Below are positions 1 through 35,464 of a stretch of DNA of 35,464 bases, piece after piece. The notes under the pieces are model-generated. The model ran no database searches and was not told the DNA's origin. It worked only from the letters and a program-made list of their open reading frames with translations. Made by a program: the position numbers and the translations under genes. The number at the start of each line of letters is the position of its first letter. Positions within the stretch are counted from its first letter, which is position 1. Source of the DNA: Candidatus Falkowbacteria bacterium S5_I03 (GTDB taxonomy: Bacteria > Patescibacteriota > Patescibacteriia > Patescibacteriales > UBA12465); contig JAEHGX010000011.1 of assembly GCA_019248265.1 (NCBI GenBank), positions 1 to 35,464 of the forward strand, read 5' to 3'.

Positions 1-253
1 ACGTCCTGAGGCTGGATTTAAAACCATACAACTGAGAAAATTCAGCGGCCATCTTAGCGTTCCAGGCAGGGGAAGTTTTTTACGGAACTGGAATCAATAT
101 TTAAAAAGCATGACAGCGCTAATGTCGGTGAAGAAATTTTTTGTTTGGAAGAAATGCCAAATTATTATCCGCTTTTTACTTCGCCTGCCTGGAACGCTAA
201 GATGGCCGCTGAATTTTCTCAGTTGTATGGTTTTAAATCCAGCCTCAGGACGT
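1..253. repeat. 70-bp perfect inverted repeat (fold-back at window edge)
   Basis: Bases 1-70 are the exact reverse complement of 184-253, separated by 113 bases, and the match stops abruptly at base 71. The 184-253 arm lies inside a conserved coding sequence, so the 1-70 arm is the out-of-place copy. It carries an in-frame stop (TAG at 55-57) that cuts the dikinase gene. This pattern is typical of a fold-back chimera or a contig-end assembly artefact. A real inversion cannot be excluded from the sequence alone. Confidence 0.9.
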
Positions 254-1671
254 TGGTGACTATTTTTCAAGATAATTTTTGCCAGCTCTTAACCGCCAAG
301 CCGGATTTTTATGAGCTGAGCGCGGAAATTTTTCAGCGCGTTAAAACTGATTCCAAGTGGCGCGAACAATATATCGGCGATTTGGATTCTCGGGTAGACG
401 CTCTTTATCGGGCCGCCGACAAATTAAAAAAAACTAATTTGAAGGCTTGTTCTGATGTCGAGTTGGCGGATATTTTTGAAAAGTTTTTTAAAATTTATAC
501 TGATTTGCATTTACTGCATATTCCGCAAACGGTTCTAGACTTTGGTGAAGGCACATTTTCTAAATATTTGATGGGTTATTTAGAACCGAAAGTAAAGGTC
601 GCCGGTTTATCGCTCGGAGATGTTTTTTCCGTTTTGACTACGCCGCTCCAGCCTTCAAAATCAGCTGAAGAATATCGCGCCTTGCTCCTAATTTTGCAAG
701 ACATAATTGCCGACGCGGAGTTGAAAAATTATTTTAGTTTTACGGAAACTAGAATAATCGCCGAGGAGCTAAATAAAATAAATAAACAGACGGCACTGAA
801 TATCAAAAAACATACGGCTGATTTTGGTTTCTTGGGATATGGCATGGTCGGCCCGGCCTGGAATCAAGAATATTTCATTGATATTTTGAGCAGCTTAATC
901 AGACAACAGATAAATCCTAGCCAAGCGCTTCAAGAAAGCGAAGATAATAAACTGAAAACCGAAGCTCGGCAGCAGGAGCTGGCTAAAAAGTTAAGTATTG
1001 ATGATGAACATTTAGGGGTTTTAAAATTTGCACGCGATTTGGTTTTTACTAAAGGGACGCGCAAAGACGCCATTTTTTGTGCGCTTTCCGTTTTAGAAAA
1101 CTTATACAAGGAAGTTGGGCGTCGTCACTATTTATCGTTGCGCCAAGTACGTTATTTTAATCCGGAAGAATTATCCGCGTTGCTTAGAGGCGGTAAAATG
1201 TCTGCCGAATTGCTTAATGAGCGCTATAATTTTAGTATTTATTATTCTCGATACCATCCCGAAACCGAAGTATTTTTAACCGGAGCTAAAGCTAAAGATT
1301 TTGTTGCTAAGTTAAATATTATTAAAGAAGAAATTGCCGATGTCAAAATTCTATCCGGCGACTGCGCTTCTCCGGGGCGGGCACGCGGGGAAGCTAAAGT
1401 TATCAATGTTATTGCCGATATGGCTAAAATGAAGCAGGGTGATATTTTGATTTCTATCGCCACTACTCCGGATTTGGTGCCGGCGATTAAGAAAGCCTCG
1501 GCAATTGTAACGGATGTGGGCGGCATAACTTGTCATGCGGCTATTATTTCCCGCGAATTAGGAATTCCTTGCGTTGTCGGCACGAAAATTGCCACCAAAA
1601 TTATTAAAGATGGTATAATTATTGATGTTGATGCGACACACGGTAAAGTTGATTTAATTGGTAAAAATTAA
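145..1671 (+). CDS. PEP-utilising enzyme, phosphohistidine (mobile) domain protein, 5'-truncated
   Basis: The C-terminal ~100 residues are a PEP-utiliser mobile domain. The motif TDVGGITCHAAIISRELGIP carries the histidine (residue ~464 counted from 145) that shuttles phosphate in PEP synthase, PPDK and rifampin phosphotransferase. The ~400 residues before it are helical and not recognised. The TTG at 145 is only the first possible start codon: the frame is open back to base 58 (giving ...GKFFTELESIFKKHDSANVG...), so the real gene probably began further upstream and its 5' end was replaced by the fold-back copy. The next gene, 12 bases downstream, carries the matching ATP-grasp domain, so the pair is likely a two-subunit dikinase. 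There is no PEP-binding TIM-barrel domain here, so the phosphate acceptor is unknown. The arrangement resembles the acceptor and His domains of rifampin phosphotransferase. The domain call is firm; the substrate is not. Confidence 0.85.
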   Translation: MEEMPNYYPLFTSPAWNAKMAAEFSQLYGFKSSLRTLVTIFQDNFCQLLTAKPDFYELSAEIFQRVKTDSKWREQYIGDLDSRVDALYRAADKLKKTNLKACSDVELADIFEKFFKIYTDLHLLHIPQTVLDFGEGTFSKYLMGYLEPKVKVAGLSLGDVFSVLTTPLQPSKSAEEYRALLLILQDIIADAELKNYFSFTETRIIAEELNKINKQTALNIKKHTADFGFLGYGMVGPAWNQEYFIDILSSLIRQQINPSQALQESEDNKLKTEARQQELAKKLSIDDEHLGVLKFARDLVFTKGTRKDAIFCALSVLENLYKEVGRRHYLSLRQVRYFNPEELSALLRGGKMSAELLNERYNFSIYYSRYHPETEVFLTGAKAKDFVAKLNIIKEEIADVKILSGDCASPGRARGEAKVINVIADMAKMKQGDILISIATTPDLVPAIKKASAIVTDVGGITCHAAIISRELGIPCVVGTKIATKIIKDGIIIDVDATHGKVDLIGKN

Positions 1672-1683
1672 TTATAAAATAAT

Positions 1684-2376
1684 ATGCTTATCAAGCCATT
1701 TTCAAAAATTGGCAAAAAAGATGCGGCCATTGCCGGCGGCAAAGGGGCCTCGCTCGGAGAAATGACGCAGGCGGGGCTTAAGGTGCCACCGGGATTTGTG
1801 ATTTTAGCCGAGGCTTTCGACCGATTCTTAGAAGAAACTGATTTAACTCAAGAACTGGAAGCGCAATTAAAAAAGGTTAATTATAAAGATGTAAATTCGG
1901 TCGATGGCGCCTCTTCTCAAATTCGAGCGCTGATTGCCGGTGCCAAAATGCCAGCTGACTTGGCAAAAGATATCACTTCCGAATTTAAGAAGTTAAAAGC
2001 ATCTTTTGTCGCCGTCCGTTCCAGCGCGACCGCTGAAGATTCTTCGGCTGCCTCTTGGGCCGGGGAATTGGAAACTTATTTAAATACCACCGATAAAACT
2101 TTATTGGATAATGTTAAAAAATGCTGGTCCAGTTTATTTACCCCGCGCGCTATTTTCTATCGCCACGAAAAGAAGATGCTAAAAACTAAAGTGAGCGTCG
2201 CGGTTGTCGTTCAAAAAATGGTTGATTCGGAAATTTCCGGGATTGCTTTTACGGTTCATCCGGTGACTCAAGATCGTAATCAAATGATTATTGAGGCTGG
2301 CTATGGACTGGGAGAAGCTATTGTTTCTGGTTCGGTAACCCCAGATTCCTATGTAATAGAAAAAAAAAGAGCTTAG
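1684..2376 (+). CDS. PPDK/PEP synthase N-terminal ATP-binding domain protein (frameshifted)
   Basis: This is an ATP-grasp domain of the PPDK_N family, which binds ATP and phosphorylates the histidine of a partner mobile domain. Landmarks in order are GGKGASLGEMTQAGLKVPPG (residues ~19-38), AVRSSATAEDSSAASWAGE (~110-128), and SGIAFTVHPVTQDRNQMIIE leading to GYGLGEAIVSGSVTPDSY (~180-225). The frame ends prematurely after an A9 run at 2360-2368; the missing C-terminus follows in another frame up to 2623. Repaired, the protein would be about 312 residues, close to the stand-alone ATP-binding domain of rifampin phosphotransferase. It lies 12 bases after the phosphohistidine gene, so the two are probably co-transcribed. 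No Shine-Dalgarno site is visible before the ATG. Confidence 0.85.
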   Translation: MLIKPFSKIGKKDAAIAGGKGASLGEMTQAGLKVPPGFVILAEAFDRFLEETDLTQELEAQLKKVNYKDVNSVDGASSQIRALIAGAKMPADLAKDITSEFKKLKASFVAVRSSATAEDSSAASWAGELETYLNTTDKTLLDNVKKCWSSLFTPRAIFYRHEKKMLKTKVSVAVVVQKMVDSEISGIAFTVHPVTQDRNQMIIEAGYGLGEAIVSGSVTPDSYVIEKKRA

Positions 2377-2623
2377 TATTATTGATATTAACATTTCTGA
2401 GCAGGAACGGCAGATTATTAAAGGCTTAAAAGGCGGCGTTAAGTGGGTGCCGGTCTTAAAGTCGCTTCAAGGCAAGCAAAAGCTAAGCGGCAGACAAATA
2501 ATTGAGCTGGCCAAGATCTGTTTAGCGATTGAAAATCACTATAAATTCCCCTGCGATATTGAATGGGCGCAAGAAAAAGGCAAGTTCTACATTACTCAGA
2601 GCCGTCCGATAACTACGCTTTGA
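2369..2623 (+). pseudogene. Displaced C-terminus of the PPDK_N protein
   Basis: Removing one A from the A9 run joins the upstream frame to ELSIIDINISEQERQIIKGL and onward, ending IEWAQEKGKFYITQSRPITT-L-stop at 2621-2623. The closing QSRPIT motif is the standard end of PPDK_N domains, so this is the rest of the same protein. The shift could be a homopolymer sequencing error, a real mutation, or a site of polymerase or ribosome slippage. The sequence alone does not decide. Confidence 0.85.
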
Positions 2624-2662
2624 TTTTGACTTTCCAATTTAACCTAAAATATGTTAAAATGA

Positions 2663-2698
2663 TAAACAGAAGGACAAAACAACTTCTGTTTATTTTTT
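2663..2698 (+). terminator. Rho-independent terminator after the dikinase genes
   Basis: A perfect 10-bp stem, TAAACAGAAG (2663-2672) with CTTCTGTTTA (2683-2692), has a 10-nt loop and is followed by six Ts. It separates the dikinase pair from the secretion-like cluster. A possible weak promoter just upstream (TTGACT 2626-2631 and TATGTT 2650-2655) would make it an attenuator for the next gene. Confidence 0.8.
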
Positions 2699-2714
2699 CG
2701 CTTTTTAAGGGCTA

Positions 2715-4217
2715 ATGTTCGACTACTTGCAACAATTTAATAGTCTGCCTAAAGACTTGAAAGACAAGGTTTCTTCTGATAGCGCCATGTCTCTTTTGTC
2801 GGAAATTGAAAGCCGTTATCGGGTTGATTTGGCAATGGTGGTCATGAAGGTAATGATTAAAACTTTGACCCTTAAAGAGTTGCCGCTTATTTTCGCCAGT
2901 GAATTCGGTTTGGCCCCCGAACAAGCCGATAGCTTGACTGAAGAACTAAAGACTAAAATATTTGCTCCAGTCGCCGATTATGTCGGCATTTCTTCGGAAC
3001 TGCGAGTTTTGGATTTATACAAAGATATTAATTTATTGATTAAAGAAGCGGGGCTGCTCATCCCGAGCGAATTTTTAGTTGAGCGCTTGAAAAAAATATT
3101 GGCGACTTATTTGCGCGGCGTTCGCAGCCGCATTGATACCCGCGCTTCTTTAGCTAAGGACATTCCGACTGGCGGCTTAAATTTAAGCGCTATCGAAGTG
3201 GATAGAGTTTTGAAAGTTTGCGATAGCCATAAATATAAATATAACGGCGAAGCCGAAAGCTCAATTAAAGCCCCGGCCCCTGCCAGCCGCTTAGATAAAA
3301 TTATTTCTAGTGCCGATAAAGCGGCTAGCAGCGTCTTGGCTCCTAAATTGAGCGGGGAATATGATTTAAAGCGCGCTTTGGCTTCCGGCGAAACTAAAAG
3401 TATTGCTGCTCCGGAAATGATGTTGGAGCTTAAAGCCGGATCCAAAAATCAAGCCCCTTCCTTGTCGGAGAAAAAATCTGAAATTAAGCCTGTCCCTAAG
3501 TCAGAAATAAAAACCGAGGCCCCAGTCTTAAAGGCGGCGACTGCCAATATAAACCCCGCCCCTAAAGCGAGCGAGCCCTTAAATAATCAGCCTAAAAATG
3601 TTCCCGAAAAATTAATCGTGCAAAAACCGGAGGCTAATAATTTAATTAAGAAATTATTTGCTGATAAAAATTTAACTGCCAAAGGCGCAATTAGAATTGC
3701 TAATATTTCTGAAGACGCCCCGGTTGTTTCTAAACCGCTTGCTGCCGCCGTTCCGGTAATTTCTTCTGTCGGCTCTCCGGTTGCTCCCGGTAAATCTCGC
3801 CGTCCTCTAAATACCGCCTCGGCTCGCCTAACAGCATCTAAAGAAGATGCCGGTACGCGCAAACCAATGCATGATGTTAAGCCGATTCCCAAGATTATGG
3901 GACCATTGGAGGAATTACAATTCTTGGATTTAACGAATTTCCGCCGTTTGGGCAAAACTCCGGAAGAAATGACGGTTAAAGTTTTTAATAAAATAAAATT
4001 ATTGGAACATGACGGCTATGAAAAGATGATTATGGGCATCAGTGCTTGGCGCAAGAGTCCGGTTAATCGTTTATATTTGAAAATTGTTTCCGACGCCGTT
4101 AGTTCTAATTTGCCGCTTAAAGAGGCAATTACGGCGAGAGAGGGTCGTCATGAAGATGGTCTGAGCTTGGAAGAAATCGAGGCTATCATGAGTTTGAATA
4201 GCAAATTAGTTTTTTAA
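2715..4217 (+). CDS. Hypothetical protein, first gene of the VirB4/PrgI cluster
   Basis: I do not recognise this 500-residue protein. It has three parts: an N-terminal helical domain of about 170 residues, a long Ala/Pro/Lys/Ser-rich low-complexity linker (about 175-390), and a compact C-terminal domain of about 100 residues (from about GPLEELQFLDLTNFRRLGKT to the end). No signal peptide or membrane segment is visible, so it is probably cytoplasmic or peripheral. It has an AAGGG Shine-Dalgarno-like site just before the ATG and ends 7 bases before prgI. A scaffold or adaptor role in the secretion-like machine is inferred from position only. The C-terminal fragment looks like a helical interaction module, but this is a guess. 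Confidence 0.75.
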   Translation: MFDYLQQFNSLPKDLKDKVSSDSAMSLLSEIESRYRVDLAMVVMKVMIKTLTLKELPLIFASEFGLAPEQADSLTEELKTKIFAPVADYVGISSELRVLDLYKDINLLIKEAGLLIPSEFLVERLKKILATYLRGVRSRIDTRASLAKDIPTGGLNLSAIEVDRVLKVCDSHKYKYNGEAESSIKAPAPASRLDKIISSADKAASSVLAPKLSGEYDLKRALASGETKSIAAPEMMLELKAGSKNQAPSLSEKKSEIKPVPKSEIKTEAPVLKAATANINPAPKASEPLNNQPKNVPEKLIVQKPEANNLIKKLFADKNLTAKGAIRIANISEDAPVVSKPLAAAVPVISSVGSPVAPGKSRRPLNTASARLTASKEDAGTRKPMHDVKPIPKIMGPLEELQFLDLTNFRRLGKTPEEMTVKVFNKIKLLEHDGYEKMIMGISAWRKSPVNRLYLKIVSDAVSSNLPLKEAITAREGRHEDGLSLEEIEAIMSLNSKLVF

Positions 4218-4224
4218 ATTTATT

Positions 4225-4647
4225 ATGCAGCAATTTACCGTCCCCCAATTTATTGATGTTGAAAGTAAAATTATCGGGCCGATTACTACTCGCCAGTTTG
4301 TTATTTTTTTAGTCGCGGCCGTGCTTATCGGCGCTTGTTATCGTTTATTTGATTTTTCTTTGTTTGTAACCATTGCTGTCATAATTTTTATTGTCGCGGC
4401 AATGTTCGCTTTCATTAAAGTAAATGGCCGCCCCTTTCATCTGTTTATTTTAAATGCTATCCAAACGATTCGCCGTCCCCGTTTAAGAATTTGGAATAAT
4501 AGCGCGGTGATGGAAGTCCAGGAAAAGCAAATTGATATTAGCCCGACCATAGCCAAACCGGAGCCGAAAGAATATTATAAAAAATCACGTTTAGCGGAAG
4601 TCGCCTTGATAGTTGATACCCAAGGACGATATAAAGGCGAACAATAA
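4225..4647 (+). CDS. PrgI family membrane protein
   Basis: This 140-residue protein begins with MQQFTVPQFIDVESKIIGPI, the typical start of PrgI-family proteins, which accompany VirB4-type ATPases in Gram-positive and CPR type IV secretion systems. Two membrane helices follow (about 23-41 and 45-65), then a basic cytoplasmic stretch (QTIRRPRLRIWNN) and a variable tail. PrgI is thought to play the VirB3-like membrane role next to VirB4. It sits 7 bases after the upstream gene, and the next start codon follows 4 bases after its stop, which indicates translational coupling in one operon. Confidence 0.88.
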   Translation: MQQFTVPQFIDVESKIIGPITTRQFVIFLVAAVLIGACYRLFDFSLFVTIAVIIFIVAAMFAFIKVNGRPFHLFILNAIQTIRRPRLRIWNNSAVMEVQEKQIDISPTIAKPEPKEYYKKSRLAEVALIVDTQGRYKGEQ

Positions 4648-4651
4648 TTTT

Positions 4652-5326
4652 ATGGCCAATCAAATGTCCGGAAACAAAGTTAGCGCCTCGACTCAGCAAT
4701 ATTTAGACATTGCTGAGATTAAGGATGACACCGTCGTAATGAAGGATGGCACTTTGCGGGCCGTTTTGCTGGTATCCAGCATCAATTTTGCTTTAAAGAG
4801 CGAAGACGAACAAAACGCGGTCATCAGCTCTTATGTTAGATTTTTAAATAATCTCAATTTTTCCATGCAGATTGTTATCCAGTCACGCGAATTGGATATT
4901 GATAATTATTTAGAATATTTGAAAGATAAAGAAAAAGAACAGACTAATAAATTATTAAAATTGCAGACCGCCGACTATATCCAGTATATTAAAGAATTAA
5001 CTTCCTTGGGGCGTATTATGAGCAAGCGATTTTTAGTAACCGTTCCTTATGACCCGTTGACTGATAAGCGCAAAGGATTTTTCAGCTCGCTTAAGGAGGC
5101 GCTCCGGCCGGCAACCGTCATTAAATTAAAAGGGAAAACTTTTGAGCGTTATCAAGAAATGTTGGATCGCCGTTTAGATAGCGTAGTTGGCGGCTTGGAA
5201 TCAATGGGCGTTTCCGTGGCGCGGCTCGATACCCAAAGTTTAATTGAGCTTTTTTATAAAACTTATAATCCCGAAACTTCCAAGAACCAACAGCTCATGG
5301 ATGTTGGTAAGTTAAAATTGGAATAA
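4652..5326 (+). CDS. TraC-like domain protein of the VirB4 cluster
   Basis: The protein has 224 residues from the ATG at 4652. A longer frame from 4613 would overlap prgI and is unlikely. It opens with QQYLDIAEIKDDTVVMKDGT followed by a beta-rich segment (LRAVLLVSSINFALKSEDEQ), resembling the N-terminal non-ATPase domain of TraC/VirB4 proteins. A helical region follows, ending in a conserved-looking ESMGVSVARLDTQSLIELFY. No Walker motifs are present. It lies between prgI and virB4, as is common in CPR genomes. It probably packs against VirB4 or PrgI at the inner face of the membrane. The family call is moderate and the role is inferred. Confidence 0.7.
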   Translation: MANQMSGNKVSASTQQYLDIAEIKDDTVVMKDGTLRAVLLVSSINFALKSEDEQNAVISSYVRFLNNLNFSMQIVIQSRELDIDNYLEYLKDKEKEQTNKLLKLQTADYIQYIKELTSLGRIMSKRFLVTVPYDPLTDKRKGFFSSLKEALRPATVIKLKGKTFERYQEMLDRRLDSVVGGLESMGVSVARLDTQSLIELFYKTYNPETSKNQQLMDVGKLKLE

Positions 5327-5339
5327 TGCTAGTTGTTAT

Positions 5340-7244
5340 ATGATAAATTTTAATAAACAAGAAAAAGGCGAGAAAATAACCATGCAGACGCCGATTTCTC
5401 TCAGCCAGAAGACGTCGGTGCCGGAAATTGAAGCGGACCCGGTTTTGACTAGGGAAGTAATCGAAGAGGAAAAGGCTTTTAGACGCGGCGTTTTATCCGT
5501 TAAAGATATTATTGCGCCGGCCAGTCTTAAGGTTAATCCTAATCATCTTTATTTGGGAGATAAGTTTTTGCGCACCATTTTTGTTATCAGTTATCCGCGC
5601 TATATTTCTATCGGCTGGTTTGCGCCGATTATTAATCTTAACCTGACCTTCGATATTTCCATGTTCTTTTATCCGGTTAACAGTGCCATTATTTTAAAAC
5701 AATTAAAAAATAAAGTCGGTGCTTTGGAGGCGCAGATTATTTCCGACGCTGAAAAAGGCGCTGCTCGCGATCCGCTCCGAGAAACCGCTTTGCGTGATAT
5801 TGAATATTTGCGCGACGCCCTTACTCAGGGAACGGAGAAGTTTTTTCAATTTGCCCTTTACGTTACTATTTATGCCGATAATCTTGAAGATTTAGATAGG
5901 GTCTCCGACCAAGTAGAAGATATTTTTGGTTCACGCTTAGTTTATTCCCGCCGGGTTTATTATCAAGCCGAACAAGGTTTTAATTCTACCTTGCCGCTAG
6001 GTAATGATGAGCTCTATATTGCTTTTAACATGAATTCGTCGCCGATTGCTTCGTCTTTCCCGTTTATTTCTAGCGAACTCACCAGCGATCGTGGGATTCT
6101 TTATGGCATTAATCGCCATAACAATAGCTTAATTTTATTTGACCGCTTTTCTCTGCAAAACGCCAACTCGGTGGTGTTTGCTACTTCTGGTGCCGGTAAA
6201 AGTTATGCTATTAAATTAGAAATTTTACGCTCTTTGATGTTGGGTACGGAGGTGATTGTTATTGACCCTGAGTATGAATATAAACATTTAGCCGAAGCGG
6301 TTGGCGGTACCTATATTAATATTTCGCTCGCGAGTGAAAATAAAATCAATCCTTTTGATTTGCCCCGTTCTATCGGCGGCGAAGCGCGCCCCAAAGATAT
6401 TATCCGTAGCGCCGTTATTACACTTAAAGGTTTGGTGCGTTTGATGCTTGGTAATTTGAGTTATGATGAAGATTCAATTGTTGACCGGGCTTTGTTGGAG
6501 ACTTATGCCAAGAAAGATATTACGCCTGATTCTGATTTATCAAAAATCGAACCGCCGGTTATGTCTGATTTGGAGCAAGTTTTAGATGGCATGGAAGGCG
6601 GCAACGAATTAGCCTTGCGCTTAAGAAAATATACCCAAGGAACTTTTGCCGGATTATTAAATGCCCCGACTAACGTGGAGATGAATAACCAACTGGTTTG
6701 TTTCTCGGTACGTGATTTGGAAGATGAATTGCGCCCAATGGCTATTTATACGATTGTTAATTATATTTGGAATGTTGTCAGAAGCGAGATGAAAAAGAGA
6801 GTTTTAGTTATTGATGAAGCTTGGTGGATGATGCAACATGAAGACTCGGCTAAGTTTATTTTCGCGCTCGTTAAACGTTGCCGTAAATATTATCTCGGGG
6901 TCACGACAATTACCCAGGATGTTAATGATTTTTTGACTTCTCCTTACGGGCAAGCGATTGTTAATAATTCTTCTTTGCAAATTTTATTGAAGCAATCCCC
7001 GGCAGCTATTGATTTGATTCAAAAAACTTTTATTTTGACCGAAGGCGAACGTTACTTATTATTAGAATGCGGAATCGGGGAAGGGATTTTCTTTGCCGGC
7101 AATAAACATGTGGCCATGAAAGTTGTGGCTTCTTATACGGAAGATCAGTTGATTACTTCCGATCCGCGCCAGCTTTTGGAATTGGAAGAGGCTAAAAAAG
7201 AATTTGAAGAAAGCCAGCAAGAACAGGAAGGAGTTCAAGTTTAA
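5340..7244 (+). CDS. VirB4-type secretion ATPase
   Basis: This is an AAA+/RecA-like ATPase that energises type IV secretion machines. Numbered from the ATG at 5340, the Walker A is ATSGAGKS (281-288) and the Walker B is VLVIDEAWWMM (D492, E493). The C-terminal half has the usual VirB4 landmarks (ITQDVNDFLTSPYGQAIVNN, then LLLKQ-type and GEGIFFAGN motifs). The N-terminal ~270 residues are the VirB4 N-domain. At 634 residues it is shorter than classical VirB4 (~800). An alternative start at 5382 (MQTPISLSQ) has a better purine-rich upstream stretch, so the first 14 residues are uncertain. No TraG/VirD4 coupling protein or relaxase is in view. Confidence 0.93.
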   Translation: MINFNKQEKGEKITMQTPISLSQKTSVPEIEADPVLTREVIEEEKAFRRGVLSVKDIIAPASLKVNPNHLYLGDKFLRTIFVISYPRYISIGWFAPIINLNLTFDISMFFYPVNSAIILKQLKNKVGALEAQIISDAEKGAARDPLRETALRDIEYLRDALTQGTEKFFQFALYVTIYADNLEDLDRVSDQVEDIFGSRLVYSRRVYYQAEQGFNSTLPLGNDELYIAFNMNSSPIASSFPFISSELTSDRGILYGINRHNNSLILFDRFSLQNANSVVFATSGAGKSYAIKLEILRSLMLGTEVIVIDPEYEYKHLAEAVGGTYINISLASENKINPFDLPRSIGGEARPKDIIRSAVITLKGLVRLMLGNLSYDEDSIVDRALLETYAKKDITPDSDLSKIEPPVMSDLEQVLDGMEGGNELALRLRKYTQGTFAGLLNAPTNVEMNNQLVCFSVRDLEDELRPMAIYTIVNYIWNVVRSEMKKRVLVIDEAWWMMQHEDSAKFIFALVKRCRKYYLGVTTITQDVNDFLTSPYGQAIVNNSSLQILLKQSPAAIDLIQKTFILTEGERYLLLECGIGEGIFFAGNKHVAMKVVASYTEDQLITSDPRQLLELEEAKKEFEESQQEQEGVQV

Positions 7245-7289
7245 AATTTTTAAAGAGTTAATGTTTTTTCATCAATAAATTTTAAAAAT

Positions 7290-7925
7290 ATGCAAACAAA
7301 TCGCAAATCTTTAGGAGTCTTTATCATTATTTTAGGACTTATTCTCCTGGGTCTGATTATTTATTTCAGTTTTTTCTACGGGGCTGAGGAACCGGTAGTC
7401 GCTCCTGTCGATAACGGCGGCACAACCATCATTAATACTTTACCAGGCGGTGATAACACGCCGACCACTACCCCTGGCGACAAACCTCGAAACTATCAAC
7501 AATATGATTTGAGCCAAGCCGGCTCTTATAAATCAGGGGAGGCGGATTTAGTAAAAACCGCCGAAGCTTTTGCGGAGAGATTTGGTTCTTATTCTAATTA
7601 TTCTAATTTCAGTAATTTTTTGGATTTACAGATTTTTATGACGAGCAGCATGAAAGCTTGGGCTGATCAATACGTTGCCGATTTAAGAGCGGCGGCTAAA
7701 GATGGAGACGCTTATTACGGTATCACCACCACGGCCATTACCGGCAAGGCGTCGGCTTATGATGAAAAAGCCGGCACCGCCCAAATTACCATTAGTACCG
7801 CCCGCCGCGAAAGCATCGGCGAGGGTTCAGAAAGCAGTGCTTATAATCAAGATATTGCTATTTCTTTGAAGAAGGTTAACGGTGAATGGTTGGTTGATAA
7901 AGCTGTTTGGCAGACGAAAAAATAA
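7290..7925 (+). CDS. Single-pass membrane protein with extracytoplasmic domain (VirB8-like candidate)
   Basis: The 211-residue protein has a short cytoplasmic N-terminus, one hydrophobic helix (about residues 8-30), a Thr/Gly/Pro-rich linker (about 35-68) and an extracytoplasmic domain of about 140 residues. Its pattern of a helix, then beta strands ending in NGEWLVDKAVW, resembles NTF2-like folds. VirB8 and TcpC of type IV secretion systems have this topology and fold, and the gene closes the VirB4 cluster, so VirB8-like is a reasonable hypothesis. No family motif proves it. Confidence 0.65.
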   Translation: MQTNRKSLGVFIIILGLILLGLIIYFSFFYGAEEPVVAPVDNGGTTIINTLPGGDNTPTTTPGDKPRNYQQYDLSQAGSYKSGEADLVKTAEAFAERFGSYSNYSNFSNFLDLQIFMTSSMKAWADQYVADLRAAAKDGDAYYGITTTAITGKASAYDEKAGTAQITISTARRESIGEGSESSAYNQDIAISLKKVNGEWLVDKAVWQTKK

Positions 7926-7964
7926 TTTAGCCCCAGTTTAACCAGTATTAGTTATAATTGAATT

Positions 7965-9311
7965 ATGTCCGCTATCAAATCAATTTTTATTTGTTCAAAT
8001 TGCGACGCCCAGTTCCCGAAATGGAACGGGCGTTGTTTGGAGTGCGGTTCTTGGGGGACTTTAAGTGAACAGCTAACCGATAGTCATCAAGAAAAAGCGG
8101 CGGCTGCTAATAAAGTAGGTGCCGCCAAAGTTATGGATTTGCGGACGATTAAAGCCGGGTCTCTAAAACGGCTAAGTACCGGCCTAGAGGAGGTAGATAG
8201 AGTTTTGGGCGGCGGCTTGGTCCCGGGCTCGCTAGTTCTCTTAAGCGGTGAACCGGGAATTGGCAAATCAACCTTAGTGGCTCAAATTGCCGGTGGCCCG
8301 ACTAGCAAGCTGGCGGTTATTTATGCGAGCGGCGAAGAATCGGCCGCACAGGTAAAAAGCCGTTTGGATAGATTAAATTGTAATTTGGATAATTTAAAAT
8401 TTATTTCGGAGACGAACGTGGAAAAAATTGTCGCGGCCGCCAAAAATGCGAAACCCGATATTTTAATTGTTGATTCTATTCAGACAGTCTATTCCAGCCA
8501 AGTAATTTCCGAGGCCGGCGGCATCAGCCAGATTAGAGCGACGGCCGTTAAGTTTTTGGAACTCGCTAAAGAAAATGAGATTGCGGTTTTATTGATTGGC
8601 CATATTACTAAAGACGGCCAGATTGCCGGGCCAAAATCTTTGGAGCATATTGTGGATACCGTTTTATCTTTGGAAGCGGAAACGAGCCATAACTATTCTT
8701 TATTACGCTCCACTAAAAATCGTTTCGGTTCGGTTAATGAATTGGGAGTTTTGGAAATGACCGGCTTAGGTTTTAAAGAAGTAAAAAATCCGGGCGCCGT
8801 CTTTATTGAAACTGGTAACGGCGACATACCTGGTTCAGTGCTAGGTTGCGTGATTGAAGGCACGAGGCCCTTTATGATTGATTTGCAGGCTCTAGTTTCC
8901 AAGACGGCCTTTGGCTATCCGCAGCGCAAAGCGAGCGGTTTTGATTTAAATCGTTTGCAGGTTTTAAGCGCGGTTATTTCCAAGCGGACCAAAATAAATC
9001 TATTGGCGCAAGATATAATTTTAAATGTCGCCGGCGGTTTACGGATTGCCGATCCGGCTTTAGATTTAGCGGCTGTCGCGGCGATTATGTCGTCTTATTT
9101 AAATAAACCATTTAAGCGCGACACGGTTGTCTTGGGAGAAGTCGGTTTGGGCGGGGAAGTGCGCAATATTTTTCGCTTGGAGGAAAGATTAAAAGAAGCG
9201 GAGCGCCTAGGTTTTAAAGCGGCCTTGATTCCGAATGCGGACATTAAAGCCGGGAAATTGAAATTGATAAAAATTAAAAATTTGGATGAATTGGTGGAGT
9301 TTATGAAATAA
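7965..9311 (+). CDS. radA: DNA repair protein RadA
   Basis: RadA is a RecA-related ATPase that promotes branch migration during recombination. The 448-residue protein has all family marks: an N-terminal C4 zinc finger (C10, C13, C24, C27), Walker A GEPGIGKST (about 95-103), the RadA signature KNRFG (about 251-255), and a C-terminal Lon-protease-like domain (from about 290: GYPQRKASGFDLNRLQVLSA, then GEVGLGGEVRNIFRLEERLK). The length is normal. A strong bidirectional terminator follows the stop codon. Confidence 0.97.
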   Translation: MSAIKSIFICSNCDAQFPKWNGRCLECGSWGTLSEQLTDSHQEKAAAANKVGAAKVMDLRTIKAGSLKRLSTGLEEVDRVLGGGLVPGSLVLLSGEPGIGKSTLVAQIAGGPTSKLAVIYASGEESAAQVKSRLDRLNCNLDNLKFISETNVEKIVAAAKNAKPDILIVDSIQTVYSSQVISEAGGISQIRATAVKFLELAKENEIAVLLIGHITKDGQIAGPKSLEHIVDTVLSLEAETSHNYSLLRSTKNRFGSVNELGVLEMTGLGFKEVKNPGAVFIETGNGDIPGSVLGCVIEGTRPFMIDLQALVSKTAFGYPQRKASGFDLNRLQVLSAVISKRTKINLLAQDIILNVAGGLRIADPALDLAAVAAIMSSYLNKPFKRDTVVLGEVGLGGEVRNIFRLEERLKEAERLGFKAALIPNADIKAGKLKLIKIKNLDELVEFMK

Positions 9312-9335
9312 TTTGAAAATTAATTTGGCAAAAAG

Positions 9336-9367
9336 AAAAGCGAATCTTGAGCTGATTCGCTTTTTTT
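9336..9367. terminator. Bidirectional terminator between radA and a minus-strand gene
   Basis: An 11-bp stem, AAAAGCGAATC (9336-9346) with GATTCGCTTTT (9354-9364), has a 7-nt loop and seven Ts on the plus side. A-rich sequence on the other side gives a U-tract for the convergent gene as well. Confidence 0.85.
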
Positions 9368-9388
9368 GTTTTGTTTGTTTTTTGGCCG

Positions 9389-9691
9389 TTAGTCGGCCGG
9401 GACATAGGCGGCAATTTCTTCCTGGTTAAACATTTCTTCGGCGCTGTTAATGCCGTTTGTTTTTCTCCAGGCAGCCAGAGTGCTTGTTTGTTTTGTTTCG
9501 GCGGCAGACCGGGCTTTGTGGTGAGGCCACTGAACTCTGTTGAAAGGCACCTTTTGTGGGTTACTACTTTTGTGTTCTGTAAATTCCACAAATACATTTT
9601 TGCCATCAGGCGTTTCAAAATCGCCCACTATTCCTTGAACTTTTTTACCATTACCGCCATTGATTGCGGCTACAACTGTTTCTTTACCCAT
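9389..9691 (-). CDS. Small hypothetical protein with a consensus promoter
   Basis: The 100-residue soluble protein begins MGKETVVAAINGGNGKKVQG and ends in a helical, acidic tail (EEMFNQEEIAAYVPAD). The first half looks beta-rich (GIVGDFETPDGKNVFVEFTE). The family is not recognised. The frame is supported by a near-perfect sigma70 promoter 45 bases upstream and a terminator just downstream. Frames on the opposite strand here are antisense to it and lack such signals. No Shine-Dalgarno site precedes the ATG. The Gly/Asn-rich N-terminus and charged tail give no functional hint. Confidence 0.7.
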   Translation of the reverse strand: MGKETVVAAINGGNGKKVQGIVGDFETPDGKNVFVEFTEHKSSNPQKVPFNRVQWPHHKARSAAETKQTSTLAAWRKTNGINSAEEMFNQEEIAAYVPAD

Positions 9692-9735
9692 GCTTTGTTT
9701 TTTTGTTGTTAATGAAAGTTTAAAAAGATAAAACC

Positions 9736-9764
9736 ATCATACTACACAAAACGCTAATTGTCAA
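9736..9764 (-). promoter_or_regulatory. Consensus sigma70 promoter, minus strand
   Basis: On the minus strand, -35 TTGACA (9764-9759), a 17-bp spacer and -10 TATGAT (9741-9736). Transcription would start near 9729, about 38 bases before the start codon at 9691. Confidence 0.8.
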
Positions 9765-9808
9765 GTATGGCTAGTTTTGGCCTTAAAAAACACCATATTT
9801 CTTTAATC

Positions 9809-9837
9809 TTGACAATAGTTCAAAAGTGTGCTATACT
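9809..9837 (+). promoter_or_regulatory. Consensus sigma70 promoter with extended -10, plus strand
   Basis: -35 TTGACA (9809-9814), a 17-bp spacer ending in TGC, and -10 TATACT (9832-9837). It points at the 122-residue membrane protein. Its -35 flank mirrors that of the divergent promoter: ATTGTCAAG at 9757-9765 and CTTGACAAT at 9808-9816. Confidence 0.8.
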
Positions 9838-9877
9838 GCTTTTAGTACTTTGAAATGTTTCACTTTAATCAAATATC

Positions 9878-10246
9878 ATGAAATCATCAGAATTGTTTCG
9901 TATTTCTAAGAAAATGAAGAAGTTAAAAAAAGCCTTTTGGAGCCTTGTAAGCGCCATTTTGGACCACCCAATCGTGGAAAAAGTTTTCGGTATTGCGCTG
10001 TTAATCTATTGGGGAATTGGTTTCCTTGGTATTGCCTGGATGGTCATTGCTTTTGGCGCCTTTATTATTTCCGGATTTAGATCCGCTGAAGGCAGTATCA
10101 CAGACTGGCTTCGTGATTTTTCCGTGGCTTGTCCCGTTCTTGCACTTCTATGGTTAGTAATAGCCATAACAACAGCTTGGATGTTTCTTTATAAAGAAAA
10201 AAAAGAAACAAATCAAGCCAACGAAGAAATTGAACCGGCAAAATAA
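9878..10246 (+). CDS. Small hypothetical membrane protein
   Basis: The 122-residue protein has a basic amphipathic N-terminus (KKMKKLKKAFW), a long hydrophobic region (about residues 33-68, probably two helices) and another membrane helix (about 84-106), ending in a charged cytoplasmic tail. The family is not recognised. Its promoter is close to consensus with an extended -10, and a strong terminator follows, so it is probably an independently and well expressed single gene. It is divergent from the small soluble protein at 9389-9691, and the two may be co-regulated. Confidence 0.75.
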   Translation: MKSSELFRISKKMKKLKKAFWSLVSAILDHPIVEKVFGIALLIYWGIGFLGIAWMVIAFGAFIISGFRSAEGSITDWLRDFSVACPVLALLWLVIAITTAWMFLYKEKKETNQANEEIEPAK

Positions 10247-10285
10247 GGCTAAAAAAGAAAGAAGTTGAAACTACAAAAGTTTCAC

Positions 10286-10317
10286 AAAAAAGCATCTTAA
10301 CCACAGATGCTTTTTTT
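10286..10317 (+). terminator. Rho-independent terminator
   Basis: A 12-bp stem, AAAAAAGCATCT (10286-10297) with AGATGCTTTTTT (10305-10316), has a 7-nt loop and a T-rich tail. It lies 40 bases after the small membrane protein gene. Confidence 0.85.
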
Positions 10318-10349
10318 CTTTTTTAGAAAACTTAATATTTTATCCTGGG

Positions 10350-10452
10350 GTTTAAATAATGTTTTGAGCGAATATGATTCTGTAGAGCAAAAATGAATGT
10401 AATGAATTTTTGCCCCAAGAATCATTCTGAGCGTAAAAACATTATTTAAAAC
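10350..10452. repeat. ~103-bp imperfect palindrome next to the recG stop codon
   Basis: The left arm (GTTTAAATAATGTTTTGAGCG, then ATATGATTCT, 10350-10381) matches the reverse complement of the right arm (10418-10452, AGAATCATTCTGAGCG to ATTATTTAAAAC) with a few mismatches and bulges. The centre holds a smaller stem, GCAAAAAT with ATTTTTGC. The whole could fold into one long hairpin. It may be the recG terminator, a MITE-like element or a REP-like repeat. No second copy is visible in the window. Confidence 0.65.
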
Positions 10453-10455
10453 AAA

Positions 10456-12492
10456 CTATTCCAAATGTATTTTATCTTCCCATTCACCCAGCTTTTCGCG
10501 CAGGAGCGGATGAGCGCGCAAATCTGAATCAATTTTAATTATGGCCGCCGCCTCTTCAGCTGATTTTTTAATAAGTTCATAATCAAAGAGAGAGGCAATT
10601 TGTAGTTCCGGAAAACCACTTTGAGTATCGCCGTAAATTTCACCGGCGCCGCGCATTTTTAAATCAATCTTGGCGAGCATAAAGCCGTCATTATATTTTT
10701 CTAAAGCACCGAGTCTGTCCATTGTCTTATCGCTGTTATTTTCTTCTTTGGAGGGGAAGAGTAAACAATATGATTGATGTTCACTGCGGCCGACGCGGCC
10801 TCTGAATTGATGAAGCTGGGCTAAGCCAAAGCGTTCAGCGCCTTCAATTAAAATAACCGAGGCGTTAGGGACATCAATTCCGACCTCAATAACTGAAGTT
10901 GAGACCAAAATATCCATTTCTTTATTTGAAAAACTTTTCATCACGGCATCTTTATCAGCGCTTTTCATTTTGCCGTGCAATAAGCCAATTTTAAATTCTG
11001 GGAAAATTTCTTCGGCCAACCTTTTATGCTCGGCTTTAACGGATTTAGTTTCTAAATTATCGGACTCGTCTATTAGCGGGCAAATGACAAAAATTTGGCG
11101 GCCGGATTTTATTTGTTCTCTAATAAAATTATAAGCTTTTTGGCGTTCAGTTTCTTTTACTAGTTTAGTAATTATCGGTTTGCGATTTTTAGGCAGAGTT
11201 TTAATAATTGATAAATCTAAATCGCCGTAAATCGCTAAAGCTAGAGAGCGGGGAATCGGGGTGGCAGTTAATGATAAAAAATGCGGGACTGAATCATCTT
11301 TTTTATTAAAATCAATAATTTGTTGGCGCTGGTTAACACCGAAGCGGTGCTGTTCATCGACAATAGCTAAGGCCAGATTTTCAATATTTACCTTTTTTTG
11401 AATAATAGCGTGGGTGCCGACAATAATATCAAATTCGTTAACGTCCTTAATTTTTTTAGTGCCGGTCAAAAGTCCAATTTTAAATTCGGAATTTTTAAAC
11501 AGATTGTTTAAAGAGTTAAAATGCTGTTCGGCTAAGATTTCGGTCGGAGCCATGAGCGCCGCCCTTTTTTTATTTATCACTACATTTAACATCGCCATCG
11601 CTGCGACTACGGTTTTGCCGCTACCAACATCGCCTTCCAGCAAACGGCTCATCGGGCGCGCTTTTCCTAAGTCTTGAATTATTTCCCAAGCGGCTTTTTT
11701 CTGGTCATCCGTTAATTGAAAGGGCAGGCCACCGACAAAATCCTTGGTGGCCGCTTCTTGGAATTTAATAGAAATTGCTTGGCGTTCGCTGATTTCTTTT
11801 TTAATCATCTGTGATTTTAGTTGGCGCAAAAATAATTCCGAGAATGCCAGACGGCGCCGGGCCGGCTCCACGTCTTCTTTATTTTTAGGAAAGTGAATTT
11901 TTTTGAGAGCTGTCGCTAAATCAATCAGTCCAATTTTTTTGATAATATTTTTTGGTAGCCATTCTGGTACGCCATCGGCTAGCGTAATAATTTGTTTGAT
12001 AAAATAGCGCAGCTGTTTCTGTGTTAAGCCTTCGGTTAAATGATAGTTAGGAATTAGACCTTGAGTATGGACTAAATCAGCCCCATAAACTTTTTCATAT
12101 TGCGGTGAAATCATGGTCAGTTGTCCCTGGCTTTCAGAAACACGGCCGGCTAGAGATACTAAGTCGCCCGGTTTAAGATTTTTAGCCAAGAAGGGTTGAT
12201 TGAACCAAATAATTTTTAAGGAGTCAGTCTCGTCGCTAATTAAGGCTTCAGTAATATTAATCCTTCTTTTAAAACTGCGCTTGTTTTGAATTAGTTGAAT
12301 CTCGCCGCGGACATTTGTAGTTTGGCCAACTTGTAAATCGGCGATTTTGGAAATTAGACTAAAATCATCATAACGGAAAGGCAAATAAAAAAGCAGGTCT
12401 TGGATGTTCTCCAGACCGAGCTTTTTAAGAAGTTTGGCTCCGACTTTTCCCACGCGGGATAAGTCGGATATTTTTGAGGATAAATTAATCAT
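10456..12492 (-). CDS. recG: ATP-dependent DNA helicase RecG
   Basis: RecG is a superfamily 2 helicase that remodels stalled replication forks and Holliday junctions. The 678-residue protein has an N-terminal wedge/OB-fold domain (about 55-160), Walker A GDVGSGKT (287-294), the DEQHRFG box (from 379), TATPIPRSLALAIYGDLDLS, and C-terminal helicase motifs (STSVIEVGIDVPNASVILIE, then QLHQFRGRVGRS). It ends with the usual RecG C-terminal helix region. The length is normal. The start codon lies 16 bases after the 3' end of tRNA-Arg, so the mRNA is probably the continuation of the tRNA transcript. Confidence 0.97.
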   Translation of the reverse strand: MINLSSKISDLSRVGKVGAKLLKKLGLENIQDLLFYLPFRYDDFSLISKIADLQVGQTTNVRGEIQLIQNKRSFKRRINITEALISDETDSLKIIWFNQPFLAKNLKPGDLVSLAGRVSESQGQLTMISPQYEKVYGADLVHTQGLIPNYHLTEGLTQKQLRYFIKQIITLADGVPEWLPKNIIKKIGLIDLATALKKIHFPKNKEDVEPARRRLAFSELFLRQLKSQMIKKEISERQAISIKFQEAATKDFVGGLPFQLTDDQKKAAWEIIQDLGKARPMSRLLEGDVGSGKTVVAAMAMLNVVINKKRAALMAPTEILAEQHFNSLNNLFKNSEFKIGLLTGTKKIKDVNEFDIIVGTHAIIQKKVNIENLALAIVDEQHRFGVNQRQQIIDFNKKDDSVPHFLSLTATPIPRSLALAIYGDLDLSIIKTLPKNRKPIITKLVKETERQKAYNFIREQIKSGRQIFVICPLIDESDNLETKSVKAEHKRLAEEIFPEFKIGLLHGKMKSADKDAVMKSFSNKEMDILVSTSVIEVGIDVPNASVILIEGAERFGLAQLHQFRGRVGRSEHQSYCLLFPSKEENNSDKTMDRLGALEKYNDGFMLAKIDLKMRGAGEIYGDTQSGFPELQIASLFDYELIKKSAEEAAAIIKIDSDLRAHPLLREKLGEWEDKIHLE

Positions 12493-12508
12493 GACAATTA
12501 ATTCCTAT

Positions 12509-12583
12509 TGGTGCACCCACCAGGAATCGAACCTGGATCTCAAGCTCCGCAAGCTTACGTCCTATCCGTTGAACGATGAGTGC
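12509..12583 (-). tRNA. tRNA-Arg (anticodon GCG)
   Basis: On the minus strand, the acceptor GCACTCA pairs with TGGGTGC, followed by A73 and an encoded CCA. The anticodon stem TAAGC/GCTTG encloses loop TTGCGGA, giving anticodon GCG for CGC/CGU arginine codons. The T-arm is GGTTCGATTCC. It sits between a small membrane-protein gene and recG, all on the same strand. Confidence 0.93.
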
Positions 12584-12604
12584 GTTAAAACTGCTCTTAT
12601 CTTA

Positions 12605-13123
12605 TTACAATTTTAGCAGTTTAGTCAACTGTTCGGATAGCGGTGGGTCAGTGCGCTCTAGGTCTTCGTCTAAATATCTAACTAAATAATTACGAACGGT
12701 TAAGGCGTCCATGCGGCGTAAGGGGATAGCTAATCGCGGACGCATAGAATTTTTGAACTCCAAGTACATGCTTTTAACGCTTTGCTTGGGTTTATAGAGG
12801 ACAGAAAAGTTCTTGATTTCATCGTAGTCAAAAAATTTGGCGCCTATTTTTACGCCCTCCGGACCGATTTCCACGTCAACAATCAGTGGCGGGCGGCTTT
12901 CGTTGATTAAGGTAATGATGGCCGCCATTATTAAAATTAAGGCAAATAAAAAGTTGCCGTTGTAACCGAGAAATTCTAGACGCCAATTAGAGATGCTGAA
13001 AAAACAGAAGAATAATGAGATGGCGATGAAGGAAAAGGCGATAATATACCACGATTTGCTTCGTTCCGGAGTATGGTATTCCGGCACTTGCCATTTTAAA
13101 GATTTTAAGTTATTTTCGGCCAT
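12605..13123 (-). CDS. Hypothetical membrane protein with a C-terminal PH-like domain
   Basis: This 172-residue protein has two membrane helices in a hairpin (about residues 24-46 and 56-75), followed by a beta-rich cytoplasmic domain of about 85 residues (IVDVEIGPEGVKIGAKFFDY, YDEIKNFSVLYKP, then MYLEFKN, PRLAIPL) ending in a helix. The order resembles small bacterial PH-like membrane proteins. I chose the ATG at 13123 because the longer frame from 13186 would start upstream of an extended -10 promoter (TGG then TATAAT, 13168-13163 on the minus strand). It lies 21 bases before tRNA-Arg in the same orientation. The function is unknown. Confidence 0.8.
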   Translation of the reverse strand: MAENNLKSLKWQVPEYHTPERSKSWYIIAFSFIAISLFFCFFSISNWRLEFLGYNGNFLFALILIMAAIITLINESRPPLIVDVEIGPEGVKIGAKFFDYDEIKNFSVLYKPKQSVKSMYLEFKNSMRPRLAIPLRRMDALTVRNYLVRYLDEDLERTDPPLSEQLTKLLKL

Positions 13124-13132
13124 ATTTTTTGT

Positions 13133-13161
13133 TTGACAAGGGTTTGTATATTTTATATAGT
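13133..13161 (+). promoter_or_regulatory. Promoter of tRNA-Ser(GCU), overlapping a divergent promoter
   Basis: -35 TTGACA (13133-13138), a 17-bp spacer and -10 TATAGT (13156-13161) on the plus strand. On the minus strand TGG-TATAAT (-10 at 13168-13163) lies just beyond it and serves the gene at 12605-13123. The two promoters are back to back and may compete. Confidence 0.75.
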
Positions 13162-13188
13162 GATTATACCATAGAATTAAAAACAATT

Positions 13189-13278
13189 GGAGAGGTGGCT
13201 GAGCGGTCGAAAGCGGCAGGTTGCTAACCTGTTATAGGAGTCTAACTTCTATCCGGGGTTCGAATCCCCGCCTCTCCG
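13189..13278 (+). tRNA. tRNA-Ser (anticodon GCU)
   Basis: A 90-nt class II tRNA. The acceptor GGAGAGG pairs with CCTCTCC, followed by G73. The anticodon loop, within CAGGTTGCTAACCTG, gives anticodon GCU for AGC/AGU codons. The long variable arm is about TATAGGAGTCTAACTTCTA. The T-arm is GGGGTTCGAATCCCC. CCA is not encoded. Confidence 0.95.
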
Positions 13279-13288
13279 CAGATTAAAG

Positions 13289-13314
13289 ATAGCCCCAATT
13301 ATGGGCTATTTTTT
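13289..13314 (+). terminator. Terminator after tRNA-Ser(GCU)
   Basis: Stem ATAGCCC (13289-13295) with GGGCTAT (13303-13309), a 7-nt loop and a run of Ts. It ends the tRNA transcript 30 bases before the permease start codon. Confidence 0.8.
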
Positions 13315-13343
13315 AAAACTTGGTAAATAATAAGAGTAAATTT

Positions 13344-14309
13344 ATGTTTTATCCCTTGCAATTATTGGCCAACTATTTAACTTACTCTGTTTTTAATATT
13401 TCCGCGGATTCCTTATTAGGCCAGGCGCTTAATTTTTTTATTTTTGATACTTTAAAAATATTTATTTTGTTGTTTGTTATCATTTTTTTAGTCTCCTTTA
13501 TCAGGACTTATCTGCCGCCTCATAAGGTTCGCTCATTTATCGCCAATAAAAATAAACTAACCGGCCATATTTTAGCTTCATTGTTAGGGATTGTGACTCC
13601 GTTTTGTTCCTGTTCGGCCGTGCCTTTATTTTTAGGATTTGTGGAAGCGGGTGTGCCACTCGGGGTTACTCTCTCTTTTTTGATTTCCTCACCGATGATT
13701 AACGAAGTCGCCTTGGTTCTATTGTTCGGTTTATTCGGTTGGAAAATATCTTTACTTTATGTTTTAAGCGGTTTGCTTATTGCCATTATTTCTGGTTTAT
13801 TAATTGGTCGCTTGAAAGTTGAGAATTTGGTGGCTGATTTTGTTTGGCAGAATAAACTGCAGACAAATAATACCCCTGAAATTAAAAAGAGCCGCCAAGA
13901 AAGAATTAACTATGCTTTAGGCTACACTCTAGATATTTTCCGGCGCGTTTGGTTGTTTGTTGTTATTGGTGTCGCGATTGGCGCCTGGATTCACGGTTAT
14001 GTCCCTGCTAATTTTTTGGTTTCCTATGCTGGCGCTAATAATTGGTATGCCGTGCCGCTAGCGACGCTAATTGGCATTCCATTATATTCTAATGCGGCCG
14101 GAATTATCCCTTTAGTTAGCGCTTTAACCGAAAAAGGCTTGGCTTTGGGCACGACCTTAGCTTTTATGATGGCAGTGACTGCTTTGTCTCTTCCGGAATT
14201 TATGATTCTGAAGAAAGTTATGAAGACTAAATTGATTATTATTTTTGCGACCGTCGTCGGCCTGGGCATTATGTTCATTGGTTATCTATTTAATTTTATT
14301 TTGAAATAG
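13344..14309 (+). CDS. Permease of the YraQ/ArsP (UPF0718) family
   Basis: This 321-residue multi-pass membrane protein has about eight to ten helices. The family signature TPFCSCSAVPLFLGFVEAGV lies in the first half, followed by PLGVTLSFLISSPMINEVAL. A second related half follows, around GVAIGAWIHGYVPANFLVSY and IPLYSNAAGIIPLV. Some members export trivalent organoarsenicals or take part in metal handling; the substrate here is unknown. I chose the ATG at 13344; an upstream TTG at 13320 is less likely because it directly follows the tRNA terminator. The cysteine pair in the CSCS motif is intact. No ArsR-like regulator or arsenic gene is adjacent. Confidence 0.9.
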   Translation: MFYPLQLLANYLTYSVFNISADSLLGQALNFFIFDTLKIFILLFVIIFLVSFIRTYLPPHKVRSFIANKNKLTGHILASLLGIVTPFCSCSAVPLFLGFVEAGVPLGVTLSFLISSPMINEVALVLLFGLFGWKISLLYVLSGLLIAIISGLLIGRLKVENLVADFVWQNKLQTNNTPEIKKSRQERINYALGYTLDIFRRVWLFVVIGVAIGAWIHGYVPANFLVSYAGANNWYAVPLATLIGIPLYSNAAGIIPLVSALTEKGLALGTTLAFMMAVTALSLPEFMILKKVMKTKLIIIFATVVGLGIMFIGYLFNFILK

Positions 14310-14350
14310 GCCAAAACAATCAGGTGTCATATTATAAAAGGCTTGGGATG

Positions 14351-14359
14351 TGCTATAAT
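14351..14359 (+). promoter_or_regulatory. Extended -10 promoter
   Basis: TGC followed by TATAAT (14354-14359), with no clear -35. It would start transcription near 14366. This makes the ATG at 14387 the right start for the next gene and rules out a start at 14324. Confidence 0.6.
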
Positions 14360-14386
14360 ATAAATATAATTCCTCAGTTAAGTTAT

Positions 14387-14908
14387 ATGGAAGCTCAAGA
14401 AAAAACCATGGTTATTAATAGAATAAATGTCGCCACACTGGCTCAATTTTTAGTTTTATTATCGGCTGCCATTTTTGCGCCTTTAGCTCATAGTCAAATA
14501 ATTACCGGTTCCATAGTTAACGCGACTTTGTTTATTGCCGCCGCGACCTTAGGCTTGGAAGGCGCAATTATGATTGGAATTTTACCGAGTTTTTTTGCGC
14601 TTTTGGCCGGAACTTTGCTGCTACCGCTCGCACCGCTCATTCCGTTTATAATTTTGAGTAATGCAGTCTTGATCATTACTTTTGTTTATTTAAAGAAAGC
14701 TAATTATTGGCTAAAGATGATAGCTGCCGCCAGTTTTAAATTTATTTTTTTATCAGTAATATCTTTAGCGGTTATCAAATTATTGTTTTCTGGCAAGATT
14801 GCGCTGGCCGCCGCCACAATGCTTAGCTGGCCACAGCTTTTAACGGCTTTAATCGGCGGAATTTTGGCTTATGCTGTTTTACAAGGCCGTAATAAATTAT
14901 TAAAATAG
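14387..14908 (+). CDS. ECF transporter S-component-like membrane protein
   Basis: This 173-residue protein has about five or six membrane helices. Gly/Ala/Pro-rich helices around VNATLFIAAATLGLEGAIMI, LLPLAPLIPFIILSNAVLII and an AASFKFIFLS segment resemble small S-component proteins of ECF vitamin transporters. Relatives in clostridia are often mislabelled iron hydrogenase. The substrate is unknown, and no EcfA or EcfT gene is in view, so it would have to share a remote module or act alone. The start was chosen from the extended -10 promoter upstream. Confidence 0.65.
   Translation: MEAQEKTMVINRINVATLAQFLVLLSAAIFAPLAHSQIITGSIVNATLFIAAATLGLEGAIMIGILPSFFALLAGTLLLPLAPLIPFIILSNAVLIITFVYLKKANYWLKMIAAASFKFIFLSVISLAVIKLLFSGKIALAAATMLSWPQLLTALIGGILAYAVLQGRNKLLK
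14878..14906 (+). promoter_or_regulatory. Promoter of the yhhQ leader
   Basis: -35 TTTACA (14878-14883), a 17-bp spacer and -10 TAAAAT (14901-14906), inside the end of the upstream gene. Transcription would start near 14913, giving a leader of about 157 nt before yhhQ. Confidence 0.6.
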
Positions 14909-14929
14909 TTATGAAAATATGCTAAATAA

Positions 14930-15033
14930 TCATCGCCTGACAACTTGGTCCGGATTTATAGCGAATGGAAGTTTTAACCGATAAGGCGCGGATTGTTTTT
15001 TATTTGCATTCCCGCCTTATCAGCGGGTTTTTT
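14930..15033 (+). ncRNA. Candidate riboswitch leader of yhhQ (unknown class)
   Basis: The segment has the two-state layout of a transcription-terminating riboswitch. State 1: CGCCT (14934-14938) pairs with AGGCG (14984-14988), with an inner helix TTGGT (14945-14949) and ACCGA (14977-14981), leaving the terminator free. State 2: GATAAGGCG (14980-14988) pairs perfectly with CGCCTTATC (15013-15021) and destroys the terminator. The gene controlled imports queuosine precursors, so preQ1, preQ0 or queuine is the natural ligand. The sequence does not match the preQ1-I consensus, and I cannot fit it to preQ1-II; class III was not checked. Confidence 0.6.
15011..15033 (+). terminator. Intrinsic terminator inside the yhhQ leader
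   Basis: Stem CCCGC (15011-15015) with GCGGG (15023-15027), a 7-nt loop (CTTATCA) and six Ts (15028-15033). Its left half is also part of the antiterminator helix. Confidence 0.8.
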
Positions 15034-15069
15034 ATTTGTCTAAATTAGTTTAATAGTTAAATTAAAATT

Positions 15070-15714
15070 ATGGAAAATATTTCCGAGAAACATGTTAAAA
15101 AAATATTAATTGCCCTAGCTTTGTATCTGACCTCGCTTTTGGCAGCCAATACTTTAGGATTGAAAATGATGCCATTCTTTTTTAATTCCCATTTGTCGGT
15201 GGCCGTTTTTTCTTTTCCGATAGTCTTTTTGATAACCGATGTTATTGGAGAAGTTTATGGACGTAAAATTGCTAAGTTATTTGTGCTTGCCGGTTTTATC
15301 AGCACCGCCTTGTTTATTGCTTATTCCTTTTTATCGCTCGCCTTGCCGTGGTCGCCGGATGGGAATTGGCTAAAGGCTGGTTATGGCCAAGTTTTCGGAA
15401 CTTCTATTCGCTTAGCCATCGCTTCTTTGGCCGCTTTTTTGATCGCGGAATATCAGGACGTCTTGTCGTTTTTCTTTTTCAAGGAAAAGATGGGAATAAA
15501 AGTTTTTTGGTTGCGCTCCTTGCTTTCCAATTTGTGGTCGCAATTTTTTGACTCGGCGGTGTTTATGGTAATTGCTTTCGCCGGCATTTATTCGTTTAAA
15601 ACCATGATGAGTATTATTATTTCTTGGTGGCTATTCAAGGTTATTATGGGCGCGCTTTATACGCCCTTATCCTATATTGGTATTTATTTATTAAAAGGGA
15701 AGCAAGTAAAATAA
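15070..15714 (+). CDS. yhhQ: Queuosine precursor transporter (YhhQ/VUT family)
   Basis: This 214-residue integral membrane protein has about six helices. The family marks are AANTLGLKMMPF, SFPIVFLITDVIGEVYGRK and, later, SLLSNLWSQFFDSAVFMVIA. E. coli YhhQ imports preQ0/preQ1, and relatives in pathogens import queuine, to supply the queuosine made at position 34 of GUN-anticodon tRNAs. The gene is preceded by a leader with a conditional terminator and is followed after 1 base by a COG1478 ligase gene, so the two form an operon. No Shine-Dalgarno site is visible. As a reduced-genome organism it probably salvages the base rather than making it; no queuosine biosynthesis gene is in the window. 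Confidence 0.93.
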   Translation: MENISEKHVKKILIALALYLTSLLAANTLGLKMMPFFFNSHLSVAVFSFPIVFLITDVIGEVYGRKIAKLFVLAGFISTALFIAYSFLSLALPWSPDGNWLKAGYGQVFGTSIRLAIASLAAFLIAEYQDVLSFFFFKEKMGIKVFWLRSLLSNLWSQFFDSAVFMVIAFAGIYSFKTMMSIIISWWLFKVIMGALYTPLSYIGIYLLKGKQVK

Positions 15715-15715
15715 T

Positions 15716-16417
15716 ATGATAGTCAAAGCAATCAAAACTAAAATATTTAAAGAGGGTGATAATTTATTTTCTTTTATTGTCCAGCATCTTAAAAAAATTC
15801 CCGAGGACGCAGTCTTAATAGTTACTTCAAAAATTGTTTCTTTGTCTGAAGGGCGAGTCGTTGATTATCAGGGCGAGGCGGCTAAGATTGAGCTTATTAA
15901 ATCAGAAAGCGATTTAGCAATTCCGACCAAATCTGTTTGGCTGACAGTTAAAGATAAGATGGTGATGGCTTCGGCGGGGATAGATGAATCAAACGCGGAC
16001 GGGAAATTAATTTTACTGCCCAAAGATAGTTTTAAAACGGCCTCTATTTTACGTCTCAAATTAAAAAAACAATTTAAGCTTAAACAACTGGGAATAATTA
16101 TCACCGATAGCCGCACCGTTCCTCTCCGAGCGGGAACAACCGGAGTGTCTTTGGGATATGCCGGTCTTCAAGGACTGAAGCAATATCGTGGCCAAAAGGA
16201 TATTTTTGGCCGTAAATTTGAATTTGCTCGCGTGAGTGTTGTCGATAGCTTGGCCGCGGCTGCCGTTTTAGAAATGGGAGAAGGGGATGAGCGTTGCCCG
16301 TTAGCGCTAATTAAAGAGGCATCATTAAAATTCCAAGATCGAATTAACCGGCGGGAATTAGATATCGATTTAGAAGAAGATATGTATGCGCCTTTTTTTG
16401 CTAAGGCGAAAAAATAG
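15716..16417 (+). CDS. COG1478 (CofE-like) gamma-glutamyl ligase family protein
   Basis: The 233-residue protein resembles the F420-0:gamma-glutamyl ligase family. Marks include VLIVTSKIVSLSEGRVVDY near the N-terminus, the central IIITDSRTVPLRAGTTGVSL, and SVVDSLAAAAVLEMGEGDER. CofE adds glutamates to coenzyme F420, but no other F420 gene is here. Family members in Chlamydia act as folate polyglutamate synthases (FolC2), a plausible alternative. It starts 1 base after the yhhQ stop, so it shares the leader-controlled transcript. A role in processing the imported base or a pterin/folate is inference. Confidence 0.8.
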   Translation: MIVKAIKTKIFKEGDNLFSFIVQHLKKIPEDAVLIVTSKIVSLSEGRVVDYQGEAAKIELIKSESDLAIPTKSVWLTVKDKMVMASAGIDESNADGKLILLPKDSFKTASILRLKLKKQFKLKQLGIIITDSRTVPLRAGTTGVSLGYAGLQGLKQYRGQKDIFGRKFEFARVSVVDSLAAAAVLEMGEGDERCPLALIKEASLKFQDRINRRELDIDLEEDMYAPFFAKAKK

Positions 16418-16421
16418 GGGC

Positions 16422-16450
16422 TTGACAATAATGTTAGAATAATATAACAT
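16422..16450 (+). promoter_or_regulatory. Promoter of the DUF2178/XRE operon
   Basis: -35 TTGACA (16422-16427), a 17-bp spacer and -10 TAACAT (16445-16450). The predicted start of transcription is near 16457, which is the A of an in-frame ATG, so the mRNA may be leaderless. Confidence 0.75.
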
Positions 16451-16475
16451 AGAGATATGTTAATTAATTCTAACA
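16432..16475. promoter_or_regulatory. Twin 18-bp palindromic operators over the promoter
   Basis: Two sites, each TGTTA-N8-TAACA: 16432-16449 (overlapping the -10) and 16458-16475 (just downstream of the start of transcription). Site 2 read in reverse complement matches site 1 at 15 of 18 positions, and the centres are 26 bp apart. The downstream XRE regulator is the natural ligand, giving autorepression. Confidence 0.7.
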
Positions 16476-16855
16476 TTATGACTATTAAAAAGTATCAACG
16501 TGTCAAGATTGTTATCACCGTTATCTTGGCCGTCATTTTCAGCCAAGCGGTGATTTATAAAAATTATATTATTCCACTCGTAGCCCTGATTGTTGCCTCG
16601 CTGATTCTGCTCTATTTGCGCCGGCAGGTGAAAGAGGTAATTGCCGACGAACGCGATTATGCGATTGCCGGGAAAGCCGCTCTCTGGTCTATCCAGATTT
16701 ATAGTTGGGTAGCTGCCATCTCGATGATTATTCTTTATGCTCTTCGGGATTTAAACCCCGCCTATGAGCCGGTAGCGATGACTTTAGCCTTTTCTACCTG
16801 CGGCTTGATGCTCCTATATTCCGCCATTTTTCGTTATCGCAATCGTTATAAATAA
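16457..16855 (+). CDS. DUF2178-type membrane protein
   Basis: The 132-residue protein has four predicted helices (about 18-32, 37-53, 74-93, 103-124) with an acidic/charged segment between helices 2 and 3 ([20 protein letters not shown]). This resembles small DUF2178 membrane proteins that pair with an XRE regulator. The ATG at 16457 may be read from a leaderless m[13 protein letters not shown] from the ATG at 16478 is the alternative. It is followed after 2 bases by the regulator gene. The role is unknown. Confidence 0.75.
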
Positions 16856-16857
16856 AT

Positions 16858-17049
16858 ATGCAGAATAGGATTAAAGAGTTAAGAGCTAAATTAAATATTA
16901 CCCAAGAAGAATTAGCGCGCCTTGCTGGTGTCCGGCGGGAGACGATTGTCTTCTTGGAGCAAGGGAAATATAACCCTTCTTTAAGCTTGGCTAACGAGGT
17001 TGCCAAAGCTTTAAAAAAGAAGATAACTGAAGTATTTATCTTGGATTAG
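16858..17049 (+). CDS. XRE-family transcriptional regulator
   Basis: This 63-residue helix-turn-helix protein of the Cro/C1 type has the HTH at about residues 12-33 ([20 protein letters not shown]), followed by the family's third and fourth helices ([20 protein letters not shown]). The length matches stand-alone YozG-like regulators without an effector domain. It starts 2 bases after the membrane protein gene and probably represses its own operon through the twin operators. The membrane partner may modulate its activity, but that is inferred. Confidence 0.92.
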
Positions 17050-17125
17050 CAACCAAATTTACTCAATATTTTACATTTCTTTATTTAATGATTAAAATGG
17101 TTAGCATAACCTTATTAATCTTATT

Positions 17126-17911
17126 ATGGAAATAAATAAAGCCCTACTCGACGTTGACCCTTCTCGCTATACAGTTTATCAGCTGCTTGATTATGTTAAA
17201 GATAAAGTTAAGATTGAACTCATCCAGAAATATGAGGACAATCTTTTTTTATTTAAAACCGAGCCTTATCTCGATAGTCTTTATAACTATGCCCATATTT
17301 TAGATGATAAATTTAGGGTTGAAGATTTAGCGCTGATTAAAGATTTTTTTAATGGAGACGCTTTTCGGATTAAGACGCTCGCCGATAAAAATTCTGCCGA
17401 TATTCTGTTAAATGCCGGTTTTACTTTACGCGATAGTGGCTACGCTATGCGCGTCTCGGGTTTAAAAAGTTTATCCGTTAATTATAGTTTGCCAGAGGAA
17501 GCCAAGATAGAGGCGGTCACAACGGAATCGTCTTGGGATGATTTTGGGATAATTTTTTCCGAAGCCTTTGATAAAACAACTGCTGAGTTTGATCAGAAAT
17601 TTGGTTTTTTAAAGAAGTTTGTTTTGGACAAGCAAGAAAAACAGCTAAACTTCTTTTTGCTTTATGAAAATGGAATTCCTGTTTCCAGTGGTGGCTATTA
17701 TGCCTTTGATAATTTTTCTATTGAGAATATCGGAACCCTAAAAACGGCTCGCGGCCACGGTTACGCCGGATTAATGATTAAATTTTTATTGCAAGAAGCT
17801 AAAAAATTGGGCTATGATGAAGCCTGCTTGGTGGGGTCGGAAATGGCGGTCTCTATTTATCAGAAAGCTGGTTTTGAAATTTTGTCTAAAAATAATACTT
17901 TTATCAAATAA
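17126..17911 (+). CDS. GNAT-family N-acetyltransferase
   Basis: In this 261-residue protein, the C-terminal ~130 residues are a GNAT domain. The acetyl-CoA-binding motif A appears as TLKTARGHGYAGLMIKFLLQ (about 205-224), and the motif B region as YQKAGFEILSK near the end. The N-terminal ~120 residues are a second, degenerate alpha/beta half (DSLYNYAHILDDKFRVEDLA), as in two-domain GNATs. The substrate is unknown. It ends 3 bases before glmS and is probably co-transcribed with it, which could point to amino-sugar or envelope metabolism. Confidence 0.85.
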   Translation: MEINKALLDVDPSRYTVYQLLDYVKDKVKIELIQKYEDNLFLFKTEPYLDSLYNYAHILDDKFRVEDLALIKDFFNGDAFRIKTLADKNSADILLNAGFTLRDSGYAMRVSGLKSLSVNYSLPEEAKIEAVTTESSWDDFGIIFSEAFDKTTAEFDQKFGFLKKFVLDKQEKQLNFFLLYENGIPVSSGGYYAFDNFSIENIGTLKTARGHGYAGLMIKFLLQEAKKLGYDEACLVGSEMAVSIYQKAGFEILSKNNTFIK

Positions 17912-17914
17912 TTT

Positions 17915-19708
17915 ATGTGCGGCATCGTCGGTTACTTAGGAAAAAAATCAGCTACCCCCATCCTCCTATCGGGTCTTAAAAGATTGGAATATCGCGGTTA
18001 TGACAGCGCGGGAATTTGTGTTTTAGAAAATGGCGCGTTGAAAACTTTTAAAAAAGAGGGTCCGATTAAAATGTTGGCTGCGGAATTGGATAAACAAAGT
18101 TTAAATAGCCAAATTGGTATTGCACATACGCGTTGGGCAACGCATGGCCAACCTAATGAAACTAACGCGCATCCGCATTACGATTGTCAGCATAAGATTG
18201 CCGTGGTCCATAATGGGATTATAGAAAATTTTGAAGGTTTGAAAATTCTATTGGCAAAAGAAGGCCATAAAATTGTTTCCGAAACCGATTCGGAAGTCAT
18301 TGCGCATTTAATTGAAAAATTTTATCACGGCGATTTAGAACAGGCGGTCTTGGAGGCCGTGAAATTATTGGAAGGGACTTTCGGGCTGGCGGTTATCTCC
18401 GAAAGTGAAAAGAAATTAGTGGCCGCCCGTCGCGGCTCGCCATTAATTTTAGGCATCGGACCGGATGAAATATTTATTGCCTCCGATGCTTCGGCGATTA
18501 TTGAATATACCAATCAAGTTGTCTATTTAGAGGATAATGAAATTGCTACTATCTCTGAACAGGGCTATGAAGTTAAGAGTTTGGATGGCCATAATGCCAA
18601 CAATCAAGTCACGGAGATTAAATGGACAATCGATGAAATCGAAAAAAGCGGGTTTGAGCATTTTATGCTTAAAGAAATCTTTGAGCAGCCAAAAACTATC
18701 GCCAATGCTCTGCGGGGGAGAATTAAGGATGGTAAAATAAAACTCTCGGTTAATTTTGATGCCAAAAAAATAGATAAAATTATTATTACCGCTTGCGGCA
18801 CCAGTTGGCATTCAGCTTTGATTGGTAAATATTTATTGGAGAAAATTGCCGGCATGCCGACAGAGGTTGATTATGCTTCTGAATTTCGTTATCGTCACCC
18901 GATTGTTCGCGACAACAATTTATTGATTGTTATTTCTCAATCAGGGGAAACGGCTGATACCTTGGCGGCTTTAAGAGAAACTAAAAATTGCCAAACTTTA
19001 GGTATCATCAATAGCGTCGGCTCAACAATTGCGCGCGAAGTTAAGTCCGGAATTTATTTGCATGCCGGGCCGGAAATCGGCGTGGCTAGCACCAAAGCCT
19101 TTACTTCCCAAGTCGCATCTTTAATTTTGCTCGCCTTATATATTAAAGAGCAAATTAGCGGCGAGCTCGATCAGGCTCTTAGCGACGAATTACTAATTAT
19201 CCCTGAAAAAATTCAGACTATTTTAGACCAGGCGGAAAACATTAAAGCAATTTCTCAAAATTTTGTAAGCGCCAAGAATCTTTTATATTTAGGGCGGGGA
19301 ATAAATTTTCCGGTAGCCCTGGAAGGAGCTTTGAAGCTAAAAGAAGTTTCTTATATCCACGCCGAGGGTTATCCGGCGGCGGAAATGAAGCATGGTCCGA
19401 TCGCGCTTATTGATAAAAACATGTTTGTAGTTTTTATTGTTAATCACGGGCCGATTTTTGAAAAAATCGTCAGTAATATGCAGGAAGTTAGAGCGCGGGG
19501 CGGACGTATTATCGCCATTACCGACGTTAAAGACGCTGCCGTTGAAAAATTATCCGAGTTTATTATTACCGTTCCCAGCGTTTCCGAGGAGTTATCGCCA
19601 CTCGTAAATATTATCCCTTTGCAGCTAATGTCCTATTATGTAGCCAGCGCTAATGGAATCAATGTTGATAAACCGAGAAATTTAGCTAAGTCGGTTACGG
19701 TCGAATAA
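17915..19708 (+). CDS. glmS: Glutamine-fructose-6-phosphate aminotransferase (isomerizing)
   Basis: GlmS makes glucosamine 6-phosphate from fructose 6-phosphate and glutamine, the first step to UDP-GlcNAc and peptidoglycan. The 597-residue protein starts MCGIVGYLGKKS; Cys2 becomes the N-terminal nucleophile of the glutaminase domain. The TRWATHGQPNETNAHPH and VHNGIIENF motifs follow. Two SIS domains carry SQSGETADTLAALRETKNC and STKAFTSQVASLIL. It ends with the typical PRNLAKSVTVE tail. The length is normal. There are only 3 bases upstream, so there is no glmS ribozyme. Confidence 0.98.
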   Translation: MCGIVGYLGKKSATPILLSGLKRLEYRGYDSAGICVLENGALKTFKKEGPIKMLAAELDKQSLNSQIGIAHTRWATHGQPNETNAHPHYDCQHKIAVVHNGIIENFEGLKILLAKEGHKIVSETDSEVIAHLIEKFYHGDLEQAVLEAVKLLEGTFGLAVISESEKKLVAARRGSPLILGIGPDEIFIASDASAIIEYTNQVVYLEDNEIATISEQGYEVKSLDGHNANNQVTEIKWTIDEIEKSGFEHFMLKEIFEQPKTIANALRGRIKDGKIKLSVNFDAKKIDKIIITACGTSWHSALIGKYLLEKIAGMPTEVDYASEFRYRHPIVRDNNLLIVISQSGETADTLAALRETKNCQTLGIINSVGSTIAREVKSGIYLHAGPEIGVASTKAFTSQVASLILLALYIKEQISGELDQALSDELLIIPEKIQTILDQAENIKAISQNFVSAKNLLYLGRGINFPVALEGALKLKEVSYIHAEGYPAAEMKHGPIALIDKNMFVVFIVNHGPIFEKIVSNMQEVRARGGRIIAITDVKDAAVEKLSEFIITVPSVSEELSPLVNIIPLQLMSYYVASANGINVDKPRNLAKSVTVE

Positions 19709-19728
19709 AGGTTTAATTTAGCTTTTAT

Positions 19729-19756
19729 TTGCATTTTTTAAAGAAATCAGTAAAAT
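19729..19756 (+). promoter_or_regulatory. Possible promoter of tRNA-Ser(UGA)
   Basis: -35 TTGCAT (19729-19734), a 16-bp spacer and -10 TAAAAT (19751-19756), lying 32 bases before the tRNA. A second -10-like TATATT lies at 19772-19777. The call is weak. Confidence 0.4.
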
Positions 19757-19787
19757 AAAACCAGTAGCTACTATATTAGAATAATTA

Positions 19788-19874
19788 GGAGAGGTGCCAG
19801 AGTGGTCGAATGGAACAGTCTTGAAAACTGTCGTCGGTGCAAGCTGACCGTGGGTTCGAATCCCACCCTCTCCG
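19788..19874 (+). tRNA. tRNA-Ser (anticodon UGA)
   Basis: An 87-nt class II tRNA. The acceptor GGAGAGG pairs with CCTCTCC, followed by G73. The anticodon arm ACAGTCTTGAAAACTGT gives anticodon UGA for UCN codons. A long variable arm and T-arm GTGGGTTCGAATCCCAC follow. CCA is not encoded. Confidence 0.95.
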
Positions 19875-19876
19875 CG

Positions 19877-19915
19877 TACAAAATAAAACAACCAATTTGG
19901 TTGTTTTATTTTGTA
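19877..19915 (+). terminator. Long perfect hairpin after tRNA-Ser(UGA)
   Basis: A 19-bp perfect inverted repeat (19877-19895 with 19897-19915). The right half is T-rich (TTGGTTGTTTTATTTTGTA), so it can act as a terminator for the tRNA transcript. Confidence 0.75.
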
Positions 19916-20045
19916 TTTGAAGGGGATTCGAACAGGTTGGAAGCGAGACGCGAGTTGAGGCGGAAGCCGAAACGAACGGATTAGAGTCGGACGAAGCTCC
20001 GGGGGAGCTTCGGACGCCAACCTTGGACAAGTGAGCTTTTTTTAT
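19916..20045 (+). ncRNA. Candidate structured RNA, G+C-rich island
   Basis: This stretch is about 58% G+C, counted over 19921-20040, in an A+T-rich surrounding. It can form an outer helix AGGTTGG (19934-19940) with CCAACCT (20017-20023) and a strong inner hairpin CGAAGCTCC (19992-20000) with GGAGCTTCG (20004-20012) around GGG. A small GGC-GGAA-GCC hairpin lies near 19959-19968, and a run of Ts follows at 20037. No conserved protein is encoded on either strand. It could be a small RNA, a remnant of a mobile element, or part of the tRNA 3' trailer. Strand and ends are inferred. Confidence 0.45.
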
Positions 20046-20098
20046 TAATTATTTTGTGGGTTTAGTTTTGGGGACATTGATTTTCAATTTTTAGAATT

Positions 20099-20116
20099 TA
20101 TGCTAAAATAAGCATA
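20099..20116 (+). promoter_or_regulatory. Extended -10 promoter with overlapping palindrome
   Basis: TGC followed by TAAAAT (20104-20109) upstream of the metallopeptidase gene. TATGCT (20099-20104) and AGCATA (20111-20116) form a palindrome over it, a possible operator. Before the start codon lies AACCTCCTAAT, the opposite of a Shine-Dalgarno site. Confidence 0.45.
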
Positions 20117-20132
20117 TTAACCTCCTAATATT

Positions 20133-21896
20133 ATGAAAATAGAAAAAAGATTAAGCACGGTCGATGATGTACCGAAGAATAAGAAGGAACAATTAACGCC
20201 TTCTCTAATGATAGATTTAATTGAGGATGATAAATTTGTTTCCGAATCGGAGAAAGCGCTTTTGAAGGCCGAAGATAATTCGGAATTGATAAAAATTAGA
20301 AGCTCTCTAGAGAAAGAATATGCTAGCCAGGATCAGGAGGTTAATTCTTTTTCAAGAGAAGATTTTATAGATAACGATATTAAAGAGGAGAGGGCTCGCG
20401 CTGAAGATCAATCAAACCAGGGGCTTTTGCATAGATTAGCGTCTAATAAAATAATTAGTAAAATAGTATTGGGCCTGGGTTTTGCTTCGCTAGTTTCAGG
20501 GAAAGCCGAAGCGCAAGATAGCAATCAGAAAAAGCAATTTAGCAATAAGACCGAGCAATATAATCCAAACTTGGCGGGTGGCCAAACAGGTAAAGATAGT
20601 AATTTTATTGCAGAAAAAATAAAAAATATTGAAAATCCTTCAGTATTCAAAGACACGGGAATAGATGTTGATGTTCCTAGTAATGATAAAAAACGCACCC
20701 CTGATTATCTAAGTAGAAATTCTGCGTTTGAGTATACGCGTCGTTATGTGCCTACCTCAAAGAAGTATCAGGAAACTTTGCAAAAAGCGGAAAGAATGGA
20801 TTTAGTTTTAAAGATTAAAGATAATTTTCATGCTAATGTTATTACCTTGGCCTATGATTTAAATTTTTTAGATCCAAATTTAGAAAAAGAAAAATCAGCG
20901 TTGCAAGCAGAACAAAAAACTTTCAGCAATTATGACTTAAGTTATGGGGATAGTCCCGAAATAAATGCTCATCGACAGAAATGGAGGGTCTGGGAAGAAC
21001 AAGTTGAACAAAAAGCTAAGGGTTGGTTTGAGGCTAATGACAATTTAGATTATGACCCACACGCTTACATTTCTCAAGAAAAAGCGTGGTTAGAAAATTG
21101 GATTAAAAATCCCGAGTTTTCTAGAAGAATTAAAAATTATAATGATAAGATGGGAGCTAATAAGATTAAATGGAATTGGGTTGCCATGAATGATGATGCC
21201 TCTGCGCGCCAAGCTAGCGCCACTATAGAAAATAAAACTCCGGATGCCTATCAGGTAAAAACTAGAGCTCTAAATGAATTAGAAAAGTCAAAAAAAATCT
21301 ATGTTAATCCCATCAGGTCTGAAAACGTTTTTGGCGCGCCGGTAGTCGGCCAGTATTTTGAAGATGACCATTCTATTGCTTTAAATGACGATAGGACCGC
21401 AGGGGTGCCAGTGCACGAATATACTCACGCCTCTGGCCTTGATGAGGAGATTCTTAAAGTATTTCAGGCCAAAGGTCTTTCTTTGGATAAATGGCAGGAA
21501 TACGCTCAAAATTTAGGTTGGGACGGGATTGAACAAGCTAAGAATTCTAAGAATTTGATTTTTGTTAAAAATAAAGAAAACGGTGCACGGGTTACTAAGT
21601 TTGCCACCGTAGATGATTTAAAGAATCTAGGGTTTAGCGAGAATGACATATCCTCTCTTGGTTACCAGCTTTTTGGCCACGAAGTTTATCCGCGCTTGAT
21701 GGAAATACGATATTTAGAAAAAATTACGCCCGGCCAAATTTTTAACGACCAGCAAATTGAAGAATTAATTGAAAAATATAAGGGGAAGCATTCTTTTATG
21801 GAATATTTGCCGGCTGATAAAATAAAGACAATGTTCAATGAATGGGCCTCGGCTGATGATAAAGAGACTAACCCTGATTCATCGCGGTCAGCTTAA
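20133..21896 (+). CDS. Putative HEXXH zinc metallopeptidase, membrane-anchored or exported
   Basis: This 587-residue protein is not recognised as a known family. Residues 1-105 are charged and probably cytoplasmic. A hydrophobic segment (about 110-125, KIVLGLGFASLVSGKAEAQD) resembles a membrane anchor or a late signal sequence with an AEA site. A long charged, mostly helical region follows. HEYTH (H428, H432) in VPVHEYTHASGLDEE is a zinc-binding HEXXH motif, and a later HEVYPRLMEIRYLE may hold the third ligand. Zinc protease activity is inferred from the motif. It has its own promoter and is not tightly linked to neighbours. An N-terminal cytoplasmic domain before the hydrophobic segment is unusual for a secreted protease. 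Confidence 0.75.
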   Translation: MKIEKRLSTVDDVPKNKKEQLTPSLMIDLIEDDKFVSESEKALLKAEDNSELIKIRSSLEKEYASQDQEVNSFSREDFIDNDIKEERARAEDQSNQGLLHRLASNKIISKIVLGLGFASLVSGKAEAQDSNQKKQFSNKTEQYNPNLAGGQTGKDSNFIAEKIKNIENPSVFKDTGIDVDVPSNDKKRTPDYLSRNSAFEYTRRYVPTSKKYQETLQKAERMDLVLKIKDNFHANVITLAYDLNFLDPNLEKEKSALQAEQKTFSNYDLSYGDSPEINAHRQKWRVWEEQVEQKAKGWFEANDNLDYDPHAYISQEKAWLENWIKNPEFSRRIKNYNDKMGANKIKWNWVAMNDDASARQASATIENKTPDAYQVKTRALNELEKSKKIYVNPIRSENVFGAPVVGQYFEDDHSIALNDDRTAGVPVHEYTHASGLDEEILKVFQAKGLSLDKWQEYAQNLGWDGIEQAKNSKNLIFVKNKENGARVTKFATVDDLKNLGFSENDISSLGYQLFGHEVYPRLMEIRYLEKITPGQIFNDQQIEELIEKYKGKHSFMEYLPADKIKTMFNEWASADDKETNPDSSRSA

Positions 21897-21921
21897 AGCC
21901 ATGCCTTATAATCAACAACCG

Positions 21922-21930
21922 TGCTATACT
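21922..21930 (+). promoter_or_regulatory. Extended -10 promoter of the xylF-like gene
   Basis: TGC followed by TATACT (21925-21930), without a good -35. A small stem (AAGCTA with TAGCTT, 21937-21957) lies in the leader. Confidence 0.5.
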
Positions 21931-21966
21931 TAATATAAGCTATATTTTATTAGCTTTAGCAATAAT

Positions 21967-23013
21967 ATGAAAAATAAAATTATTTTGTTGTTGGCGCTGC
22001 TGATTATTATTTCCGGGACGGTCTATTTAATTAGCGACTTTTTAAAAAACAGTTCGGAATTTTCCCAAGAAGCTAAGCCGGTTGTCATCGGTTTTTCTAT
22101 GGGCACCACGCGGGAAGAGCGCTGGTTTACTGATCGCGACCTATTCGTCAAAAAAGCTCAAGAGCTGGGAGCGCTGGTGAGTGTTACTTTGTCCGACTAT
22201 GACGTTGATAAGCAAATTTCCCAAATAGAGGGGTTAGTTAAACAGGGTGTAAACGTGATTGTAATTATACCGGCTGATTCTCAAAAAATTGCTCCGGCCA
22301 TAAAAATCGCCAAGGAAGCCGGGGTAAAAGTAATTGCTTACGATCGCTTGATAGGGGATAGTGATATTGATCTCTATATTTCTTTCGATAATGTTAAAGT
22401 CGGGCAAATGGAAGCACAAAATATTTTAGATATCGTTGATAATGGTCGCTTTGCTTATATTGGCGGTTCACCCGATGATAATAATTCGGTTTTGCTAAAA
22501 GAAGGCTCCATGAAGGTTTTGGCTGATAAAATTGCCAGTGGCGACATCGATTTAGTTATTGATGAGCCGACTCCTAACTGGGACCCTGAAGAAGCTTATA
22601 AGACAGTCAAAGATTATTTGAAATCCGGCAAGAAGCTTGATGCTATTATTGCCGCTAACGACGGCACTGCTTCTGGAGCCATTAGAGCACTGGCAGAATT
22701 TAATTTAGATGGGAAAATTCCGGTTTCTGGACAAGATGCCGAATTAGCGGCTCTACAACGAATTGTTGCCGGTACGCAGACTTGCACCGTTTATAAGCCG
22801 ATAGCCGATTTAGCCAATAAGGCCGCCGAACTAGCCGTTGCTTTAGCCCGCGGCATGAATCCGGAGACTGTTAATTTTACGGATAATGGTAAAATTCAGG
22901 TGCCGTCTTACTTTTTAGAGCCAATTGCTGTTACTAAAAATAATTTAAATGATACGGTGATTAAAGACGGTTTTCATACTTATGATGAAATTTATCAGAC
23001 ACCAGTTAAATAG
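21967..23013 (+). CDS. XylF-like periplasmic-type sugar-binding protein (orphan)
   Basis: This 348-residue protein is a type I periplasmic-binding-fold protein close to D-xylose-binding XylF. An N-terminal hydrophobic segment (about 4-24) anchors or exports it; no lipobox cysteine is present. Family marks are IGFSMGTTREERWFTDRDLF, YDRLIGDSDIDLYISFDNVK, GGSPDDNNSVLLKEGSM, ISGQDAE (here VSGQDAELAALQRIVAGTQT) and VYKPIADLANKAAELAV. It ends like XylF in NLNDTVIKDGFHTYDEIY. No ABC permease or ATPase gene is adjacent, so it may serve a remote transporter or a sensory role. It has its own promoter. Conservation over the whole length is striking. Confidence 0.92.
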   Translation: MKNKIILLLALLIIISGTVYLISDFLKNSSEFSQEAKPVVIGFSMGTTREERWFTDRDLFVKKAQELGALVSVTLSDYDVDKQISQIEGLVKQGVNVIVIIPADSQKIAPAIKIAKEAGVKVIAYDRLIGDSDIDLYISFDNVKVGQMEAQNILDIVDNGRFAYIGGSPDDNNSVLLKEGSMKVLADKIASGDIDLVIDEPTPNWDPEEAYKTVKDYLKSGKKLDAIIAANDGTASGAIRALAEFNLDGKIPVSGQDAELAALQRIVAGTQTCTVYKPIADLANKAAELAVALARGMNPETVNFTDNGKIQVPSYFLEPIAVTKNNLNDTVIKDGFHTYDEIYQTPVK

Positions 23014-23046
23014 AGTTATTATTGAGGATTTAAAGGGATTTTAGTA

Positions 23047-23075
23047 TTGACAAAGCTACATTTTAGTGATTTAAT
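23047..23075 (+). promoter_or_regulatory. Sigma70 promoter
   Basis: -35 TTGACA (23047-23052), a 17-bp spacer and -10 TTTAAT (23070-23075). It would start near 23082, just before a hairpin, and serves the gene at 23168. Confidence 0.6.
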
Positions 23076-23088
23076 ACTGACATAAAAT

Positions 23089-23117
23089 ACGCTCTAATTT
23101 TTTAGTTAGGGCGTTTT
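23089..23117 (+). terminator. Hairpin with U-rich tail after the xylF-like gene
   Basis: Stem ACGCTCTAA (23089-23097) with TTAGGGCGT (23106-23114), one U-G pair, followed by TTTTAATT. It may end the xylF-like transcript, or act as an attenuator for the next gene, whose promoter lies upstream of it. Confidence 0.55.
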
Positions 23118-23167
23118 AATTGTTCTTTTCAAATTTTAAATTTTTTGTTTCACCAAATTTTTTACTT

Positions 23168-23854
23168 ATGACAAAGCAATCTTTTTTAAGAAATTTGTTG
23201 GGTTCTAATTTCAGCCAAGAAGACAAGGCAGTTTCAACTCTGGAAAAACCGAAAACCGCCAGCACCAATCACCAGCTTTCTAATTTTGAAGATTGGCTGC
23301 GGGCCGCTACTCGCGGACGGACTTCCGATTTGCATGCTGAAGACTGGCTTGGTTTGGCTTTGGGGTATTCGCCTAAGAAAGCTGCTAAGGAATTACATCT
23401 TTTTTTCGGAGTGATAAAGGCCCGACCATTATTGGCAGAGCAAGCAAAGGCGCTTTTGCTTTCTCTGCCGGCTAATTTGTTGCCAGCGCTTAAAATTCTG
23501 CAAAAATTAACACCCGAAGATGAGGAACAGCGGAAAGTGAAGGAGCTGTTGATAAAAAAGAAGACTCTGGGCGACGAAGCGTTTTGGCGAGAAAATTTTC
23601 AGGCGATTGTTTGGGAAGACGAATTCGGTCAGGTTTCTTTTCCGGTGGGAAATGGAAATCGAATTGTACGCGAGCCTTGGCCCGGACAGCAACGCTTAGC
23701 CACAGTTTATGGATTGGCAACCGTTGTTTCTTTGGTCGACAAATCTGACCAGGAGGAAGGCGATGGCTTTCATGTCTTTATTCTCGTTGATGGCGAAAAC
23801 GTCGCTCGTAAGCATGGCAGTTCAAAATTAGAGAAAATTTTGGTTACTGATTAA
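23168..23854 (+). CDS. Hypothetical protein
   Basis: I do not recognise this 228-residue soluble protein. It has an N-terminal polar tail, a helical middle (FEDWLRAATRGRTSDLHAED, then LGLALGYSPKKAAKELHLFF and LLSLPANLLPALKILQKL) and a beta-rich C-terminal part (IVWEDEFGQVSFPVGNGNRI, VYGLATVVSLVDKSD, GFHVFILVDGENVARKHGSS). The ATG at 23168 is preferred to an upstream TTG at 23120 because the upstream residues are low-complexity, Phe-rich and lie right after a hairpin. It is a single gene between a promoter and a terminator. The C-terminal part could be a small beta-barrel or ligand-binding module, but this is speculation. Confidence 0.75.
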   Translation: MTKQSFLRNLLGSNFSQEDKAVSTLEKPKTASTNHQLSNFEDWLRAATRGRTSDLHAEDWLGLALGYSPKKAAKELHLFFGVIKARPLLAEQAKALLLSLPANLLPALKILQKLTPEDEEQRKVKELLIKKKTLGDEAFWRENFQAIVWEDEFGQVSFPVGNGNRIVREPWPGQQRLATVYGLATVVSLVDKSDQEEGDGFHVFILVDGENVARKHGSSKLEKILVTD

Positions 23855-23890
23855 AGCAGACGAGCGTCTAATTGTTACAAAAAGTTTTTC

Positions 23891-23923
23891 AAAAAGCCGC
23901 TCCTGATTAGGAACGGCTTTTTT
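23891..23923. terminator. Bidirectional terminator between convergent genes
   Basis: Stem AAAAAGCCGCTCCT (23891-23904) with AGGAACGGCTTTTT (23909-23922), one C-A mismatch, a 4-nt loop and a T-run. A-rich left flank gives a tail for the minus-strand operon. Confidence 0.85.
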
Positions 23924-23934
23924 ATTTGATTTTT

Positions 23935-24453
23935 TTATTCAATACAGCAATCAACCACTTTTTTTACCAGCGCACCCAGTTTGCCGACAACGCCCTTTTT
24001 CTTGATATTTAAATCGTCATCTTCAATTTTTTTAACTTCACCGATATCTATGAGTTTCATATTGAGCCCCCAGAAAAGAGAATAGAGGTCATAGGCTTTT
24101 TGGAACATTTCTTCGGCGTCTTTTTTATCGCCTTTGCCTTGCGCCTTAGTCCCGACTTCCATTAAGCGATAGGATGCGGCCAGCAAGTGTTTAGAAATAC
24201 ACCAAACTTCACCTTCATATTCTTTGATGATTCTTTTTAAGAGCTGTTTACGCATTTCCCGAACCTCGGTTAAGAGGTCGTAATATTTAGGATTGCCGGT
24301 TTTAGCTCCGGTAAAGAAAAAATGCTCTTCAATGCTTACTAGATTCATAATCGCAATCGATAGGTCTTGATCGGAAGATAAATCTAAAGCATTGTCTTTT
24401 TTCATTTGATCCACTTTTTCTACTAATTCATGTAGCTCTAAAATGTTGCTCAT
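23935..24453 (-). CDS. Hypothetical helical protein of the thiol-redox operon
   Basis: This 172-residue soluble all-helical protein is not recognised. It has coiled stretches (LHELVEKVDQMKKDNALDLS), a central region resembling tetratricopeptide-like helices (KGDKKDAEEMFQKAYDLYSL) and a tail with two adjacent cysteines (VVDCCIE). It is the last gene of a three-gene operon, 10 bases after the CPVC membrane protein. Whether the two terminal cysteines take part in redox chemistry or membrane attachment is open. The TPR-like pattern suggests a protein-protein interaction role. Confidence 0.75.
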   Translation of the reverse strand: MSNILELHELVEKVDQMKKDNALDLSSDQDLSIAIMNLVSIEEHFFFTGAKTGNPKYYDLLTEVREMRKQLLKRIIKEYEGEVWCISKHLLAASYRLMEVGTKAQGKGDKKDAEEMFQKAYDLYSLFWGLNMKLIDIGEVKKIEDDDLNIKKKGVVGKLGALVKKVVDCCIE

Positions 24454-24463
24454 ATATTTTAAA

Positions 24464-24985
24464 TTATTTTGTCAGGAAATAAAAAATAATACTTAAAATG
24501 ACCAGCGAACTAAAAGGCATAACCACTTTTTGAAAAGGGAAATAAGCGTGGCCGTTATTTTTTTTCTTCATATTTTCATACCAGAGACTGAAAACGGGAA
24601 GAGCCAGAGAGCCGAGTGCCGCTCCTAAGGCGAGCTTATCGATTCCAAATAATTTATTGGCTGGATGACCAATTAAATCTTGGCTTAAAAGAGGCCAGAA
24701 GACCATTAGATAGTAAGCAATTACTGTAATTATATCGCGTCCGGTCTTGTTGCCAAAATCCCATTTCTTTTTATTGAACCAGTTGATGGTCCAAGCGGCG
24801 ACGCCGGCGGTTAAGCCGCCAATCCAGACTCCCGAGATACTATCGTCAATACCTAGATATTGCGATAGACCTAAGCCTGCGCCCACAGCAACGATGCAGA
24901 CCGGGCAAACCGCTTTTGCCGGTAAAGCACTAAGCCCAAAAATAGCCGCCCCGGTTCCGATTAAGCTTATTTTTTTTAATTTCAT
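24464..24985 (-). CDS. CPVC-motif membrane protein (putative thiol-redox partner)
   Basis: This 173-residue membrane protein begins with a signal-like hydrophobic segment (residues 5-24) followed directly by a CPVC pair (C27, C30), then three or more further helices (VWIGGLTAGVAAWTINW, TVIAYYLMVFWPLL, then LGAALGSLALPVFSLW and VVMPFSSLVILSIIFYFL). A cysteine pair at the membrane surface next to a CPHC thioredoxin-like protein suggests an electron relay for disulfide formation or reduction. It is neither a clear VKOR nor a clear CcdA/DsbD. It overlaps the upstream gene by the ATGA tetranucleotide. Confidence 0.75.
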   Translation of the reverse strand: MKLKKISLIGTGAAIFGLSALPAKAVCPVCIVAVGAGLGLSQYLGIDDSISGVWIGGLTAGVAAWTINWFNKKKWDFGNKTGRDIITVIAYYLMVFWPLLSQDLIGHPANKLFGIDKLALGAALGSLALPVFSLWYENMKKKNNGHAYFPFQKVVMPFSSLVILSIIFYFLTK

Positions 24986-25350
24986 AGCTGTTTAAAATAA
25001 TTAATTATATCCTGATCGCCCATTAGACATTTTTCGCCGTCATAAAAGAAGGGGACGCCGACGCCGGCACTGGTATCAAAATTGCATTTTTTGGCGGTGG
25101 CTGTCAGTAGCCGAGCGTTGACTTGATTTCGGTAGACTTCTAATTCCTGAAAACTTAATTTATCCCTTGTCCCGTTGGCGTTCATAAATTCCTCAACATT
25201 TTTACAATGAGGACAGGTGTCGCCGTAAAAAAGAATTTTATCATTTCCGGGTTCGACGTTCTGATTTTGCTGGCTAAAGCTCAGGATTGCCAGAAGAGCC
25301 ACTACGCCTAACACGAGGATAATCGCGGGCGCGTATTTTTTAATTTTCAT
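24982..25350 (-). CDS. Membrane-anchored thioredoxin/glutaredoxin-like protein
   Basis: The 122-residue protein has an N-terminal anchor (about 7-25) and a short linker, then a thioredoxin fold facing outside. The active site is DTCPHCKNVEEF (C46, C49). A conserved VGVP segment supplies the cis-proline near GVPFFYDGEKC. CPHC is typical of DsbA-like oxidants and of some glutaredoxins. It is the first gene of the redox operon, which has a possible extended -10 (TGT then TATTAT, 25385-25380 on the minus strand). It probably acts on disulfides of exported proteins, such as pilins and secretion components. Anchoring by an uncleaved helix is inferred. Confidence 0.85.
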   Translation of the reverse strand: MKIKKYAPAIILVLGVVALLAILSFSQQNQNVEPGNDKILFYGDTCPHCKNVEEFMNANGTRDKLSFQELEVYRNQVNARLLTATAKKCNFDTSAGVGVPFFYDGEKCLMGDQDIINYFKQL

Positions 25351-25429
25351 GGTTTTTTGCTTAAGTTATTAGTAAGGATATAATAACATAAAATTTTAAA
25401 ACCTGGAATACCTCCCCTGGGGGTGTTTC

Positions 25430-27169
25430 TTAATTGGCGCGTTCCTTAATTTTTTGCAAGACCTCGGCGATAAAAGCATCCTTAGCGAGTTCGCGGGTCT
25501 CTTGCTGGCCGCGGTCGCGGATGTTTAAAACCGGGGAGGCCGCTTCCTTGTCGCCAATCACGAGCATGTGTGGTACTTTTTCTCCCGCGGCTTTACGAAT
25601 TTTGTTGCCGACGGTTTCATTGGAGTCATCTATTTCCACACGGATGCCGTTAGCTCTGAATTCAGCAGTCAGTTTTTGACAGGCCGGGATATGAGTTTCA
25701 GAAACAGATACTATTTTGATTTGAACCGGTGCCAACCAAAGCGGGAAGAGGCCGCTATAATGTTCAATGATTACCCCCATAAATCTTTCCAGAGAGCCAA
25801 GCAGAGCGCGATGAATGACCACTGGAGTTTTTTGTGAGCCGTCAGTTTCCGTGTAGTGCAAATCAAAACGCTGCGGTAATTGAAAATCTAATTGAATGGT
25901 CGCTAGTTGCCATTGGCGGCCAATAGCGTCCTTAACTTTCACATCAATTTTTGGTCCGTAAAAAGCGCCGTCACCTTCATTTATTTTATAATCTAGATTT
26001 GCAGACGCCAAAGCCTTTTTTAAATTAGCTTCAGCTTCATCCCAAACACTTTTCTCGCCCAAGAATTTTTCTGGCCGAGTTGAAAGATGAATTTCGTCAA
26101 TTTGAAGATTGAAAATTTTATAGATAGCTTTTATTTTATCGAGCAGGAGCGCAATTTCTCCTAAGATTTGTTCCTCGCGGCAGAAGATATGGCTATCGTC
26201 TTGCGATAAGCTGCGCACGCGGGTAAGCCCGTGCAGGGTGCCGGATTTTTCGTTGCGGTATAGGGTCGTGGTTTCGGCTAAGCGCAAAGGCAGGTCGCGA
26301 TAGGAATGGATGTCACGTTTAAAAACTAACATATGAGCCGGACAGTTCATCGGCTTAACCCCCATATCACAATTATCTTCGGCATGATGAAGAATAAACA
26401 TATCCTCCTGGTAATGATCCCAGTGGCCGGAAGTTTTCCAGAGCTCGGCATTCAAGAGTTGCGGGGTGCGAACCTCTTGATAACCTTCACCGTAAGAATG
26501 CTCGCGTGTTACTTTTAATAATTCTTGCAACATCACAAAACCTTTAGGTAAAAAGAACGGCGTCCCCGGAGCCCATTCGTGTATCATAATTAAATCCTGT
26601 TCTTTGCCGATTTTGCGATGGTCTCTTTTTTCAGCTTCGGCCATAATTCTTAAATATTCATCCAGTTCTTCTTTGGTGTCGAAGGCTAAGCCATAAATGC
26701 GGGTAAGCATTTTATTTTTTTCATCGCCGCGCCAGTAAGCGCCGGCCAGTTTATGGAGTTTGAAACTGCCCGGTTTAATTTCCTTGGTTGATTCAACGTG
26801 CGGTCCGCGACAGAGATCGGTAAATTTGCCGACAGTATAAAAACTGACGCTCTTTTCACCGCCCTTCATTAAGTCGCTGATGAGTTCAGTCTTGTAAGGA
26901 TTGCCTTCTTCTTGGGCAGTCTTTAAGGCGGCGCTAATTTCCATGTCCGCGCGTTCAAATTTTAAATTTTGTTTGGCTAGATGCGCCATTTTCTTTTCGA
27001 TGTTTTTCAAGTCCGTTTCTAAAATTTTAGTCTCGCCAAAATCGATATCATAATAAAAGCCATTATCGATTGCCGGACCGATAGCCAAATGAGCTTGCGG
27101 CCAAAATTCTTTGATAGCCGCGGCCATTAGATGGGAAAGCGAATGGCGCTTAGTTTCTAGTTTTTCCAT
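25430..27169 (-). CDS. thrS: Threonine-tRNA ligase (no TGS domain)
   Basis: ThrRS charges tRNA-Thr. The 579-residue protein starts directly at the editing domain: RHSLSHLMA gives H9 and H13, and CRGPH gives C120 and H124. The class II catalytic core has motif 2 (TTTLYRNEKSGTLHGLTRVR), zinc-ligand region MNCPAHM, and motif 3 (VVIHRALLGSLERFMGVIIE). An anticodon-binding domain closes the protein. The N-terminal TGS domain of the classical enzyme (~60 residues) is missing, as in other small-genome lineages. A T-box leader lies directly upstream. Confidence 0.97.
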   Translation of the reverse strand: MEKLETKRHSLSHLMAAAIKEFWPQAHLAIGPAIDNGFYYDIDFGETKILETDLKNIEKKMAHLAKQNLKFERADMEISAALKTAQEEGNPYKTELISDLMKGGEKSVSFYTVGKFTDLCRGPHVESTKEIKPGSFKLHKLAGAYWRGDEKNKMLTRIYGLAFDTKEELDEYLRIMAEAEKRDHRKIGKEQDLIMIHEWAPGTPFFLPKGFVMLQELLKVTREHSYGEGYQEVRTPQLLNAELWKTSGHWDHYQEDMFILHHAEDNCDMGVKPMNCPAHMLVFKRDIHSYRDLPLRLAETTTLYRNEKSGTLHGLTRVRSLSQDDSHIFCREEQILGEIALLLDKIKAIYKIFNLQIDEIHLSTRPEKFLGEKSVWDEAEANLKKALASANLDYKINEGDGAFYGPKIDVKVKDAIGRQWQLATIQLDFQLPQRFDLHYTETDGSQKTPVVIHRALLGSLERFMGVIIEHYSGLFPLWLAPVQIKIVSVSETHIPACQKLTAEFRANGIRVEIDDSNETVGNKIRKAAGEKVPHMLVIGDKEAASPVLNIRDRGQQETRELAKDAFIAEVLQKIKERAN

Positions 27170-27191
27170 ATTATTAAAATTAATTATTAAT

Positions 27192-27376
27192 AAAAAAATC
27201 CCCTCCTAGTAAAAACAGCAAAAACTGCTTTTACTGGGACGGGACTATTTTTTGGTCTCGCGGTTCCACCCAGCTTCTTTCCAAATATATCTTAGAAAGC
27301 GCTTATAAATTGTTTTTTAGTCTTAGGCAATTAAGCGGTTTTTAGGCCTTGAGCTTGGTGGGCTCAACAATCAACT
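27192..27376 (-). promoter_or_regulatory. T-box leader of thrS
   Basis: On the minus strand the T-box sequence TGGGTGGAACCGCG (27272-27259) is followed by GTCCCGTCCCAG, whose CGTCCC half (27241-27236) pairs with the T-box bulge region. The terminator is CCCAGTAAAAGCAG with CTGTTTTTACTAGG, then seven Ts (27198-27192). Stem I looks short; its base pairs GATTGTT with AACAATT. A tentative threonine specifier is ACU at 27321-27319. Uncharged tRNA-Thr would switch thrS on. Confidence 0.9.
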
Positions 27377-27382
27377 ACCATT

Positions 27383-27411
27383 AATCTAGCACGCTCCGAT
27401 TAATTTGTAAA
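27383..27411 (-). promoter_or_regulatory. Promoter of the thrS T-box leader
   Basis: On the minus strand, -35 TTTACA (27411-27406), a 17-bp spacer ending in TGC, and -10 TAGATT (27388-27383). Transcription starts near 27376, giving a leader of about 206 nt. Confidence 0.65.
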
Positions 27412-27434
27412 TATTTGCTTAATCGCTATTATCA

Positions 27435-28088
27435 TCAGCCCTTAGCAATAACTAAGGCGATAATTTTATGAGCACCGGCTAGTTTTAAGGTTTCCGCGGC
27501 TGAATCGAGGGTTGAGCCGGTAGTAATCACGTCATCGATTAAAAGAATATCGCGTTTAATCGGCCGTTGTCCTGACCATTTAAAAGCGTCGACCAGGTTC
27601 GAGCTTCTTTTCTTGGCGCTTAGGCTGGATTGTGCTCTGGTATTTTTAATTTTTATTAATTCTAAATTTAGTTCGTAGTTAAAATTTAGAGCCAGCCCGC
27701 GGGCAATTATTTCCGCCTGATTAAAGCCACGCCTTCTTAGGCGTCGGCTTGAAAGCGGGATGGGAATGACTAGCAAGGTTGGTGATTTTAAAACGGCCAG
27801 TCCTTGCCAAAACAGGCTTAGCCAAGCGACCAAGGGTTTGCTGGCCCCAGGAATCGCATTAAATTTTAAAATCTTAATCAGGCTAGCTAGTGGCCGGTTG
27901 TCATAATCGCCGGCGATGTTTAGCTCGTCAATAAATTTTAAACTTAAATTAGTTTTCCCGCCGTAGAATTTTAATTTTTTAAAACAGTCGCCGCAAAGAT
28001 AATCGTCAGTGCGTGTTTCGCGACGGCAAGCCACACAGACAACCGGGAAGAGGAGATTGAGAATAAATTTTTTAAAAAAAAGAGTCAT
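27435..28088 (-). CDS. comF: ComF-family phosphoribosyltransferase-like protein
   Basis: ComF proteins assist DNA import during transformation in several bacteria. The 217-residue protein from the ATG at 28088 has an N-terminal zinc finger (C18, C21, C32, C35) and a phosphoribosyltransferase domain with the PRPP loop ILLIDDVITTGSTLDSA near the C-terminus, preceded by RRRGFNQAEIIARGLA. An upstream ATG at 28118 would add ten residues; I prefer 28088 because the family starts with a short basic/hydrophobic segment before the zinc finger. With the type IV pilus nearby, natural DNA uptake is plausible. Confidence 0.92.
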   Translation of the reverse strand: MTLFFKKFILNLLFPVVCVACRRETRTDDYLCGDCFKKLKFYGGKTNLSLKFIDELNIAGDYDNRPLASLIKILKFNAIPGASKPLVAWLSLFWQGLAVLKSPTLLVIPIPLSSRRLRRRGFNQAEIIARGLALNFNYELNLELIKIKNTRAQSSLSAKKRSSNLVDAFKWSGQRPIKRDILLIDDVITTGSTLDSAAETLKLAGAHKIIALVIAKG

Positions 28089-28149
28089 AATTATCGCTAT
28101 CTTAAATAACGAATTCATTATGACTCTAGAGAGCTAAAGAGAAAATAAA

Positions 28150-29415
28150 TTATAAATCAACTTTATAAATTAATTGAGTACTCTTGTCGGTAAAGTATAA
28201 AGTTTTTTGATCTTCCGGCACTAAGATTTGCGAGATATTGTAAGCGCCGTTAGGAATGGCAATTAATTTTTGGGTGCCGGTGGCTAAATCTATTTTATAA
28301 AGATTGTCTTTGGTTTGATCGGCGAGTTCCGGGAACATGCCCGCTCCGGCTTGGAGCTCTTCCGGAACAGCGCAATAGATTTCCGTGTCGGTTGCGTATG
28401 TGCATTTACTGGCCCAAGTTTGGAGGTTAAAGCTGCGGCGATTTTCACCGATACTGTCAGCCGTCGCATCAACTATCCATAAGCGCGGCTTCATTTCATC
28501 GGCAGTATTATAGACGCTGTATAAAAGAGTATCACCGGCAGTCGACCATTGAGTTTGTAAGCCGCGGCCTTCAACTAAAGTTGATTTAAAATTTTCGCCG
28601 TTTAAACCGACAAAATATATTTCTTGGCGGTTGAAGTCTACACCCTTAGTATACATCGCGACGATTTGATTATTTGGCGACCAGGAAGGGTAGACCGTGT
28701 CGGCGTTAGCCCCGATGTCTTCTAAGGCGGTGGCTTTAGAGCCGTCGCTACCGGAGACAATCAGCCAATTATTTTCGACATCTAGACCGATGCTTTTAGC
28801 GACGATTTGTTCGCTGTCGCCCGAGAAAGAAAAGTCTTGCCAGTAAGAGGGCAGGGTAACTTGTTTGTCGGTGCTGAAGTTATACATAATTTTACTTTTG
28901 TCGGGGTAGCTGATGATGGCCTTATCGCCGCTAGGAGACCAGGTAACATTATCGGCTTCATGGAAAACCTTATCGCTCATTTTTACGGCTTTGCCGTTGT
29001 CGTCTAATTTGTAAAAATGGCCGTCGTCTTTATTGTAATATCTGATACCGCCGTCGCTGGAAACAGTCGGGCCAAGAACTTGTGAAGAAATTAAGGGCGA
29101 TACGGCGGTTAATCCGCCGCTAGCGGTTGGACTGGGAGCGGAAGCTTCGGAACTTGGGGTTCCGATTGGCGTGCCGCTGGCAACCGGATTGTCACTTCCC
29201 GGTAAGTTGCCGCTGCCGGTTATATTGCCGACAGTATTACCCCCGGTTCCGGCTGCCGGCAATCCGGAAGTAGTCGAGCTGGAGTTTATTTGTTGCCCGG
29301 GAGTTATTGTTTCAGCTTGAAAAAATAATTTCCAGAGTAAGTAGCCAAAAAAGACAATCAGTCCTAAGAAGATTATCACAATAATTATTTTTTTGAGACG
29401 GGGAGAGATGCTCAT
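28150..29415 (-). CDS. Membrane-anchored beta-propeller (TolB/WD40-like) protein
   Basis: The 421-residue protein has a short basic tail and one membrane helix (about 8-32), a Ser/Gly/Thr/Pro-rich linker (about 40-110), then repeated beta-propeller blades with motifs like VTWSPSGDKAIISY, PSWSPNNQIVAMYT and TQWSTAGDTLLYSV. TolB-like propellers bind proteins or envelope polymers. A more upstream ATG at 29454 lies on the likely -10 (TTGAAT at 29481-29476, TATAAT at 29459-29454), so 29415 is preferred. It is divergent from the pilus operon and may be part of the same surface system. Confidence 0.8.
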   Translation of the reverse strand: MSISPRLKKIIIVIIFLGLIVFFGYLLWKLFFQAETITPGQQINSSSTTSGLPAAGTGGNTVGNITGSGNLPGSDNPVASGTPIGTPSSEASAPSPTASGGLTAVSPLISSQVLGPTVSSDGGIRYYNKDDGHFYKLDDNGKAVKMSDKVFHEADNVTWSPSGDKAIISYPDKSKIMYNFSTDKQVTLPSYWQDFSFSGDSEQIVAKSIGLDVENNWLIVSGSDGSKATALEDIGANADTVYPSWSPNNQIVAMYTKGVDFNRQEIYFVGLNGENFKSTLVEGRGLQTQWSTAGDTLLYSVYNTADEMKPRLWIVDATADSIGENRRSFNLQTWASKCTYATDTEIYCAVPEELQAGAGMFPELADQTKDNLYKIDLATGTQKLIAIPNGAYNISQILVPEDQKTLYFTDKSTQLIYKVDL

Positions 29416-29507
29416 AAATACTTGTTTAATGTTTCCAAATATTATATAATTCATTATATACTAAGAATGCAGATTATTCAATTTAGTTTTGCGGTGTTAC
29501 AAATATT

Positions 29508-30563
29508 ATGAGTTTTATAACTTTAGGAAATGAAAACCTGTTTTTGGGAATAGACATTGGCGACTCTTCTTTAAAAATGGTAGAGTTAAAAAAGAAGGGG
29601 CAAAAGATTTTACTTTCCAACTATGCCTTTAGTGAGAACGTGAGCGAGATAAATTTTAACCGCGTTGATGATATAAATTATCTTTCCCAGGCGATTACTA
29701 AGGTCATGAAAGAGGCAGGGATGAAAGCTAAGCGCGCTACAGTGTCTCTTCCGACTTTTGCCGTTTTTTCTTCGATTATCAATATTGCTAATGCCGATAA
29801 GAATACCCTGGCTAACGGAGTTAATGAAGAAGCTAAAAAAGTTATCCCGCTGCCTTTGGAAGAAATGGTTTTGGATTGGAAAGTTATACCTGATAAGAAT
29901 GGTAAAACCCCGGTCTCCGGCAACATCCAAGTTTTTCTAACCGGTTCTCCGAAAAAATTAGTTCGTAAATATATTGATGTTTTTAAGCAGGCCGGCGTAA
30001 TTTTAGCCAGTCTGGAAACGGAAACCTTTTCTTTGGTTCGCTCTTTAATCGGTGATGATAAAGCGCCGATGATGATTGTGGAGATTGGAGCCAATAGCAC
30101 CGACTTATCAATTGTTAAAGATAGTATCCCGGTTTTAAATCGCAGTTTGACGGTTTGTGCTTCTACGGTCACCAAAGCTTTAGCCGCCAAATTAGGCATG
30201 ACCTATGCCCAAGCGGAACAGTTTAAGCTTGATTTAAGTTTTTCGCTTAATGCCGATGCCAGCCAAGAAGATTTGCCTCAGTTAATTACCAAGACTTTAG
30301 AGCCGATAGTAACCGAGATGCAATATTTGATTGATTTCTATCGTTCTCAAAATGATGAAAATTTAGAAAAAATAATTCTTTCCGGCGGCGGCTCGCTCTT
30401 CCTGAACCTGGCTGATTATTTTTCTAAACGGTTAAATATTAAAGTGATAATCGGCAACCCTTGGAGCCGAGTTGAATATCCCCAAGAAATCAGGCCGGTG
30501 TTGGAGGAAGTTGGTCCTAAATTGGCCGTCGCTATTGGCTTAGCCATGCGCGAAATAGAATAA
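29508..30563 (+). CDS. pilM: Type IV pilus assembly protein PilM
   Basis: PilM is an actin-like cytoplasmic ATPase that binds the N-terminus of PilN and links the pilus machine to the membrane platform. The 351-residue protein has the actin-fold phosphate motif GIDIGDSSLKMVEL near the start, a second nucleotide motif IVEIGANSTDLSIVKD (about 193-208) and the adenosine motif KIILSGGGSLFLNLADYF near the C-terminus. The length is normal. It starts the operon pilM-pilN-pilO-small protein-pilB-pilC, with 2 bases before pilN. Confidence 0.93.
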   Translation: MSFITLGNENLFLGIDIGDSSLKMVELKKKGQKILLSNYAFSENVSEINFNRVDDINYLSQAITKVMKEAGMKAKRATVSLPTFAVFSSIINIANADKNTLANGVNEEAKKVIPLPLEEMVLDWKVIPDKNGKTPVSGNIQVFLTGSPKKLVRKYIDVFKQAGVILASLETETFSLVRSLIGDDKAPMMIVEIGANSTDLSIVKDSIPVLNRSLTVCASTVTKALAAKLGMTYAQAEQFKLDLSFSLNADASQEDLPQLITKTLEPIVTEMQYLIDFYRSQNDENLEKIILSGGGSLFLNLADYFSKRLNIKVIIGNPWSRVEYPQEIRPVLEEVGPKLAVAIGLAMREIE

Positions 30564-30565
30564 TT

Positions 30566-31273
30566 ATGCTTTTCTCAAAAAACAAAAAACCAAAAAAAGA
30601 AAATGCGCTGGATAATGTCTTGAAGAATCCTAAGATTTTGGAAGTTAATCTGATTCGCGATGAAATTAAACTGACTTTTGATTGGAAAACTAATATTAAA
30701 TCATTGGCCGCCGCTTTAGCCGTGGCGATTCTTATAATTGCGGAATTGTATTTAGGGCTTGATTGGTGGCAGAAGGATGAAGAAATCCGTTTGGAGCAAA
30801 CTAAGGCCGCTATTACTAAGACCGGGAAAGACATTGCCGACTTTAGAAAATCAGCGGCAGATGCTCTAGCTTATAAGGACAAGGCGGTAGAGGTTAATGG
30901 TCTTTTGGAAAATCATATATATTGGACTCAGTTTTTTAATTGGCTGGAAAGAAATACTTTAAGCACGGTTACTTACGGCAACTTCAGCGGTCAGACGGAT
31001 GGTAAATATAATTTATCAGGATCAGCCAGTTCATTTGCCGACGTTTCTTGGCAGGTCAAAACTTTTCGTGATGACCCCATTACTTTAAATGTTTCCGTGG
31101 AAACCGTTTCTGATTCCGGTGCCGGCAAGCAGAGCAAAGAAGACGCGGAAAAGCTAAAGACAGCGACGCCAGAAGAAATCGCCGCCGCTGCGGCCGCTCG
31201 TAATTTAGCCGCTCAAAATAAAGTAGGGTTTACTATGTTGCTCGATGTTAATCCGGAAATTTTTAATAAATAA
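30566..31273 (+). CDS. pilN: Type IV pilus assembly protein PilN-like
   Basis: The 235-residue protein has a short cytoplasmic N-terminal part, one membrane helix (about residues 45-68), a periplasmic-type coiled region (EEIRLEQTKAAITKTGKDIA) and an alpha/beta domain, as in PilN. The N-terminal motif LEVNLIRDEIK resembles the INLLP-like PilM-binding motif of PilN (N-L-I instead of N-L-L). Part of the periplasmic region is low-complexity (EEIAAAAAARNLAAQNKV). It stands between pilM and pilO. PilN and PilO heterodimerise in the membrane. Confidence 0.82.
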   Translation: MLFSKNKKPKKENALDNVLKNPKILEVNLIRDEIKLTFDWKTNIKSLAAALAVAILIIAELYLGLDWWQKDEEIRLEQTKAAITKTGKDIADFRKSAADALAYKDKAVEVNGLLENHIYWTQFFNWLERNTLSTVTYGNFSGQTDGKYNLSGSASSFADVSWQVKTFRDDPITLNVSVETVSDSGAGKQSKEDAEKLKTATPEEIAAAAAARNLAAQNKVGFTMLLDVNPEIFNK

Positions 31274-31277
31274 ATCT

Positions 31278-31901
31278 GTGAACACTAAAAACGATTTACA
31301 AGACAAAAATTCCTTAAATATCGTTCTGAACGAATATTTTAATTTGCTGACGCTTCTGGTCTTGCTGGTAGTTTTTGCGCTGGCTTATTTCTTGTTCATC
31401 GGCCCGAAGTTTGAATTAACCAAGACCGCGATTAGAGAAAATATTGAGAGCCAGAAAAAGTTGTATGCTGAGCAGGAAAGGAAACTTAGAGATTTAAAAA
31501 CAGTTAAGGAAGTGTTCGATAATATTAGCCCGGCGGATCTTAAGAAATTCAATAATGTTTTGCCGGATAATTATATTAAAGAGCAATTGTTTGGCGAATT
31601 AGAAGAGATTGTTGTTAAGGACGGATTTTTAATCAGTACTATGACCGTGACCAGCGATGAAACGGTTGATGCTGACGGCAATCCCATGCCGGCCGCCGGC
31701 GCTCCGACCGATAATGAAAAAATCGGCAAAGTAACGGTTTCGGTTTCTATCGGCGCCATTAATTATCAAGGATTAAAGACTTTATTAAAAACGTTTGAAG
31801 CCAATTCTCGTTTATTTGATATTGAATCGGTTAATTTTTCTGAGTCTGGGAACTCAGCCCAATTAGAGTTTGTCACTTACTATTATAAACCAGCGCAATA
31901 A
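31278..31901 (+). CDS. pilO: Type IV pilus assembly protein PilO-like
   Basis: The 207-residue protein starts at a GTG (31278), 4 bases after pilN; an earlier TTG at 31245 would overlap pilN. It has one membrane helix (about residues 24-42), a coiled coil (ENIESQKKLYAEQERKLRDL) and a ferredoxin-like periplasmic domain (VTVSVSIGAINYQGLKTLLK, NSRLFDIESVNFSES), the layout of PilO. It partners PilN. No PilP lipoprotein or PilQ secretin follows, as expected without a classical outer membrane. Confidence 0.82.
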   Translation: MNTKNDLQDKNSLNIVLNEYFNLLTLLVLLVVFALAYFLFIGPKFELTKTAIRENIESQKKLYAEQERKLRDLKTVKEVFDNISPADLKKFNNVLPDNYIKEQLFGELEEIVVKDGFLISTMTVTSDETVDADGNPMPAAGAPTDNEKIGKVTVSVSIGAINYQGLKTLLKTFEANSRLFDIESVNFSESGNSAQLEFVTYYYKPAQ

Positions 31902-31904
31902 TCT

Positions 31905-32210
31905 ATGAAAAATAATCATGCCGTTGTTTTTTATGTAATAATAATTATTTTGGCGCTTGCCGGCGCTACTTTATTATTTTTGCGCCAACCTTTTATTGAG
32001 GCTTTACGTAATCAAACCGGCATTTCCACAATCGATGTTACTGTCCGCCGCAGCGCTCCGGCCAGTGAATTATTAGATACCGCCATTTTAGAGGATGCGC
32101 GCATGACCGCTTTAAAAAATAATGTTAGTGTTTTTGTTTTTGATGAAGTCTGCGGCGATAGCGTCAATTCGGTTAAGCGCTGTGTTAAAGGGAACAATAA
32201 ACCCTTCTAG
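31905..32210 (+). CDS. Small membrane protein of the pilus operon
   Basis: The 101-residue protein has one N-terminal membrane helix (about 7-27) and an external part with two cysteines (VCGDSVNSVKRCVKG), which may form a disulfide. It lies 3 bases after pilO and 22 bases before pilB. PilP occupies this slot in Gram-negative operons, but there is no lipobox and no sequence resemblance, so the family is not recognised. The thiol-redox operon at 23935-25350 could supply the disulfide, which is speculative. Confidence 0.75.
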   Translation: MKNNHAVVFYVIIIILALAGATLLFLRQPFIEALRNQTGISTIDVTVRRSAPASELLDTAILEDARMTALKNNVSVFVFDEVCGDSVNSVKRCVKGNNKPF

Positions 32211-32232
32211 AAAATTAGAATAATATTTGCTC

Positions 32233-33996
32233 ATGCTAGCTAATAATGACCCTAAATTAATCAATCTCCTCCTCGCTAAAGGGATAATAAATACCGAAAC
32301 GGCCGCGAAATTAAAGACAGAGGCCTTGGACAAAGGAAAAAATCTGTCCGTTTTTTTAGTGGAGCAAAAAATCGTTGAAGAAGAACAGCTGACAGAAGTG
32401 AAAGCGGAGTTTTTTGGTTTAAATTATTATAATTTGGCCGACAACGACGTTCCGGAGGCAATCCTAAATTTTTTGCCGGAAGATATTTCTCGAACTTATC
32501 AAATTATTTGTTTCGGCAAAGAAAATCGCAATATTAAAATCGGCTTGGTAGAGCCGAACTTGAAAGCGATGGAAGCGGTTAATTTTTTAGCGGCCGAAGA
32601 AAATTTGAAAGTTGAATATTTTTTAATTTCCGCCTCCAGTTGGCAGAAAGCCTTTAAACAATATCAAAAAATTGAACAAGAAATATCCTCGGCTTTGGAA
32701 GTTAAGGCCAAAGAAGAAGGGGAGGAACTTTTGGAAGTTGCTTCGGAATCAAATGATTTAACTCAGGATGATATTAATAGCGCTCCGGTTTCTAGAATTG
32801 TTTCGGTTATTATCCGCCATGCGGTGGAAGCGCGCGCTTCCGATATTCACATTGAACCGTTTGCCAAAGAAAGCCGGGTTCGTTATCGTATTGATGGTAT
32901 TTTGCATACTTCTTTGACTTTGCCTAAGAGCATCCATAACGCCGTTATCGCGCGTATTAAAGTTTTGGCTAAATTAAAATTGGATGAAACCAGAATCCCG
33001 CAAGACGGCCGCATTCGCTTGGTTATCAGTAATCGAGAAATTGATTTTCGTGTTTCCACTCTGCCGCTTGCTAGCAGCGAGAAAGTGGTAATGAGAATTT
33101 TAGACACCGTACGCGCTATTCAGAGTTTGGAAAATTTAGGTTTTAACCAATTGGCTTTAAGGCGCATGAAAGAGGGAATCCAAAAGACCAGCGGTATCGT
33201 TTTGGTTACCGGGCCGACCGGCAGCGGTAAAACGACAACCTTATATTCGCTCCTTAATATGTTAAATCAGGAAGGGGTAAATATTTCGACACTTGAAGAC
33301 CCGATTGAATATGAGATTAAAGGAATTAATCAGTCTCAGGTTCGGCCGCGCATCGGCTTTTCTTTTGCTAATGGTTTGCGTTCTTTATTGCGCCAAGACC
33401 CGAACATTATCATGGTCGGAGAAATTCGTGATGAAGAAACAGCCGAGTTGTCTATTAACGCTTCCTTAACTGGACATTTAGTGCTTTCTACCTTGCATAC
33501 TAACGACGCAATTGGCGCGGTTTTTCGTTTATTGGATATGAAAATTGAGCGCTTTTTAATGGCTTCGACCCTGAGAACCGTGGTTGCTCAACGTTTGGCG
33601 CGCCGCCTTTGCGACCATTGTAAAAAAGAAACTGAATTGTCTCCAGACGCCAAACAGGATATAATTAATGAGTTGAAGAATGTTCCGGAAACGGTTATTA
33701 AAACAGAGCTCCCGGATTTTACTAGTTTGGAAGAAATTTTTTCTAAATATAAGCTTTATGAAGCCGTCGGTTGTCAGCGCTGTGAAAATACCGGCTACTC
33801 CAGCCGCGTTTCCGTCGCTGAAGTAATTGAGATTAATGATGCTTTGAAGGAAATGATTAATAGCGGCGAAGGGGAATTAAATATTGAAGCCGTCAAAAAA
33901 ACTGAAGATTTTGTTTCTATCAAACAGGACGGAGTAATGAAGGTTTTGCAGGGAGTGACTACAATGGAAGAAATTTTAAGAGTTATTGAAAGCTAA
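32233..33996 (+). CDS. pilB: Type IV pilus assembly ATPase PilB (GspE family)
   Basis: This hexameric ATPase drives pilin polymerisation. From the ATG at 32233 it has 587 residues; a TTG two codons earlier is less likely. The N-terminal GspE domain (about 1-140) binds PilM/other partners. The Walker A is GPTGSGKTT (from 327), the Asp box TLEDPIEYEIKG, and the Walker B IIMVGEIRDEE (Glu397). The His box is LSTLHTNDA. A zinc-binding tetracysteine (C460, C463, C514, C517) is intact. It resembles extension ATPases (PilB) rather than PilT because of the N-domain and the cysteines. Confidence 0.95.
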   Translation: MLANNDPKLINLLLAKGIINTETAAKLKTEALDKGKNLSVFLVEQKIVEEEQLTEVKAEFFGLNYYNLADNDVPEAILNFLPEDISRTYQIICFGKENRNIKIGLVEPNLKAMEAVNFLAAEENLKVEYFLISASSWQKAFKQYQKIEQEISSALEVKAKEEGEELLEVASESNDLTQDDINSAPVSRIVSVIIRHAVEARASDIHIEPFAKESRVRYRIDGILHTSLTLPKSIHNAVIARIKVLAKLKLDETRIPQDGRIRLVISNREIDFRVSTLPLASSEKVVMRILDTVRAIQSLENLGFNQLALRRMKEGIQKTSGIVLVTGPTGSGKTTTLYSLLNMLNQEGVNISTLEDPIEYEIKGINQSQVRPRIGFSFANGLRSLLRQDPNIIMVGEIRDEETAELSINASLTGHLVLSTLHTNDAIGAVFRLLDMKIERFLMASTLRTVVAQRLARRLCDHCKKETELSPDAKQDIINELKNVPETVIKTELPDFTSLEEIFSKYKLYEAVGCQRCENTGYSSRVSVAEVIEINDALKEMINSGEGELNIEAVKKTEDFVSIKQDGVMKVLQGVTTMEEILRVIES

Positions 33997-34007
33997 TTGA
34001 AATAACT

Positions 34008-35213
34008 ATGGCAATTTTTAGATATAAGGCCTCTGATAAAAGTGGCCGTAAAAAAGCCGGGCAAGTGGTCGGCTTAAGCGAATCGGATGCTTCCGCGAGA
34101 TTAAAGAAAAAGGATTTAACGCCGATTTCTTTGGTTAACATTACCCACACCTTAGACATGCGGTTCTTGATGATGATCGCTCCGATTAAAGTTAAGGATT
34201 TAGCGATTTTCACGCGTCAGTTTTCGGTTATGATTAGCGCCAATGTGCCAGTGGTTGAATCTTTGGTAATTCTGGTCGACCAAACGGAAAATATCAGCTT
34301 AAAAAATTTGATTTCCGAAATTGGTTTTGAGGTTGATAGCGGTTCCTTTTTATCCGAGGCTTTTAGCAAGCGCCCGAAAATCTTTTCGGAATTTTTTATT
34401 AACATTGTCCGTTCCGGTGAAACTTCCGGTAAATTAGATGAGGTTTTAAATTATTTGGCGGATGAAATGGAACAGAATTATGATATGGTGGCCAAGATTA
34501 AAGGCGCCATGATTTATCCGATTTTCGTCACCGCTGGTTTAATCGGCGTCGGTATCGTTTTGATGATTTATGTTATTCCAAATTTAACCGCCATCTTAAC
34601 CGAAACCAATGCGGTTTTACCGTTCTCCACGCGTGTGGTTATTGGCGCTTCCAATTTCTTTAAAAATTATTTATGGCTTGTCGGTTTGATTATCGTGGCG
34701 ATTTGGGTGGCCATGCATTTTTATTTAAAAACTTATTTTGGCAAACGCCAAATGGATGTGGTTAAATTACGGATGCCAATTTTTGGAAAGTTGTTTAAGT
34801 ACATTTATTTAATGCGTTTTACCCGCTCTTTATCCACCCTGCTTAAAGGTGGTGTCACCATTACTAAGAGTTTGGAAATTACCGCGGATGTTATCGGCAA
34901 TATTATTTATCGCGAGCTCATTATTGAAACTTTAAACGCGATTAATGATGGTAACCCGGTATCCATGGTGATGGAAAATAGTTCTTATATTCCCAAAATG
35001 GTGCCGCAGATGATTGCGGTCGGCGAAAGAACCGGGAAACTAGATTCAGTATTAGATAGAATCACCACCTTTTATTCTCGCGATACCGCTAATATGCTTG
35101 ATAATTTAAGCAAATTAATGGAGCCGATTATTATGGTAATTATGGGTGTCGGCGTTGGAATCATGGTGGCGGCTGTCATTATGCCGATGTATAATATGGC
35201 CAGTCAGTTCTAA
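34008..35213 (+). CDS. pilC: Type IV pilus inner-membrane protein PilC (GspF family)
   Basis: The 401-residue polytopic membrane protein is the platform on which the pilus assembles. It begins MAIFRYKASDKSGRKKAGQV, typical of PilC. Two copies of the GspF domain follow (about 60-185, IFTRQFSVMISANVPVVESL, and 265-390, RFTRSLSTLLKGGVTITKSL), and three membrane helices (about 160-185, 215-240 and 370-395). The length is normal. It starts 11 bases after pilB. It ends the plus-strand pilus operon; the pilin gene has its own promoter. Confidence 0.95.
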   Translation: MAIFRYKASDKSGRKKAGQVVGLSESDASARLKKKDLTPISLVNITHTLDMRFLMMIAPIKVKDLAIFTRQFSVMISANVPVVESLVILVDQTENISLKNLISEIGFEVDSGSFLSEAFSKRPKIFSEFFINIVRSGETSGKLDEVLNYLADEMEQNYDMVAKIKGAMIYPIFVTAGLIGVGIVLMIYVIPNLTAILTETNAVLPFSTRVVIGASNFFKNYLWLVGLIIVAIWVAMHFYLKTYFGKRQMDVVKLRMPIFGKLFKYIYLMRFTRSLSTLLKGGVTITKSLEITADVIGNIIYRELIIETLNAINDGNPVSMVMENSSYIPKMVPQMIAVGERTGKLDSVLDRITTFYSRDTANMLDNLSKLMEPIIMVIMGVGVGIMVAAVIMPMYNMASQF

Positions 35214-35249
35214 AAAAAAATTGAATTCTTTAAATACTTGCTAAAACTA

Positions 35250-35278
35250 TTGCCTGGTTTTTTAATTAATGCTATAAT
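35250..35278 (+). promoter_or_regulatory. Promoter of the prepilin gene
   Basis: -35 TTGCCT (35250-35255), a 17-bp spacer ending in TGC, and -10 TATAAT (35273-35278), an extended -10. Transcription starts near 35285, giving a leader of about 76 nt that holds a hairpin (35303-35337). Confidence 0.75.
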
Positions 35279-35360
35279 TTGATTATATAAAATAATTTAA
35301 ATATCGCTTATGTTAATATTTTTATTAAGATAGCGATCAGCCTTTAAAGAGAGGTTTACT

Positions 35361-35464
35361 ATGCAACAAAATAAAAAAGGATTTACGCTCATCGAATTGT
35401 TAGTCGTTATCGCAATCATCGGCTTGTTATCCACGATGTCCGTTCTAGCGCTTAACCAAGCGCG
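35361..35464 (+). CDS. Type IV prepilin-like protein (cut by window end)
   Basis: Only the first 34 codons are present. MQQNKKGFTLIELLVVIAII has a short basic leader, a Gly-Phe cleavage site for prepilin peptidase (after G7), the conserved Glu5 of the mature pilin (FTLIE), and the hydrophobic helix used for assembly. A purine-rich GAGAGG site lies 7 bases upstream. It follows pilC with its own promoter, as expected for a strongly expressed pilin. Major or minor pilin cannot be told from this piece. Confidence 0.93.
   Translation, partial: MQQNKKGFTLIELLVVIAIIGLLSTMSVLALNQA

Follow-up and report, generated by a model that had tools for sequence, protein, structure and literature searches.

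A likely leader-peptide attenuator of folate-acquisition and one-carbon genes in Patescibacteria

Introduction

Which signal controls the yhhQ-family transporter gene of Candidatus Falkowbacteria bacterium S5_I03, and what reads it? The stretch of DNA considered here (the window) comprises 35,464 nucleotides of contig JAEHGX010000011.1, and the intergenic region 14909-15069 lies directly 5' of the transporter gene. The original prediction described this region as a candidate riboswitch of unknown class that controls the uptake of queuosine precursors. We propose instead that it is likely a leader-peptide transcription attenuator of a folate-acquisition and one-carbon regulon in Patescibacteria. 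As judged from sequence, its identity as a leader-peptide attenuator is close to certain, and folate or one-carbon metabolism is very likely the process under control.

Results

Locus and gene neighborhood

The regulated gene (15070-15714, forward strand) encodes a transporter of the YhhQ family (Vut_1/TIGR00697), with 131.9 bits for PF02592 and 116.5 bits for TIGR00697, well above the curated cut-off of 50.95. The same protein scores 43.5 against the preQ0/preQ1 equivalog PRK11212, for which 252 is required. It is directly abutted, without a gap, by a gene of the same operon for a CofE-like gamma-glutamyl ligase (15716-16417, forward strand; PF01996, 140.5 bits), whose best NCBIfam name is TIGR04132, 'putative folate metabolism gamma-glutamate ligase' (205 bits, under the cut-off of 350). 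In 42 of 65 loci a cofE-like gene adjoins A1-type yhhQ and is read from the same strand, whether or not the leader described below is present.

A candidate promoter (TTTACA-17-TAAAAT, 14878-14906, forward strand), identified by its match to the consensus, ends 12 nt before the start of a short open reading frame (ORF), and the mRNA is therefore predicted to be nearly leaderless. A -10-like box shortly 5' of the ATG of this short ORF is found in 33 of 52 leaders (shuffled sequences: mean 20.7, maximum 29), and a Shine-Dalgarno (SD)-like motif in only four of the 52.

The gene directly 5' of the leader (14324-14908) encodes a membrane protein with a sub-threshold match to ECF_trnsprt (26.5 bits, cut-off 30.7), which may be another uptake component; it is preceded by an ArsP_1 permease gene (13320-14309). 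Further downstream (16457-17049), the gene for a DUF2178 membrane protein and, after it, one for a small HTH regulator seemingly constitute a two-gene unit without relation to the leader.

A conserved leader peptide

When the leaders of yhhQ are compared among relatives within the genus and the family, every close one contains a short ORF. In the window this ORF, which the original prediction had overlooked, encodes MLNNHRLTTWSGFIANGSFNR followed by a stop codon (14919-14984, forward strand); with 21 codons (66 nt) it fills the leader. Its core, M-L-x6-T-W-S-[G/S]-F, is shared by 54 distinct leaders across Patescibacteria, with Trp at codon 10 in every one. Codons 9-13 of the window ORF, Thr-Trp-Ser-Gly-Phe (14943-14957, forward strand), are the proposed pause site. 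The residues T, W, S and F occur in 52 of 52 leaders, a count that is ascertained by the search pattern, which fixed these residues and left the third bases free.

An independent view is given by the 65 yhhQ loci of a species-level genome set, for which the search required only ATG and TGG and in which T, S, G/S and F are therefore unselected. A leader ORF with constant ATG-TGG spacing is present in 26 of these loci. All 26 start with M-L (or M-I, M-M) and carry T-W-S-[G/S]-F at codons 9-13, the exceptions being one S9 and one C13. The arrangement of an ATG, eight codons (24 nt) and a TGG occurs 30 times 5' of yhhQ, compared with 0-7 times at five other spacings; besides the 26 with the T-W-S-[G/S]-F context, four are chance occurrences.

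The third bases within the block are free: all four TCN codons are used for Ser, all four ACN codons for Thr and all four GGN codons for Gly. Changes at codons 9, 11, 12 and 13 are almost exclusively synonymous (TCC/TCA/TCT/TCG; ACC/ACT/ACA/ACG) or exchange Gly and Ser. Therefore the peptide is conserved, rather than the RNA. A short ORF that overlaps the switch described below and is conserved at the peptide level, with translation as a prediction, is what is expected of a leader-peptide attenuator.

Antiterminator and terminator

The stop codon of the leader ORF (14982-14984) falls within the 5' arm of an antiterminator, GATAAGGCG (14980-14988, forward strand). This arm is perfectly complementary to a 3' arm, CGCCTTATC (15013-15021, forward strand), which is also part of the stem and loop of an intrinsic terminator (CCCGC-CTTATCA-GCGGG followed by TTTTTT; 15011-15033, forward strand). 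The window leader is more stable than its shuffled counterparts (folding z = -2.18), and the minimum free energy structure of the free leader includes the antiterminator. With all bases up to 14996 hidden, as by a ribosome at the stop codon, the terminator alone is left; hiding the footprint of a ribosome paused at codon 13 yields the antiterminator.

Most leaders combine an intrinsic terminator 3' of the ORF with an arm around the stop codon that pairs with the 5' half and the loop of the terminator. The arm sequences vary (GATAAGGCG, CCCAGGGTG, CAAAGGGT, CGCAGGGC, AAGAAGGCCGG, TGGACAGGTTTTGA), each complementing its own terminator, and in 43 leaders the pairing between own arm and terminator exceeds that of swapped partners (0 of 20000 permutations). 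In an alignment of 27 relatives, made with MAFFT from sequence only and without the use of structure for fitting, the antiterminator helix is 86.6% paired; a shift of 1-3 columns lowers this to 35-53%. Seven of its ten pairs show changes on both sides, and its covariation score is 0.40 versus 0.16 after shuffling (0 of 500). RNAalifold, run unguided on the same 27 leaders, predicts the antiterminator helix and nothing upstream of it. Mutually exclusive, covarying helices and a terminator with a U-tract thus identify a transcription attenuator. The two exclusive folds of the original prediction recur in dozens of relatives, and its proposal of an attenuation leader with OFF-switch logic, built on an antiterminator/terminator pair 5' of a yhhQ-family transporter gene, is borne out.

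In class I leaders the geometry is maintained despite differing tail sequences: measured from F13, the arm starts after 22-30 nt and the stop codon is complete after 18-39 nt. A minority of leaders (L128, L133, L141, L157, L040, L047, L064) have an ORF of 14-15 codons and no standard terminator switch. In several short-ORF leaders the sequence after the stop codon could pair near the main gene start, which is suggestive of a translational version. Scores of SD-sequestering duplexes in short-ORF leaders (L128, L133, L141, L157 and others) are mostly no better than those of shuffled sequences (p 0.03-0.4; for L157 the main gene start was not located).

Distribution and regulon

The 13-codon pattern matches 15 of 380 genomes phylum-wide and 36 of 381 genomes class-wide, and the reversed pattern matches one genome in each set; a few scan matches were chance occurrences inside genes and were removed. 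Hosts of leader-bearing yhhQ loci include Falkow-, Nomura-, Kaiser-, Taylor-, Colwell-, Kerfeld-, Uhr-, Magasanik- and Wildermuthbacteria; such a leader is missing from roughly half of the A1-type yhhQ loci. Among viral contigs (IMG/VR), 93 matches to the pattern were found, none with a convincing arrangement of leader plus gene.

The 54 leaders most often precede yhhQ (29 leaders), in most cases with a cofE-like gene in the locus, which in four of them is followed by the gene for serine hydroxymethyltransferase (SHMT, glyA). Nine leaders precede NlpC/P60 genes and three a cofE-like gene in first position. Three stand before folB (one with folK, one with cofE, one alone) and three before FGase-family genes. 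One leader each is followed by SHMT as the first gene, by a membrane protein-cofE pair and by a GNAT gene; four are without gene assignment or ended by the contig. One type of leader thus precedes several undisputed folate or one-carbon genes, namely folB (three leaders), folK (one), SHMT in first position (one) and the SHMT genes of the four yhhQ-cofE-SHMT operons.

The second most common target is a distinct NlpC/P60 family with an N-terminus like M-E-Y-R-A-V-G-N-R (leaders L123, L136, L137, L140, L145, L147, L152, L157 and L162). This family is perhaps a gamma-glutamyl hydrolase for folates and not a cell-wall enzyme. Our guess is that the NlpC/P60 and FGase enzymes, neither of which is an established folate enzyme, trim the gamma-glutamyl tails of folates. 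In two distant genomes, leaders (L135:1698-1982 and L160:1650-1958) precede similar-looking proteins of about 100 aa with no Pfam match, which may represent a new family of the folate regulon.

Dihydropteroate synthase (DHPS) is found in none of the 111 genomes of the order to which the window belongs, while 13 of 14 control genomes are positive. SHMT is present in 107 of the 111 genomes and methionyl-tRNA formyltransferase (Fmt) in 95. These cells therefore use folates and must import or salvage them. Published Peribacteria genomes likewise have no folate synthesis but retain tetrahydrofolate (THF) enzymes (PMC4736985).

Discussion

Proposed mechanism

The nearly leaderless mRNA would begin with the short ORF, at whose stop codon the 5' arm of the antiterminator competes with the intrinsic terminator. 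On arrival at the stop codon, the ribosome would mask the arm, the terminator would be free to form and yhhQ-cofE would be OFF. With codon 13 in its P site, a ribosome covers about 12-13 nt downstream. The footprint of a ribosome paused at about codons 10-13 would end some 8-10 nt before the arm, the antiterminator could form, and the operon would be ON. Since the paused ribosome leaves the arm free and the ribosome at the stop codon covers it, pausing corresponds to ON and completion to OFF in this scheme. An untranslated class I leader would also be ON, and pausing is therefore not the sole reading of the switch.

The cause of the pause would most likely be the nascent peptide in the exit tunnel, tuned by folate or one-carbon status, with the genes presumably ON when folate is short. 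Considering the conservation pattern and the geometry, we give nascent-chain pausing at T-W-S-[G/S]-F an even chance of being the sensor. It is a more doubtful proposition that the 13-residue peptide itself senses folate or one-carbon status, through the binding of a folate species or through the presence of a formyl group on its Met1. In the former case a folate species might act on the complex of ribosome and peptide, in the way of Trp for TnaC and ornithine for SpeFL, each of which is bound with its peptide in such a complex (PMC8429421). In the latter case the signal might be the formyl group that 10-formyl-THF supplies to Met1; the distance between Met1 and Trp10, nine residues, never varies in the set.

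Alternative explanations

A small-molecule riboswitch, with an aptamer in 14930-14990 that binds a queuosine precursor or a folate and steers the terminator, would also agree with the two exclusive folds and with the position of a vitamin-transporter gene behind them. We consider this very improbable. An Rfam search of the window and 20 related loci returned only tRNAs at the gathering score, and a permissive search (E <= 10) returned no riboswitch; neither the THF riboswitch covariance models nor preQ1-I, II or III gave a match. The original prediction noted that the leader lacks the preQ1-I pattern and could not fit it to preQ1-II. Across the 27 leaders, RNAalifold gives no consensus structure over the columns of the short ORF, and hence no covarying aptamer fold 5' of the antiterminator arm. 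The proposed aptamer helix P1, CGCCT (14934-14938) with AGGCG (14984-14988), is present in the window but does not hold as a structural element: it is missing from the relatives except genome G029, which has a yhhQ 96% identical to that of the window, and the left arm of P1 corresponds to codons 6-7 of the leader ORF. Conservation upstream of the switch is codon-like with free third bases, and the conserved element there is the peptide. The leader-peptide mechanism could also serve a queuosine-precursor regulon in which the folate genes have a secondary place. YhhQ belongs to TIGR00697 and the queuosine enzyme Tgt is present in 99 of the 111 genomes of the order; Tgt is, however, near-universal while the leader is not, and is therefore useless as a discriminator. 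No queuosine gene was found downstream of any of the 54 leaders, and folB, folK, glyA and the cofE-like ligase gene are found instead. This reading is thus unlikely, and the queuosine-specific role originally assigned to the leader is not upheld; with Tgt so widespread, YhhQ itself may nonetheless have a role in queuosine supply.

Two further readings retain the ORF but assign the signal differently. Classical attenuation would rely on ribosomes that slow at the Trp codon, or at His and Asn codons read by queuosine-tRNA, when charged or modified tRNA is scarce. The UGG is indeed invariant, leaders of the 'HNH' type are rich in His and Asn codons, and Tgt occurs in most genomes. Against this, only one Trp codon is present in the leader, which lacks a codon run of the kind found in trp/his-type attenuators, the Thr, Ser, Gly/Ser and Phe around the UGG are equally invariant, and the genes downstream are neither Trp nor queuosine genes. 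The His and Asn codons show no strong NAU bias (57 NAU versus 40 NAC), and NAY codons are absent from six of 52 leaders. We regard classical attenuation as improbable. A similarly small probability is assigned to the sensing of initiation, in which low 10-formyl-THF reduces fMet-tRNA, the short ORF is left uninitiated and the antiterminator turns the operon ON, with the peptide sequence of minor importance. The nearly leaderless start, antitermination as the default of class I leaders without a ribosome and the occurrence of Fmt in most genomes of the order speak for it. It leaves unexplained, however, the strict T-W-S-[G/S]-F at a fixed distance, and if the suggestive pairing near the main start of short-ORF leaders is genuine, their output would be reversed. 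In a very large group of uncultured bacteria, folate-related genes follow this same peptide, and the leader therefore looks like a ribosome-based folate sensor and not like a riboswitch.

Significance

Leader-peptide attenuation is long known as a kind of regulation. Within the open-licence papers searched, we found no description of this peptide, its regulon or its occurrence in the candidate phyla radiation (CPR), nor of any folate leader peptide. If the peptide itself is the sensor of folate or one-carbon status, it would represent an arrest peptide that senses folate and, with respect to the same literature, the first described attenuator peptide of CPR. Regulation in Patescibacteria (CPR) is almost unexplored, and the leader provides a conserved, testable control element common to many lineages. 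It ties a clade of 'queuosine transporters' to folate salvage in bacteria unable to synthesise folate, and membership of the regulon hints at what the NlpC/P60 and FGase genes do.

Comparison with known systems

To our knowledge, bacterial leaders known to sense folate directly do so through RNA aptamers; in the leaders described here, a peptide seems to do this job instead. The THF, THF-II and preQ1-I, II and III riboswitches control folate or queuosine-precursor genes. Their task is similar, but they are RNA aptamers, whereas the window leader has neither an Rfam match nor an aptamer fold. The trpL leader of rhizobia has a leaderless start, comparable to the nearly leaderless one predicted for the window. 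In trp/his-type attenuators and for the Sinorhizobium trpL leader peptide (peTrpL, PMC7298713), the position of the ribosome selects antiterminator or terminator, as proposed for the window. The window leader differs from these in the absence of a regulatory-codon run, in conservation at the level of the peptide rather than of codons, and in having no Trp genes downstream.

Erm leaders are short peptides that act within their first residues. They and the ornithine-dependent SpeFL (arrest peptides, PMC8429421) resemble the window leader in being short and conserved and in being read by the ribosome; they differ from it in their sequences, in the taxa, in the genes that they regulate and in the presumed ligand.

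Trp12 of TnaC, the leader peptide of tnaCAB in E. coli, is essential. TnaC comprises 24 residues and arrests at the stop codon with free L-Trp, and its termination is Rho-dependent. Leaders of the window type, in contrast, have a 13-residue core, an invariant block that lies several codons before the stop codon in most leaders, an intrinsic terminator and folate-related genes. The comparison is one of features rather than of homology, and the features shared by both are a short ORF, a Trp residue and the position of the ribosome setting the readthrough into the operon (PMC8429421, PMC3902921).
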